64,000 nt of DNA from Scheffersomyces stipitis CBS 6054 (lineage: Eukaryota; Ascomycota; Pichiomycetes; Serinales; Debaryomycetaceae), in NCBI RefSeq assembly GCF_000209165.1, contig NC_009048.1, positions 620,001 through 684,000 on the forward strand, written 5' to 3'. This document shows, in pieces, positions 1-64,000 of this stretch. Position 1 is the stretch's first letter, and every line of letters begins with the position of its first letter. The position numbers and the translations under genes were made by a program. A model generated the notes under the pieces. It did not search any database. It had not been told where the DNA came from and was given only the letters and a program-made list of their open reading frames with translations.

Positions 1-1645
1 GTTACAAACAACTTCGCCTAATCTGTCGCGAATGTTTCCTCTGGAAGTTGAAAATTGAAAGCACTGAGAGCGAATAATCAAACTATGTCGGAAAGGAAGG
101 ATAATAGAGACTGGGGACACAAGACAAGCGCTGGTTCCACAGATGGCCGTATGCTTGAGGTGATGGTGGTTGATAGGGCCGGAACGTGGCAGTGTACTAG
201 TTTGCGTTTAGCAAAAAATAGTGTTGGAGCAATTGTTAGATGTCAAGTTCAGCCAATCTTGTTTTGTTAGCTACAACTCACTATCGGCTGAATGTCGTGG
301 ACCGAGGGTGGATGTCGCGTGTCGCAGGCGCAAAGTAAGGGAAACAATGCTACGATATGTGGGGAATCTTTTTGTTAGCTGGAAAAGGATGCGAATCTGC
401 CTCAGCCAATTTTCTGGTCTCTGTGATTCTTCTAAGGTGTTGGATCTTCAGCGTAGTTACTATATCAGTAGCGTTTCTTCGTTGAAGATATAGATGCTCG
501 ACTTCGTAGAGAAGCATTGCTGCGTTTTCTCTGAGAATTATACTGGTGATAGCTGACAAGGCCATTTGGCTAGACCTTCTCGTTACCCATCTGAAACTTA
601 TCTGGCACCTGTTTTGATTGCATACAATCCTGTCAGCTGCTACCGTAACGTCGCCTCAAGCTAGCTTGGCTATACGTTTCAGAAGGTAAGCTTTTCGAGG
701 CAGGTGAATTGACCTGTGGATCATACAGTATCAACTGAGAATCGCACTAAGTCAGTGCCTATGTCTCGTTGTCCCATACAATTTCCATACCTTATTGCAA
801 CGGCAGCTGCCCTTATGAAATGCAACCACTCTTTTGCACGACATAATGGTTCGATAATGGTGCCGTAATAGTAAGGGCCGTGGGGGCTGGTGTGAAGACT
901 GCAAACTGCCAAATCGTCGTACCTTCATCACTTTTGGACTCTCTCCCACGCAGCTTTATAGTGTCTTACGCAATTGGCCCAAACTCGGTACCTGAACTGC
1001 TGACCCGCTAACGTCATAATCAGAAATTTTTGACGAGACGATGACGTAGGTGTCACTGCACTTGAATCGATCTAGACGGGTGCCACAAAGTGCCAACTGC
1101 AATTGTCCGGTAATATTTCCGTCTGCTACCACAACCACACAATCGATGGCATTATGCACCATCTTGTTGAAACAGATGGACCTTGCATGCTGCACTGCTT
1201 CTCCTCAAAAATTATGATTGTATGCAGGAGACAGAAGCTTACCTGTGTTGGATAGCGTCTTGTGAAACATTTGCTATACTCTAATTGCCAATTCTTGGGA
1301 ATCAGAGTTGTCTCAAGCAAAGGGTCACGAAACGTTCTCCGTTTAACTTCCTGGTAGTTGTCTTCGCTCTAAACTTTAAACCCTTAGATTGCATCGTACT
1401 GCAGATGATGCATGTACCCCTTGATTTCTCGTGGGAAATATTTCTGCTCCACCAAGCATGCGCATTCGTAGAGCGCCAATCTTCATTTCCCTTGTTCTGA
1501 TCTACGCTAGTGGTAGTTACTAATATTTCTATTTCCTAGATAAACCCGACACCACTATTAAAATGTGAAATAACGAAAGAGATTAATAAATATGTACAAT
1601 AAAAGAATCGTAAGCGAATCGTAACCCAATGACCATGTCCTATAA
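1..1645. other. Gene-free stretch at the left edge
   Basis: No open frame here exceeds about 90 codons, most candidate frames lack an ATG, and several overlap on opposite strands. None reads like a protein family I recognise. I found no tRNA-like A/B boxes and no repeat. The right end is the 3' flank of the Wor3-like gene, which is transcribed leftward. Confidence 0.6.
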
Positions 1646-3271
1646 TTAGGCACCCTGGAACTCGTAGACCGTGCCCTTAGAGGGGTCATATTGCTTTAGC
1701 TGTGTGCTCATAACTTGCTGCGGTTGGTTCTGTTGCTGATGGGCTTGTGTGAATACCTGGTTAAAGGCCTGTTGCTGGATTATAGCTTGGTTATACTGCG
1801 CTTGCGCAAACTGTTGAGCATTGAAGTTTTGATTCATAGGAAGCTGCGGATACTGGGCTTCTGCAGCCCCGGAAAGAATTGCCATTGCTGCGTGCTGATC
1901 ATTGGGCATTATAGCAAGTTGTTGAGAAATAGCATTCCCATTGTGTGAAATATTATTCATCATAGAATTTGTAGAATCATGGTTGTTGCCATTAGTATTG
2001 AGACTGTCGATACTAGTGTTGGGCGACGACTTGGACATTCTCTTTTTCCTGTTCCGACAGTTGACACACACCTTGTGCTTACCAACATCGGCAGGAGGTA
2101 GGGCTTTAGCACAGCGATTGCAATTGCCCATTTTCTCTAGATTTGTACGCCTTATTTTGTCATTTTCTCTACATCGCTGACATACTTTGTAGTTCCCGGC
2201 TTTGGCATCTTTTTTGGCCGGCTGCTTGATGTCATCTCCTACTATGATGGAGGCATCTAGTGGTCCAGAGCAATGTACACATTTACCCTGAGCTGCCCGA
2301 CTGGCTTTCCTCGTACGGAGGTTCAGCCTACACATGGAACACAAGACATACATCTGTTCATCTGTAGGGATTTCTGACCCACACCGACGACAAATTCCTT
2401 CCTTGTCTTTTGTCTTTTTCTGCCACTTTCTAGACCGTTTTCTTTGTAGGTCTCTACAGTGCTGACAGAGTTTAAAAATTTTCGGCTGAACCAATAGCTT
2501 TGTAGAGTCTGCAGACTGAGGCAATATGATTGGTTGATCAAACTCTTTCTTACATCTGGAACAGGAAGCCCGAAGAATTTGGTCACCCTCTGCATTGTGT
2601 AGCTCGCTCGAAATAGAGGTCACCAAAGACTCGCTCTTGTCTCTGATTGGCGGATCACTGGTGCCATTCACTATCTGCTGTTGCATGTGCAAGGGAGGAA
2701 TAGGAGAGACGAGCTTTTTATCAGAGTACGACGAATTCGAGTTGCTATCTCCTGAACTGCCCATATCATCCAAACGAACATCTAGATGATACTGATGTTG
2801 ATGTGTGTTGTTATGAGGTTGTTGTTGGATCTGCTGTTGTATTATAGTTGGTCCATACAGCAGCTGAAGTGGAAGCTCCGTGTGCAACTGGCTGCTGGTG
2901 GACGGTACCTGCTGAAGGTGGTAGGTATTGTGAAGGTCCATGTTCTGAATCTGTTGATGTTGGTGTAGTTTGGGATCGTCCTGGAGCATAGTCCTGCCGG
3001 TTACGATGGAATTAGAGTTGGACAAGTCAAAATCCAGTGAAGCAAGCTTATGGTTTGGGTCATGCTGATGTTGCTGTAGTGAACGAGGTTGGCTATTTGA
3101 CGGAGATACGATTGAATTTGGTGTATATTGTTGAAGGTGTTGTTGCTGAAGGTTTTGGTGCTGAGTTTGGGCCTGGAGATGGTGCTGGATAGATAGGTTC
3201 AACTGAGGATTCAAATCCGGGTTCGACCCCGAATCCAACAGCGTTTCCATGCCGAGAAAATGATGTTCCAT
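1646..3271 (-). CDS. Wor3-like multi-CxxC regulator with Q/N-rich flanks
   Basis: A 541-residue protein starting at an ATG (cat at 3269-3271). Residues 1-230 and about 430-541 are rich in Gln, Asn and His, like prion-like segments. The middle (Cys237 to Cys405) holds four tandem modules, each with a CxxC, a loop, a second CxxC and a run of Arg/Lys (for example KLCQHCRDLQRKRSRK and VCVNCRNRKKRMSK). This looks like repeated zinc-binding units with basic DNA-contact segments. It is not a Zn2Cys6, C2H2 or GATA pattern. From memory the best match is the Wor3 family of Candida albicans, a lineage-restricted DNA-binding protein in the white-opaque circuit. The assignment to Wor3 is inference; the Cys modules are seen directly. 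A long upstream region (3272 to about 4980) fits a heavily regulated transcription factor gene. Confidence 0.6.
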   Translation of the reverse strand: MEHHFLGMETLLDSGSNPDLNPQLNLSIQHHLQAQTQHQNLQQQHLQQYTPNSIVSPSNSQPRSLQQHQHDPNHKLASLDFDLSNSNSIVTGRTMLQDDPKLHQHQQIQNMDLHNTYHLQQVPSTSSQLHTELPLQLLYGPTIIQQQIQQQPHNNTHQHQYHLDVRLDDMGSSGDSNSNSSYSDKKLVSPIPPLHMQQQIVNGTSDPPIRDKSESLVTSISSELHNAEGDQILRASCSRCKKEFDQPIILPQSADSTKLLVQPKIFKLCQHCRDLQRKRSRKWQKKTKDKEGICRRCGSEIPTDEQMYVLCSMCRLNLRTRKASRAAQGKCVHCSGPLDASIIVGDDIKQPAKKDAKAGNYKVCQRCRENDKIRRTNLEKMGNCNRCAKALPPADVGKHKVCVNCRNRKKRMSKSSPNTSIDSLNTNGNNHDSTNSMMNNISHNGNAISQQLAIMPNDQHAAMAILSGAAEAQYPQLPMNQNFNAQQFAQAQYNQAIIQQQAFNQVFTQAHQQQNQPQQVMSTQLKQYDPSKGTVYEFQGA

Positions 3272-4983
3272 TTTTAATAGTACAAGTTGTATAGGTTTTA
3301 TTAAGACTGTGTTCCTCTTAGGAAAGTATAGCTGGTTTCAATCTTTTGAATGACTAAACCATGAACTGAATTGTGTGAATTACAATGAACTGTAAGTGTG
3401 GGTTTTCCGCCAATTGGCACTAGGCCAGATACCAAAGGATAGATGGAGACGCTCACACGTTCTGCGAATGGTGGGGCTTGTGTTATCAAACGGCTGGTGG
3501 TGGTCGAAGTTACCCTTCTAGAGAAAGAAACTGTACAGCTGGAAAATAACTCTTTCGCTTTGCAGGTCAATAAGATTAATGATTTTTTTTGATGCGAATG
3601 TCCCAACTAGAGCATAACTGTCACTGTAGACCTGACAATTACTCTCCAGAAAAATTGTCGAGATTCCCAGGTGAATTGGTTCGTCCGAATCTATTGAGAG
3701 TCGAGTTGGTCTTGTACTAAAATCTGTTCTCAAGAAGTGCTTGATGTTATAATAGTCTAGGATTTACTTCTGGCGCAAGTTTACTGGTGTTCCGGCAAAT
3801 GAGGAAGTGGTAATGTGGCTGTGGTGAGTATATCAATTCACACTATAATGGATGTGCAACCTATAGTGATGTAGATGAGACTCAGCAAAGTAGTAGCAAA
3901 GTAGTAGCAAAGTAATTCTATGAAGTTTGCTCGACTATTTATAGAGACATAGACTGGGTTATTTCGAAGTAGGTGCAGATGCTCTGGTTATTTATATTTT
4001 TTTACTAAACCTAAGTTGCTGCACAGTGCGATTTGAGTGCTGGGTGCAATCTCTCAGTGTAAGAATTGCCAATACTCGTATAGTTCTCGCCAGTGGGACA
4101 ACTGTATAGTTTAAGTTGTTGTGTTTTTCTTGGGCATTCTATTGTTGACTGTGTCCGCCCGGATGCAATAAAATCGATGTTTTTTATTATCATTCGGAGT
4201 AGTTTCTTTTCAGACCAAAAGTGAAAGCAAAGTCTTCCAAAATAATCTACGCAAACTACATATGTTGTCCAAAGTGTAACCTTATTTCACTACGTAATCC
4301 TACTTGCAGACTGGAACCCTCGTGATTAGTCAAGACTTGGCGACACATTTATTGTGTAGGATTCTTTGTGCCAATTTTGCAAATCGAAACATTATGCTGG
4401 AAATAGATAGAAATAAATTTTCCCCAACCGATGCATTCCAGGAGCAAAAAATATTAGTGCCTAAAAAATACAATTAAACCGATCGTCGAGCTTGAGAATA
4501 TTGAAAATAGGCAACAGACTGATAACCCAGTGAGTCGTGGCAAAGTTCCCGGTTCAGTAGAAGCTATCTGTCTGAGTTTAAACGAATGAAGATCTTGTCA
4601 TTGAGATTGTGTTAGTTGAACAGTTCATAGTAGTAATTTTTGACACCTAAAGTTAGCGAATTATTGTACGGACTATCGCCGTTTGCGATTTCCTGTTCCA
4701 AGCAAATAGGTTAATGAACTTTCTAGCGTCTACAAAATCTTTAAAATTGGTGGACTTTAAAATCCTCAGCAGTTTAACTGTAAATCCTTAAGCCTCGGGT
4801 AGAATAGACTACGTGGTATGAATCATTACTTCTGCAGCGCTTGGTGTGGCATAAGCTTATTTATTTTTCTGAGTTCGTAATGTTCCTCATCATCTGAATG
4901 GGATCTTCCTTTGTACACTGCAGTTTGTCCTCCTCGTCCCCCGCCTTCAACTAAGAAAAAGCAAGCATCAGCCATTTCTAAAG
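3272..4983. other. Long upstream region of the Wor3-like gene
   Basis: About 1.7 kb with no credible ORF; the few frames of 60-100 codons have no family resemblance. It lies upstream of the leftward Wor3-like gene and probably contains its promoter. It includes a short tandem repeat at about 3892-3915 (three copies of AGCAAAGTA, spaced 11 bp). Confidence 0.5.
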
Positions 4984-5556
4984 CTAAAATCGACCACTTC
5001 CTCTTGTAGTTCTGCGCAACGCGGAAATCAAGCTAATTTCTCCTACTTTCGCAATCATTGGCATTCCACCATCGTATGTGCAATAGACATCTACTAAGTA
5101 GTTATAATTAAGAGAAAACGGGGAATCTTCGACTACTTGCTTATTAGCATAGACCATGCGTCCTCTCTGGCTAGTAGAAGGTGTATTTTCCTGATCTTGC
5201 GAAAATAATTGAGATCTCGCTTGCAATTGAAGATCGATCACAATGTCGGCAAGATATAACGGTTGCTCCCTTTTTGCATACCTGCAATGCAGCCTTTGTC
5301 ATCGACATCTGAGATTTATCTTGCATTGCAAAGCTAGCCAACGCGGATCCAACGGGGAGTTTTCAAATGAGGTCCAAGTTCCTTGGTAAAAATATTGATC
5401 GACTCTACGTTGGTATCATCCGATGGAATGAAATAATCGTTTCAGAATGAAGGAATGCCTTACTTGGTGAATGTATAGTGTCTTGGAGGCATTAGCTGTT
5501 TCATAATTGACCTGTTCATTGCTGCTATATACATGAATTCTATACAAGATACCCAT
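4984..5556 (-). pseudogene. Interrupted protein-like frame directly downstream of DMO2
   Basis: On the minus strand an ATG (5554-5556) lies 3 nt after the DMO2 stop and in the same frame. The frame runs 190 codons to a stop at 4984, but is broken by TGA at codon 47 (5416-5418) and TGA at codon 86 (5299-5301). The last 100 or so codons are cleanly open and protein-like (segments such as YLADIVIDLQLQ, LNYNYLVDVYC and AKVGEISLISALRR). Between the stops other frames are also locally open. I see no TACTAAC branch point or good donor (GTATGT) that would splice out the TGAs. It may be a decaying pseudogene or a gene with weak-signal introns. I do not recognise the family. Confidence 0.4.
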
Positions 5557-5559
5557 TGT

Positions 5560-5856
5560 TCATTCGAATTTCTTCTTCCACACCAACTGGCCTACTTCTC
5601 CAGCTCTGTAGGCACCTAAACCAAACAACACTATACCAAATCCTTTAACGGTTTTCTGCCACCAGATGGGATTCTTTGCAAAGTCGATTTTGCCAGTTTT
5701 TGGGTCTTTGAAAAGGGTATTGGAGTTCAAATAGACACCCCCTGCTAGAGCCACGACCGATTGCACTGCAGTACAAGGAATACAGCCCTCGCCGATCTCA
5801 TCCTCAGTCAAGGGCCGCGATGGAGGTGGATTGAACACATTGAGAATATTCGACAT
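5560..5856 (-). CDS. DMO2: DMAC1-domain small mitochondrial membrane protein (Dmo2-like)
   Basis: 98 residues from an ATG at 5854-5856. It has a CIPCTAVQS motif near residue 27 followed by a hydrophobic stretch (VVALAGGVYLNSN), and a second hydrophobic segment (GFGIVLFGLGAYRAGEV) before a basic C-terminus (WKKKFE). This is the layout of the DMAC1/DUF4536 family: small two-helix inner-membrane proteins linked to respiratory-complex assembly, with S. cerevisiae Dmo2 (YDL157C) the likely relative. It is divergently placed from MGR3 over 267 bp, so the two mitochondrial genes may share a promoter region. The family call rests on the CxxC motif and hydrophobic pattern. Confidence 0.7.
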   Translation of the reverse strand: MSNILNVFNPPPSRPLTEDEIGEGCIPCTAVQSVVALAGGVYLNSNTLFKDPKTGKIDFAKNPIWWQKTVKGFGIVLFGLGAYRAGEVGQLVWKKKFE

Positions 5857-6123
5857 TCTGGAATTGGTGTATTTTTTCGTAAATAAATAAGCTTCTGATT
5901 ACTGTATATTTTTCCACCACTGGTCACCTTTATGCTGGCTTCGTGTCTGTGTTCACCAATTCCGTTGTTATGTTGTTAGCAATATATAATTATCAAATTG
6001 GTTTTGCCATCTCTGAATCCGAAAGCTGGAGTAATGAGATTGAAAAAAAAAATGCGATTAGGATGTTCTCTGCAGGTTTAACCATATACCTGAAAAGTTC
6101 CAGCTTGTATCTGTGAGCCAATA

Positions 6124-7827
6124 ATGACTCTTCAACGTCAGCAGAGGATTTACCTTCACCAGAAACTATTTCGGCGTAACATTCTTACTAATAAGAAAAT
6201 GGCTAGTGTGGTTATAAACGCCACCAAGATTCGGCCTCTTTTCTTGGTTTTAGAGCGCCAAAAATGGACTTCTATCTCTTCCTTCAGATCAATTCTGGTC
6301 TGTACAAGAAATTCAAGAAATTCAAGATACAATTCTACGTCCAATTCTAACTATTCAAGAAGACACTATTCGAATGGTCAGTATAGCTACCAATACAATC
6401 AGCCGTACAATGCAGGTACTACCATCTGGAGAAAGTTGCTTTACGTAGGAGTTGGCTTTGTAGCTCTTACTGGCTATGGCTACTATATGTTCTGGCCCAA
6501 GCATACATTTCCAAAGTCGGTTGCTGCTATCCTTAGGAAAGGGCTTTGGGCGGAAAGTGAAAAGGGCGAAAATGACTACCAATTAGCTCTAAAGTACTAT
6601 TTAGAAGCTCTTGAGCATTGTAATGAAATTGGCATGGATACTCTTTCTGATGAATACACGGGAATCCAATTGAAAGTAGGAGAAATGTTTGAACGTCTCA
6701 ACATGCCCCAGGACGCAGCATTTGTATATAACGAGATTGCCACGTTATATTTGATGGTTTTGACAGCAACACCAGAGTCAGAACAAGGTAGAAGAATCAA
6801 CGACAGAGAGCATAGACGTCATCTCATCCAGAAAGATTTGAGAATCGCAACCAAGTTGGTAGAGTTGAACCGAGACAATCCACAATTGTGTCGAGCAATC
6901 TTGATTACCCACTTGATTATTGCTCAGGACGAAGTTAGAAAACAGTCTCCATCGTCTGCTAGCCAATTGGCTAAGTTAACCCTGCCTGATGAGGTGCACA
7001 CAACAGACAACTATAAGGCTACTGTACATGACGACTCAATAGTAATTAGGAATGGAGATGTAGTCACTAGTTTCAAAAAGAGTCCTGAACTATGGGAGCC
7101 TTTTGCAGAGGAGTACTTCAATGCCATGGACTTGTTGGGTGCTTTCTGTATTTCACTTGGAGACTTATCCATGGCTTCTAAAGTGAAGATATCCATGACT
7201 GAGTCCATGTTATTGGCAGATGTTGAACCACACAAGATTCTTCTTTCCCAGTGTAATCTAGGATCCTTGCTTTACTTGCAGGCTGAAGAGTTTCAAGCGC
7301 AAGAAATTGCATGGAGAAGAAAATTCTCCCAACAATCGGGTATTGAATACGAGAAGATCAAGAGTGAAGAGTTGTTAAATAATCTTTCCAACTCAGAACA
7401 GGTTCAGAAGGAGTTGGAAAAAGCTATCCCTGCTGCTGATAAAATAAAATATGAAGAATCCATTGCTTCAAAAGATAAATGTCTCCAATTATCAATCAAA
7501 TCCTACGAATCAGTACTTGAGTTTGCCAAAGGTTTACCTCAGGAAATCGTCAAGGGCAATACCGCAGTCGGTGAAGGAGTAGCATTAGCCACTTATGGGT
7601 TAGGTGTTGTATATCTTCATCTTTCGCAATATGATAAAGCTGAGAGATTGTTGAGAGAGTCGAGAGTTAGGTCGAAGAACTGTGGCTACGATGAATTGAT
7701 CACTCAAATTGAACGTGAATTGAATAAGTTATTCAAAGAAAAGAAGAATTTGAAGATTGCAGATCCTAAGAATCCAGCCCCTACTGATGAAGACATTGAG
7801 ATAGATATCCTCTTGAAGAAAACATAA
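6124..7827 (+). CDS. MGR3: Mgr3-like adaptor of the mitochondrial i-AAA protease
   Basis: 567 residues. The N-terminus is Arg/Lys/Ser/Thr-rich with almost no acidic residues, as in a mitochondrial presequence; a second in-frame ATG lies at 6199 (codon 26). One membrane segment (LLYVGVGFVALTGYGYYMFW, about residues 105-124) precedes a large TPR-type helical domain (for example DYQLALKYYLEALEHC and AVGEGVALATYGLGVVYLHL). In S. cerevisiae Mgr3 works with Mgr1 to deliver substrates to Yme1 at the inner membrane. The family's usual length is about 500 residues, so the N-terminus here may be slightly long if translation starts at 6199. A short upstream ORF (6034-6081) precedes it. Confidence 0.8.
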   Translation: MTLQRQQRIYLHQKLFRRNILTNKKMASVVINATKIRPLFLVLERQKWTSISSFRSILVCTRNSRNSRYNSTSNSNYSRRHYSNGQYSYQYNQPYNAGTTIWRKLLYVGVGFVALTGYGYYMFWPKHTFPKSVAAILRKGLWAESEKGENDYQLALKYYLEALEHCNEIGMDTLSDEYTGIQLKVGEMFERLNMPQDAAFVYNEIATLYLMVLTATPESEQGRRINDREHRRHLIQKDLRIATKLVELNRDNPQLCRAILITHLIIAQDEVRKQSPSSASQLAKLTLPDEVHTTDNYKATVHDDSIVIRNGDVVTSFKKSPELWEPFAEEYFNAMDLLGAFCISLGDLSMASKVKISMTESMLLADVEPHKILLSQCNLGSLLYLQAEEFQAQEIAWRRKFSQQSGIEYEKIKSEELLNNLSNSEQVQKELEKAIPAADKIKYEESIASKDKCLQLSIKSYESVLEFAKGLPQEIVKGNTAVGEGVALATYGLGVVYLHLSQYDKAERLLRESRVRSKNCGYDELITQIERELNKLFKEKKNLKIADPKNPAPTDEDIEIDILLKKT

Positions 7828-7979
7828 TCTAAATAGCTTGTGGATAATGTGTCATTGGGACATTAATATTTATGGGAAACAGAATAAAACATGCATTGCG
7901 TATGATTATGTATATGAACAATAAAATAGCAGTCAATCAAACGAAAAGGCATTATAACTTCATTCATTTCTTCATACAT

Positions 7980-9833
7980 TTACTGTCTGCGGAGAAGCCC
8001 TGCCTCTTCGTCAATACTCTTTTCCTCTTTGGCACCGAAGAATACCTTATGAAGTCGGCTTCCAATTGTATTTTCCATCTCATTCAACTTGTACTTAAAG
8101 ATTTCATCAAAGGTTGGTGGTTCAATTTCCTGCGGAATATTGCTGGAAATGCTTGGAATTATGGCATCGACTGAATGGACTGACGCATCAGACTTTATTG
8201 GTTTTAATGGTGGTACTGGCGAAAGGGTAGCAGCTCCTGTGATTATGCCATCGTAATCAGGCCTCATGCTTGAAGGATTTCTAGCCAATGAAGCCGCTGT
8301 CTGATGCAAACTATCCTGGTAGTTTTCTGAAGAGATGACACTTGCTCTCCTGGCATTACTGTTAGACTCGGTCGCACCATACCCAGTGGAAGGAGTTGAG
8401 TGATATGAAAATATTGACGAATTATCATCGAATACGGAGCCCATATCCTCCAATGCTAAACCCTTGGTCTCTGGAAATAAAAATCCAACAGCAAAAAACG
8501 ATAATACACACGAAGTTGCCGGGATCAAGTAAGTTCTCCAGGTAATTGTATCCAACAAAATAGGTGTCATCTCTCCAACAATAAAGTTAAAGAGCCAGTT
8601 GGTTGCAGTAGACATGGCAGCACCTTTTGATCTAACTGAGTTAGGGAACACTTCGCTCATGAGCCAAGGAATTGGACCCCAACTGTATCCAAAAGCAGCA
8701 TTGAATACGATTACACTGCCAACCACAACCCCGGGTGTGTATGTGTTGTTTAAGAATAACGAACAAGCAATGGTTAAGAGCGGAACACCCATGAGCACAG
8801 ATCCAGATAAAAGCAAAGGTTTTCTGCCCCAAGAATCAACTAAGTACCATGGAGGAATGGTACTAAAGATGTAGATAATGGAGTTGATACCAGTCATCAA
8901 GATAGCTTGTCTACCAACCCAGCCAGCAGATTCGAAGATCATAGGAGCATAGTAAGATACCATGTTTATACCATTCATCTGGGCAAACATTTGCGAAAAG
9001 CATGCCACAGAAAGTCTCTTGGTATATTTGGTGAACAAATACTGGTACGATCTCTCTCCGCCTTCAACTCTGGCTATCAAGACACTTTCCTTTATGTTTC
9101 TGTACTCAGCAATAGCATCATCGTCTTCCACATCACCATCTGCATACAAGTCAGAAATGACAATCATGCCTTCGATATCATGGTTGTGATCCAAGAGCCA
9201 TCTAGGGGTTTCTACAATAAGGAATGAACCAATAAATAACATGGAGCCAATAACAACCTGAACATACAATGGGCTCCTCCAGCTGAAATCATTGTCTAAA
9301 AATGAAAACCCGTAGTCTACCCAAATACTACTAGCATATCCAATGATATTTCCGGTGAACTCCAAACAGGCATAGAAACCTCTATCGTCTGGGGGGCTGA
9401 TTTCAGACTGGTAGCATGGGATGATGGTTGTCAAAAAGCCAATGGCAATACCGGCAATCAATCTTCCTAGTGAGAGATTGACAATATTGACCGAAGTAGC
9501 TTGTACAAGACCGCCTACTACAAAAATGAAAGACCCGTATCTAATGGTTCTTCTTCTGCCAACGATGTCACCTACTCTTCCAGCTATGAAGGAGGAAAAA
9601 AGTGCGCCGATCTCTAAGATAGCAATCATAGTACCCACTTCAACAGGAGTCGGGTTGTGGTAGTAGTCTTTGAAGTATTCGTTAGTCAATAACGAAGACA
9701 TAAGACCTTGTTCAAATCCGAAAATGAAGACTCCTAGAGACACGAAAATAGACGTGAATACAAGAAGAGGCTTGCCCACAAAGTAGCTCTCCCTGATTTG
9801 GATGTTATGATGGGCATTGCGGTGAACTTCCAT
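7980..9833 (-). CDS. MFS sugar-porter family transporter
   Basis: 617 residues from an ATG at 9831-9833. It has the 12-helix sugar porter pattern: FGFEQGLMSS in TM1 (family FGYDxG), GRVGDIVGRRRT in the TM2-3 loop, VETPRWLL before the central loop, QMNGINMVSYYAP in TM7, DSWGRKPLL, and FPETKG after TM12. A hydrophilic tail of about 140 residues, rich in Ser and Asn, follows; long tails occur in some sensor or regulated transporters, although here it lacks an obvious sensor repeat. The substrate cannot be told from sequence. It is convergent with MGR3 (152 bp apart). A Cbf1-type CACGTG lies about 300 bp upstream. Confidence 0.85.
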   Translation of the reverse strand: MEVHRNAHHNIQIRESYFVGKPLLVFTSIFVSLGVFIFGFEQGLMSSLLTNEYFKDYYHNPTPVEVGTMIAILEIGALFSSFIAGRVGDIVGRRRTIRYGSFIFVVGGLVQATSVNIVNLSLGRLIAGIAIGFLTTIIPCYQSEISPPDDRGFYACLEFTGNIIGYASSIWVDYGFSFLDNDFSWRSPLYVQVVIGSMLFIGSFLIVETPRWLLDHNHDIEGMIVISDLYADGDVEDDDAIAEYRNIKESVLIARVEGGERSYQYLFTKYTKRLSVACFSQMFAQMNGINMVSYYAPMIFESAGWVGRQAILMTGINSIIYIFSTIPPWYLVDSWGRKPLLLSGSVLMGVPLLTIACSLFLNNTYTPGVVVGSVIVFNAAFGYSWGPIPWLMSEVFPNSVRSKGAAMSTATNWLFNFIVGEMTPILLDTITWRTYLIPATSCVLSFFAVGFLFPETKGLALEDMGSVFDDNSSIFSYHSTPSTGYGATESNSNARRASVISSENYQDSLHQTAASLARNPSSMRPDYDGIITGAATLSPVPPLKPIKSDASVHSVDAIIPSISSNIPQEIEPPTFDEIFKYKLNEMENTIGSRLHKVFFGAKEEKSIDEEAGLLRRQ

Positions 9834-11099
9834 GATGAAAATATAGGTATAACGAATGTATAGAAGTTCTCTAAATCTCTAAAGAAGCTCTGGTAGAATA
9901 GAATTGAAATATTAGTACACTGATGTGTATATATGTAGTTGCTCTATGAAAGTCTAATGCTGGACATAGATAAATGAATACTGCTCTATGGTTGAACTTG
10001 TACTAAAGTGATCCCAATTGCAAACTTCTACGTCTCGAAACTACTACTAGCACTAAACCTGGCATCAGCAGAAAGTTGGCTTGATTGTTCTTATCGGCCA
10101 TACAATATTTCAGAATTGGCGTCATAGGCACGTGACCGGCCATCTATTTTTGTTGTTTATTTGTGTCTTGGGAGTAGCAGACTGAAACTGGTGCAAGTCG
10201 ACTGAAGTGGAGAAAACTGAGAAAACTGAGGAAACTTGGCTTGTCTTGTTGTGTTCGAGATGATGGCATGAGTAATAGTAGTTGAAATATGCTATGTACT
10301 ATTGTTCTACTTTGACTTATTGTGTGTAACAATTTTGAAAATCTGAAAATCTGAAAATTTACATATTCAGAGAGAATTTTGTCTAATTTATTGATTTTTT
10401 GATACGTGAGAGTAGAAATTCCAATATTTAAGATTTTCAACATTTTTATTTCTGCTCCCATCAATATAATCTATTCATTTGCATTCCATCTACTCTACAA
10501 ACCAACTTAAATAAACCCAAATATAATTACTTCTTAGCATTTAATGCCTCTTTGTATTTTCACATATCCATGAGAAGTAAGCGGCCCGCTTGCCTATTCA
10601 GTTTTGGTTCTGTGCGGCATCCTGCCTAATCGAGAGCTGCCCTATATCCCATGAGGGGGAGAACAAGAACGACGGACATCCCTCCGAAGAACTAGCCAAT
10701 GCGGTGTGAGCCCCTCGGAGTTCGTATGTCAGCTGTGTCTTCATCTAATCTCGTTTAGACGTTATTGGTGGTTCATTTTCATAAGGTCCGGTTTCATACC
10801 AGCAGAACCAGACACCTCATCGCAGCTCTTTTCAAAACTTCAAACACCCCCGACATCGTGTTCAAAATCTCTAAAACTCCGAAGAACGTTTACGGCTCCT
10901 GTCTCCTCTATAGTGCTGTTTATGTTGTGCCCCGAAACAAAATTTTTCCACGTTGCACAGAAACGTTCCCCCTCCTCTGGCATCGAAATATAGAGACTCA
11001 TCGATAAAAAATTATTATTATTGCTACGGCCACCGTTTTTCAAACATCTCTATAAATACTGTGGTGGGCCCTGAGTTTCGGTCTCGGAGTAGAATTAAT
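9834..11099. other. Divergent intergenic region
   Basis: About 1.27 kb between the transporter (leftward) and the small protein at 11100 (rightward). It contains a GGTCACGTGCC E-box (minus-strand reading; core 10129-10134) and AT-rich sequence. Candidate frames of 67-106 codons have no family resemblance. Confidence 0.5.
10129..10134. promoter_or_regulatory. CACGTG E-box, Cbf1-type flank
   Basis: CACGTG with a T immediately 5' on the minus strand (TCACGTG), the flank that favours Cbf1 over Pho4 in yeasts. It is about 295 bp upstream of the sugar-porter ATG. Binding is inferred, not shown. Confidence 0.4.
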
Positions 11100-11450
11100 A
11101 TGTCACTATCCAGTACTCTCGCTAATACAGACCAAACTCCTCAACTAAAGAGAAGAAAGTTGGATCAACCTGTACCGATATATCCAACAAAGACAACAGC
11201 CATGTCCTCCAACAACAGCTTTATTAACCAGCACGGTACCATCGTCAACAACACCAACGGCACCATCACACCTAACACGTACGCCGGTGTGACCGACGAC
11301 GTTGAGATGCTCACAGAAGAAAGCTTCTCCAAGAAGCACACTTCTCTCGAATGTCCTTGTGGACACCTTCATGGACCGGGCCAGGGCCACGACCATGACA
11401 TTGCAGCCGTTGGCTTCTTAGCAGAGCCTTTGTTGCGTGGTCCAGAATAA
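11100..11450 (+). CDS. Small hypothetical protein with a Cys/His-rich C-terminal motif
   Basis: The frame is open from 10953 but the only early ATG is at 11100, giving 116 residues. The N-terminus has a basic cluster (LKRRKLDQP) that could act as a nuclear signal. The middle is Asn/Thr-rich. Near the C-terminus is the compact motif CPCGHLHGPGQGHDHD, with two Cys and four His in 16 residues, which could bind a metal. I do not recognise the family. No membrane segment or signal peptide is visible. Codon use resembles neighbouring genes, which supports a real gene. Confidence 0.5.
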   Translation: MSLSSTLANTDQTPQLKRRKLDQPVPIYPTKTTAMSSNNSFINQHGTIVNNTNGTITPNTYAGVTDDVEMLTEESFSKKHTSLECPCGHLHGPGQGHDHDIAAVGFLAEPLLRGPE

Positions 11451-12257
11451 GTATGGTCTGCGACCTCTGTACGGTGCTAAAAAATAATTATTTTAATGTG
11501 AACTTAGAATTAGAGATCCTACGGGAATCGGGTTGTATACTAGCTTAATAATATATGGGATTTTAGGTATGTGAACAATGAACAGTTTGTAGTGAGAAGA
11601 GGTGCTTGGGGAGAAATCGTGCACATTATTTGCTGGCGAAAACTGTCAGATTCTGGATATAGAGATGCTTGTGTGAGACTGCGATCGAGATCTTCTCTCG
11701 ATTTCATGAGACCAAATACCAGAAAAGTTCCAGGAGAAAAAGAAAGAGAAAAGGAAAGAGAAAAGTGGTTCTTCACTTACGTCCTTTCTTGCTTAGTAGT
11801 CTTTCCATTTCTTCTTCAAAATAGCTCTATGTTCTTTCTCACTGTATTCATTCTGATGGATGGTGGTTATATATCGTATAAATCGCTTGAATATTCCAAC
11901 AAACAAAACAACAAAACAACAAAACAAGACTTTCTAGCTTTGTTACAAGTGTATTGTTCAATATGGTTGTTCTTTTAGAATTTCTCTATCTTAGTGGGAT
12001 CTCTTCCTCATATTCTCTTCTCTCTGCCAGCATTTTGCACCTGTACTAATTATACCCAAATGGGAAAGGTACTTTAATTGTACGCGTCTGCGCCCTGCAG
12101 GACACCCATAGCAGATTTTCCACTGTTCGTGATTTCTCCTTCTCTGATTTATTCATACCTCTGTTTACCAATTGTGATTCTTGTTTCGAATTCTTGTATT
12201 CTCATTAATCTATTCTCATTAGTTTAGTTTATATTTTGAAACTAGCAACTAAACACG
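11451..12257. other. MCM2 upstream region with simple-sequence tracts
   Basis: About 0.8 kb. It holds a 34-nt homopurine tract (11732-11765), a run of AAAACAAC-type units (about 11898-11928) and an MCB box at 12082. A 135-codon frame at 11571-11978 lacks an early ATG and I do not count it as a gene. Confidence 0.5.
12082..12087. promoter_or_regulatory. MCB box (ACGCGT) upstream of MCM2
   Basis: A perfect ACGCGT 171 bp before the MCM2 ATG. This is the MBF (Mbp1/Swi6) site of G1/S-transcribed genes, which fits a replication-licensing gene. Confidence 0.65.
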
Positions 12258-14837
12258 ATGTCGAGTCCTCCATCCGCTAGCCGAGGCTCCAGAAAGAGAC
12301 AGGCAGAAGACGAAGATGAGCGTTCGTCTACTCATCAGCCCTCATCACCCTTGGGCTCCAGTCCACAATTGCCACCTTCTTCGCCTGCTATTCCTTTCGA
12401 TATGGCCGCTGAAGAAGAAGACGAAATTCACAATGACGTTGCTGACTTGAATCCTTCCGACGAAGAGGAAGGTGAAGACTTGATGGAAGGCATGGAACGT
12501 GACTACCGTTCCCGGGCCGAACAGGACCACTACAACATGTCTGATATCGACGACGACGAGTACGAGGCTATGGATGCCGCCACCAGAAGACGAATCGACG
12601 AACAAATGAACCGTCGTGATCAGCTTTTGAACAATACCCATTCTCGTCAACAGGCTTTCTTAGAAGACGACGAAGACAACGAAATGGACCAGGAGTTGGA
12701 TATGCTCGGTTTGCCCATCCAGAGAAGAAGAAGAAGACAATATGACAACGACGCTGACGAAATGCTTGACGATGTTGAAATCGATCCTTTTAACGAAGAA
12801 TTGTCTCTAGAGAGTTTGACAGATATAAAGGCTCCCAGTATCACCGAATGGATTCTTCAGCCAGCCGTATCACGTTCCATTGCCCGTGAATTCAAGTCGT
12901 TTTTGCTTGAATACACCGACGATAAAGGTAGATCGGTTTACGGTGCCCGGATCAGAACGTTGGGTGAAGTCAATGCCGAATCGTTGGATGTCACATACGA
13001 GCACTTGGCTGATTCCAAGGCTATCTTGGCTCTCTTCTTGGCCACATCCCCTTCAGAGATGCTCAAGATCTTTGATATTGTTTCCATGGAAGCCACGGAA
13101 TTGCATTACCCCAACTATTCGCAGATCCACCTGGAAATCCATGTCCGTATAGTCGGATTTCCTAAGCACACGAACTTGCGTGATTTGCGTGAAAACGACT
13201 TGAATCAGTTGATTAAAGTTGGTGGTGTAGTCACCAGAAGAACAGGTGTGTTTCCCCAGTTGAAATATGTCAAGTTCGACTGTCTCAAGTGCGGAGTTGT
13301 TCTTGGTCCCTTTATCCAAGATTCAAACACTGAAGTCAGAATCTCATTCTGTACAAACTGTCAGTCCAAGGGTCCGTTCAGAATGAATTCCGAGAAGACG
13401 TTGTACAGAAACTACCAAAGAATCACTCTTCAAGAATCTCCCGGCACCGTTCCAGCAGGTAGATTACCTAGACACCGTGAAGTTATCTTGTTGAGTGACT
13501 TAGTGGATGTAGCTAAGCCAGGTGAAGAAATCGAAGTAACGGGTATCTACAAGAATAACTATGATGGAAACTTGAATGCCAAAAACGGGTTCCCAGTGTT
13601 TGCTACAATAATCGAAGCTAACTCTATCCGTCGTAAGGAAAGCAGCTACAGCGAAAACTCTTTGAGCTCATGGTCAGAAGAAGAGGAACTGCTGTTCAGA
13701 AGATTGTCTCAAGAAAAGGGAATAATCGACAAAATTATTTCTTCTATGGCTCCTTCTATTTACGGGCACAAGGATATCAAGACTGCTATAGCCTGTTCTT
13801 TGTTTGGTGGTGTTCCCAAGGATGTCAACGGTAAGCATTCTATCAGAGGTGATATTAACGTGTTGTTACTAGGAGATCCTGGTACTGCCAAATCTCAGAT
13901 CTTGAAGTACGCTGAAAAGACGGCCAATCGTGCTGTGTTTGCTACCGGCCAAGGTGCTTCCGCTGTTGGTTTGACAGCTTCTGTGAGAAAAGATCCTATT
14001 ACAAGAGAGTGGACTTTAGAAGGTGGTGCACTTGTTCTTGCTGACAAAGGTACCTGTTTAATTGATGAGTTCGATAAGATGAATGACCAAGATCGTACCT
14101 CTATTCACGAAGCCATGGAACAACAGTCGATTTCTGTTTCCAAGGCTGGTATTGTCACTACCTTACAAGCCCGTTGTGCCATCATTGCCGCAGCCAATCC
14201 TAATGGTGGACGATACAATTCTACGTTGCCATTGTCTCAGAACGTTGATTTGACTGAGCCTATCTTATCGAGATTTGATATCTTGTGTGTTGTAAGAGAT
14301 TTAGTCAACCCTGAGCTGGACGAAAGACTTGCTAGTTTCGTCATTGATTCGCATATGAGATCACACCCTACCAATACAGAAGATATAGAAGACGATGAAG
14401 CTGAAACTGGAGAAGAAGGCGACGGTGTAAGAAGAACTAGAAGAGAAAAGATATCACAGCTTAACAAGCAGAAGGAAAGTGAAATCTCGCCAATTTCCCA
14501 AGAATTGCTTATGAAATACATCAACTACGCTCGTGTAAAGGTGCAACCAAAGTTACATCAGATGGATATGGACAAGGTTGCTAGAGTGTATGCTGAGTTG
14601 AGAAAGGAGTCTATTTCTACGGGCTCGTTCCCAATCACGGTTCGTCACTTGGAAAGTATCTTGAGAATTGCCGAAGCTTTTGCCAAGATGAGATTGAGTG
14701 ACTTTGTAAGTCAGAGTGATTTGAACCGTGCCATTAAGGTCAGTATTGACAGTTTTGTGGGTGCCCAGAAGGTCACGGTCCGCAAACAGTTGCAATCCAA
14801 GTTCCAGAAATTTACCTTGCCTACCAGAAGAAGGTAA
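12258..14837 (+). CDS. MCM2: MCM2, replicative helicase subunit
   Basis: 859 residues, close to yeast Mcm2 (868). It is one of the six Mcm2-7 ATPases of the CMG helicase that licenses and unwinds replication origins. The N-terminal 200 residues are acidic and Ser-rich, as in the Mcm2 histone-binding and Cdc7-target tail. A zinc finger uses Cys342, 345, 365 and 368. The AAA+ core has Walker A GDPGTAKS (539-546), Walker B LIDEFDKM (601-608) and the arginine-finger motif LSRFD (670-674). The segment GVVTRRTGVFPQLKYVKF and the C-terminal SFPITVRHLESILRIAE are Mcm2-specific and exclude Mcm3-7. The start is the first ATG. An MCB box upstream suggests G1/S control. Confidence 0.97.
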   Translation: MSSPPSASRGSRKRQAEDEDERSSTHQPSSPLGSSPQLPPSSPAIPFDMAAEEEDEIHNDVADLNPSDEEEGEDLMEGMERDYRSRAEQDHYNMSDIDDDEYEAMDAATRRRIDEQMNRRDQLLNNTHSRQQAFLEDDEDNEMDQELDMLGLPIQRRRRRQYDNDADEMLDDVEIDPFNEELSLESLTDIKAPSITEWILQPAVSRSIAREFKSFLLEYTDDKGRSVYGARIRTLGEVNAESLDVTYEHLADSKAILALFLATSPSEMLKIFDIVSMEATELHYPNYSQIHLEIHVRIVGFPKHTNLRDLRENDLNQLIKVGGVVTRRTGVFPQLKYVKFDCLKCGVVLGPFIQDSNTEVRISFCTNCQSKGPFRMNSEKTLYRNYQRITLQESPGTVPAGRLPRHREVILLSDLVDVAKPGEEIEVTGIYKNNYDGNLNAKNGFPVFATIIEANSIRRKESSYSENSLSSWSEEEELLFRRLSQEKGIIDKIISSMAPSIYGHKDIKTAIACSLFGGVPKDVNGKHSIRGDINVLLLGDPGTAKSQILKYAEKTANRAVFATGQGASAVGLTASVRKDPITREWTLEGGALVLADKGTCLIDEFDKMNDQDRTSIHEAMEQQSISVSKAGIVTTLQARCAIIAAANPNGGRYNSTLPLSQNVDLTEPILSRFDILCVVRDLVNPELDERLASFVIDSHMRSHPTNTEDIEDDEAETGEEGDGVRRTRREKISQLNKQKESEISPISQELLMKYINYARVKVQPKLHQMDMDKVARVYAELRKESISTGSFPITVRHLESILRIAEAFAKMRLSDFVSQSDLNRAIKVSIDSFVGAQKVTVRKQLQSKFQKFTLPTRRR

Positions 14838-15379
14838 CCATGGGGCTTTGTTTCTTGTATGTATTATTTAGAGAGTTAGTTATAATAGGATGTACTTTAG
14901 CTGAAATCAGCATAAGCCAATGTAAGTCTCATTTTGCAACTGGGTTCCAGTGGACATAACCGGCCACTTCCGTTTTTGGGGTGTCGCTAAAAAGATGAAT
15001 TTCCCGATTTCACAGGTAAGTGAAATACGAACCACAATCAAAATTTCGCAGCCAGAATAAAGCAGGATAGATTCCGGAATTCGCACATTCGTGAGGCTTA
15101 AGACTCTAACAAAGAGTATAAATTTGTAGAGAAGAAGGAATACGATGGATACAATCTCCGTAATGATAACAAAGGTAGACTAAAAGAAAAAGACTACTTA
15201 CGCCACCCTCCAGGGCTACTAATTGAACCAGAATCAGATAATGGCAGTGAAATATCAAAAACAACGGTCCTGTATATAATACCAACCATCAGTCGCATTC
15301 ATGAAGCTATCTCAACCGCGTTTTCCAACTGACCGTGAACTCAGTTTCTTCAGTTTTGTAGTTTCCCGGCAAAGCGCAA
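14838..15379. other. Intergenic region between MCM2 and PPH3
   Basis: About 540 bp, AT-rich. I see no ORF, RNA gene or recognised site; it holds the MCM2 3' flank and the PPH3 promoter. Confidence 0.5.
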
Positions 15380-16419
15380 ATGTTGAATCTAGACAGGTTA
15401 GTATTGATTCTATTGTGACCGTTATCTTGTTTATAATGTGAATTGAAGAAGAAAACGTTCAATCTGAGCCAAAACAAATATTTCTCAATCCGTTCTATTA
15501 CTAACTATTTTTCAGCACCATAGAGAACATCAAGCTATGCAAACACATACCCGAGGCCGACGTGGGGGAGTTGTGTAGCAAGGTGATTGAGTTGCTTATC
15601 GAAGAAGCCAATATACAACAAGTGGATACTCCTGTGACTATCTGCGGCGATATCCATGGCCAGCTCCATGATTTGATAACACTATTCAAGACTGGTGGTG
15701 AATGTCCAGGCACCCAGTACTTATTTTTAGGAGACTTTGTAGACCGAGGCTTCTATTCACTCGAAAGCTTTTTGCTTTTGATGGCACTTAAAGTGCGGTA
15801 CCCCGACCGTATCACTCTCATTCGAGGAAATCATGAATCAAGACAGATTACTACCGTATATGGATTCTACGATGAATGTGTGAGGAAGTACGGTTCTGTC
15901 AACGTCTGGCGCTATTGCTGCGAAGTTTTCGACTACTTGTCACTAGGAGCCATTGTAGGAGGTAGAGGCGGTGTATTCTGTATTCACGGCGGCTTGAGTC
16001 CAGACATCGACACCGTAGACCAGATCCGTATACTCGATCGTAAACAGGAGGTACCGCACGAGGGTGGTATGTGCGACTTGCTTTGGTCAGACCCTGAGGA
16101 TGTGCCTGGTTGGGCTATCAGCCCGCGTGGAGCAGGCTTCTTATTTGGCGAGAACGAGGTCAAGACCTTCCTACATACCAACAACATCTCATTGATTGCG
16201 CGAGCGCATCAGTTGGTGATGGAAGGGTACAAGGAGATGTTCAACCAGGGCTTAGTCACGGTGTGGTCAGCACCTAATTACTGCTATCGGTGTGGGAACA
16301 TCGCCTCTGTGCTCACTGTCGACGATAACCTCAATCGTGAGTACAAGGTGTTTGAAGCTGCGACGCAGGACGTCAGCAACATTCCTTCCAAGAAGCCTGC
16401 CATAGACTATTTCATATGA
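15380..16419 (+). CDS. PPH3: PPH3, catalytic subunit of protein phosphatase 4 (one intron)
   Basis: Two exons, 15380-15396 and 15516-16419, give 306 residues (S. cerevisiae Pph3 has 308). Exon 1 encodes only MLNLD plus two bases of Ser6; splicing yields an N-terminus resembling the family's M-x-LD start and KHIPE (15-19). Metal-site motifs are GDIHG (50-54), GDFVDRG (78-84) and RGNHE (109-113). [24 protein letters not shown] and the C-terminal DYF are PP4-type and argue against PP2A (Pph21/22), Sit4 and Ppg1. Pph3 with Psy2 dephosphorylates gamma-H2A and Rad53 during recovery from DNA damage. If read unspliced, the protein would lose its N-terminal helix, so the intron decides the start. Confidence 0.93.
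15397..15515 (+). other. PPH3: PPH3 intron
   Basis: A 119-nt intron with donor GTTAGT, branch point TACTAAC at 15499-15505 and acceptor TTTTTCAG ending at 15515. The donor is less common than GTATGT, but the branch point is perfect and splicing restores the conserved N-terminus in frame. Confidence 0.88.
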
Positions 16420-18264
16420 TGACTGTAGTATATAGTTGTAGTAGTATAATGTTCATAATGACCGTCGAGATGTCTCCGAAGCTCTAGATCCTAGATGGAC
16501 TTCGTGGGGTTGTAGGCAAATGTTATGGACTGAGGATGCTTAGATTCAGTTTAGTGTCAAACCGGCTAGAGCTGACACTAGTGTTATCTGGTTGTCTAAC
16601 CAGCATTGTTTTGAGGTTACCGTATTTTGCCTACGAATTACCTAGTTGGGCCCTAATCAAAGGTGTGGGATTGACTCAAGGGTAATAGCCTGCACGCTCT
16701 CCCCCCTTCTTTCTGGGTGGATCTGCAAACGCGATCCCGATTACAGGAGTGTGCGCCATGTTTGACATAATCACGTGATGGCAATATAAGCAATCTTTTG
16801 CAATCTTGAGTGTCGTGTGCCGGAATCGTTTGTCTAAGCGATGGAGCGATGAGTGTAACCAGGTGAGGAATCCCACAGGACCGCCGTGCCTGTATTTTTC
16901 GTCTGCGTGGATTGCTTATCCACATCCACAGCAACCAGCGCAGGAGTCGGCGGCACGACGGTTCAGCTGCATGGCGCTTTTCTAGTAGCGTGTCTGGCAG
17001 CTGTTCACGAGAACTTGCTATTATTAGTCCCAGATGATAAACAGAGGCTTACGCCGCGACAAGGCCATTTCACAGCTCCTTGTGACAATTACAAATCAAA
17101 TTTTTTTCACGTACAGTGCTGCATGCGAAAAAGAGGTTCCGGCGCCTTGTTGCAGCAGTGTATTTCATCTCGTGAATAGACAATACTGAGACAATTGTCT
17201 GTGTCTTGCCAGTGCTTCACAATAGGCAAGTTTACGTTCTCCGCGCTCGTGGCCGGAGTCTGAACTCAGCGGCTAGAGCCTAAACAACAATATCGTAGGT
17301 TTGTGGCTTATTGATAGCAGGTGCAAAATAATTTACGAACGCTGTCCACCACCTGCTCGCCGTTATGTCTACCTGGCGGGATGTAGGTGGATTAAATAAT
17401 CACCGCCTATACTATTACGTCAGAACTTCCCCAATCGACTTCCTATGTGGCAAGAGGTGCATCTATGTGCCTGTGGATAGGCAGAGAAGGAATTTCTAAT
17501 GCTGTTTAATTAATTATTTCGCTTTGATTCCCGTTCTGGTTCATTGTGAAACGGGACCCAATTACGGTCTCCGGGTGTAGTGCTAACTGTCCATCCTGCC
17601 AAGGAACACTTCCTTGGTGAAGAAAACCCAAGGTATTGAAGAGTATTTTTCTTAGAGTATTGAATAGGCTTTGATGGCTGTGGGCTCAGCGGGTATCCAG
17701 GGTATCCATGGCACTCGAAATAAGACCACTCAAGGCTTTAAATGGAATTCATGTGTCTTAGCCCCAGTATGACGACATAGATTTATCTCCCGAAAATTGA
17801 ATTCCGAGTTTTAGAGGGCTACCTTACCTTGCATTACGACAAGTTGTATCCACCACCGGTAAAGTATTGTCTCGGCAACTGGATTCGAGGTGTATTGATA
17901 TGTATAAATATAGGCAGGGGATGCCCACTTTACAGTATGTAGAAATAGTCTTCAGCACTTATATATATATTGTGCTTTTGCACTTGCTATTTCACTTGTT
18001 GGCATCAAGCGTTTTTCTTGTTCTAGCTGCCATTTTGGCTCATTCCCGTTTCACTTCCATCGAAGGTACGCCATCTCCTTGGTGCTCATTGTAGATCGAG
18101 GAATTTGTCCAACTTTATAAATAGTAGCTGAATTTTGGTGTCTTTCGCTTTGCAGCTATAAAGATATCTATAAGTTGTCATTAGCATCCATTCCTTATTC
18201 CATTAGATTTCGATCGTCTTCATTTTTACTCCGGTCAATATTTCATTATCTCACGCATCTATAA
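16420..18264. other. Long gene-free stretch upstream of the KRE1-like gene
   Basis: About 1.8 kb. The frames present are short (under 100 codons) and mostly lack ATG starts. It contains a palindromic ATCACGTGAT (core 16772-16777) and a TATA box (TATAAATA, 18116-18123) about 140 bp before the KRE1-like ATG. I found no RNA gene. Confidence 0.5.
16772..16777. promoter_or_regulatory. CACGTG E-box in a perfect decamer palindrome
   Basis: ATCACGTGAT, with T flanks on both strands, a Cbf1-type site. It lies about 350 bp after PPH3 and 1.5 kb before the next gene, so its target is unclear. Confidence 0.35.
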
Positions 18265-18669
18265 ATGTTCTGGAAGAAAGCATTCTTCTACATATTGTTT
18301 TTGGCCTCGATCGCTTTGGCAGCTGACGACACTACCACGACCACTACTACCAGTTCTGCTTCGAAGACTTTAGTATGGGTCACTGGCACTAATTCTCTTG
18401 GTCTACTCACTACTACCCAATCTGCCTACACCCAGACGTTTGCGCTGGTATTTGTAGCAGCTGTTTCTCCAATGTCCGGAAGTATTGGCTTGGGTTCGCT
18501 CGATGCTAGCGGTGTGGGAGATATCAGAAGCTACGAAACAGTTACTGTAAGCGCAGCAGCACCGCCATCCCAAAAGTTATGGGTCCCTGGAGGTGAAGCA
18601 TCCTACAGACTGATTAGAATAATTACATTGGCTACATTGACACTCGTCTCATCTTTGATGTTCTTGTAA
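18265..18669 (+). CDS. Small GPI-anchored cell-wall protein, KRE1-like
   Basis: 134 residues. It has a signal peptide (MFWKKAFFYILFLASIALA, cleavage before ADD), a short Thr/Ser run, a central domain (LVWVTGTNSLGLLTTTQS and GSIGLGSLDASGVGDIRSYETVTV) and a hydrophobic C-terminal tail (IITLATLTLVSSLMFL) after a polar stretch, as required for GPI attachment. The central WVTGT...SGSIGLGS pattern resembles Kre1, a cell-surface GPI protein involved in beta-1,6-glucan assembly. The gene is much shorter than S. cerevisiae KRE1 (313 residues) because its Ser/Thr-rich region is small. The topology is clear; the family name is from memory and tentative. Confidence 0.6.
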   Translation: MFWKKAFFYILFLASIALAADDTTTTTTTSSASKTLVWVTGTNSLGLLTTTQSAYTQTFALVFVAAVSPMSGSIGLGSLDASGVGDIRSYETVTVSAAAPPSQKLWVPGGEASYRLIRIITLATLTLVSSLMFL

Positions 18670-20382
18670 AAAGGTACAAGAACAGGAAAAATGGTCTACG
18701 GAGACCTTCCACTTAATTGCATCATCCGCCGTCATCATATTTATTACGCTTATTATTTTCATTTAGAATACATTCTTGGTCATGAGAGGCATCTGATTTC
18801 ACTGCAATAATTTGTAAAGCTTTTGTTTTGTAGTAGTCTATACTGAAAGCCCAGAAATTACATTGGCTGCGCCAACTTAGCTACTCTTGTGCACTGATAC
18901 TTGAGCTGGTTGTAGACAAAAATGAATTTTCTTGAACACCTGTTGGACCACCAGTCCCATTTTCTTGTGGATTAGAACCCCTTGGTCATGTATTCTAGGC
19001 TTCGACCACCTGTAACATGAAATCCTTGTGAAATACCTAGATCTGTGCGCTACCATTCCATCTCGGACTATCCTGGAACTTACTTGATCTTAATGTCCGG
19101 ATAAGAAGGGTTGGTGTTTTAATTTTGTGTAAAATAATATAAACGATGAGCCAAAACTCCAAATCAGTTGCAGTACATCCCACGAACACACACTTTGCTC
19201 AGTTCTGTCCTCTCCAACAGGAGACTCTGATTTATTTTCTTCAGTTTATCAACTAACCAGAATCAAGGTTTTATAATAAAGAAGATTCTTCTGCAAACTT
19301 AGAAAAGGAGCGGCCAGCTTATAGAAGAGTAGTGAATAAATTTAGAAATGGAACATCGCTAATTCAGTTCTCGCTATGCAACGTTGGTATAGCAATTGTA
19401 GCCTTGAGTAAGATTAACTAATAATGCTGTTACAAAGGCTACCATCCTGCTTTTTTATCTCTTTATCTCTAAAAGAACTCTATGGGTGAGAACATTAACA
19501 AATGATACAAGAAATGGATTTACTTAGGTATGAATCTATTCCATTTACTGAGTTTTTCTTAAGTTATTCCATTAAAGGGCTCTACACCTCCACTCTTTGC
19601 CAACTTTAGCTTCCGTAGCCACGTTCTTTGGCATGTCAAGTACTTCATCAGCTATTAGAAATCGAGAATCTAAGTGTCTATATGCGCCATATCTAAGCGA
19701 CAACATACCTTACTGTGAAAGAGGTCTTGTTAAAGGGGGTGCAAGTATTGCTTGGAAAATACTGTATTTTGCTGCTTGGTTTGTAACATCGAATGGCTCG
19801 ATTATAACTATACGTAGAATGTACTGGGTAGTGGCGTACTTTGATAATGTATAGATAGATTCTATTGCTATACCTCCCCTACAATTTGGGCTAATTGTCT
19901 GGTTGGTCGTAGGTTACCATGTGTGTATGTCTCCGTGTCAGAAACCTGAAATTGCAAATTATCCATTTACTACTCTGAGAAAAATATTACTATTCTGAGA
20001 AAATTATGTCAAAATATTGAAATTTCAGATACGGCTGATATACGATAAATCCATTTTATAGATTTTTACAATGAAGAAAAAGACAATGTAATACGCCATT
20101 GTGTACTTCATTATCTTTTCGGCCAAATTATATATAGATTACTCTGCTCCATTTAGCTAGACTGTCACATTGACAGGCTCGCATCTAAAAGTTTAAATGG
20201 GCCTTCTGCCAAATAATAGCAACTGAGGTTAGAATACATCACGAGACCGCGATCACGCGAATATGCACAACACCTATTGTGGCTGGAATGATTAACCCTG
20301 ATCTAAACATATATCTGGGGATGTTTGAAGAGTCTAGTTCATTCAGAAAGCTAGAAGGCAAAGCGTAGACTGGTACCAAGCT
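18670..20382. other. Gene-free stretch
   Basis: About 1.7 kb, AT-rich. An 85-codon frame at 19597-19854 starts at TTG and shows no family resemblance. I saw no snRNA, snoRNA or tRNA signature that I could defend. Confidence 0.5.
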
Positions 20383-20994
20383 ATGTCATCAGCAAGGGGA
20401 TATGACTCAGTCGCAGATGCCTCTGTTTCGGGAACGAGGAGACCTGCCAATTCCCGATCTAGTAGTAATATAGGAAACAGTTCCCACGACCGTGAAGTCA
20501 ATGACGAGATCTCAATCAAAGAAGACAGTTTGGCTCACGTGCCGTTCTGGGACAAGATCAATGTCCTCCAGTTCACCTCCATCACTTTGGAGAACAAGGG
20601 CTCTGTAGCTCGAGACCACATGGCTAATGAAAGAACGTTTCTTGCCTGGTTGCGAACATCGCTTTCATTCATAACAATTGGGATTGGCGTGACTCAATTA
20701 TTCAGATTAGAACACAAGTCGTCATCAGTAAAGATTAACTCCACCGTATTGGCCCTCACTCATCCAGATGAAGAAGGCGAGCCTATAGCAAAGTACGGAA
20801 AACCATTGGGCTCAGTATTTATAGTATTGGGCATAGTGACGTTGATCTTTGGCATGCTTCGTTTCTTCAAGGTGCAGACGATGTTAACGAAGAATTACTA
20901 TCCTGCTACACGGCTCCTGCTATTGAGCTTGATCTTAGTCGTTCTAGCAGTGATTTTGGTGACGTTCTTGATGGTAATCCAGGCTTCTATATGA
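20383..20994 (+). CDS. DUF202-domain membrane protein
   Basis: 203 residues from ATG 20383. A soluble, Ser-rich N-terminus of about 70 residues is followed by the DUF202 motif ARDHMANERTFLAWLRTSLS, then three membrane segments (FITIGIGVTQLF; SVFIVLGIVTLIFGMLRFF; LLLLSLILVVLAVILVTFLM). The R-x-x-x-ANERTFLAWLR pattern is also found at the C-terminus of VTC proteins and in Vtc1. Here it stands alone with a loop between the first two helices, as in other fungal DUF202 proteins of unknown role. A vacuolar or endomembrane location is inference. It lacks an SPX domain and is longer than Vtc1 (129 residues), so I do not call it VTC1. Confidence 0.75.
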   Translation: MSSARGYDSVADASVSGTRRPANSRSSSNIGNSSHDREVNDEISIKEDSLAHVPFWDKINVLQFTSITLENKGSVARDHMANERTFLAWLRTSLSFITIGIGVTQLFRLEHKSSSVKINSTVLALTHPDEEGEPIAKYGKPLGSVFIVLGIVTLIFGMLRFFKVQTMLTKNYYPATRLLLLSLILVVLAVILVTFLMVIQASI

Positions 20995-21358
20995 GAGCCA
21001 CAGTATATGAGACGACAGTAATGAACAAGTTATGTTAATACGATGTAAAATTAGATACGAAGAATTGAAACTACACTTATACGAATAACGAACTTCAAAA
21101 GTTGAATCAAGAACAGAGATGTAGAGTAAAACCAGTCCAACTAGTCTGACACCAACTTGTCTTAGATTAGCATTTTGCGACGCTGCTAACACAGGTGCTA
21201 TTGCCTCATGCAAATTGCAAAACTTGAAAATCAAAATAAGACATGCATATCGCTACTGGTAGCCAAAAGTCAAGTATTGATATTCAATCGATATCATTTA
21301 TGTCTGTATTGGTCCAAAGCGTGCCAATCACTACGTGGTTTAAGTACCCAAATTCAAG

Positions 21359-21375
21359 TTAGGGCTCAGCCCTGA
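21359..21375. promoter_or_regulatory. Tbf1-like palindrome upstream of RPS30
   Basis: TTAGGGCTCAGCCCTGA contains AGGGCT and AGCCCT as inverted half-sites, about 250 bp upstream of the RPS30 ATG. Ribosomal-protein promoters of Candida albicans are reported to use Tbf1 with this kind of palindrome together with Cbf1, in place of Rap1. Confidence 0.7.
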
Positions 21376-21389
21376 GTATACAATGTATA

Positions 21390-21395
21390 CACGTG
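21390..21395. promoter_or_regulatory. CACGTG E-box (Cbf1-type) upstream of RPS30
   Basis: ACACGTGACT, a TCACGTG on the minus strand, 15 bp from the Tbf1-like palindrome. The pair matches the Tbf1 plus Cbf1 arrangement of CTG-clade ribosomal-protein genes. Confidence 0.65.
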
Positions 21396-21621
21396 ACTAG
21401 TTGACTTCGCGAAGAAATGGCGCAACATGCAGAAATGTTAAGCCAACATGCAATTATGTTGCTTTTTATTTTGCATTTTGGACACTAACCTGTATCTCCA
21501 TAGTTAAGGTCCTTCCGCACCCAACAGGGGGACAACTTCCAACTACTAAAAAAAATTTTTCTCTTTCTTTCTTAGTATTCTGGTTTTATATCCTTATCAT
21601 ATATACAAATAATATAGCAAA

Positions 21622-22310
21622 ATGGTATGTGATAGATCGATATCATTATTGGGAAAGCATAGAAAGTGTCTGGGATCGATGTATCACGAACAAAAGATCA
21701 ATGAAGCAAAGAAATCGAATAATCCAATGTCCAAAATCTGAGGAGAAATTAGTCATCAGACCTGACCAGTAATTTATGAATGAATCAACATCAAATGTGA
21801 AATCATCAAAACTCATGTAATGTCAAGACGGGAGACAAATTGCGTACGGAAGAATGAATGAAGTCAGTATCGAAATAGAGAAATCAAAGTAGAAATATTG
21901 AAATTGTGGTAAACTAGTAATGAAACAGAACCAAAGTGCCACAAGAAAATTTTTGAAAATCAGCTACAAAGTCTTCATAGAATATTTCCAAACATGCTAA
22001 CAGAGCTGTAACAAGGATCATAAAACAGAACAAGGCAGTCGATGCCGTGATCGATGTACAGATACGGTGAATACTTTCCAATAGTAGAAACTAATTGCTC
22101 AATATACTAACGCATTTATAGGGTAAAGTTCACGGTTCCTTAGCTCGTGCTGGTAAGGTTAAGTCTCAAACTCCAAAGGTTGACAAGCAAGAAAAGCCAA
22201 AGCAACCAAAGGGTAGAGCTTACAAGAGATTGTTATACACCAGAAGATTCGTCAACGTTACCTTGACCAACGGTAAGAGAAAGATGAACCCATCTCCAGC
22301 TTCTCAATAA
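21622..22310 (+). CDS. RPS30: RPS30 (eS30), 40S ribosomal protein, one intron
   Basis: Exon 1 is the start codon alone (21622-21624); exon 2 is 22122-22310. Together they give a 63-residue, strongly basic protein beginning [21 protein letters not shown] and ending MNPSPASQ, the same length as S. cerevisiae Rps30. [19 protein letters not shown] is the family core. eS30 sits near the decoding centre of the 40S subunit; in yeast it is made without the ubiquitin-like leader found in animals, and none is present here. Codon use in exon 2 is strongly biased (AAG, GGT, TTG), as in highly expressed genes. Confidence 0.96.
21625..22121 (+). other. RPS30: RPS30 intron
   Basis: A 497-nt intron with donor GTATGT directly after the ATG, branch point TACTAAC at 22105-22111 and acceptor TTATAG ending 22121. 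The branch point is only 10 nt from the acceptor. I looked for an intronic C/D snoRNA and found no convincing box pair. Confidence 0.95.
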
Positions 22311-22613
22311 ATTTAATGTTCCATCCATATACAAATATGCATTAGTTGAGAAAGGACTGATATGGGAGAATGTATTTTAATCTGAAATTTTGACGACATT
22401 GGAGATACATTTGTTATCTCGTGTTACATTAGTTAATACTACGTATTCTTTTATTTTCCTTTGGTAATAAATATCTTTAAAGTAATATGTGTACTAATTC
22501 TTCTAAAGAAATCTTCCAATATCTTGTGAAACTTATTAGAGATAAAAAGTTTAGACATGAGACGTCTTCTAGTAATTCTATTATGCTATACTTCGCTGAA
22601 GTAACTATGGATA
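22311..22613. other. Short AT-rich convergent spacer
   Basis: 303 bp between RPS30 and EFM7 3' ends. It presumably holds both 3' UTRs; nothing else seen. Confidence 0.5.
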
Positions 22614-23408
22614 TTATTTCCATTGCGGATTCAACCAGTAAGAGTAGACTCTTGATCTAATCTCGGCTGTCTCTTCATCTTCTTCGAACATTGGCTTCCA
22701 GTTGACCAACTCTATTCTTTCTGATTTGAAGTCGTAGTTCTCACAAGTTTCAAAAAACTGTAAGTCATCTTGCAAAAGATGAGCTCTATGAGGCGAAAAC
22801 ACAACCAAACATTTTCCGTTTGTCTTCAAACTATTTCTACATGTTTCCAACAACTTGTGGTGCTCGGTATGGTTGAACACCAAGTCCGCTAAGATGATGA
22901 GATCGAACTTGTCCAGTTCAGCGATTTCTCTTTTAGTTTCTGTTTCTTCGCCGTAGACCAAAGGGGTCACATCATGTCCCCAAATGTAACCTTTTACGTC
23001 GTAGCAGGTCTTTGGATATGCACCAGTCTTCTCTAAAGCATCAAAATTATACTGAATATGTGAAATCAAGTCGGCATCTGGATAGTCTGTTGACACTATC
23101 TTTTCAACTCCATTAAGGGCACAGATAATCCCAGGTAAACCGGACGCAGCTCCCAATTCCAACACCTTTTTGTTTTTGACATACTCTAAAGCATGTTTAT
23201 CCAAGAAGTCGGCCGTGTAGGCTCCGGCATTCCACAACAAATGTCCCCATAATGGAGACTTTCCAACCAACTTCAAATCGACCTTCAGAGGAGTGACATT
23301 GGCAAGCTTACGTTCGTAATATGCAAAATGGGATTCTGGAGGTGGTGGAAGGAACCCTTCCGGCTCTTCGAATAAGCCACCTTCCAAGCTAAGTTCGTCG
23401 TCGGACAT
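22614..23408 (-). CDS. EFM7: EFM7/NNT1-type protein methyltransferase
   Basis: 264 residues from an ATG at 23406-23408 (S. cerevisiae Efm7 has 261). A class I SAM-dependent fold is shown by motif I VLELGAASGLPGI, motif II DYPDADL, and the post-motif LIILADLVFNH. An N-terminal acidic leader (FEEPEGFLPPPPESHF) and SPLWGHLLWNAG are typical of the METTL/Nnt1 group. In yeast Efm7 trimethylates the N-terminal Gly of eEF1A and dimethylates Lys3. The older name NNT1 (nicotinamide N-methyltransferase) is misleading. Confidence 0.88.
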   Translation of the reverse strand: MSDDELSLEGGLFEEPEGFLPPPPESHFAYYERKLANVTPLKVDLKLVGKSPLWGHLLWNAGAYTADFLDKHALEYVKNKKVLELGAASGLPGIICALNGVEKIVSTDYPDADLISHIQYNFDALEKTGAYPKTCYDVKGYIWGHDVTPLVYGEETETKREIAELDKFDLIILADLVFNHTEHHKLLETCRNSLKTNGKCLVVFSPHRAHLLQDDLQFFETCENYDFKSERIELVNWKPMFEEDEETAEIRSRVYSYWLNPQWK

Positions 23409-24241
23409 TGTGTTGAATATTGAATAAGAATGGTACTTTTTTGCAATTCAAGATCGTAGATTTTAAACAATTTTTCAATTTTTTTTCTCATCACGAGGAG
23501 ATAGTAGAACGCTTATCTTCGTGGGAAGAATGTCGATATGTTTCATAAGAAACAATTTATGATTATTGGATATTCAATCAAGCAGCAAAAGTCTCAATTC
23601 AGGGTTTGAACAATTTATCCCAGGCTACTTCTGTTGTTGTCTTCCCATTTGAATAGTGCTAATCGCTGTAGAGCTCATCTGTGAATTCGCACTGGTTTTT
23701 CAATTAGATGGTGCTTGTAACAGAAGTTGAATAGCTTTCTAGAATTTCTAGTAGGGAATACCCAACAAAACAGAGTCACTTGTTTGGATTCTACAACAAC
23801 TGATTTATCTACTTTTGTCTCTATTTTGCAATCGATATTTTTATCTACTGTAGTCTCTTCGATGACTTATGGCCCATAATGATAAGGCTTCCAAAATCAA
23901 TTCACTGAAGAATTCGGAGTATGAGGTGCTTCAATTTAAGAGAAGTGGATAATACACAACTAAGATCAAGTACAATGATTGGAGAAGAATAAAGAGAATT
24001 CGAAAAGAAACAATTGCCTTGGGCAAGTTGAATTCTGAGGTATCAAAAGACCAGACTCACTTAAGTAATCTTGTATGTCTCGCAAAACTAAATATTTCAA
24101 CAGTATAAGCTTAAATATCTCTGCATACAGACACACCTCCATCACTTCAAGATTGAAGTCTTGAAATATCAATATGTATTATTGACATATATCGAGCTGC
24201 TGAAAAATCCACCAATATTGGTTTTAATTCTTTGAAATCCT
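23409..24241. other. Divergent promoter region EFM7/PRP42
   Basis: 833 bp, AT-rich, no credible ORF. It serves both EFM7 (leftward) and PRP42 (rightward). Confidence 0.5.
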
Positions 24242-25666
24242 ATGGACACAATAATAAACCAGGAATGGTCGAGGATCTCGACAGAATTGGTCCAGAACCC
24301 AGATGATTTGAATCTTTGGCAACTGCTAATCAAGGCAGCCGAGTCTAATACTAAACGAGGCATAACCAAGTCATCTGGCTTCGAAGAAATCGATGTGCTA
24401 AGAGTCTCGTACCAAAAGTTGCTCCAAAAGTATCCCTTATTGTATAACTACTGGATAAAGTTCGCCGAGTGGGAATTTCACCTTGGAGATACTGATAGAG
24501 CCAACCAAGTGTATCAGTCCAGTTTAAAACATCTTTCCTACAGCTGCGAGATTTGGACCAGCTACTTGAATTTCAAGATCAACACCTCTAACGGTAACTT
24601 GGACGAAGTCTTGGGGTTGTTTGAACTGGCCAGAAGAAAAATCGGCTACCATTTCCATGCATACGAGTTCTACAAGTTGTACCTTTCATTCCTTGAGAAC
24701 TACCAAACTGAAACAGAGAACTTCAAGTTGAAGTACTATGTTTTGCTTAGAATCATAGTGGAAATACCGTTATACCACTACGAGTACTTCTACAAGAAAT
24801 TGTTTGATACTTTTGCAGAGATTGGCAACGACGAAAAAAGAGCTAACGAACTTGTGCCGTTGGTGGTGCCGGAGAAGGAATTGAAAAATTACAAAACATC
24901 CGAAAACAAGCAGTTAGCATTACATTTGAAAAAGACATTTGTTGATGCCTATTTAACCACACAATTCAAAGTATATGAATTGTTCAACTTTGAAAAACAT
25001 ATCACTAGGCAGTACTACGACACAAGCAGCATTTCCTCCCAGCAACTAGAGAATTGGGACATGTACCTTGACTTTCTTGAGTTGAGAGAATATCCCAATG
25101 ATTATATCATCTTCACATACGAAAGATGTTTGATCCCGACAGCTTCGTATGCCAGATTCTGGACTAAATACAGCGACTACTACATCAACCAAGGAAACCA
25201 CTTGAAAGCTGCTGAAGTCCTCGTCAGAGGATACAATTATAGTGGACAGCATAGCTTATTATTGAAACTTGTCGATTTGCAAATATATCTTCACAATTTC
25301 ACCAAGGCTAGAGACATGATACTTGCATTTATCAAGACGAACGCATCAGTTCCACTTCCTATCTACGAGAAGTTGATTAACATAGAACGGTTCTTACATC
25401 CAGGCGACAACGACTACATTATTGGTTTGTTCCGTGAAATTATAAGAGAAACCCAGAATGAATGGCTCTTTCAACATTTATTATATTACTCTATTCCCAA
25501 TGAACTGAAGAAAGAATTACTCGACGAGTTTGAAACCTTCAAAGAATCGCCAATATATATAGATGCCCTTGAAAAATTGAAGTCCGAAATTAACAGCACC
25601 AATAAAAAAGAAAGTCCTGTCGATTTTGTTGATGTCTATGATGAGAATATCAACTCTTATCTTTGA
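24242..25666 (+). CDS. PRP42: U1 snRNP HAT-repeat protein, Prp42 (or Prp39)
   Basis: 474 residues made almost wholly of half-a-TPR (HAT) repeats: W-x-x-L...YxxxL...YPxxxxYWIKFAEWEF, EIWTSYLNF, and EIPLYHYEYFYKK, the last being the 'IPLH' segment of the Prp39/Prp42 pair. The N-terminal order (a 'LLIKAAES' helix, an insert, then the first canonical HAT) is closer to my memory of Prp42 than Prp39. In yeast the two form a heterodimer linking U1C and the U1 snRNP core during 5' splice-site recognition. It is shorter than S. cerevisiae Prp42 (544). Its stop is 24 bp from the convergent ECM27-like gene. Confidence 0.72.
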   Translation: MDTIINQEWSRISTELVQNPDDLNLWQLLIKAAESNTKRGITKSSGFEEIDVLRVSYQKLLQKYPLLYNYWIKFAEWEFHLGDTDRANQVYQSSLKHLSYSCEIWTSYLNFKINTSNGNLDEVLGLFELARRKIGYHFHAYEFYKLYLSFLENYQTETENFKLKYYVLLRIIVEIPLYHYEYFYKKLFDTFAEIGNDEKRANELVPLVVPEKELKNYKTSENKQLALHLKKTFVDAYLTTQFKVYELFNFEKHITRQYYDTSSISSQQLENWDMYLDFLELREYPNDYIIFTYERCLIPTASYARFWTKYSDYYINQGNHLKAAEVLVRGYNYSGQHSLLLKLVDLQIYLHNFTKARDMILAFIKTNASVPLPIYEKLINIERFLHPGDNDYIIGLFREIIRETQNEWLFQHLLYYSIPNELKKELLDEFETFKESPIYIDALEKLKSEINSTNKKESPVDFVDVYDENINSYL

Positions 25667-25691
25667 CAATAGTTGACAATAGTTGACAATT
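25664..25691. repeat. Tandem decamer TGACAATAGT across two convergent gene ends
   Basis: Nearly three copies of TGACAATAGT fill the 24-bp gap between the PRP42 stop and the ECM27-like stop. The first copy includes the PRP42 TGA; each copy brings an extra TGA/TAG in some frame. Confidence 0.8.
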
Positions 25692-27418
25692 CACATTTCT
25701 AAATAACAATTGACACCGGTGGTCATAGCATACCAAGCAATAAGAATCAAGCCTCCTCGTTTATCAAATTGCCAATTATTCAATGGAATGTAGACGAAGT
25801 AAAATGCCACTATCAATAATAGAGAGGTCATACTGATCACCACATTATCTGTCAACGAAAACTTGATTGCGGTTTGTCCATGTTTTAATAGAACAATTAT
25901 TCCATTAACTCCAATTCCAAGTAGAATGATTAACATTGGAGTACCCAAGCAAGCATTTATCCCTAGAATAGGATTGATCTTTGTCGAAATGGTTAAGTTT
26001 GTAACAAGATCATTGATCGAATTACTGATGGAGAAAACAAGTAACCCTAGCAAGTAATCAGATATGTGCCATATAAGTCCAAAATTCTTCAAGATCTCAA
26101 GAATCTTCATTGAAAATTCAGAGGTGATTATTAGCGTATTTGCAACTCCAGCAATACTTATGATGATGCTCCTAAATTTTGGAGGTACGTGGTCGTATGC
26201 TAATTCCACCAAAAGAAATTCAACAAGAATTATAGATATCAAAGTAGTCCACGCGAAGTGAAAAAATTGGTAGTTAAATAGTAATGGAATTTCAATAAGA
26301 AACCAGTAATGAAGGGCTTTGTATTCGTTAATTTTATGTTTCCAATGGAGTTCATCCAGGTCTCGCTCGGTCAAATGAATAGGAATAAGTATAAAGAATA
26401 TCATGTCTATCACGTTGACAAAGAACTTAGAAATGGAAAGGGCCTCTTCAGACAATTGATCACGATGGAACTGGGGAACAATGAGCTGTATATCTCCATC
26501 ACTTTGTTGTTCCAAATCTTCTGTTTCTACTAGACTGGATGGAGACTTAGAAGGAGAAATGGCGCCATAGCTAACTTCTTCGTTGGAAAGAATACTGAGT
26601 GCATCTTCTATATTGTACGGCACTTCTAGGTACTCCGACAGATGGTTAGGATGGGCTTGATGCGAAAGTAGATTTTGACATTCTTGGTCTTCGGACATTT
26701 TCTCCTTATTGAAAAGACACAAGAAGGCAATGTAGACCAAGTATGCCAGAGCCATGAAGGCACATTCTACGATGGTTATCCTACCATCCAGAAGAATATA
26801 CAGAAAAATAACAAGAACAAGGAGAACCCATGCAAAATCAATGGCTAGCACTTTCTTGTGAACGACTTCAAAAGGACTGTTGAAAACACTTATTAGACCA
26901 ATGACTACTGTGAAAAGAATAAGTATAGAACCAACTAGTTGGCCAATGACAAGGTCCGAGGAACCTGAGTTAAGAGCCACGTAGTAGTTAATCATGTCTG
27001 GGAAAGTGTTCGAAAGAGGCACGAGGATAAATCCCAAGATCTGGTTGTTAATGTTCAAATTGACCGTTACATCGTTCAAGTTCTTGAACAAGTAGTTCGC
27101 GACTAAGATGGTAAGCGAAAGGAGAATCACCACCAATGTCACAATAATAGCCAATGAAACGGCTAAAAGGAGAGACGTCGATCCCACATATCGCGAACAG
27201 AAGTAGTATTTGGATATGGCGAAGTATTCTGGATCGCAGTGTTTCTCGATATAATGACAGTATGAACCAGGAGAGCCTGCGAGCAGTTTGGGGAGCTCAC
27301 AGGTAGATCCTTCTATAGGAGGAGGCAGGGCTAGATCTTTTGACTCAGCAAACGAAGGTAGTAGCAATATAAGCAAAATGGCCGCTGCTGACAGAAGCAA
27401 CAAGGGAGCTCTGGTCAT
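25691..27418 (-). CDS. CaCA-family cation exchanger, ECM27-like
   Basis: 575 residues from an ATG at 27416-27418. It has a signal peptide (LLLLSAAAILLILLLPSFA), a luminal Cys-containing segment, and two blocks of about five membrane helices separated by an acidic cytosolic loop (roughly 245-335). The alpha-1 repeat reads LGFILVPLSNTFPDM and alpha-2 reads LLVFSISNSINDLVTN, corresponding to the G-N-x-x-PD and G-N-S-x-x-D motifs of Na+/Ca2+ exchangers (CCX branch). Canonical Gly-Asn is Ser-Asn in both repeats (LSN, ISN), so ion selectivity may differ. S. cerevisiae Ecm27 and YDL206W are the nearest remembered relatives but are longer (about 725-760). Confidence 0.75.
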   Translation of the reverse strand: MTRAPLLLLSAAAILLILLLPSFAESKDLALPPPIEGSTCELPKLLAGSPGSYCHYIEKHCDPEYFAISKYYFCSRYVGSTSLLLAVSLAIIVTLVVILLSLTILVANYLFKNLNDVTVNLNINNQILGFILVPLSNTFPDMINYYVALNSGSSDLVIGQLVGSILILFTVVIGLISVFNSPFEVVHKKVLAIDFAWVLLVLVIFLYILLDGRITIVECAFMALAYLVYIAFLCLFNKEKMSEDQECQNLLSHQAHPNHLSEYLEVPYNIEDALSILSNEEVSYGAISPSKSPSSLVETEDLEQQSDGDIQLIVPQFHRDQLSEEALSISKFFVNVIDMIFFILIPIHLTERDLDELHWKHKINEYKALHYWFLIEIPLLFNYQFFHFAWTTLISIILVEFLLVELAYDHVPPKFRSIIISIAGVANTLIITSEFSMKILEILKNFGLIWHISDYLLGLLVFSISNSINDLVTNLTISTKINPILGINACLGTPMLIILLGIGVNGIIVLLKHGQTAIKFSLTDNVVISMTSLLLIVAFYFVYIPLNNWQFDKRGGLILIAWYAMTTGVNCYLEM

Positions 27419-28714
27419 ATCTGCATGTGTAGAAAGACGAACTGAGTATGGTATGATGGTATTATATAAGCTTGAGTCTATAAAGCAATAAAGCTATTCA
27501 AGCTGAAAACGATCGGGGTCTAAAATTCAACAATTCTGTCTTTTCAGTTGAGCGATTAGATAGGCAAGTTTCTGGTCAGATCTTTTGTGCAAGTATTATT
27601 TATTGTGAACAGTTTCTTGGGTCTTAGATAAAGAAGGCACGGCACAAGTGAAATATGGGGTCGCTAAGTATGAGAATTGCGAAGAGCCTATTCTGTAACA
27701 AAGCAAACGGTTGCACTAAATAAGGATCTACCTTTTGACTAGCAGTCTGTTTTAGTTAATTAGTTACAGCAAAAATGCAAATTATCATCTAATGAAAAAG
27801 TCATATCATTTATGCTGCCGTGGACTCATTTATCAACTTTATTTTTGCTATCTAGCGAAAATTCTTGTCTAAAGATTAAAGACACAGGAAATGACTCTGG
27901 GAGGCTGGGTTTGATGCAAAATAAAATACAGGATGGAAATATGGTTTCCGAGGGTTGTTAACCTCGGATTGGACTCAGACAGATATCCGAATCAGAAATT
28001 CTACTATTTCTTGGAGAAAAATTGTTCAATATCTCAAAAACATTTGAGGAGCAAGATGAGGTGAGAAAGATAACAGAGGATTTCTTCTAGGTTATACTAA
28101 TTTTAGATAGCTCTTTAGTGATAAATATAAGGTCCCATTTCCCGTATATAAATCCAAATGAGAACCGGTCTCTCCATACAGGCCTCAAATCAGTGTTGGA
28201 ACTGCACGTGACGGTTAACTCCTTCGGTACGGTGGTGAATAGCAGAGGAGCAATGGAATGTCGGCTGGCGTATATGGAAAGCGAGGTGGAATGCATGACA
28301 ACGAACAGATTCCAGGTTGATTACTTAATCGCCATCATTGAGTTGACTAAATCTGCTGAGGCTTGGCCATCTCGGCTGAAACAGGTTCCGGTTAAAAAGT
28401 GACTATGGGTGCGAAAAATGAACTGGAAATTGCACCTGAAATAAATTGTGAAATAGAGTATGAGATAAAGTATGGGGAACGGAATATACCCGAAAGCAAG
28501 AACCAGATGGAGCCTCTGTACATGCTGGACTCCGTGACAACAATCTATCGTAATACAAACATAATGATATTTGACGGTACCATATCTATTTTACGCTTCT
28601 TTAGTGCCCGCACTGAAAGGCACAGTTTGCAAGAATGATCCTTGCCTACAATACTTACAAAACTTTATCAATTTGTCTATCTGGGATTGCTATTGCTATT
28701 GTCTATTATACATC
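27419..28714. other. Gene-free stretch
   Basis: 1.3 kb upstream of the exchanger and downstream of FMN1. Frames of 69-94 codons at 28087-28638 mostly start at GTG/TTG and show no family pattern. It contains CACGTG at 28205-28210 (TCACGTG on the minus strand). Confidence 0.5.
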
Positions 28715-29302
28715 CTAAAGATCTTTATATGTCTGGTATGCGTCGCGGTCAAGAGCTTCCAATGCTATTTTAATGTCGAGATTGATATCTTCAATCAAGG
28801 CCTCTGTTCTGGTTAGTAATCGTTCAATTTTTCTTATCACTGGAATATACTCACCTTTAGTAGTGTAGTCCAACTCTGGTCTGATATATCCCAACACATT
28901 GAATTTAATCTGGGCTCCATAGAAGAAGTCGTCAAACTTGTGCATGATGTGGACCTCGGCAGCTTTCTCTTTGAGATGGTAGAAGGGGTTCCAGCCAATG
29001 GACATCACCATAGGCAAGACCTTCAAGTCATCATTTCTCAAGTTCTTTCCGTGATTGTATATCACTTCCCTTCCGTTCGTTCTAGTCTTGCACTCATCTG
29101 GAAGTGTGCATGGCTTGAGCTGGCACCAGCCGTAGTAGATACCTGTCTCCAATTGGTTCAAATCGTCGTTGATGGGTATATTGGCGGTGGGAATGCCCAA
29201 TTCGGAAGAACCACGGCCGAACCCAGACACCACCACCAGGTCCTGAACTATGGGGTATGGAGACTCCGGTTTATCGGGTATCACTGTATCCGGTCTAGCC
29301 AT
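28715..29302 (-). CDS. FMN1: FMN1, riboflavin kinase
   Basis: 195 residues starting at the ATG at 29300-29302 (MARPDTVIP); an upstream in-frame GTG is not used. Flavokinase motifs are GFGRGSSELGIPTANIP (the PTAN ATP/Mg site), GIYYGWCQL, VMSIGWNPFY, and EVHIMHKFDDFFYGAQI, with the catalytic Glu in the EVHI segment. It converts riboflavin plus ATP to FMN. It lacks the FAD synthetase domain of bacterial RibF, as usual in fungi. It sits downstream of TAL1 on the same strand, 324 bp from it, with no sign of cotranscription. Confidence 0.93.
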   Translation of the reverse strand: MARPDTVIPDKPESPYPIVQDLVVVSGFGRGSSELGIPTANIPINDDLNQLETGIYYGWCQLKPCTLPDECKTRTNGREVIYNHGKNLRNDDLKVLPMVMSIGWNPFYHLKEKAAEVHIMHKFDDFFYGAQIKFNVLGYIRPELDYTTKGEYIPVIRKIERLLTRTEALIEDINLDIKIALEALDRDAYQTYKDL

Positions 29303-29626
29303 TTCTTGCACTATGTGATAGTAGAGGATGATGTTGATAGTGGGTCTCTGCTATTAAGTTGCTTACTTAGGAGTTACTAAGTCTTAGATAGGAGAATCGG
29401 AACGGCACGACCTCCGGGTAACTGAAAAATTCCACAAATAGACACCGATTTAGATCAATCAATTCCTATGGCCATGTCTGCTTCTCTATAAACAAACATA
29501 TCTACCTAGAATACGTAAGATTCTACAATTAAGTTCATTGATCGTATTATATTGTTTTTGTGAAATTATTAATAGAAGCGAAATATGTAAATACCAGAGA
29601 TCCATCTAGGACTCGAAGCACAATAC
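29303..29626. other. Spacer between TAL1 and FMN1
   Basis: 324 bp holding the TAL1 3' flank and FMN1 promoter. Nothing else seen. Confidence 0.5.
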
Positions 29627-30598
29627 TTAGAATCTGGCTTCCAATTGTTCCAACAAGGTGACAGCGTCCTTGCCGAAAGCTCTGATACCTTGGGCCAACT
29701 TTTCGGTAGCCATGGCGTCTTCGTTGAACAAGTATCTGAAGGTAGCTTCGTCATCGACGTAAGAAACCTTTTCGACATCAGTAGCAGAGGCAGAAGCAGC
29801 GTCCAACACTTGTGGAACTGGTTCAGTGGAGTTCAACAATTCTTCCAACAACTTAGGAGCAACAGTTAAGTAGTCGCAACCAGCCAAAGCCTTGATTTCA
29901 CCGGTGTTTCTGAAAGAGGCACCCATGACAATAGTTTTGTAGCCGTACTTCTTGTAGTAGTTGTAGATGGCTCTGACAGAAATCACACCTGGGTCTTCGT
30001 CACCTTCGTAGGTCTTTCCGGTAGAAGCCTTGTACCAGTCCAAGATTCTGCCGACGAATGGCGAGATCAAGGTGACCTTGGCTTCAGCACAGGCAACTGC
30101 CTGAACGAAAGAGAACAACAAAGTCAAGTTACAGTGGATACCGTGCTTGGCTTCCAATTCTCTGGCAGCTTGGATACCTTCCCAAGTGGAGGCGATCTTG
30201 ATCAAGATTCTGTCCTTGGAGATACCTTGGGATTCGTACAAGGCAATCAATTCAAGAGCCTTCTTGATGGTGGCCTCTTTGTCGAAAGACAATCTGGCGT
30301 CGACTTCGGTAGACACTCTTCCTGGAACAATGGCCAAGATGTTCTTACCGAATTCAATCAACAAACGGTCCAAGGCGATTTCAGCCTTTTCCTTCTTGGA
30401 GGAACCCTTGTCCTTGGCGTATTCAATGGCGACGTCAATGACCTTGGCGTATTCAGGCTTCTTAGCAGCAGCCAAAATCAACGATGGGTTGGTGGTGGCA
30501 TCTTGTGGAGTGTACTTGGCAATCGAGTCGAATTCACCGGTGTCGGTGACGATGACGGTACCTGTGGCTTTCAATTGTTCAAGGGAGTTGGAGGACAT
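29627..30598 (-). CDS. TAL1: TAL1, transaldolase
   Basis: 323 residues from the ATG at 30596-30598; the frame is open further upstream but only through TTG. Transaldolase transfers a dihydroxyacetone unit between sedoheptulose-7-P and glyceraldehyde-3-P in the non-oxidative pentose phosphate pathway. Visible motifs are [10 protein letters not shown] near residue 34, the Schiff-base lysine Lys134 in [11 protein letters not shown], and [18 protein letters not shown]. Codon bias is extreme (TTG Leu, AAG Lys, GGT/GGC Gly), marking a very highly expressed gene. The N-terminus ([14 protein letters not shown]) is very like what I recall for xylose-fermenting Scheffersomyces. A TATA box lies 75-82 bp upstream of the ATG. 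Confidence 0.97.
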
Positions 30599-30672
30599 TG
30601 TGATGTGGAATTGAGGAATTGAGTAAAACAGAACAGAATTTTTCAAGTGCTGGATTACTGGATCTCTCCCTA

Positions 30673-30680
30673 CTTATATA
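30673..30680 (-). promoter_or_regulatory. TAL1: TAL1 TATA box
   Basis: TATATAAG on the minus strand, 75-82 bp before the TAL1 ATG, in a GC-richer context. It fits a strong promoter. Confidence 0.6.
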
Positions 30681-31668
30681 CCCGGCACTAGCCCACCTGT
30701 GCTTAGTGGGGGTGAACCAACCGAAATTCGATTAGTGTGGGGACTGTGTGCAGGCGCGGGACAAAGTCGACCTTTGGGAGCACACTGGGCCTGGTGTGGC
30801 CGGATTGGGCAACTTGGTTCCAGGCGCGGTGGACGGTGAGTGGACTTTGACTAATGAGATGTAATGAGGTTTTGTAATGGGAGTGGAAAGGATGACGATC
30901 TTGATCATCTAGAATGTCTCTAGAGTTGGATGTCTGACATATAAGATGGTTAGCTCCGTGTTCGTGTTGGTTCTGTCATGTTCCAACTGTTTGTATGTAT
31001 TATGACTTCACCGTGTTCTGGAAACTTTCGCGGTATAATTTTTCATTCCATTTTTCAGATTTTTCATAATGAATTTTCTCCATGAATTTTCCATTCTCAC
31101 TACCCACCAATTCACACTGTTCATCAGCACACTCGATTGCGAGATTTCCCGGTAAACGTCATGTTCATCTAATTGGCTGTAATCAGGAACAACCTGCTCT
31201 GCTCAACGGCACTATTTCTTTTCTTATTATTCCGTGATCTCGCCCATCTCCATCTTGTATTGCACCTACAGCTACTACTCATTTCTATTTCTTTACCTCT
31301 CTCCATACTTTTGCATCTCGAAATTGCTTTTCTTCTCTACTATTATCAGCTCTCCATTACCTTCTCTACTGTTTTCTTCCTGTCGCGACTTTCTTTTGTA
31401 ACCGCCTCTCTGCCTCTCCACAAACTTCCATCCCTGCCGACAGTACTCCGGAATTTCGTGCCACCAAATCTTTTTTGGGCTCCCACGGAGTGAGTGCTTC
31501 CGCCTACACAAACTGGGCTAATATTAGCCAGGTGGCCCGCTGCCATCGCCGATTGTTTCCAATGGCTTATTAGCCTATCTAGCGAGCGGGACATGTCTAA
31601 CTAGCGACGTTGACATTTAATCCTTCATCTATACCTTATTCTGACCGTTGTATGCCATTATAGAAACT

Positions 31669-31674
31669 CACGTG
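31669..31674. promoter_or_regulatory. CACGTG E-box, Cbf1-type
   Basis: TCACGTGA, symmetrical T flanks, about 560 bp upstream of the DUF1769-like ATG and 1.07 kb upstream of TAL1. Confidence 0.4.
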
Positions 31675-32232
31675 ACGTATATTGTAACGTGGAAGCTGTG
31701 AGTAGGACTTACTAGCCAGATGCAAAACAGGACTCTACCAGGACATGGGGTCTGAGTAGGGACTATTCTAATCTTGTCATTCACGGAGACCTTGTTAAGT
31801 TTCACGACCAACTCCTGTAGTATTATTGACTATACTCGATTTTCTTCAATATAATGGTAAAACAATAATACAATAGCATTTTCGTATTCGACTTCGAAAT
31901 TCAGATTTCAATCCATCTTCTCGTATTTAAATCATTTCTACCTTCATCGATCTATGTCTCGCTGTATCCCACTTCTCTTGTACCAGAGTCCACTCTTCCT
32001 AACATTTCTCGAACCCGAATAGTTAAATTTCGCAGCCTCTACAGTTTGTGCCGGATTGTATCTGATGAAAACAGCTTACGGTTCAGGGCCCAAACATATG
32101 AGTTTCCAACAACACCCCTGAACTTCTTCCTTACGTTAAGAAGAAAGGTACGAAGCACAAACACAGACACTTTAGTACATAATCGATCTAGCTAGCTATA
32201 TATAATATACTCTTGCTTGCGCACATTCCATC

Positions 32233-33165
32233 ATGACCGTGGTGCGCAGATTGCTAATTCGTGCTGCGAACAACTACGATAAAGACTTCAAAGTAGTACC
32301 AATAAACACCAATACGCCTGTCGAGATCGATTCAGACATCGGCGTATTTCAAGTCTATGTTAATACCAAGAAGTTTGATGGCTCTAAGCCTCATTTAGAC
32401 AACAGTTTATACGAATTGGGTGACAATGTTTATCTCAATGGCGAACCGGTAGATGCCGACGTTACCGACGCTGACGAGCTCACCAAACTAGTCAATTCCA
32501 ATATGCGTATCAATATCAAGTTCACACCCAAAGTGCCCATAAAGGGCTCCGAATTGATCTTTGGGAACGATTTCACAGTTCCCATTAGGAACCATGTGCC
32601 AACGACACTTCTATCTACGGGACTCAAGTTCTTCCAGTGGTTCGTCAACAAGACCGTGAGAGGCGATATCTACGACGACGAACCTTATCTCTACGGGCTT
32701 GCCTTGAATAGTTTTACATACTTGGCTGTCGATACCGATGGAGAACCGACACAGAGACTCTCCGGACCTGCGTCATACTTGGCCCACAAGCCCTTGATGG
32801 AGTTCATCAACTACATTGAGAATCTCAACGACAATCCTGACAACACGCTAAAAATTCCTACGACTTCCAACGCCCGTCGCAAGTTCTTCCTTGACGTTGA
32901 CAACTGTGATGCGTTTGTATTCAACGAAGGTACAACCTACAACTTACAGTTCGACACCCGATTCCTCAAAATGGAAGACTCGCAATACGCCGTAAGCATC
33001 CCTACGTTTGGAAGCAAGACATTCGACGTCAACGTGAATAACTACGCCAACGAGCACTTGAATAACTTCAACTTCACTGTCAAGCAGAACGGCTACGAGG
33101 GTGTAAGATACGGCACCTATGGCTTGGTGATAAATTTCGCCTTGTTGGACGAGGAAGGACAGTAA
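32233..33165 (+). CDS. DUF1769-like cytosolic protein (Duc1 family, tentative)
   Basis: 310 residues from ATG 32233. It opens with a basic segment (VVRRLLIRAANNYD), then beta-rich sequence. The strongest family-like block is FFQWFVNKTVRGDIYDDEPY followed by LYGLALNSFTYL, and later RRKFFLDVDNCDAFVF and YGTYGLVINFALLDEEG near the C-terminus. From memory this matches fungal DUF1769/UPF0590, represented by S. pombe Duc1, reported as a phosphoinositide-binding cortical protein. No membrane segment or catalytic motif is visible. Family assignment is moderate, function is uncertain. Confidence 0.6.
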   Translation: MTVVRRLLIRAANNYDKDFKVVPINTNTPVEIDSDIGVFQVYVNTKKFDGSKPHLDNSLYELGDNVYLNGEPVDADVTDADELTKLVNSNMRINIKFTPKVPIKGSELIFGNDFTVPIRNHVPTTLLSTGLKFFQWFVNKTVRGDIYDDEPYLYGLALNSFTYLAVDTDGEPTQRLSGPASYLAHKPLMEFINYIENLNDNPDNTLKIPTTSNARRKFFLDVDNCDAFVFNEGTTYNLQFDTRFLKMEDSQYAVSIPTFGSKTFDVNVNNYANEHLNNFNFTVKQNGYEGVRYGTYGLVINFALLDEEGQ

Positions 33166-33469
33166 GTCTAAGAAGTGAGACAATCCTAATATCTAATTTG
33201 GCCAATAGCCCCTCAGTTCTATCAATAAATTTATGAACTTTAAGTCACAAACATTTAACAGACGTTTTAAATTGCAGACATTTTCAATGGCAGACATTTT
33301 CAATGGCAGACATTTTTGAACCACAGACATTTCTGAACGTAGCTCAACTCTTCTGATATAAATGTGCTTCATTTTGCAATCGTTAATACAATGCATATTT
33401 AAGCATTAGTCTATATACACACCGCTAGATCTATTACTTTTCCCAATACGTTAAATTACTGGGGCACAT

Positions 33470-33475
33470 CACGTG
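33470..33475. promoter_or_regulatory. CACGTG E-box, Cbf1-type
   Basis: ATCACGTGCC, 164 bp before the SPP41-like ATG. Confidence 0.4.
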
Positions 33476-33556
33476 CCGCCACAAGCTAAACCTCCGCGTT
33501 ACCCGGCCCAGTTTCCTAGCATCGCGAAAAAAGCAGTCACTTTTGGCTATACCAAA

Positions 33557-33589
33557 ATGGAAAAGCAGTCACAACAATCACACTTCTGA
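33557..33589 (+). other. Upstream ORF of 10 codons
   Basis: ATG GAA AAG ... TGA (MEKQSQQSHF) ends 49 nt before the main ATG at 33639, with a favourable AAA context before its ATG. It could limit translation of the SPP41-like protein if the mRNA starts upstream of it. Confidence 0.4.
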
Positions 33590-33638
33590 GTATCCTACCA
33601 GATATCAGTTGCAAACAACCCTAAATTGGTGCTGGAAC

Positions 33639-36600
33639 ATGTCAGCACCACCAGACCATGCCGCAGACGAGGATGATATAGACCTCAGCAGCGTCATAGC
33701 CAGTACGCTCACGGCATTAACGGAGCTGGGTGATGTTGATGTTGATGCTACGAAAGACCAAAGCGACGATCACCGGTTGCAAAACGAGCGGCTGCAAAAT
33801 CTGCTGCACCTCGAATTGCTGCACCCCACTCTGCAAGATGAGCACATACATAATTCAGGCGATAACAAGGATGAAAACCTTGACTTGGAAAGTGCCATTG
33901 GCAACGTATTTGACCAGTTTGACTTCGGCAGTTTGGCAAACCAGTCTGAACAAGAACTGCACCAACAACAAGACACTCTTTACGAGCAATCGGAGCCTCG
34001 TGTACAGCAATTACAGCAGGAATCTGTAATAGACGAGGAAACGTCAGTTAAGCGGAAATCTTCTGGCCCTGTAGAAACTGCAGCTGCTGCTTCTATTTCA
34101 GATGCGGTAGAATTAAAAAATGAAACTTCAGAAACCCGTCCCCATACAAATACTGCTCTTGTACAAGAAAATCAGCAAAAGGAAGACCTCGGTCTAGATG
34201 ATGCCATTGGAAAAGCATTTGAGCATGCGTTGCTGAAAGACACGAATCATGAACAAGATGTATCTAGTAATGATAAAGTTGTGGAATCTCCCCCACATGT
34301 TCAAGATCAACAAAATGATCAGGAACAAGTACAGGAGCAAGTAGAAGAAGTCAGTCGTCATGAGCCATTAGACCAACAAGGTAAAGATCAAGAACATACA
34401 CAAGAATACAAAAAGGAGCAAAAGGGACATGATGATGATGATGAATTTGATTTGGATCTTGATGCTGCCATTGGAAACGCATTCAAAGATGCATTCGAGG
34501 AATCAGGTGATAAAAGTGATCAAATCGAGAAGCTGCCACGACATGAACAAACTGACAGGAACGATGATATTGATCTTGAAGACGCGATAGGCAATGCATT
34601 TAAAGCAGTACATTCAGAATCAAAAGATGAAGCAGGACAACAACATAATGGCGAGAATGAGCCTTCTAAAGATAATCCTGAAGACGATGAATTGGATTTG
34701 GATGCAGCGATAGGGAATGCCTTCAGGTCTACTTTTGGCGAAGATAATACAACCGAACTAACAAAAACAGCACATGAATTGAAACATGAAAATATACCAA
34801 TATCAGATATTTCAGCTAGCGGGACCCAATCTAAGGATGTTATCGAAACAAGACCAGTGCTAGAGACGGTTGAACAAAACAGAAGTGAGACTACCATCAT
34901 GGGTGAAGTTCACGAGGACGAAGAAGTAGATCTAGAAGCTGCAATTGGTACAGTGTTTGCCAATTTGACCACCGAAAAACATACGGATGAGCCGACACAC
35001 AAAGATATAAGTGATCAGACTTTTGGTCATGACGCTTCTCCCCATGATGAAGTTCCTGAGGCTAAAGCAGAAGGAGATCAAGATGATCTCGATCTTGAGG
35101 CTGCTATTGGTAATGCTTTCAGAAGCGTCATCCCCGAAGAAAAAGAAGCGCATGAAGAGATAAAGCAGCACGAGGAAGAAGATCCTGATGCTGCCCTTGA
35201 GAGTGCAATTGGTTCTGCCTTCGAGTCGATTTCTACCTTGAAACAGTCAGACGGAAAACCTCACACAACCCACGAACACATAGATCAAAATCACACCAAT
35301 GATGACGATTTAAGTGCCATTATATCGTCCACCTTTCAGGAAACATTGAATACAAATGTTGCACATGATTCAGCAGATGAACAAGACGACACATCAATGC
35401 AAGACGCAATAGCCGAAGCTTTCAAGTCGGCGGCAGATGATACTCTGCTCACACATGCATCAACACAAGAACCTCAATTAGACTTGTCTAATTTAGTACA
35501 AAATATTGTTCACCAGGTTGCAAGTCAGGAAAATTCGGAAAATGAGAGCCTTCCTATTCCTGGGAATGTTTTACAGGATCTAGCACAAGAAATCGCCAAC
35601 CAAGTTCAAGGTTACTTGGCTGAAGGAGATTCAAGTAAGCCCTTATCTGTTTCAGGAGGCTTACCTAAAATCGATGATAATGTCCTTGCACACTTCCAGA
35701 AAGAAGCTCACAAAGAGGGCTCAGATAAGCTTTCTGAACCGGCACCTTATTTGCAAACTGCTCTTGCAACTGCTGTTCGTAATGCCATAGGCTCAAATGC
35801 TTCGGCAACTTTTGAGAAGCAACCGCCTCATGACGATAAAGAAGCCGACTTAGAGCAATTGCAAATGAATGACATTTTACAAAATGCATTTAACATGGCA
35901 AAAGAAAATCCCCAAGAATTGCTCTCTGATTTAGATGAAAACGAACATTCAACCATGCATCAGTCTGTTCCATTGACAGATTCTCTTCGTTCATCAGCAA
36001 ATCTACCTCAAAACTTACAAACATTACCTCGAAAGATTTCCTCTTCTACGGCAACGTTTTTGGAATCTCTTAAGAGGTCCAACGAAATCACTTTGAGTCT
36101 GGGAACTAAAAGCTCCAAGACGTCGAAAGCTGCCATCCAAACTGGAACCGAACCAAGCCTCTCTGAACCCCAAAAACGTAAATCGTTATCGATAGCTGAA
36201 ACGTTGGCTTTACATAGATCATCTATGAACAATGGACCTACTAGAAACTATTCGGCAATTGATAGTTTGGATACACCTTTCAGTGATCGAATCGCTTCGA
36301 TTACTCCCAGTCTTAATTCTCAAATTTCTAGTGTTCTCACAGCTATAACTTCGAAGATTTCCAATGGGGACGGATCCAAGGATACTGACTTGCTCAGTGT
36401 CATTAGACAAATGACGAGTTCTTATTCACCAACCACATTGCCGTTAGCTAGTTATCCATCAGCAACTGAGATCATCTCTAGTTATGGATCAGCAATTGAA
36501 AAAAACAAAATCATCAAAACGTTGAGGCTTGCAAAGCGCTTCTTAGAAGATCAATCTACAGATGAAATAGATAACAGAAGCGCAGCAAATGTGATTTCAA

Positions 36601-38003
36601 ACATTATTGCCCAGTTTAGTATCTCTGCTGTTGGCCTGGGCTTCTCTGGATCTGCCTCCTTGGCTGCTTCAGAATATTCTAATATCAAAAATGAGCAGAT
36701 TGCATCTGTTAAGGAGTCAATCGTCTCCGCAATTTCCAATTTTGCATCCACTGCCAAGCTAAGCAAGGGTTCCTCTTTTCTTTCTGGGATAAGAGTTGAT
36801 ACGCCTGAGTACCGAGAAAAGATCCGTTCGGAAAATAGAGAAAGAAAGAAAAGATGGAGAGAAGAAAATGCCGAGAGAAACAAAGATAACGACTTGAGAT
36901 CAAGAGTCTTGAAGAAGGCTACTTCCTTGTTTGGAGAAGCAGAGTCTGCTGAAAAGAAAGCTTGGGCTGACGAAGAGTTTAACAAAAGAAGACAAAAACG
37001 TTTAACTAGGAAGTTGAAAGGACTGGAAACAAAGTCTGAGGATTTCGGAGATCTCGAAGGAAGGCTGCCTGAAGACCTGGGTTCAAATGTCTATTTGCAT
37101 GATTCAAATTTTATAAAGCCAATTTCCGATGTTTTCAATATTCTTTCAGCTTGCACTCAAAAGGAAAGTCCTGGAGTTGCATTGGCAGCAACAGCAGCGG
37201 CAACAGCAACAGTGGCAGCTATCTACACTGATGACAATAAAGATGCAAATAGGGACCTGGTTGATGCTGCGGTGTCTTCATTAATATCGAAGTTAATGGA
37301 AAAGGCTAATTCTGCTGGAGAACAAGAAAGAATAACTAGTCTTTCGAAAGGCGTCACTTCTTCCTTTAAGCTCAGCTCCTCTCCGCCCTTACCGACAACT
37401 CCTCCATCCATGCCTTCACAATTGCCCGACGCAGAATTGAGCTCGCTTGTGAAAACTGGAAGTGGTTCAACCAGTGGGATAATAAGCAGGCTTTCAGCTA
37501 CAATAAAGAATTTGACTTCAAAGAACTCTTTTCAGGGTACCATGCTTGGTCTCAGCAATTTAAACTTACAAGAAAAGAGATCTTCTGAGAGTAGACTACA
37601 GTCTGACCCCAAACGTGCTAAACTTGAACAAGATAATGACAAACAAACTATTTCAAAAATCGTATCTGATCTAGATCAAATCAGAAACTCAATAGTGACA
37701 AGTACTGGTGCTAATATATGGAGCTCCAGTAGTCTCAAAATGCCCCAATACGGTAAGAGAGAAGGGCTGGACGTATCTAAATCTAGTGCTGGAGAGCCCG
37801 CAATCAAAAGCGAATACCCCTCCTTATCGTTGCCTACAGCATCACCATTTATATCGAACAAGGTTCACTTGGGTTTGGGTATAGAGTCCACGAGTGCAAC
37901 TGTCGGTTTGAGAAAGCCAGGAAGTTTTCAAAAACCAGAAAAAGGAAAAGCGAAAAGTTTGGGATTTCCTCCTTTTTCGTCTACAACTAACAAACAGGAC
38001 TAG
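33639..38003 (+). CDS. SPP41-like protein with a repeated DLxxAIGxAF motif array
   Basis: 1454 residues from the first ATG (MSAPPDHAADEDDIDLSS). The N-terminal 600 residues are acidic and Gln/His/Glu-rich and carry about ten copies of a 12-15 residue motif, for example LDLDAAIGNAFKDAF and IDLEDAIGNAFKAV. Residues about 1063-1098 contain ENRERKKRWREENAERNKDND followed by a basic run, matching the DUF3020 motif I associate with S. cerevisiae Spp41 (1435 residues). Spp41 is a nuclear protein identified as a dosage-sensitive regulator of the splicing factor genes PRP3 and PRP4; its mechanism is poorly known. Similar length and the DUF3020 block support the relation. The C-terminal third is Ser-rich with basic stretches (SDPKRAKLEQ) suited to nuclear import. 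Confidence 0.65.
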   Translation: MSAPPDHAADEDDIDLSSVIASTLTALTELGDVDVDATKDQSDDHRLQNERLQNLLHLELLHPTLQDEHIHNSGDNKDENLDLESAIGNVFDQFDFGSLANQSEQELHQQQDTLYEQSEPRVQQLQQESVIDEETSVKRKSSGPVETAAAASISDAVELKNETSETRPHTNTALVQENQQKEDLGLDDAIGKAFEHALLKDTNHEQDVSSNDKVVESPPHVQDQQNDQEQVQEQVEEVSRHEPLDQQGKDQEHTQEYKKEQKGHDDDDEFDLDLDAAIGNAFKDAFEESGDKSDQIEKLPRHEQTDRNDDIDLEDAIGNAFKAVHSESKDEAGQQHNGENEPSKDNPEDDELDLDAAIGNAFRSTFGEDNTTELTKTAHELKHENIPISDISASGTQSKDVIETRPVLETVEQNRSETTIMGEVHEDEEVDLEAAIGTVFANLTTEKHTDEPTHKDISDQTFGHDASPHDEVPEAKAEGDQDDLDLEAAIGNAFRSVIPEEKEAHEEIKQHEEEDPDAALESAIGSAFESISTLKQSDGKPHTTHEHIDQNHTNDDDLSAIISSTFQETLNTNVAHDSADEQDDTSMQDAIAEAFKSAADDTLLTHASTQEPQLDLSNLVQNIVHQVASQENSENESLPIPGNVLQDLAQEIANQVQGYLAEGDSSKPLSVSGGLPKIDDNVLAHFQKEAHKEGSDKLSEPAPYLQTALATAVRNAIGSNASATFEKQPPHDDKEADLEQLQMNDILQNAFNMAKENPQELLSDLDENEHSTMHQSVPLTDSLRSSANLPQNLQTLPRKISSSTATFLESLKRSNEITLSLGTKSSKTSKAAIQTGTEPSLSEPQKRKSLSIAETLALHRSSMNNGPTRNYSAIDSLDTPFSDRIASITPSLNSQISSVLTAITSKISNGDGSKDTDLLSVIRQMTSSYSPTTLPLASYPSATEIISSYGSAIEKNKIIKTLRLAKRFLEDQSTDEIDNRSAANVISNIIAQFSISAVGLGFSGSASLAASEYSNIKNEQIASVKESIVSAISNFASTAKLSKGSSFLSGIRVDTPEYREKIRSENRERKKRWREENAERNKDNDLRSRVLKKATSLFGEAESAEKKAWADEEFNKRRQKRLTRKLKGLETKSEDFGDLEGRLPEDLGSNVYLHDSNFIKPISDVFNILSACTQKESPGVALAATAAATATVAAIYTDDNKDANRDLVDAAVSSLISKLMEKANSAGEQERITSLSKGVTSSFKLSSSPPLPTTPPSMPSQLPDAELSSLVKTGSGSTSGIISRLSATIKNLTSKNSFQGTMLGLSNLNLQEKRSSESRLQSDPKRAKLEQDNDKQTISKIVSDLDQIRNSIVTSTGANIWSSSSLKMPQYGKREGLDVSKSSAGEPAIKSEYPSLSLPTASPFISNKVHLGLGIESTSATVGLRKPGSFQKPEKGKAKSLGFPPFSSTTNKQD

Positions 38004-38096
38004 CATTCTGATACAACTTTCAATTCTGTTTTATTGTGTAACTAATTCGTATAGCGTATCCTTGAGGATGCACCAAATGTATTATATTCGTATTAA

Positions 38097-40289
38097 TTAA
38101 AAGGGTTGAGTCTCTTTGACCAACCACAAGTAAGCTCTCTTATCGCCCATCTCGAGTAGCTTGTCAGCAAAGTCTTCCCTAACACTTTTGTGATATTCAT
38201 TGATCCAGTTGATTTCCACAGGAGACAACAACGATGTCTCTATCAATTTTCTGCAAAAAGGTACTTTCGTGAGGTAGCCAAAGCCAAGGAAGTTTTCACC
38301 GTTTCTTGTTTTACCCACTACATCGTCACATTCGATGATTTCCAATTCACTCTCGATTCTGAAGCCAACCTCTCCATCTATGTAGAAACCAGGTTCATCA
38401 GTGAGTATTCCTCCCTTTCTGTATAAGTCTAGCGAAGTTGGGCCTCCAGCAGTAGTCAGGATGGATAAAGGACCTTCATGGACATTTCCAAAAGCTCCCA
38501 CTCCATGACCAGTACCGTGATTGAAATCGAAACCTTCATTCCATAATGGTTGTCTGGCATATGCATCTAGAATTGTTCCTGTTCCAGTAGAATGAGGAGG
38601 AAACTTAGCCATGGCAACCGAAAGATGCCCCTTTAAAACCAAAGTATAGAACTTTTTGTATCGGTCAGTTAAACCTTCGAAACCAAACTTATACGTTCTA
38701 GTTATATCAGTAGTTCCTTCTAAATAATGAGCCCCAGAGTCAATGAGGTAGATCTTCTTTGCATCGATTATAGCATTTTCTTCTTTAGTAGGAGCATAAT
38801 GAATAATAGCAGCATTGGCTCCAGTTGAAGATATAGTCTCATAAGATAAGCCTTTGAAATTGGGCAATTTTTCTCTAATAGAGTAAATTTTGCAAGCAGC
38901 ATCATACTCAGATAGTCTGGCCTTCTTGTTCACAAGCTGATGATCCAACCATGATGCAAATAGTATGAAAGCCAAGGAATCCTTGTACTGGGCTATTTTA
39001 GCGTTAAAGAGCTCGGTTTTATTCTTGAAAATCTTTGTGTTAGCAATAATAGATTCATGCTTAATGTTCTGTTTCCCGACGGACTGTGGGATGGAGTCGA
39101 ATAATGCAAAAGTAGTGGATTCCTTATTTGGCAAAACAATCGCAAGATCTGGATTGTCGATCGTAGTCTTTAATTTAGAAACGTCTTCGTAGAATTCATC
39201 ATAGTCTTTGATCTGTAGGCCCTTGATGCTCTTCAAGTATTGACGAGTCTCCACAGGAGAATTGTCAATCTTTGTCTTGTTAATGTACAAAGTTATATCT
39301 TTTAGAGAAACGATAGCATACGCAAAGAATACAGGAGTGAAGGGAACATCATTGTCCGACCTCAAGTTGAACAACCAAGCAACATCATCCAAGGCTGTGA
39401 CAACAAGATGGGTGCTTTGGAATTTTTCTGAACGCAATGTTTCTCTGATTTTACTCACCTTGCTGTTGGTATCTTCACCGGAGAACTGAAGCACCAAATG
39501 GTACACGGGATCCAAGGATCTAGTAGGCTTTTCCTTCTTCCAAACTAAATCGACCAAGTTAACTTCAAACAAGGGACTAAACTCAAATCTGCTTTGGTAG
39601 TTCAAAAGTCTGACTCGTTTGAAGTAATCTCCAATAGTAAGGCTAAGTACTCTAGGGTCACATGAAATAACCTTTGAGAACTTGTTTTTAATGGCTTTTT
39701 CGATTGCGAATTTGTTCCATGTGGGATTAGTAGCTAGTCCTTGTTTCAACAATTTCCAGTACCGTTTGTCGAGCTGCTTTTCCGCCTGCAAGAAATAACG
39801 GCCATCTGTGGAAAGAGCGGCTTCTCCAGTTAAGGCAACAGGATCGTCTAAAGTGACAACGGCAATCCCAGCACTTCCCGTGAAACCGGTGATGTATTCT
39901 CTTCTTTTATCTGCCAAAGCCGTGTACTCAGACTGGTGTTCGTCCTCGGAAGGAATGAGGTAGACTCCGATGTTGTACTGCTTCATATACTTTCTCAACT
40001 CTGTAAGTTTATCCTTCTGCGAAAGAGAAGAAGGAGCCAACGTGATAGGAGTAATCGTGTATGGCAATTCCGGCAAAGGGTCGTCATCGTCTGAGTAGTT
40101 GATAATGGCTTCATTGTCATCCTCTACGTAGGTCTCCCTCAACTGTTTGGTAAGCTGAGGAAGACATTGGAATGGCTTGGACAAAAGACTTGAGAAACTA
40201 GGACAATTATTTGTCGAGATCTCGTTATCCGCAGCAAGCTGCCTGTTGCGGTCTCCCAACAAGGGTTCCTTCTCGGAGTAGTTGGCCAT
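38097..40289 (-). CDS. FRA1: FRA1-type aminopeptidase P
   Basis: 730 residues from ATG at 40287-40289 (S. cerevisiae Fra1 749). It has two creatinase-like N-terminal domains and a C-terminal pita-bread metallopeptidase domain. The dinuclear-metal ligands are all in place: Asp517 and Asp528 (IDSGAHYLEGTTDITR), His595 (TGHGVG), Glu632 (DEPGFY) and Glu646 (FRIESELEI); spacing matches human XPNPEP1. In yeast Fra1 acts with Fra2 and Grx3/4 to relay mitochondrial Fe-S status to Aft1. That role in this clade, where iron control uses other regulators, is not established. An N-terminal extension of about 90 residues is acidic and lacks a targeting signal. Confidence 0.88.
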   Translation of the reverse strand: MANYSEKEPLLGDRNRQLAADNEISTNNCPSFSSLLSKPFQCLPQLTKQLRETYVEDDNEAIINYSDDDDPLPELPYTITPITLAPSSLSQKDKLTELRKYMKQYNIGVYLIPSEDEHQSEYTALADKRREYITGFTGSAGIAVVTLDDPVALTGEAALSTDGRYFLQAEKQLDKRYWKLLKQGLATNPTWNKFAIEKAIKNKFSKVISCDPRVLSLTIGDYFKRVRLLNYQSRFEFSPLFEVNLVDLVWKKEKPTRSLDPVYHLVLQFSGEDTNSKVSKIRETLRSEKFQSTHLVVTALDDVAWLFNLRSDNDVPFTPVFFAYAIVSLKDITLYINKTKIDNSPVETRQYLKSIKGLQIKDYDEFYEDVSKLKTTIDNPDLAIVLPNKESTTFALFDSIPQSVGKQNIKHESIIANTKIFKNKTELFNAKIAQYKDSLAFILFASWLDHQLVNKKARLSEYDAACKIYSIREKLPNFKGLSYETISSTGANAAIIHYAPTKEENAIIDAKKIYLIDSGAHYLEGTTDITRTYKFGFEGLTDRYKKFYTLVLKGHLSVAMAKFPPHSTGTGTILDAYARQPLWNEGFDFNHGTGHGVGAFGNVHEGPLSILTTAGGPTSLDLYRKGGILTDEPGFYIDGEVGFRIESELEIIECDDVVGKTRNGENFLGFGYLTKVPFCRKLIETSLLSPVEINWINEYHKSVREDFADKLLEMGDKRAYLWLVKETQPF

Positions 40290-41197
40290 CTTGATGGATG
40301 TATAAAGAAATAGAGATTCGAGAGATTGAGAGATGTAAGCAAGAAATGTAAGAGAAGAGATAGTCGTCTATTTACAAATGTATATCCAGATGCCATATCT
40401 TTGTGAGGCTCTGTGTGACTGAATGACAGTTTGATAAGCGCACGGAAATGCGAGCAACACTCCCCGAATAGGCAACAGGGATAGGAGCTTTTTGCACCCA
40501 ATGAGGAGTCTATACTATATTCTATAACGTAGGGAAGATTTGTGAAAAAGACAATTCATGCTTTATGGGCTTTGATAATTGCAATTTAGTTTATAATAAT
40601 GATGGTGTTGATGTTGATTTCTGTACTGAAATGAATAATTTGAATATGAGCAATTCAAGTTTTTGTGAAGAATTTGAGAAAATAGTGCACTTATCAACCT
40701 TATATTAAAAGAATAAATTTTATCGAGTTAAAGTTAACAAAACCTCAGAGAATACAAGCCATTCTGAACAGAAAGTAATCAAATTTTACCAGCAGTACAG
40801 CCTTTTCCTTGGTCCAAATCCTTTCGTTTTAAACTTCTATTTGTTGAAACAAAGGTATTCTGCGACAGAATTTTGCGACCACATTTCGTTTTATATTTAG
40901 ACAATTTTTCCCAAATTTTTAGCGATTGGGACTGCTAGCAAAGAACTATCTGTGATATACACTTTTCACTCTTGTTTCACAGAGATAGATATTCAGATTT
41001 TCGATTCCCACATCCATTCCCTTATCCATAGACTAATGTTTTCTATGCGACATCTCGGTATGTCGCGTGACATTTTCTCGCAGCACGTTTATTTATTATT
41101 AACATAACGCGTCTTTTGTCTTACCAATCTGTAAACACTATTTTGTTTCTTCCATTACATTTCACCAATACACAATTTACACCAACAAAAACTGAAA
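40290..41197. other. Divergent promoter region FRA1 / SMC1
   Basis: 908 bp. It holds the MCB box at 41107. A 120-codon frame overlapping the FRA1 start has no ATG-proximal support and no family pattern. Confidence 0.5.
41107..41112. promoter_or_regulatory. MCB box (ACGCGT) upstream of SMC1
   Basis: A perfect ACGCGT 86 bp before the SMC1 ATG. Cohesin genes peak at G1/S through MBF in yeasts. Confidence 0.65.
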
Positions 41198-44100
41198 ATG
41201 GGTAGGCTAATCGGCCTTGAGTTACACAACTTTAAGTCGTACCGAGGAACAACAAAAATCGGATTTGGTAGCTCGTTTTTCACCTCCATCATTGGCCCAA
41301 ATGGTGCTGGAAAATCAAATTTGATGGATGCAATTTCGTTTGTATTAGGAGTCAGATCCTCTCATTTGAGATCGCAAAACTTGAAAGACTTGATTTACCG
41401 AGGAAGAAGAACAAACGGCAACAGCGATCTTTCTGTAGACGAATTGGAACAGGATCCTAATAGAGCCCATGTGACTGCTATCTATGAAAAAGACGATGGA
41501 GAAATCGTCAAGTTCAAGAGAACAATTTCGTCCTCAGGAAACAGCGAATACCGCGTCAACGACGTGTCTGTCACGTCATTAAACTATTCATTGGTCTTAA
41601 AAGCTGAAAACATTCTTATCAAAGCGCGCAACTTCTTGGTATTCCAAGGCGATGTAGAACAGATAGCATCGCAGTCGCCAACTGATCTCACAAAACTCAT
41701 TGAGAATATCAGTGGTTCCAACGAATTTACCAAAGAATACGAAAGCTTGAAGGAAGAATATGAAAGAGCCAGAGAGTTCTCGAATTCCGTATTCTCACGT
41801 AAAAGAAACTTAAACTCTGAATCAAGACAGTATAAGGAGCAGTTGATAGAGCAAAGGCAGTTCGAAGAAAGATTAATGGAAAAAAATGAGACCATAAAGA
41901 GAATCAACTTATACCATATTTATCACAATGAGCGCAAGCACTTCCAAATTCAAGAAGAAATTGATGCCAAGACTGCTGAACTCAAAGAATTGAAAAAAGG
42001 TCTCTCTTCCGAACAGAAGCAGTTCAAAACGATCTCTGCCGATTATTCCAAGAAGGTATTGGAATCCAAAAAGCACACTAAGAAATTGGAACAGGTTGCA
42101 ACGCAAATTGAAAGCGCAAAGAGAGATCTCATACCAATGCAAGCTAACAAGAGAGCAATGACTTCGAAGGCGAACTCAACGAAGACTAAAATTGAAGATT
42201 TGCAAGCAGATTTGAAAAGACAGAAGGCGCTGGCAAGCTCAGTTCAAAAACAATTAGACCAAGCTCAGAAGTTATTTGCTGACTTTGAAAATAAAATTGC
42301 TTCGTCAACTTCACTTTCAATTTCGCCTGAAGGACAAAAGGAATATCTGAAGTTGAGATCGCAATTCTTATCTAGAGGTGGATCTGCTTTTGAGGAAGAT
42401 ATATCTATTCTTCTTAACGAGAAAGACTCATTATTGGCTGCTATCACCGGTTTGGAGAACCAAAGAGCTAATTCCGCAACTAGAATTAACGAGTTACAGT
42501 CGACTATAAATTCAGAATTGAAATCCAGTCTTGCGGACATCAACACTGAAATAAACGATGTTTTATCTAGAAAGCAAGAGAAAGTCGATGCCAGAAGTGC
42601 GTTGATCAAGTCCAAAGAAGAATTCCAATACCAAGAACTACAATTGAAATCTCAATTGAGAGACGTCTTGATCAAGTTGGATGAAATATCATCGCAACAA
42701 AGAGAATCCAACAAGCAAAAGAAGTTAAGAGAGAATGTAGCCATGTTGAAGAGGCTTTTTCCTGAAGGAGCAATCAAAGGAATAGTGTACGAGTTGGTAC
42801 GCCCTTCAGAACAGAAGTTCGAAAGTGCTGTTCAAACGGTTCTAGGCAGAAACATTGACAGCGTTATCGTTCAAACAACCAGCGTGGCATACAAGTGTAT
42901 TGAAATTTTAAAGGAAAGAAGAGCTGGTGTAGTTACGTTTATTCCGTTGGATTCCATTCAAAGCGAGCCGATAAATTTGAACTATTTGAGATCTATCCAT
43001 GAATCTGCCCAACCGGGTATTGATATCCTTAAATACGACGACAAGTCTTTGGAGCAAGCAATTAACTACATTGCTGGCGATGCTTTAGTTGTCAAAGATA
43101 TTAATCTCGCCAGAAACTTGAAGTGGGACTCGCACCACAAGTTGGAAAACAGAATCATATCTCTCAATGGGTCCGTCATTCACAAGTCTGGTTTAATGAC
43201 AGGAGGACAACAGAGCCAGAAGAGTAGCGCCTCTTTGACCTGGGATAGAGAAGAATGGATATCATTGAACTCAGTAAAGGACGAACTAACTACAAGACTC
43301 TCTACATTGCAAGAGAACAAACCAAAGGAACTTGAAATCAATCTCTTGGCTGACGAAATCAGCCTGTTGGACGATGGATTACCTGTGCTAAGAAACCAAA
43401 AGATGAGCACCGAACGTACAATTAGAGACAGAGAAGCCGAAGTGAAGTTCCAGACAGAACTCCAAAAGAGTTTTGATGATTCTATTAATAGCAAGAAAGC
43501 AAAGTTAGTAAAACTCGATCAGAAGACTGATGAGATTCGCAACAAAACAGCTTCTTTGAAGAATGAGATTTATTCCGAGTTCTGTTATGATTATGGATTT
43601 TCAAATGGTATCGATGATTATGAAAACTTGCATGGCGCAACATTAAGAGTAAGAGTCAAGGAAAGGGCTCAATATTCGAAGGCCATAGCCACTTTTAGTA
43701 ACAAGTTAAAGTTCGAGAATGAAAGAGTGAACGAAACTATACAAAGAGAAGAATCCCTTAAATCACAATTATTGGAACTAGAGGAAAACACTCTGACTGT
43801 AATGTCTGAAATTCAGCTTGTTGAAAGTAAGATAGATAATCTCGAGGCAGAACTTGAGGTATTGGAACACGAGCAACTGAATCAAAACAAGGAGCTTCAA
43901 TCAAACTTGAAGAAATCTAAAACCTTTGAAGCGTCCGTCGCGGAGTTGGAATCCAATATATCTACATTGAACAAAGGGATACTTTCTTTAGAGGAGCAGT
44001 TGTTGAAGATTGATACTGAGAGAGTTAACATCTTGAAGAATTGTAAGATAGAAAATGTCAATATTCCGTTGAAAGATGGGCTCTTGGATTCTATTTCGAT

Positions 44101-44920
44101 TGGTGAGACTTCGGATAACTTGGTGAAGGAGATCTACGATATCGAGATAGATTATTCCAATTTGGATGAATCATTACGAAGAACATATAGTGCCAAACTA
44201 GAAGCCGAACTTCAAACTAAGTTGGAAGAGATTATCGAGCAATTGGAGAGATTGACACCAAATGCAAAAGCAGTGGATAGATTGAAGGAAGCTGAAGCGA
44301 AACTTAGAAATTTTGATAAAGAGCATACACTTGCAAGACAAAAGGAACGTAAAGTGTATGACAAATTCCAGGAGGTTCGTGAAAAGAGATACCAGACTTT
44401 TATGGAAGCATTCAATCATATTTCTTCCAAAATAGATTCGATCTACAAAGAGCTCACTAAGTTCCCTGCTTCTCCTTTGGGTGGTGCTGCCTATTTGACA
44501 TTAGAGGATGATGAATATCCATACAATTCTGGTATCAAATACCACGCTATGCCACCTATGAAAAGATTCAGAGACATGGAATTACTTTCAGGTGGTGAAA
44601 AGACGATGGCTGCACTTGCATTACTTTTTGCTATTCATTCATATCAACCATCTCCCTTTTTTGTACTTGATGAAGTTGATGCTGCCCTTGATAATGCTAA
44701 TGTTAGCAAAATTGCTAACTATATTAGGAAATATGCTGGACCTAACTACCAGTTCATTGTTATATCTTTGAAGAACTCGTTGTTTGAAAAGTCAGACGCT
44801 TTAGTGGGTATATATAGAGACCAGAGACAGAATAGCTCATCGACACTTACATTGGACTTGACCGAGTACTCTGAAGAAGGTTTATCAGTATCCGGCCAAG
44901 CAGTTACTGCTTCTGGCTAG
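41198..44920 (+). CDS. SMC1: SMC1, cohesin ATPase subunit
   Basis: 1240 residues (S. cerevisiae Smc1 1225). It has the SMC layout: N-terminal Walker A GPNGAGKS (33-40), long coiled coil, hinge (about 510-680, with GAIKGIVYELVRPSEQ and NLKWDSHHKLENRIISLNGS), second coiled coil, then C-terminal signature LLSGGEK (1129-1135) and Walker B FFVLDE (1154-1159). The start MGRLIGLELHNFKSYRG is Smc1-like. With Smc3 and Scc1/Mcd1 it forms the ring that holds sister chromatids together. The MCB box upstream agrees with S-phase expression. Confidence 0.96.
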   Translation: MGRLIGLELHNFKSYRGTTKIGFGSSFFTSIIGPNGAGKSNLMDAISFVLGVRSSHLRSQNLKDLIYRGRRTNGNSDLSVDELEQDPNRAHVTAIYEKDDGEIVKFKRTISSSGNSEYRVNDVSVTSLNYSLVLKAENILIKARNFLVFQGDVEQIASQSPTDLTKLIENISGSNEFTKEYESLKEEYERAREFSNSVFSRKRNLNSESRQYKEQLIEQRQFEERLMEKNETIKRINLYHIYHNERKHFQIQEEIDAKTAELKELKKGLSSEQKQFKTISADYSKKVLESKKHTKKLEQVATQIESAKRDLIPMQANKRAMTSKANSTKTKIEDLQADLKRQKALASSVQKQLDQAQKLFADFENKIASSTSLSISPEGQKEYLKLRSQFLSRGGSAFEEDISILLNEKDSLLAAITGLENQRANSATRINELQSTINSELKSSLADINTEINDVLSRKQEKVDARSALIKSKEEFQYQELQLKSQLRDVLIKLDEISSQQRESNKQKKLRENVAMLKRLFPEGAIKGIVYELVRPSEQKFESAVQTVLGRNIDSVIVQTTSVAYKCIEILKERRAGVVTFIPLDSIQSEPINLNYLRSIHESAQPGIDILKYDDKSLEQAINYIAGDALVVKDINLARNLKWDSHHKLENRIISLNGSVIHKSGLMTGGQQSQKSSASLTWDREEWISLNSVKDELTTRLSTLQENKPKELEINLLADEISLLDDGLPVLRNQKMSTERTIRDREAEVKFQTELQKSFDDSINSKKAKLVKLDQKTDEIRNKTASLKNEIYSEFCYDYGFSNGIDDYENLHGATLRVRVKERAQYSKAIATFSNKLKFENERVNETIQREESLKSQLLELEENTLTVMSEIQLVESKIDNLEAELEVLEHEQLNQNKELQSNLKKSKTFEASVAELESNISTLNKGILSLEEQLLKIDTERVNILKNCKIENVNIPLKDGLLDSISIGETSDNLVKEIYDIEIDYSNLDESLRRTYSAKLEAELQTKLEEIIEQLERLTPNAKAVDRLKEAEAKLRNFDKEHTLARQKERKVYDKFQEVREKRYQTFMEAFNHISSKIDSIYKELTKFPASPLGGAAYLTLEDDEYPYNSGIKYHAMPPMKRFRDMELLSGGEKTMAALALLFAIHSYQPSPFFVLDEVDAALDNANVSKIANYIRKYAGPNYQFIVISLKNSLFEKSDALVGIYRDQRQNSSSTLTLDLTEYSEEGLSVSGQAVTASG

Positions 44921-45095
44921 TTCGATAAATTCATGCTCTATCAATTATAGCTCATGAAGCATTAAATAGCCCTCCACATATTAATGTATTAATGTAATCA
45001 AATAAAAATATTTTTCGCATCCACTGAAAGCGATAAATTGAAAAAATTCTGTAGACCTATTCAGTATTTTGCAATCGTCCTTCTTTATTTAAAGC

Positions 45096-46820
45096 ATGCT
45101 ATGTTTTCGATATAGCCTGCTAAGATTATTTGGGTCTATACAGCGAAAAGGCGGTCGTGACTTCAGCAAAATTGCAAGTAGTCTCAAATACATGCCAACA
45201 GCTAAAAATGAACAGTACCAAGGACCAGAAAGAAGAGAACGTTCAGTATTAAAGAAGCTCAAGAAAGTTAACAAGAAGAAGAAAAGAGATACCGACGACC
45301 ACACGAGCAGAGCCAATATCCTCTTTCTTGAACTTGAAGAGGCCTTGTCTACCTTTAATTCCGTAAAAAACACAAACGTTTTGATCAATGACATACAGAA
45401 TCCAACTGAGTTGATGGGAAACTTTATGTTCACCAGGGACCGTCCGACGATCATTGCGGATAGTGTGGATATCCTATATCAAACATCGGAAGGTGACGGC
45501 ATTGGGTTTGTCCCCAAATCCATGTATGCATCTCCATTTGTAGAGGAAGGGGATGACATCTTTAACAAGTTCACGGCTGTAGTAGTTCCGAAGACTATTG
45601 TTGGAGATAAGGTGAAAATAAAGCTAAATATGCATCACCAGTTCTATTCAGAGGCAGTGCTTTTGCAAGTCCTAAACTCGAATTCTCGTAGCACTCCTAG
45701 AAAGGATACCTTAGTTGTGTGTCAGAAGTTTGAAGAGTGTTCTGGATGTCAGTTCCAGATGCTTAGCTACGATAAACAGCTCCAGCTAAAAAGAGATACT
45801 ATTGTAAAGGCTTATAGATTCTTTTATCCAGAATTGTTGGGAGAACTTGACCAATCAGAGTTTGGAAAAGTCATAGGTTGTGAAAATCAATATGCATACA
45901 GAACAAAGCTTACTCCACATTATAAAGTCCCAAGGGTAATAAAGAACGAGACTTTGTCTATAGGGTTGAATCACGTTAACCCAACGATGCAAGTTGTGGA
46001 TTTGGAGAGTTGTGCAATTGCAACTCCTTCAATTAACAGAGCACTTACAATTACTAGAAAAAAGATCAAAGAAGAGGTGAAGAACGAACCTTTAGAAGCA
46101 CAAGGAAGACAAAGAACTATTCTTTTGCGAGACGGACTCCGAATGAATAAAGAAACAGGCGAACATACAAGAGCTTGTTACGGGGAAAGCTCCAAAGTAA
46201 TGACAGAAAAAGTAGAAGACTTTGTCTTCCAATTTGATCCTTCAAGCTTCTTTCAGAACAACAATTCCATTTTGATACCAGTACTTGAATATATCAAATA
46301 CCACATAGGATTGGGTGCAAAACTGTACAAATACTTAGTCGATACCTACTGCGGTGTGGGATTCTTTGGTATTTCCTTGTCTAAGCTGATTCCCAAAGAA
46401 GGAAAGGTGTTTGGAATAGAACTCAGTGAAAGATCTATTAATTTTGCTACACATAATGCCATGCTCAATGGTCTTGAAGTACCAAAACGTATGCAGTTTA
46501 TCTCTGGTTCGGCTGATAGTATGTTCAAGAATGAGGAATTTTTGAACTCAGGAATTAAGGGCAAAGAGTCGATAGTGATCATGGATCCTTCAAGAAAGGG
46601 TTCCACTGAGCTGTTTATGAGACAATTATTGGAATTCAAACCAAAGTTGATAATCTATGTCAGCTGTAATGTATTCACTCAAGCTCGTGATTTATCGTTA
46701 TTCAATAAACTTCAGGAGGAGGGCTCTATATCATACAGAGTTCGTGATGTTGTGGGATTTGACTTCTTTCCACAAACAAAACACGTTGAAACAGTTGCGG
46801 TTTTAGAATTGTTAGATTAA
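45096..46820 (+). CDS. TRM2: TRM2, tRNA m5U54 methyltransferase
   Basis: 574 residues. An N-terminal basic region is followed by a TRAM-like domain, a cluster C209-x5-C215-x2-C218 (CQKFEECSGC) resembling the Fe-S site of bacterial RumA relatives, and a SAM-binding core DTYCGVGFFG (416-425). The catalytic cysteine is C524 in YVSCNVFTQARDL. The first 32 residues (MLCFRYSLLRLFGS...) are hydrophobic/basic with few acidic residues, resembling a mitochondrial presequence, and a second in-frame ATG sits at codon 33 (MPTAKN), so two products are possible. In S. cerevisiae one gene modifies cytosolic and mitochondrial tRNAs. Tail to tail with SGD1, 55 bp apart. Confidence 0.9.
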   Translation: MLCFRYSLLRLFGSIQRKGGRDFSKIASSLKYMPTAKNEQYQGPERRERSVLKKLKKVNKKKKRDTDDHTSRANILFLELEEALSTFNSVKNTNVLINDIQNPTELMGNFMFTRDRPTIIADSVDILYQTSEGDGIGFVPKSMYASPFVEEGDDIFNKFTAVVVPKTIVGDKVKIKLNMHHQFYSEAVLLQVLNSNSRSTPRKDTLVVCQKFEECSGCQFQMLSYDKQLQLKRDTIVKAYRFFYPELLGELDQSEFGKVIGCENQYAYRTKLTPHYKVPRVIKNETLSIGLNHVNPTMQVVDLESCAIATPSINRALTITRKKIKEEVKNEPLEAQGRQRTILLRDGLRMNKETGEHTRACYGESSKVMTEKVEDFVFQFDPSSFFQNNNSILIPVLEYIKYHIGLGAKLYKYLVDTYCGVGFFGISLSKLIPKEGKVFGIELSERSINFATHNAMLNGLEVPKRMQFISGSADSMFKNEEFLNSGIKGKESIVIMDPSRKGSTELFMRQLLEFKPKLIIYVSCNVFTQARDLSLFNKLQEEGSISYRVRDVVGFDFFPQTKHVETVAVLELLD

Positions 46821-46875
46821 TGTACATAGTTATAGAGGTCATGGTATATATACAAGGTGCACTATTTTGCACATT

Positions 46876-49800
46876 CTAGTTCTTATCGTCGTTAGATCTC
46901 ACAAATTCCTCTATGATATCTACCATAGCATTTATTCCCCACTCAACTCTTCTGGTCTGCTTCTTACCAGAGATAATATCACTTTTTCTAACCTTGTCCT
47001 GTAAGAAGAATTGAATTCCTCTGAGCAAAGTCATCTGTTCCTGGGCTTTGATCACCCTCTCTATTAATAACCTGTCATCGAACTTTTGTTCATACATATT
47101 CTTCGATCTTTTACCGAGACCAGCTCCCACTGAATTGATCTGTGACTTCTTCCCGATATTATCCAAAAAGCTAACAAAAACAACTTCCATGAACAAGATA
47201 GTGTCACTAGCAGCAGTTAAGAAGTTAACAGTTCTAAGCAAGTGCAAAGGCAAAGAGCCTTCCGCCAAGAGAAATCCGAAAAATCGACCCAAATTCAAGA
47301 TTCTCTTCAACTTGGTTTCATCGTCATCATCACCATGATCGAACCCAACAAAATCTTCATCTTCGTCAGAAGTGGAACCTTCGAATTCTTTAATAAGATC
47401 CCAGAGCATGAATTGGAAAGTCTTTCTATACCTGTGATCCTCACAAAGCTTGCTTGCTAAGATTCCATAGTAAGGATTATACGCTGGCTCAACACTTGTA
47501 CAATGTATCAATACACGAGGAATTTCTCTATCTTGAGAACGTTTCAAAGCCAACTTGTCCAACTTAGTTAATGCATCAATGTAATCATTTGCTGACATGA
47601 TGGATATGAAAATAGCTCTTCTGATATCAGTGTTCATACGCTGAGATCTAGCTAAGTCCATCCAATTAGGTTCAGAGTTGTCTAATATATCATTGATAGC
47701 ATCTCTGTTGAGGTCAGGCTCTGCATTTTTGTCATCTCCATCACTACCTTTCCAAGCAGCACCAACTAACCACCACTTCCCTTTCGAAGCAATGCTGTGG
47801 ATATCATTGAGAGAAACTTGTATTGGATCGTTGAATTTGTTGTTGTTGATTGTTGCTAAGAATTTCTTCAATCTGATAGCGAGCTGGTGACTGGATTCAT
47901 TGTTGATCTTAAGTTTGTTGTTCTTAAGTGAAGTAATTGTTTCAACCAAGAATTGTGTTCTTGTACTCATCTGGGACTGTGGAATGGATGATTTGGCATC
48001 ATTCAAAAGAATTACAATATCTTTCAAGGCAGAAGGATCGTCAGACCTCATTTGGTTACCTGAATTTCTGATCAATCTGAGCAAGAGTTCAGCGTTGTTT
48101 TCATTTAATTCGTTTATCAAAACCTTGATCACATCGTACAATAATTTAGATGATACCAACTGAAATTGATAAACCGAAGATAAGAGTGATATCATATTAG
48201 AAGCTTCTTTTCCTTTTCCGGTTTCCTTATGATAGCTTTCAAATTTTTCAATCATTGACTGAATGAAGTGAGCACCAAATTCGACGCCCTGCAAACGGTA
48301 GATAGCAACGACAAGTGTTGCGTGTAAGTATACAAAGGTATCCAACAATCTTCCCTGTTGAATGATACTGTCCATCACGATAGTAGTCAACTCATTATTT
48401 ACCGAATTTCTTGAGTTCGATAAATACAATGTATTGATTTCATTGACAATGCTGCTGATATTGGACTCAGACAACTTGTTCAAAGGACCCTTGATGGCTT
48501 TTCTCAAGTTGAGAATCTCTTCAGAAACATTACCCCCTTCTAATGCCATCTTTCTACGCAATGCTGGTGGGATATATGAACCAGCAGCATGATTACTTGA
48601 GTCTGACACCTCATCCGAAGTCTTATTTTGAATAGGGGCTACATAAGGATTTTCCTTCTTTGGTGCGTCCTCTTCATCATCATCAAAATCATCACCAGAA
48701 TAATTTTCTTCTTCCCCTTCATCGAAATCATCAGCTTCTTCTTCCAGTGGTTCCATTTCTTCTTCGAAATCAAAGTCCAATCCGTCTAATAATCCTCCAA
48801 TAATGTCATCATCGTCTGTTTTGGCAATTTTTGATTTTTTACCGTTCTTCAAACCGAGCTTCTTAGCATAGAATTCCATATCATTTTCATCTCTTTTCAT
48901 GAGCTCTAATTCATGTTGACTGATCACTCTGGAATTCTTGACTTCTTTAGATGGTTTATTATCCTTCTTTACATTTCTCTTTTGTTCCTTCAATGCCTTC
49001 AATTTGGCTAAAGGATCTTCCTCTTCTTCCAAAATTTCCTCTTCATCAAAGCTATCAAAGTCATCTGCATCTATGTTATCGTCGTCTACGATGAAGCCAT
49101 CCTCAGAGTCTTCATTCTCTTCTTCGTCAAAGCCATCGAAATTGTCTTTCACATTAGAATCATTGTCATCTATGTCTTCGTTTTCATCTTCTTCTTCATC
49201 TTCCGAAAGTTCATCTTCCGAAACATCTTCCGAAAGTTCATCGTCCAGCAATTCGTCCAACTTGATGACTCTTACTTCAGATTTGTTCTTGGAACCTTTC
49301 TTCACCTCCTTCAACTTTTTTAAAACTTCCAATGGATTTTCTTCTACTTCATCATCATAATCGTCGAAATCATCCAGATTGTCGAAATCATCGAAGTTGT
49401 CGTCTCCGTCAGAATCTTCCAGGAGTTCGTCAGCTTTGACAACTCTGAATTCATTTGGCTGAGATCCTTTTTTCTTTTCTTTCAACAATCTGAGTTGCTC
49501 CACAGGATCATCTATAGTTTTTGTTGAAGTTTGCGCCCTGTTAGTCTTCAATGCCTTAAAGTCTGCGCGAGAATCTTCTTTCGTTTGAGACTTAACTGGT
49601 TTCTGGCTAGTCTTGATGCTTTTACTATTATTGTTTGTGATTGCTTTCCTTTTGGCTTCGTTATTAATTGGCTTGGTGTTTTTCTTTTGTTTCTTTAGTT
49701 GTCTTTCTTGCTGTCTTCTGTCTTTTCTTGACAAAGGCTTTTCCTTTCTCTTCTTGGAGTTGAACTTTGTAAATCTATCCTCATCGTTGTAGTCACCTTT

Positions 49801-49890
49801 GTCCTCCTTTGTTTGTATCTGCTGTAAAAGTTTTGAAGGAATTCCTCTCTCCTCTTCGTTTTCTTCGTTATTGTTTCTCCTCCTGTTCAT
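46876..49890 (-). CDS. SGD1: SGD1/NOM1-type nucleolar MIF4G-MA3 protein
   Basis: 1004 residues if translation starts at the ATG at 49888-49890; the frame extends 20 codons further upstream without an ATG. Order: basic N-terminus (SRKDRRQQERQLKKQKK), a long acidic region, the signature SYIPPALRRKMAL near residue 450, a MIF4G/NIC domain (about 480-700) and an MA3 domain with RRAIFISIMSANDYIDAL. The acidic region has three repeats of a '[D]PLxxLKxLKE-K' type segment. Sgd1 is essential in S. cerevisiae and acts in 40S subunit maturation with Dbp4-type helicases; human NOM1 is the relative. S. cerevisiae Sgd1 is 899 residues; the extra length is in the acidic tracts. Confidence 0.88.
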   Translation of the reverse strand: MNRRRNNNEENEEERGIPSKLLQQIQTKEDKGDYNDEDRFTKFNSKKRKEKPLSRKDRRQQERQLKKQKKNTKPINNEAKRKAITNNNSKSIKTSQKPVKSQTKEDSRADFKALKTNRAQTSTKTIDDPVEQLRLLKEKKKGSQPNEFRVVKADELLEDSDGDDNFDDFDNLDDFDDYDDEVEENPLEVLKKLKEVKKGSKNKSEVRVIKLDELLDDELSEDVSEDELSEDEEEDENEDIDDNDSNVKDNFDGFDEEENEDSEDGFIVDDDNIDADDFDSFDEEEILEEEEDPLAKLKALKEQKRNVKKDNKPSKEVKNSRVISQHELELMKRDENDMEFYAKKLGLKNGKKSKIAKTDDDDIIGGLLDGLDFDFEEEMEPLEEEADDFDEGEEENYSGDDFDDDEEDAPKKENPYVAPIQNKTSDEVSDSSNHAAGSYIPPALRRKMALEGGNVSEEILNLRKAIKGPLNKLSESNISSIVNEINTLYLSNSRNSVNNELTTIVMDSIIQQGRLLDTFVYLHATLVVAIYRLQGVEFGAHFIQSMIEKFESYHKETGKGKEASNMISLLSSVYQFQLVSSKLLYDVIKVLINELNENNAELLLRLIRNSGNQMRSDDPSALKDIVILLNDAKSSIPQSQMSTRTQFLVETITSLKNNKLKINNESSHQLAIRLKKFLATINNNKFNDPIQVSLNDIHSIASKGKWWLVGAAWKGSDGDDKNAEPDLNRDAINDILDNSEPNWMDLARSQRMNTDIRRAIFISIMSANDYIDALTKLDKLALKRSQDREIPRVLIHCTSVEPAYNPYYGILASKLCEDHRYRKTFQFMLWDLIKEFEGSTSDEDEDFVGFDHGDDDDETKLKRILNLGRFFGFLLAEGSLPLHLLRTVNFLTAASDTILFMEVVFVSFLDNIGKKSQINSVGAGLGKRSKNMYEQKFDDRLLIERVIKAQEQMTLLRGIQFFLQDKVRKSDIISGKKQTRRVEWGINAMVDIIEEFVRSNDDKN

Positions 49891-50229
49891 ACTTTTCCTT
49901 TGGTAAGCAATACTCCAGATGCTATTCTGGATCAAGTTGCAACTTCTCAACCCATCTCATCATAGATTTTTTTCTAAGGATGCATTCACACCTGCATGCA
50001 GATAAATGTTCTCGGTGTATATTGAGAACAAATGGCGAGTATGAAAGTCAAGTGCTTTCTATCTCTTTCTTCCTAAGAGCAAATCCTGGCTCCTTTAAGA
50101 AACCGGGGTATCTTTCATATTCATATCCAGTTGGGAAAGTCTAAATTGAAGTTCATATCCGCTTTTGCTAGTTTTGCACATTCTACCTATCACATTTAGA
50201 ATTATCGTTATCTCTCCACATTCTAATCC
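49891..50229. other. Divergent promoter region SGD1 / MSP1
   Basis: 339 bp serving both genes; no recognised site. Confidence 0.5.
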
Positions 50230-51303
50230 ATGGCTAAGTTCAAACTCGATATAAAGTTTCTTGGAGACTTGTTTATTCTTGCGGGAGCTGGGCTCTCAGT
50301 ATATTTCATACTCAACAATATACTCAACGACTATGTAGACAACTCTATGAAGAACAAGGAATCGGAGAAAAAGGGCAAGGGCATTCTCAAGAAATTACAG
50401 AGTTCTAATCCGCACCTCCGCAACATCTCCCTCAACCAGTACGAGAAGCTGTTGCTCAATTCGTTGGTTACACCAGAAGAAATATCAGTAACTTTCAATG
50501 ATGTGGGCGGTTTGCAAGACATAATTGACGAGTTGAGGGAAGCGGTGATTCTTCCTTTAACAGAACCAGAGCTTTTCGCTACCCATCTGGATTTGATCCA
50601 GTCACCTAAGGGTGTCTTATTCTACGGTCCCCCTGGATGTGGTAAGACAATGTTGGCCAAAGCTATTGCCAAAGAAAGTGGTGCGTTTTTCTTGCTGATA
50701 AGGATGTCGACTATTATGGACAAATGGTACGGTGAGTCGAACAAGATCACCGATGCCATCTTCTCACTTGCTAACAAATTGCAACCCTGTATTATTTTCA
50801 TTGACGAAATAGATTCGTTTTTGAGAGACAGGTCTTCCAGCGACCACGAAGTCAGTGCCATGTTAAAGGCTGAATTCATGACGTTGTGGGACGGCTTGAA
50901 GTCTAACGGAAGAATCATGGTAATGGGCGCTACCAATCGTAAGAGTGACATTGACGAAGCCTTCTTGAGAAGATTACCCAAAACTTTTGCTATTGGCAAA
51001 CCAAACGAATCGCAAAGACGTTCCATATTGTCTAAAATACTAAGTGGAGCCAAGCTCGATGAAAAAGATTTTGACTTGGAATACATCGTTGCTAATACAA
51101 AAGGCTTTAGTGGTTCTGACTTGAGAGAATTATGTCGTGAAGCTGCCATTCTTCCCGTCAGGGAGTACATCAGAGAGAATTACAACTATAGGAGTGGGAA
51201 GTTGAGCAAGGATGAAAATGAAGACATGCCTGTTAGACCGTTGAAGACTTCTGATTTTGTAAAGACTGCCGAGTCCACCATTCAACCTGCTACCATTGAT
51301 TAG
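50230..51303 (+). CDS. MSP1: MSP1, AAA+ extractase of the mitochondrial outer membrane
   Basis: 357 residues (S. cerevisiae 362). One N-terminal membrane helix ([18 protein letters not shown], about 12-29) anchors a cytosolic AAA domain. Walker A is GPPGCGKT (133-140), pore segment MDKWYGES, Walker B IIFIDEID (188-195) with catalytic Glu193, then [19 protein letters not shown] with the arginine fingers. Msp1 (human ATAD1) pulls mislocalised tail-anchored proteins from mitochondria and peroxisomes. A CTG codon at position 156 falls where I recall Ser in S. cerevisiae Msp1 (FISIRMS), consistent with CUG being read as Ser. Confidence 0.96.
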
Positions 51304-52338
51304 CCAGTTGAGTCTTGTACAAATTCTTAGAATCCGTATATAACAATTTTATTTATCGCACTGCCTTGGGAAAGGTATAATTAATCTAATGCTATGACAA
51401 TGAATATGGAAGTGTAAAGAGTAGGACTGTGATGGTAACTGATGAAGTGCTTATAGCCCTAACTCATATGGTAGCGCTCCAAGATCCATGTAGTTACCCG
51501 GATTCGAGGCTATAGCCATATCTGAAAATTTTCGTATTCATATTCTACAATGTCTTTTACTTCAGGATCAAGAAGACACGAAAGTACGCTTTGTGGTGTA
51601 TAGTGAATACACGAGAATCAAGAAGATATGGAAATTTCCCTCTTGTAGAACGTTGGCCTCTTCGAAGATTGCTATACCTGTTTTCCGTGGTATAGTGATT
51701 CAAAGCGACGCCTAGAACAACCCACGACTAATTTGGCTTTTACTTCTCAGTACACTACAATTAAAGAAGTTCGTTAACGGAGTAGAACTGGTACCTTGGT
51801 ATTAGGATAATTAGTTTGGAACAATGTAGTTGTAGAGTATCTAATTGAGGTCGTTCATTATCAGTAGACAATGATTCTATAGAGCCTGGATTTTGGACGA
51901 GAAGGGCAGAACGGAATAGGTTGATTTGAGCTTGTAATTAGGTAGTCCTTAGGATACTCCGACGTTTTGAAACTAAGTATAGTGATAATATTCGGATCGT
52001 TGTGGAAGTCATAATCACACTGGAGTCTGACCAGGCAGTGAGAAATATGAGTTGAATTCTCAGTATTTATGAGACCATTCCATTCCCAAACTTCAATTGC
52101 TTCGAATTATGACAATATATTGTGTAGCGTACCATATGAATTCAATTGTTAAATGAACCAGGGAAGATGTATAGCGTAAAACTACTCTGAGTACACTAGC
52201 TACGGTGGGCTAATCTTTCAGCAGGGCTGCAGAGAAGCCGCATTTTCTAACCGATTAAATAGTGGCGAGTTGCAATTAATTTTAAATTAAGGGATAGTCT
52301 TCTTTCCAGCTAAGTCAATCGGGGAACATTTGGCTATA
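51304..52338. other. Gene-free stretch between MSP1 and YME2
   Basis: About 1.03 kb, AT-rich, no ORF of note. It contains an imperfect direct repeat of ATCAAGAAGAxAxGxAA (near 51567 and 51618). No tRNA signature. Confidence 0.5.
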
Positions 52339-54972
52339 ATGATTAGTTCTTCTCGTGTTGCTGCTATGGCATTGCGCCAGAGCTCTAGAGCAATTGTTCC
52401 TTTAGCTGTACTATCCTCGAATGGTCTACGCCTGAGGTATTTTACCCCAGGTTTAGCACACAAGACTCAGATAAGGACTGTGACTTCGGACATTGCTGAA
52501 ATCAAGCAGGAAATCGACAAAGACGAGTCTGATAACTCGGCAGAAACTACAGGAGTGATTGACGTCAAGAATCAACACGAAGTTGTTTTGTACTATGACC
52601 ATATTTATTTCTTAGGAGCTTCCAGCCCTGCTTACTTCAATGTATTTTTGCAGTTTTTGAGAATACGCAAACAGACACCGGCTCAAATCAGAGACAAGAT
52701 CCTAAAAGTCTCAGCGCCTATACCTGCCGAGGCGGAAATAACGCAATTGATTCCGTTTATGAGAGATTGTGGAGCTTTTGCCAAGTTCCAAGTGCCTCCA
52801 GGCGTAGAAGTAGCTGAATTTGTTCAACAAATCAGACAGAACGTAGTTCATAATGAAAAAGCGTACAACAGCGGTATTTTCAGGAGAGTGTTGAGCTTGT
52901 TTTGGAGCCACTATCCAGCTGTTTATTCTGTAAAGGGTACACCTTGGATCGAGGACTTGCGAAGATACCCCAACACAAAGTTGAAAGTGAAGTTTGAGGG
53001 CGAACCACTTACCGAGGAGGAGTTGTATGTACTTTTCAGAAGGTACGGCCCTTTAGTAGACATCATTCCAGGACCAGAATCCGCAGAAGCCACTCTTATC
53101 TACCGTGGTTTGAGATCAGCTATTGCAGCTAAGAACTGTATTACAGGCGTTTCTTTGAACAAGGGCAGGACAGTTTTACATTTGCAATACATTCCTATAA
53201 AGAGAGTGAATTACATCACTGAATTTGTGACCAATCACCAAAGAATCGCCATTCCCATCATTTTAGCCCTTTTGGCTACTTTGGCTGTGCTTATTTTCGA
53301 TCCTATCAGACAGTACTTCATTGAAGTTAAGATCACAAAGAGATACTCCTTTGATACGTACAAGGACTATGCAGTTGTGAAGACTATCACCAAACCTTTG
53401 CGTGTTGTTCACAATTGGCTCAGTTCCAGTTACGACTATATTGACAAAAAAATCGACTCCATTAGTTCTCCTGGCACTGCAAGTGACGAAAAGTCCGACG
53501 ATAGTGATGTCTCTCAAGCTCTTCAAACTGCCAGTACTATTTGGAATGAAAGATCAGAGAAATCAAAGCAGATCAAGATGTGGATATACGAGAATGTCAA
53601 CACTTTCATTATAGTCAAGGGTCCAAAAGGTTCAGGAAAGGAAGAGTTTATTCTTGACCACACCTTATTAAATGACGAGAAATTGAGACATAAAATCCTT
53701 TACATCAATTGTAGTGAATTGGCTAAAGCAAGATCTGATAATGATTTGCTCAAGAGTACAGCAAATCAGTTGGGATATTTCCCCTTATTCACATGGACTA
53801 ACACTGTATCACAATTTGTTGATTTAGGTGTCCAAGGGTTGACTGGTCAAAAGTCTGGTTTAAGCGAGAGTAAAGAAACCCAATTAAAGAACATGTTTAC
53901 CTTGACATCTCAAGCTATTAGATCTATTGCTACAAGAGACTATCAAAAGTATCATGCGAGTGTTACGAGAAAGAATAACAGATTGCCCGAAGGTGAAAAT
54001 ATCGAAATCCTAAAGGAAGAAGAGTACTTGCAACAACACCCAGAATGCAAACCTATCGTTGTGATAGACAAATTCAACAGAAAAGCCGATGCTGCACTGA
54101 ATGACTTTGTATACCCTATGATTGCAGAATGGAGTTCTGTTCTTGTCCAGAACAATTTAGCTCATGTCATATATGTCACCTCAGATGTGGGAAGTATCCA
54201 GCATTTGAACAACGCTCTTCCAAATCAAGTTTTTAAATCGATTTCTTTATCAGATGCATCTAGTTTCAGTGCCAAACTGTTCTTGATGCACCAATTAAAG
54301 TTGGAAGATGATCATACCATTTCAGGCGCCTTTGAACCACTTGGAGGAAGAATGTTGGACTTACAGGCTTTTGTTAGGCGTATCAATTCCGGTGAAACCC
54401 CACCAGAAGCTCTTGAAGAGATGGTCAACCAAGCTTCAGAACAGGTCACAACATTCTTTTTATGCGCCCATAAGATTGACGATGATACCAACTGGAATGC
54501 CGCACAAGTGTGGATGCTTATGAAATTATTGTCCAAATCCGATAGTATAAACTATTCAGATTTGAACAAATCTCCTCTTTTCAAGCCAGAGGAAGACACA
54601 GTAGCCACCTTGACCACTTTGGAGAAACACGATTTGATTTCATTGCAAAGAGATAAGGGTATTCTTGACAAAATCAGTATCGGACGTCCATTGTTTAAGG
54701 CAGCCTTCAAGCAGTTGATAAGTGACCCCAAGATTTCCAAATTGTATGAAGTGGATTACATTTCTACCTTAATTAAAATAGAGAACGAGAAGATCAAGAA
54801 GTTTGAAGGTGAGTTGATTAGTATCCAAAAGCTTGGTGATAAATTGGGCAGCAGAGTTTTATATTTGAGCAAGAAGATCGATGCTTCCAATGCGAAGGTC
54901 GTCGAATACGAAGGAAAGATTGCAGAGATTAATCTGAAACCAGCATCCAAGAACTTTCTTAAGTTATTCTAA
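52339..54972 (+). CDS. YME2: YME2, mitochondrial inner-membrane RRM/AAA-like protein
   Basis: 877 residues from the ATG at 52339 (the open frame begins at a TTG 9 nt earlier); S. cerevisiae Yme2 has 850. The N-terminus (MISSSRVAAMALRQSSRA) is a typical mitochondrial presequence. An RRM-like fold spans about 200-290 (NTKLKVKFEGEPLTEEELYVLFRRYG). One membrane helix lies at about 303-322. The C-terminal domain has a P-loop GPKGSGKE (428-435), and a helical tail from about 820 forms a coiled coil. Yme2/Rna12 affects mtDNA nucleoid structure and mtDNA escape. Confidence 0.92.
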   Translation: MISSSRVAAMALRQSSRAIVPLAVLSSNGLRLRYFTPGLAHKTQIRTVTSDIAEIKQEIDKDESDNSAETTGVIDVKNQHEVVLYYDHIYFLGASSPAYFNVFLQFLRIRKQTPAQIRDKILKVSAPIPAEAEITQLIPFMRDCGAFAKFQVPPGVEVAEFVQQIRQNVVHNEKAYNSGIFRRVLSLFWSHYPAVYSVKGTPWIEDLRRYPNTKLKVKFEGEPLTEEELYVLFRRYGPLVDIIPGPESAEATLIYRGLRSAIAAKNCITGVSLNKGRTVLHLQYIPIKRVNYITEFVTNHQRIAIPIILALLATLAVLIFDPIRQYFIEVKITKRYSFDTYKDYAVVKTITKPLRVVHNWLSSSYDYIDKKIDSISSPGTASDEKSDDSDVSQALQTASTIWNERSEKSKQIKMWIYENVNTFIIVKGPKGSGKEEFILDHTLLNDEKLRHKILYINCSELAKARSDNDLLKSTANQLGYFPLFTWTNTVSQFVDLGVQGLTGQKSGLSESKETQLKNMFTLTSQAIRSIATRDYQKYHASVTRKNNRLPEGENIEILKEEEYLQQHPECKPIVVIDKFNRKADAALNDFVYPMIAEWSSVLVQNNLAHVIYVTSDVGSIQHLNNALPNQVFKSISLSDASSFSAKLFLMHQLKLEDDHTISGAFEPLGGRMLDLQAFVRRINSGETPPEALEEMVNQASEQVTTFFLCAHKIDDDTNWNAAQVWMLMKLLSKSDSINYSDLNKSPLFKPEEDTVATLTTLEKHDLISLQRDKGILDKISIGRPLFKAAFKQLISDPKISKLYEVDYISTLIKIENEKIKKFEGELISIQKLGDKLGSRVLYLSKKIDASNAKVVEYEGKIAEINLKPASKNFLKLF

Positions 54973-55056
54973 ATTTGAATACAATGTTATCGTTTGATAT
55001 TACAAGTCGAGTCTATCTTATTATTGTTATTATTATTTAATTGTACATAGTGTTGA

Positions 55057-56541
55057 TTAATCCAATAATCGGCTAGAGATGATTTCGTAAGTCATTCTGC
55101 GTCTGATAACCTTCATATCTTTTTGAGAGTAGGTTAGAGACTTAGATAATGCAATGTATTTAGCAGCCGTACAAGTGAAAACTCCACAGTCATAACCATT
55201 CGCTTGTTGGGGGGTTTCCATATGAGGATACAATTCATAGTCTATTACTGGCACATTCAATCTTGAAGCTTCTTGTTTCATATAGTCCTTCAAGTTGAGC
55301 ATGGCATTCTCATTTCCAGAACTAGAGAGCGAATCATAGTACCTGATAGACTTGTCAACGTTATCTATGACAGCTAGAGCCCAATGAGTATTCAAGATAT
55401 TGATGGGTACCAAAATCTTTTTCTTTTCAAACAAATTGATTTTCTTCCTCTTGGCCCATCTAGCTACTCCCAGGTATCCTTTTGTTTCCAAAGTTGTGTA
55501 AAAATGAGTGGTCCATCCAAATACCTTTTGGTTTTGAGATTCCATGATGAGATTGAGGTAATAGTCTATTATGTTATCGTTGAGCCATTTACCATCTCTA
55601 AGGGTCTTGAGATCGTGAAAATACAACTCGATCTGGTAATTGGTAGCGAAAGTGTCTGTTCTGCTACTTTGCCATACTGCCTGTACTTTCTGCAACTCTT
55701 GGGGTCCAAGTGGGGTTATCTTGGAGAGAGAATCAAGTCTACTTTTCTCGATAATTTTCTGATTGTCTATGCGTTTCCGGTCGTATTCGGCCGAAATCTT
55801 GTCCACATAGTAATGTGGTATTAGTTTATCCACAATAGAATAGTTTGTGATAGAAACAGGCAGCGAAGGAATGTAGTAGTTGAGAATAGATTTCTTGTAC
55901 TCAGATATCTGGGGTTCCTGTTTGATGAACTGACTGTAGTCACTTAGTTTGATTCGTTCCCGTTTCACACCTTCAAAATTTGGTTCTGGAGTATACTCTT
56001 TCTGGTACGAAGAAGATTTGAGATAGTTGTTGGAAAGCGACAAGCTTGTTCCATACTGGAGATTACGTGGATCTTCTGACACACCATTTCTGTTAAATCG
56101 CGATTCAGAATATTTCTGGAGTACGTTGACAGAATTGTTGTCACTGCTTATTTGGGAAATATCAGAGGCAATCATGCTGTTGTTCTTAGGTTGTCGGAGT
56201 AAGTGATAGTCATTCGTGATCTTGTGGACGCTGATGATTTGCACACTTTCCTCATCATCAAGGTCTAAAGCCATGATGTCTATATCCGAACTTTGGTCCA
56301 ATGGAGGAGTAGTGGCCCGAGGATGCTGTGGCAAATTGCTGCGAATCTTTGTTGAAAAGAATACGTAAATATGGTATATGCTGATTTGTAGGTAGTGGAG
56401 AAGGTTGTGAAGAGAAAAAAACGATGTGGAAGACGACGAACGTGATGCTGGAGGCGTTTCTAGAGTCGGAGGTAAGGACTCTCCCGGAAAAGCATTCCGT
56501 TTGGAGAGCCTGTTCTGCACGAGCAATGGGTTGTCGTCCAT
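55057..56541 (-). CDS. ULP1: ULP1, SUMO-specific cysteine protease
   Basis: 494 residues from ATG at 56539-56541. The C-terminal C48 peptidase domain (about 280-494) has the catalytic triad His386 (THWALAVID), Asp403 (YYDSLSSSG) and Cys452 (GYDCGVF), with oxyanion Gln446 six residues before the Cys, as in S. cerevisiae Ulp1. WLNDNIIDYY and VARWAKRKKINLF are other family blocks. The N-terminal 270 residues are low complexity and would localise the enzyme to nuclear pores. It is shorter than S. cerevisiae Ulp1 (621). Ulp2 is unlikely, since the catalytic domain lies at the extreme C-terminus. Confidence 0.92.
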   Translation of the reverse strand: MDDNPLLVQNRLSKRNAFPGESLPPTLETPPASRSSSSTSFFSLHNLLHYLQISIYHIYVFFSTKIRSNLPQHPRATTPPLDQSSDIDIMALDLDDEESVQIISVHKITNDYHLLRQPKNNSMIASDISQISSDNNSVNVLQKYSESRFNRNGVSEDPRNLQYGTSLSLSNNYLKSSSYQKEYTPEPNFEGVKRERIKLSDYSQFIKQEPQISEYKKSILNYYIPSLPVSITNYSIVDKLIPHYYVDKISAEYDRKRIDNQKIIEKSRLDSLSKITPLGPQELQKVQAVWQSSRTDTFATNYQIELYFHDLKTLRDGKWLNDNIIDYYLNLIMESQNQKVFGWTTHFYTTLETKGYLGVARWAKRKKINLFEKKKILVPINILNTHWALAVIDNVDKSIRYYDSLSSSGNENAMLNLKDYMKQEASRLNVPVIDYELYPHMETPQQANGYDCGVFTCTAAKYIALSKSLTYSQKDMKVIRRRMTYEIISSRLLD

Positions 56542-56869
56542 AGTACTGGTTCCGAAACGATGATTATAGATTAGATGTTCAAGTCTGAAATGTTTAAACG
56601 GCTAATATGGTAATTTGTGTCATGTGACATAAAACACACGCTGAGGATCATGTGATTAGAAAGTGGCACAAATTGATGCATGTGAAGACAGAAATTACGC
56701 AGGATCCTTATTCCTAGGGTTAAACTGGTTACATACTGAGGAACAGAGTGGAGTGGAATCTATTTTAAGTTCTAAGATAAAAGAGAATGACCCCAAAGGT
56801 ATAAATAGTTCACAGAAAAGACCACTTTCAAATTTATGCAAACTTGTCTTTTTATAGGCCAATTTTAAA
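56542..56869. other. Divergent region ULP1 / small unknown gene
   Basis: 328 bp. It contains ATCATGTGAT and ATGTGACAT E-box-like half sites. No ORF of note. Confidence 0.4.
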
Positions 56870-57175
56870 ATGTTACCACCAAGAAGGAACCAGTTTTTCG
56901 AACACAAAGATAGCCTTCTAAGCTTTTGGACGGACAGCAACGGCAAACCCATACCACCTAGGCTACCACCTGGCTTGACTGGTGTTGAGAGATTCCATCT
57001 AAAGCATAGACAGCTACTAAATTATGTAGATGTTTTAGGTGATCAGTATGCAAGAGATTATTTACCAGGAGCATGGGGAGGTGTTAGAGTCCCAAATAGA
57101 CCTTGGTCTAAGTTCTCTGGGAGGAATGTGGTCAGACTAGGGGCTCGAAGGACTGCTACTACAAGTAAGCTATAA
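56870..57175 (+). CDS. Small basic hypothetical protein
   Basis: 101 residues from ATG 56870, preceded in frame by a stop. The composition is Arg- and Pro-rich (KPIPPRLPPGLTGVERFHLKH, then a basic C-terminus RNVVRLGARRTATTSKL), with a DYLPGAWGG motif and no membrane segment. It looks like a small ribosomal or mitochondrial-matrix protein, but I do not recognise it. The first residues are basic yet include Glu and Asp early, so a classical presequence is doubtful. A TTTTTATAG just upstream resembles a 3' splice site, but no branch point was found. Confidence 0.5.
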   Translation: MLPPRRNQFFEHKDSLLSFWTDSNGKPIPPRLPPGLTGVERFHLKHRQLLNYVDVLGDQYARDYLPGAWGGVRVPNRPWSKFSGRNVVRLGARRTATTSKL

Positions 57176-57756
57176 AATGGGATGAAGGATGGAGGATGCG
57201 AGTACGGAACTTGAACCAGGGGTCAGAATGTGGAAAAGTGATCTAAAAATTTCTACAACCTGAAACCAGTATTACAACAATAGATCTTTGAAGATTACCT
57301 AGATGTCATTGCCAATTATAAAAAGAAAAATCTCTATAGTAGGAGAATGATGGTCTTTGGTATGAGATTTCTAGGGCCTGCGGATCCAATTGTTGCCAGG
57401 TTTATTCCTGATAGCGATATGATAATCTAGACTGTTCAGGTTGCAAACGTTTGCAACTCAAATGGCCAGGATCGGCCGCGTTCTTGTTACCCCGGTAATG
57501 GAAGTTATACAGGACCCGCAAAGAGAAATTTGGCATCCATCCATCCAGGCAATACCATACCGGAGAAATTGCCTTGTGTTAATTGCCTTGTGTTACAGTC
57601 TGCTTTCCAGTATCTATTTTATACAGCGACTTCTTCTCATACTTGAATGTAAGAGTATATATTATCCAAAGAAAGTCTGCCTTATACGGATAATTTTAGC
57701 TCTGTATTGCTATCTGATTAGATTAGTTTTTGCATTTAACTGAGAAATCTTCGAAA
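57176..57756. other. Upstream flank of the Gag-like gene
   Basis: 580 bp without ORF or recognisable LTR. It contains a perfect 14-bp tandem duplication AATTGCCTTGTGTT (57567-57594). Confidence 0.5.
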
Positions 57757-58926
57757 ATGTCCAACTCACCCACAAGTCAATTATCGGCTCACACATCTGA
57801 ACGTCCAAATCGAAATGATCCAGTCAGTTCTTCTGCTGCACAAGCCAAGTCTTCATTGAAAAAAACGGCCCAGAAACAGTATGAAGCAAGATTGGACCAA
57901 CAACAATCTCAGATTGATGCTCTTGTGTTAAGAGTGGCAGCCTTGGAGACTAATTGCGGACAAGGATTCTCAATGACAGGCGATGGTTCTTGTGCCATAA
58001 CCAACAGTACTAGTGAGAACTCTCTTGAAAATGACTCAAGAAGTGTGACGAGTTCGACATTTACCTCTACGGACTCTGTCCACTCCAACGGTCCCAGAAC
58101 ATCACGAGATGGACACTCTCTGGGACTATTTGATATTGACACTGAAATCACCGAGATGCAGTTTCAGATTCACGAAGACTGGGCAAAATTACCCAAACTT
58201 GATACGCAAACCGCTCGCCAATGGTTACGTGCCATCTATATATTGAGAAATGACGCCGATTTCGAACAATTACTTAAGACAGAATCCGAAGTCGATTGGG
58301 CCGCTTTGCACTTTACATTCGGATATTTTGGCGAGGACTTAGAATATTATTACGCCGCCTGGAGAGAGCACCTCATTGCACCTTATCGTCATAACTCCCT
58401 AAGAACACTTGGTCAACCAGACAATATCACTGTTGATGTCCTTCTAGATTATTTAACGAATTTTGAAGATAAAGCGAGAAGTTCGGTCATAATCAAAGAG
58501 TTGAACAGACGTAAAACAATTGGAAGTAACCCAGACAGTCAATCGTTTGTCGCAGAATTTTTTGATAGGGACAATGATTACAACGACCGTACAATTAGGT
58601 TTCTAGACGATATGCCTGTTCCTCTAGCTGAAACAGTCAAGCACTACTGCACTCAGAGTGATGAAACAAAACGTCTGATCGCTGTTACAACAGTCCAGTA
58701 TTACTTTCAGGAGTCAATCCGCCTAGCAAGGTTCATGTACCCTAGTGCCGAAGCTTTTGAATCCAAAGTTCAACTTACACCGGGTTACTCGGGTAACTCA
58801 AACTCAATACCCTTTGGTTCGCCTGATTCAAGAATGGATCGTAAACCCAAGAACAAGAGAAGAAACCGTTCCCGTTACTCCAAGAATAAGTCTACATCGA
58901 ACAAAGACGAACTCAATTACTTCTAG
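57757..58926 (+). CDS. Stand-alone retrotransposon Gag-like protein
   Basis: 389 residues from ATG 57757. Order: Ser/Thr-rich N-terminus, a short coiled coil (QQQSQIDALVLRVAALE), then an all-helical region (about 130-340) with the spacing of a retroelement capsid: TARQWLRAI, WAALHFTFGYF, DVLLDYLTNFEDKARS, DMPVPLAETVKHYC and TVQYYFQESIRLARFMYP. The C-terminus is strongly basic (RKPKNKRRNRSRYSKNK) and has no CCHC knuckle. No protease, reverse transcriptase or integrase follows, and no matching LTRs flank it. The frame is intact. It could be a domesticated Gag or a recent solo fragment; an unrelated helical protein remains possible because the capsid call rests on pattern, not a search. Confidence 0.45.
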   Translation: MSNSPTSQLSAHTSERPNRNDPVSSSAAQAKSSLKKTAQKQYEARLDQQQSQIDALVLRVAALETNCGQGFSMTGDGSCAITNSTSENSLENDSRSVTSSTFTSTDSVHSNGPRTSRDGHSLGLFDIDTEITEMQFQIHEDWAKLPKLDTQTARQWLRAIYILRNDADFEQLLKTESEVDWAALHFTFGYFGEDLEYYYAAWREHLIAPYRHNSLRTLGQPDNITVDVLLDYLTNFEDKARSSVIIKELNRRKTIGSNPDSQSFVAEFFDRDNDYNDRTIRFLDDMPVPLAETVKHYCTQSDETKRLIAVTTVQYYFQESIRLARFMYPSAEAFESKVQLTPGYSGNSNSIPFGSPDSRMDRKPKNKRRNRSRYSKNKSTSNKDELNYF

Positions 58927-59788
58927 CAGTTGCAGATCACATGACCGGCTTCACCATGGCAATGGCGGCTGCTGGGAGAAAACAGAGCTGCAATTGCCCA
59001 AAGCGTCTTTATGTCACATCTATAATTATTGCTTGGTTTGAGCCTCTTCCGTGTGCCGGAGTTTTACGAGATTAAGCCATCGCGCCTGCAAATGTAGCCC
59101 ACGTGTGCGCCAACGAGGAGGAAAATGTCGCGCTCGTGGGGTGAAGTATTGGCCCAGTAGGGAGCCATGGGAAGAGCAGCTTAGACAGAAATAGAGAGAT
59201 TTTTCAGGCTGCCAGATGAAATGAGGAAATTACAGGCCACCGATAGCGAATCACGGAAGAGTATCTATCCACGAAATAGTCCAAATATTCTAAATAGTAC
59301 CAAAAATCACCAATTTCACTGTTTCCAGAGTCTGGTGCCATGTGGCTTACCCTGTAGCTCTTAAGATTCTACATACTGTAGAGCATAAGCGACGTAGCAT
59401 CCGGTCCCAGTCCAGTAAGTCTCGCGGCCCGCCTACTTTCTCTCGCTATTATCTGCCCAGTACGGCTATCTCATCGCGCCAAAGCTGTCACTAAATCTGT
59501 CGAGAAGCAGCTGCCTGCGCGACATGCGACATCCTCATTAATTAGGCTTCTACAATAGCACTAATAATAATATTACTACATGGTTCTAATACCACCCTAC
59601 CCAAACAAAGTAATCTGGTGTGGATTCTATTCGTCGATACTGTAGCGACTTTTTTTTCTACTAGCGACTCGTTTCGTAATTGCCGTAACTACAATTGCGT
59701 TTTATTTTCATTCTTCTTCTTTCCCTTGTTGCCCAGCTCCTTTGTTGCAACGCTTCCTTCCTCCCCTCTAGAGTCTGCCCGTCTTACT
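58927..59788. other. VTC2/3-type gene promoter region
   Basis: About 860 bp without ORF; it carries CACGTG at 59100. I searched here for a pol-like frame or LTR related to the Gag-like gene and found none. Confidence 0.55.
59100..59105. promoter_or_regulatory. Pho4-type E-box upstream of the VTC gene
   Basis: GCCCACGTGTGC reads CACGTGGG on the minus strand, the high-affinity Pho4 form and lacking the 5' T that favours Cbf1. It lies about 690 bp before the ATG. VTC genes are classic PHO-regulon members. Confidence 0.6.
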
Positions 59789-62200
59789 ATGTCAATTGAT
59801 CCGCTTGACACCACCTCCACTACCAACAACATCAGTGACGAGACCAGCAGCAAAATGTTATTCGGGACCAAATTGGACCACGAGCTCTACGACCCTTGGA
59901 AGCAGTACTACATCAACTACAACCACCTCAAGAAGTTGTTGAAAGAGGGAGTCATTCTCAAGAACAACTGGACCGATAAGGATGAACAGAACTTTGTTCT
60001 GGCTCTTGACGAGAACTTGGAAAAGGTGTACACCTTCCAGCACCAGAAGTTCGATGAGTTGAACGACCAATTGAACGACTTGCAGTTGCAGACAGAAACC
60101 TCGGGCGCCGACTTCAATGTCGAATCGTTTTCTTCCAAGTTGGACAGAATTTTGGACGAGGCCCAGGAATTGGAACATTTCCAGAGAATTAACTACACCG
60201 GCTTCATCAAAATCGTCAAGAAGCATGACCGTTTGCACTCCAACTACTCTGTTAAGCCTTTGTTGAATGTCAGATTAAAGAGCTTGCCTTTCCACTCCGA
60301 AGATTACAGTCCTTTGTTGTACAAGGTTGGTACTCTCTTCCAGTTCTTGCGTGAAAACTACGACGTCGACCAGGCTTTGTCCAAGTTGTCGTCGTTCAAC
60401 GACTCTGGTTTGAATGCCGAATTCCAGTCATTCAAGTTCTGGATCCACCCTGAAAACTTAATGGAAGTCAAGACCACCATCTTGAGACACTTGCCCGTGT
60501 TGATCTACAACAGTGAAAATGTTTCGCAAATAGATGACGATGATGACGATGACGAAGAAGAAGACGAGGCCATCAACGACCAGACCATCAATGCCTTGTA
60601 CTTTGACAACAACCATTTTGAGTTGTACAACAATAAGTTGACGAAAATCAACAACTCGTCCACTTTACGTATCAAGTGGATTGGCAAGTTGGCCGACAAG
60701 CCAAAAATCGTTATGGAAAAGAAGCAATTCGATTCCAACTCCAACTTTAACGTGGATGACAAGATTACTTTGAAGCAAAAGTACATCAACCAGTTCGTCA
60801 TCAACAAGGAGCTTCCCAGCAAGTTAAAGAAGATCAATGACGAACTGTCGCTCAACCACATTCTTGGCTTCATCAACGAATTCAACTTGCAGCCTATCTT
60901 GAGAACAACCTATAAACGTACCGCTTTCCAAATTCCTGGCGACGACAAGATTAGAATCGTCATCGATACCAACTTGAACTTCATTAGAGAAGACTCGTTT
61001 GACTCTCAATTGCCAATTAGAGACCCTTCGAGCTGGCACAGAACCGATATCGACTCCAACACTGCTAATCCACAGCAATTCTTACGTAAGGGTGAATACA
61101 TCAAGTTCCCATACTCTACCATGGAAATCAAGATTAAGAAGTCTGCTGCTAAGAACTTCAAGAAGTTGAACTGGATCAATGAATTGATCAACTCTTCCAA
61201 TTTGATTAAGGAAATTCCAAACTTTTCCAAGTTCATCCACGGTGTAGCTTCATTGTTCTTAGAAGACGACAAGTTGGATAACATCCCTCTTTGGTTCAAT
61301 GAATTGGAGAATGACATCTCGTCTACTTCACACTACGTGCCAAAGTCCAAGAGAACATTGCAACAGCAAGAAAATGACATCCAGAACTTGACCGACGCCG
61401 ACAACTTGTCCAAGTTCAAGTCGATGATTCTCAAGAACCAGAGTTCAAGCTTCCAGCCTAGATCGTCTTCCTTCTCTGGTTCCATGTTGTTGAACATCAA
61501 CAAGGACGAAGAAGAATCAATTGACCACAGTGTTGGACCCTCTTCTTCTCACGTGCAAACGATTGAAGAAGAAGCTCCTCAATCAGGTTTAACAGATGAT
61601 CAGTCATCCGAATTTGATGATGATGACGACGACGATCTTCCAGGCTCCAGAGCCAATCCAATTTCGAAGATTTTGAACTTGCCAGTTCAATTCTCAAAAT
61701 TGCTTGACGTTGACTCAGAAGACGAAGAGGTAGATCTTCCACTTGGTGTCAGCAAGCCTGAGAGCTGGATCAAGAACGCTGGTCCACTTAAGATTGAACC
61801 CAAGGTCTGGTTGGCTAACGAAAGAACTTTCAACAGGTGGTTGCATGTGACTACTTTGCTCTCGACCTTGACATTTGTCATCTACTCGTCGACTATGAAC
61901 TCTAACTTTGCCGGATTATCCACCATCTTGGCATACTTTTATTTTGCATTAACATTGTTCTCTGGAATCTGGGGTTACTACATTTTCATGAGAAGAAGAA
62001 CAATCATTATGGAAAGATCAGACAAGCATTTGGACAATTCCATCGGACCGCTTATTGTAGCCTTTGGTCTTATCTTGGCGTTAGTTGTCAACTTTGTCTT
62101 TGGCTGGAAGGGGTTGAAGGTTGATCTTGACGATGAGTTCTACGCCAACAACACCGTGCACAGGGCTATCCATGAGTACGTGATCAACTTGGTCAACTAA
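59789..62200 (+). CDS. VTC2/VTC3-type subunit of the vacuolar polyphosphate polymerase
   Basis: 803 residues from ATG 59789; a second in-frame ATG at 59855 (MLFGTKLDHELYDPW) is where S. cerevisiae Vtc2/Vtc3 begin. SPX domain first (YYINYNHLKKLLKEG; Lys cluster KIVKKHDRLHSNY), then the tunnel/CYTH domain (LYFDNNHFELYNNKL; TAFQIPGDDKIRIVIDTN; YSTMEIKIKKSA), a Ser/Asp-rich linker, and a C-terminal DUF202 domain (LANERTFNRWLH) with three membrane helices. The MLFG start and EVKTTILRHLPVL are Vtc2/3-type; Vtc4 (catalytic) starts MKFGEHL. Vtc2/3 are accessory subunits that place the complex in ER or vacuole. Phosphate starvation control is suggested by the Pho4 site. Confidence 0.88.
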   Translation: MSIDPLDTTSTTNNISDETSSKMLFGTKLDHELYDPWKQYYINYNHLKKLLKEGVILKNNWTDKDEQNFVLALDENLEKVYTFQHQKFDELNDQLNDLQLQTETSGADFNVESFSSKLDRILDEAQELEHFQRINYTGFIKIVKKHDRLHSNYSVKPLLNVRLKSLPFHSEDYSPLLYKVGTLFQFLRENYDVDQALSKLSSFNDSGLNAEFQSFKFWIHPENLMEVKTTILRHLPVLIYNSENVSQIDDDDDDDEEEDEAINDQTINALYFDNNHFELYNNKLTKINNSSTLRIKWIGKLADKPKIVMEKKQFDSNSNFNVDDKITLKQKYINQFVINKELPSKLKKINDELSLNHILGFINEFNLQPILRTTYKRTAFQIPGDDKIRIVIDTNLNFIREDSFDSQLPIRDPSSWHRTDIDSNTANPQQFLRKGEYIKFPYSTMEIKIKKSAAKNFKKLNWINELINSSNLIKEIPNFSKFIHGVASLFLEDDKLDNIPLWFNELENDISSTSHYVPKSKRTLQQQENDIQNLTDADNLSKFKSMILKNQSSSFQPRSSSFSGSMLLNINKDEEESIDHSVGPSSSHVQTIEEEAPQSGLTDDQSSEFDDDDDDDLPGSRANPISKILNLPVQFSKLLDVDSEDEEVDLPLGVSKPESWIKNAGPLKIEPKVWLANERTFNRWLHVTTLLSTLTFVIYSSTMNSNFAGLSTILAYFYFALTLFSGIWGYYIFMRRRTIIMERSDKHLDNSIGPLIVAFGLILALVVNFVFGWKGLKVDLDDEFYANNTVHRAIHEYVINLVN

Positions 62201-62709
62201 GAGTTATAGACCTTTTTGTCGGACTCACCTTTTTTTGATTCTATATTATTATCTAATTTCATTATAAAACGTTGTTCATAATTCTTTAAATGAATTTTTT
62301 AGCAGAAGAAGTTCCAGTATAAGTTAAGACTTCAAGTAATTGGTTCAATTGGACAGTGTTGCGAGAAACACTATTTTTTGGCTATATATCCAGAGCATTT
62401 ATGATAATTTTACAATAAAAATCATCACCAAATTTCTCAAATCTCAGCATAAGAAGTAGATTAATCACAATTGATACGTTCAACTGACACTAGTACGAAA
62501 TAATGAAAGCCATCTTTTGACTCTAAGCTCCTCCTACTGCCTGTGTCTATAATTCTGTACTTATTCCTGCACGATTTTTTTCGCACAAGGCCAAGTTTCC
62601 AATTCCACGCTGTTAAACAAAATCAACACAACTTTTCATCAACAGTCACAGGTGGCTAAGACTCGAAGCTGACCAGAACCAATTGGCCCATTCCATCTGA
62701 TCTACCACC
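62201..62709. other. Spacer VTC / RET3
   Basis: 509 bp, AT-rich; VTC 3' flank and RET3 promoter. Nothing else seen. Confidence 0.5.
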
Positions 62710-63282
62710 ATGTCGTTGAACATATCCTTATACACAATCTCCGCCGTCTTGATACTAGATAACGAGGGCGAAAGACTCTATGCCAAGTACTACAACCAGG
62801 GCCCAAGCCAGGAAAATGGTGGAGAAGTACATTTCCAAACTTTATCACAACAGCAAAAGTTCGAGTCACTGATATTCGGCAAGATAAATAAGGTGCACCA
62901 AGACATAGTGTTGTATGACAACCACTTGGTCACGTACAAACAAACCAACGACATTATTCTCATTATTGTAGCCAAGATCAATGAAAACGAATCGTTGATC
63001 TATTCTACTGTAGCCAACTTGTTTGAAAGTTTGAACATTTTGTTGGACAATACTATCGACAAGTCGACTATTGTATCCAAATACGACTTGGTTTCATTGG
63101 CTATTGATGAAACCGTAGATGACGGAATCATTGTTGAGATTGACCCAGCCATCATTGTCAGTAGAGTGACCAAGGCTCCTAAGTTCGAGCCAGGTATCCA
63201 TGTAGACGGGGACAAGGGACTCTTTGATGCCTTCTCGTTTGCTTCGAAGAAGATCAGCGAAAGATTGCAACAGGGTTTCTAG
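62710..63282 (+). CDS. RET3: RET3, zeta-COP coatomer subunit
   Basis: 190 residues from ATG 62710 (S. cerevisiae Ret3 189). A longin fold: LYTISAVLILDNEGERLYAKYY, then FESLIFGKINKVHQDIVLYDN, DIILIIVAKINENESLIYST and LDETVDDGIIVE-type segment (IDETVDDGIIVEIDP). It is the small subunit paired with gamma-COP in the COPI coat for Golgi-to-ER retrieval. Complete, single exon. Confidence 0.93.
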   Translation: MSLNISLYTISAVLILDNEGERLYAKYYNQGPSQENGGEVHFQTLSQQQKFESLIFGKINKVHQDIVLYDNHLVTYKQTNDIILIIVAKINENESLIYSTVANLFESLNILLDNTIDKSTIVSKYDLVSLAIDETVDDGIIVEIDPAIIVSRVTKAPKFEPGIHVDGDKGLFDAFSFASKKISERLQQGF

Positions 63283-63745
63283 TGTATAGAAAATAGAAAT
63301 GCATAGTTGAAACAAAAGAGATGTTGTACAAGTTATGAAGATGACACTTGAAATCAAAAAAAATGTGATTGTAGATCCTGATCTATTTCCTAATCGAAAA
63401 GAGTGTAGAATATTATTAGTTATCATTCAACAGATACAAATCTATACTGCTGCATCATGTGTGGCATTATACTTGAACTTGACCTTCGGTAACTTTCGTA
63501 TTTTTAATGCGGTGTAATTGATTTAGAAACTCCACTGCAGTCGATTATCAAATGACTCATTTATACATCCTAATTATAAAAGAACATCATTATCACCATT
63601 TGAAACAATAAACTGAGGTTATACCGTACTCAATCGATTACTCGGAAAAGGATCACATTTTAATTGAGTCATCTCATTGTATTTGAATTCAGACATTTCC
63701 TAGTCAGAACGTACTTTGGTGTCTCTCTATTTTTCAAGTAAAATA
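63283..63745. other. Spacer RET3 / aminotransferase-like gene
   Basis: 463 bp, AT-rich. A 60-codon ATG frame at 63335-63517 has no family resemblance. Confidence 0.5.
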
Positions 63746-64000
63746 ATGTCCCAGCGAAGCGTACCTTTTGGCAAACTGTTCAGAGAGATCCACTTCAAGG
63801 AATTGGATCCGGAATACCTCGCCGTAAACCATGGTGCCTATGGGATGACTCCGTCATTAGTTTTCAAAAAGTTTAAAGAGGTAATGGAGGATGACTATTC
63901 CAATCCTGACTATTTCAGAAGAGTCGAACAACCAGCCATATACGTGGAAACCTTGAAAGAGCTATCTACTGTTTTGAACACTGACTATCGTAATCTTGCA
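63746..64000 (+). CDS. Class-V aminotransferase-like protein, 5' part only
   Basis: ATG at 63746; the frame stays open to the window edge, giving the first 85 residues. FGKLFREIHFKELDPEYLAVNHGAYGMTP matches the N-terminus of fold-type I PLP enzymes of the cysteine desulfurase / isopenicillin N epimerase-like group, where an N-H-G-[SA]-[FY]-G loop near residue 30 is typical. The PLP lysine would lie beyond the edge. Relation to ergothioneine lyase (Egt2-like) is possible but not shown. Confidence 0.65.
   Translation, partial: MSQRSVPFGKLFREIHFKELDPEYLAVNHGAYGMTPSLVFKKFKEVMEDDYSNPDYFRRVEQPAIYVETLKELSTVLNTDYRNLA

What the first reader, a model, noticed from the sequence alone, without database searches (positions are those of the whole stretch)
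57757..58926. Intact Gag-like gene without pol or LTRs: possible domesticated capsid
The 389-codon frame has a coiled coil, capsid-like helical region and very basic tail, but no CCHC, protease, RT or integrase, and I could not match the two flanks to each other as LTRs. An intact lone gag in a gene-rich arm could be an Arc/PEG10-like exaptation or a restriction factor like the truncated Ty1 Gag. The capsid assignment is by pattern.
Basis: partly seen in the sequence, partly recalled or inferred. Interest (0 to 1): 0.8.

Follow-up and report, generated by a model that had tools for sequence, protein, structure and literature searches.

The report
Lone Gag left by a yeast retrotransposon
A yeast gene that makes an intact virus-shell-like protein is the surviving front part of an old jumping gene whose replication enzymes are gone; it may be a mere leftover or a kept defence factor, and the sequence alone cannot decide which.

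Summary
The 389-codon ORF at 57757-58926 is real and intact. It is a Gag by homology: 31-35% identical over its length to the Gag of six complete Ty1/copia elements in the same genome (about 6.03 kb, gag-TAA-pol, near-identical LTRs, 5-bp target duplications) and to a second lone gag on contig 7. No pol or LTR was found after it. "No LTRs" is wrong: a decayed 5' LTR lies directly upstream (about 57450-57720), preceded by a pol RNase-H remnant and perhaps a second LTR piece. The genome looks like Scheffersomyces stipitis. A protein database gave no homologue in other yeasts, though it holds relatives of a neighbouring gene; it may omit transposon genes. An intact frame beside a primer-binding site and TATA box that look decayed hints at selection or a young insertion; it proves neither. 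Dispersed relics lean towards gag: five gag-only loci, no RT relic seen. The capsid fold could not be tested (pLDDT 38-39). Best reading: an immobile one-LTR gag relic. Closest precedent: DRT2 of S. cerevisiae; restriction is not shown here.

The parts
57757..58926 (+). Intact gag ORF, 389 codons, Ty1/copia type; the only copy of its lineage found in this genome
   Evidence: frame; 7 other gags in the genome at 33-35%; alignment; codon-position identity 0.528/0.604/0.436 to fam1.
57450..57720 (+). Decayed 5' LTR directly upstream of gag (start approximate); no TATA box at the place where fam1 and fam2 have TATATAA
   Evidence: 68.5%/127 bp to fam1 LTR, E 8e-10; alignment, 71 vs shuffle max 49.6; 37.5 vs shuffle max 24.5; 35.5 vs 19.5 against the C7 LTR; TATA and LTR end. 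Against: global identity only 49.4%; not returned.
57720..57735 (+). Place of the primer-binding site; of 16 conserved positions the first 7 (AGATTAG) remain, 9 of 16 match in all
   Evidence: AGATTAGAAGTCAAAA is identical in the five element sequences compared (fam1, fam2, fam2b, fam3, fam3b); (count).
57284..57430 (+). 3' end of a pol gene (RNase H), broken, just before the LTR
   Evidence: 77.5%/89 bp to fam2 pol DNA; frame with internal loss; 45.0 vs shuffle max 21.5; against fam1 pol end 24.0 vs 17.0.
56686..56880 (+). Possible second, older LTR piece with TATAAATA; weaker evidence
   Evidence: 52.6 vs shuffle max 41.8; 24.5 vs 20.5 against fam1 LTR, 26.0 vs 19.0 against C7 LTR; 12.5, not significant, against the window's own 57450 LTR.
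58927..59788 (.). Downstream interval in which no pol or 3' LTR was found
   Evidence: nothing significant.

Best explanation
The ORF is the gag gene of a Ty1/copia-type LTR retrotransposon of this CTG-clade yeast, left as a one-LTR, gag-only relic. A member of a lineage distantly related to the active family fam1 inserted between a Ulp1-type SUMO protease gene and a VTC-domain gene. It lost pol and its 3' LTR, and its primer-binding site and promoter then appear to have decayed. It cannot move by itself. The order pol-3'-end / LTR / gag suggests a tandem or rearranged copy. The protein probably still folds and self-assembles like an element Gag if it is expressed (inferred). Whether the frame is intact because the insertion is fairly young or because it is kept for a host function cannot be decided here; I put youth or chance ahead of a kept function.
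For: Full-length homology to the Gags of complete elements; adjacent LTR remnant; RNase-H remnant next to the LTR; no pol found downstream. Other gag-only relics exist in the same genome, some broken: C1:2001039 with 2 stops, C6:722914 with frameshift and stop. No homologue in other yeasts in the protein database, while the Ulp1 neighbour has 261 proteins at E<=1e-20 among the 7,984 candidates scored. Published survey: 10 of 69 transposon loci are shared between two S. stipitis isolates (PMC8546629, passages seen).
Against: The gag frame has no stop or frameshift although the PBS and TATA appear lost. In a neutral simulation P(intact) is 0.29 at 0.01 substitutions per site, 0.08 at 0.02, 0.02 at 0.03 and 0.002 at 0.05 (indel rate assumed at 10% of substitutions). 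The window branch has omega 0.315 and omega=1 is rejected (delta lnL 15.7), but that branch includes its life as an active element and is saturated.
Confidence: 0.7

Rival explanations
1. Domesticated restriction factor of the DRT2/p22 kind: the lone Gag is expressed, joins the virus-like particles of a related element and poisons their lattice. Its likeliest target would be its own lineage (protection against re-invasion), not fam1.
For: Intact frame beside cis elements that look decayed. Dispersed relics lean to gag: 5 gag-only loci against 0 dispersed RT relics seen (18 of 62 RVT_2 matches are dispersed, and I assign all 18 to full elements). The second lone gag C7:635382 has an open frame of 382 codons with branch omega not clearly below 1 (free estimate 2.4; omega=1 fits, omega=0.2 is worse by 4.4 lnL). 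Precedent DRT2 (PMC10951436).
Against: p18m and Drt2m are highly subfamily-specific (PMC12530519, abstract) and lack the capsid N-terminal domain; this Gag is full length and about 31% identical to fam1. No expression data. Not found in other species. Two of the other four dispersed gag-only loci are broken. Omega near 1 on the C7 branch equally fits plain decay.
Confidence: 0.17
2. Remnant of a non-autonomous gag-only element (like plant TR-GAG) that spread with pol supplied by relatives, so that pol was absent from the start.
For: In several gag-only loci similarity ends near the gag stop codon: C7:635382 at the stop; C7:837089 and C1:2001039 within roughly some tens of bases of it.
Against: No 3' LTR found after the window gag, C7:635382, C7:837089, C1:2001039 or C6:722914; C6:722914 ends earlier, about 119-178 bp before the stop; a pol remnant lies beside this copy.
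Confidence: 0.08
3. Arc/PEG10-like host gene with a cellular role unrelated to transposon control.
For: Intact single-copy ORF in a gene-rich stretch.
Against: No homologue in other yeasts in the database (control 89; weak, since transposon-like genes seem under-represented there); LTR still adjacent.
Confidence: 0.03

Closest known systems
Noncentromeric LTR retrotransposons of S. stipitis (Ava, Bea, Caia) and their Lap1-3 proteins (PMC8546629)
   Same: Lap is the second, non-pol ORF of these elements, proposed there to be Gag; our fam1-fam3 have a pol ORF preceded by such an ORF, and this ORF is homologous to the fam1 protein over its length and weakly to that of fam2.
   Different: Here there is no pol and no 3' LTR. 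I did not match fam1-fam3 to the published names by sequence, and no relation to the fam3 protein was found (E 0.13).
DRT2 / Ty1' relic 2 of S. cerevisiae (PMC10951436)
   Same: Lone gag-derived ORF left in a decayed Ty1/copia copy bordered by LTR pieces, pol missing.
   Different: DRT2 covers about the p22 region (capsid C-terminal domain) only, is transcribed and restricts Ty1'; this ORF is a full-length Gag with no expression or activity data.
Tca2 of Candida albicans (PMC2194720)
   Same: Element with gag and pol separated by an in-frame stop (that Tca2 belongs to the Ty1/copia group is recalled).
   Different: Tca2 has UGA, fam1 and fam2 have TAA at the junction; the window copy lacks pol.
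Plant TR-GAG elements (search listing only)
   Same: Non-autonomous LTR elements with gag (that they lack pol is recalled).
   Different: TR-GAGs have two LTRs (recalled); only a 5' LTR remnant here.

Membership tests
Ty1/copia Gag | Homology to the protein encoded just upstream of a copia-type pol | tested here: met
   33-35% to fam1 and C7 gags over residues 1-376 to 1-385; fam1 pol carries RVT_2, E 2.2e-75.
Ty1/copia Gag | Capsid fold | tested here: inconclusive
   Single-sequence AF2, pLDDT 38.8 and 38.3; no fold search run on such models; no capsid hit in the PDB by sequence.
Complete LTR retrotransposon | Two LTRs flanking gag, PBS, pol | tested here: not met
   One adjacent decayed LTR, PBS site mostly changed, no pol found downstream.
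Domesticated gag gene | Conserved at the same locus across species | tested here: not met
   No homologue beyond its own cluster; the database holds relatives of the neighbour from other Scheffersomyces. Caveat: fam1 and C7 gags were not found there either, so transposon-like genes may be missing.
Domesticated gag gene | Purifying selection after loss of mobility | tested here: inconclusive
   Branch omega 0.315 mixes mobile and immobile time; ORF survival simulation.
p22/Drt2-type restriction factor | Truncated Gag: capsid C-terminal domain without the N-terminal domain | tested here: not met
   The ORF aligns with fam1 Gag over its whole length.
p22/Drt2-type restriction factor | Expressed and inhibits retrotransposition | not testable with these tools
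   Needs RNA-seq and a mobility assay.

The most novel reading that the evidence does not exclude
S. stipitis keeps a set of gag-only loci from several Ty1/copia lineages as lattice-poisoning guards against re-invasion: this ORF, C7:635382 and C7:837089 are open frames of 389, 382 and 316 codons without pol, while no dispersed RT relic was seen. That would extend the single DRT2 case to a repertoire with full-length Gags.
Probability: 0.1. Interest if true: 0.75.

Novelty: new member of a known kind. Interest (0 to 1): 0.38.

Why it matters
If it is only a relic it is ordinary, though it shows copies of these elements decaying to gag rather than to solo LTRs; the DRT2 authors call degradation of element coding sequence uncommon in S. 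cerevisiae (PMC10951436, Discussion part 1). If it is kept, it would be a second yeast case of Gag turned against retrotransposons, in a species whose related elements look recently active (identical or near-identical LTR pairs), so it can be tested by deletion. It also links a lone gene to a class of proteins that were only hypothesised to be Gags.

Tried and rejected
Pfam Retrotrans_gag search of the genome: nothing, but the control genomes gave nothing either, so uninformative. PDB sequence searches with one sequence and with three alignments: no capsid among the few weak hits. AF2 from a single sequence, full length and residues 120-345: pLDDT 38.8 and 38.3, so no fold search was run. Relatives in viral contigs (2 scans) and genome contigs (1 scan): none. 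I first noted that gag-only loci end exactly at the gag stop as a rule. The alignments support this well only for C7:635382; C7:837089 and C1:2001039 are clear only to within some tens of bases, and C6:722914 ends earlier; so no mechanism is built on it. LTR divergence as a clock: rejected, since LTRs of working families also differ widely (fam2/fam2b 75.8%, fam3/fam3b 67.9%). Window LTR against fam1 LTR aligned globally is only 49.4% identical, as low as a pair with no local similarity (fam1/fam2 51.2%), and it was not returned by the genome DNA searches; the claim of homology rests on local alignments and shuffles. tRNA scan of the window: none found. C6:208804 (30% over 77 aa, E 0.17; E 4e-4) was dropped from the relic count as unverified. 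C1:2301272-2302230 was left out of the five because it is broken and lies next to a cluster of elements that I take to be the centromere; it is the one gag relic with a short pol start after it. Lone gags of family fam3 were not sought (genome search cap reached).

Full report
Observation. The frame 57757-58926(+) is intact: 389 codons from ATG to TAG under table 1 and table 12. It lies between a Ulp1-type protease gene (55057-56541, minus strand; PF02902, E 4.6e-36) and a VTC-domain gene (59789-62200; PF09359, E 1.8e-71). The genome has 15,441,179 bases in 8 contigs, which fits the published 15.4 Mb and eight chromosomes of S. stipitis (PMC8546629, passages). The best match of the Ulp1 neighbour is an S. 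stipitis protein differing at one of 494 residues. I therefore take the organism to be S. stipitis; this is an inference.

What it is. A whole-genome search gave 8 places: the window gene and 7 others at 33-35% identity. Six of the 7 are the gag genes of family fam1: elements of about 6,026 bp, near-identical copies, LTRs of about 267 bp that are 100% alike in five copies and 98.9% over the matched stretch in the sixth, 5-bp repeats on both sides of all six, and gag followed in frame by a 1,391-codon pol, with TAA at the junction in the copy examined. That pol carries RVT_2 with E 2.2e-75; in one of the six copies pol has one TGA. The seventh place is a second lone gag, C7:635382, with an 82% identical LTR before it and no pol found after it. 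The window protein is also weakly related to the Gag of a second family, fam2 (profile comparison E 9e-6); no such relation was found with fam3 (E 0.13). By eye, the positions invariant in the alignment (4 rows, two nearly identical) are denser in residues 125-345 (63 of 221) than in 1-124 (20 of 124).

The flanks. Directly upstream is a decayed LTR. Its best stretch is 68.5% identical over 127 bp to the fam1 LTR, and its score of 37.5 exceeds all 300 first-order shuffles (maximum 24.5). Against this, a global alignment gives only 49.4%, a genome DNA search with this stretch returned only itself, and a search with the contig-7 LTR returned 19 places without it; so the LTR is very worn or belongs to a distant family. 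The 16-base motif AGATTAGAAGTCAAAA after the LTR is identical in the five element sequences compared; the window keeps its first seven bases and matches 9 of 16 in all, and the C7 copy has small changes there. That this motif is the primer-binding site is inferred from its place. A window lineage that used another tRNA primer is not excluded. The TATATAA seen in fam1 and fam2 LTRs is missing at the aligned place. Just before the LTR lies the broken 3' end of a pol gene (77.5% over 89 bp to fam2; shuffle test), and about 0.6-0.8 kb before the LTR a weaker LTR-like piece that is significant against fam1 and C7 LTRs but not against the window's own. Downstream, none of five shuffle tests against pol or LTR was significant; tblastn of pol over the whole window gave nothing below E 1.2, and in a smaller area the best downstream hit was E 0.20 on the minus strand.

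Context in the genome. RVT_2 gives 62 matches (62 of 62 candidates scored). I assign 18 of them to dispersed elements of fam1, fam2, fam2b and fam3, all in frames of 1,391 residues or more except one fam1 copy with a 535-residue frame. The other 44 lie in one cluster per contig, which I take to be the centromeres described in PMC8546629. No dispersed RT relic was seen. Two searches with protease-integrase regions (49 of 49 and 64 of 64 candidates scored) gave one small dispersed pol fragment, C2:1959077, with 4 stops. Against this stand five dispersed gag-only loci: the window, C7:635382, C7:837089 (open, 316 codons from ATG), C1:2001039 (2 stops) and C6:722914 (frameshift and stop). The numbers are small, the searches state that their counts are lower bounds, and pol pieces other than these domains were not sought, so the gag bias is a lead, not a result.

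Selection. In a three-taxon codon model (362 columns) the omegas are 0.353 (fam1), 2.42 (C7:635382) and 0.315 (window). Setting the window branch to 1 costs 15.7 lnL units. Setting C7 to 1 costs 0.12, and to 0.2 costs 4.4. The three-omega model is not significantly better than one omega (lnL -3498.1 against -3500.2). The window branch is long (2.7 substitutions per codon) and includes its mobile past, so it does not prove constraint after pol was lost. For C7:635382 the data fit relaxed evolution. Neutral simulation on the window gag gives P(intact) of 0.29, 0.08, 0.02 and 0.002 at 0.01, 0.02, 0.03 and 0.05 substitutions per site. So either the loss of mobility is fairly recent or the frame was kept.

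Spread. In a database of 5.8 billion proteins the window protein matched only its own cluster (6 member sequences, 12 contigs, longest 302,925 bp), with one sequence and with an alignment. The neighbour Ulp1 found 261 proteins at E<=1e-20 (only the 7,984 candidates sharing most words were scored; 120 listed), among them proteins of S. xylosifermentans, S. coipomensis, S. amazonensis and S. spartinae, so those species' proteins are held. Ancient domestication is therefore unlikely, with a real caveat: the fam1 and C7 gags, though part of the query alignment, were not found in the database either, so transposon-like genes may be left out of it. The S. stipitis Ulp1 entry (locus tag G9P44) lies on a contig of 879,920 bp, longer than any contig counted for the gag cluster. 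In that assembly the gag is thus perhaps absent from this place or not annotated; I could not look.

How it works. Shown: a Gag-homologous intact frame, an adjacent decayed LTR, no pol found after it. Inferred: immobile; if expressed, an RNA-binding (basic tail) shell protein. The known way for such a relic to matter is DRT2 in S. cerevisiae, which restricts Ty1' (PMC10951436: abstract, sections 5 and 6, first part of the Discussion). The p18m and Drt2m factors act through a capsid C-terminal interface that is highly subfamily-specific (PMC12530519, abstract only; PMC8458377, passages). With a full-length Gag about 31% identical to fam1, restriction of fam1 by that route is unlikely; restriction of its own lineage is open. 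I put a kept function of that kind at 0.17.

Novelty. A search for papers holding stipitis, retrotransposon and Tca2 gave none. Searches on S. stipitis with LTR, gag and retrotransposon (20 of 2,964 listed), on gag domestication in yeasts (12 of 150 listed; 15 of 50 listed) and on the names Ava/Bea/Caia (1 of 1) showed no report of this lone gag in titles and abstract starts. PMC8546629 is the one paper found that describes these elements (passages read; its supplements were not available). The ORF is filed as a new member of a known kind: a gag-only relic of an LTR retrotransposon.

Noticed in passing
L023:4083-5531 (contig C7:635082-636530): Second lone gag of the fam1 group: LTR 82% and gag about 59-62% identical to fam1, open for 382 codons, no pol or 3' LTR found, similarity to fam1 ending at the gag stop; an inserted triplet gives an earlier stop.
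   Followed up: yes
L032:4575-5555 (minus), L030:4474-5397 (plus), L031:4406-5508 (minus): Further gag-only loci related to fam2; one open (316 codons), two broken; no pol found after any of the three.
   Followed up: partly
window 56870-57175: A 101-codon ORF with no other copy in its genome, no Pfam hit and no significant PDB hit, starting at the end of the weak LTR-like piece with TATAAATA; origin unknown.
   Followed up: partly
window 57440-57457: An 18-bp perfect palindrome GTTGCAAACGTTTGCAAC between the pol remnant and the LTR.
   Followed up: no
L018, L024, L036, L038: fam1-fam3 may correspond to the published Ava, Bea and Caia elements, whose Lap proteins were only hypothesised to be Gags; names were not matched by sequence.
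   Followed up: no
protein cluster P0002: The gag cluster counts 12 contigs, the longest shorter than the contig bearing the Ulp1 neighbour in the G9P44 S. stipitis annotation, which hints at presence/absence variation between isolates or at missing annotation.
   Followed up: no
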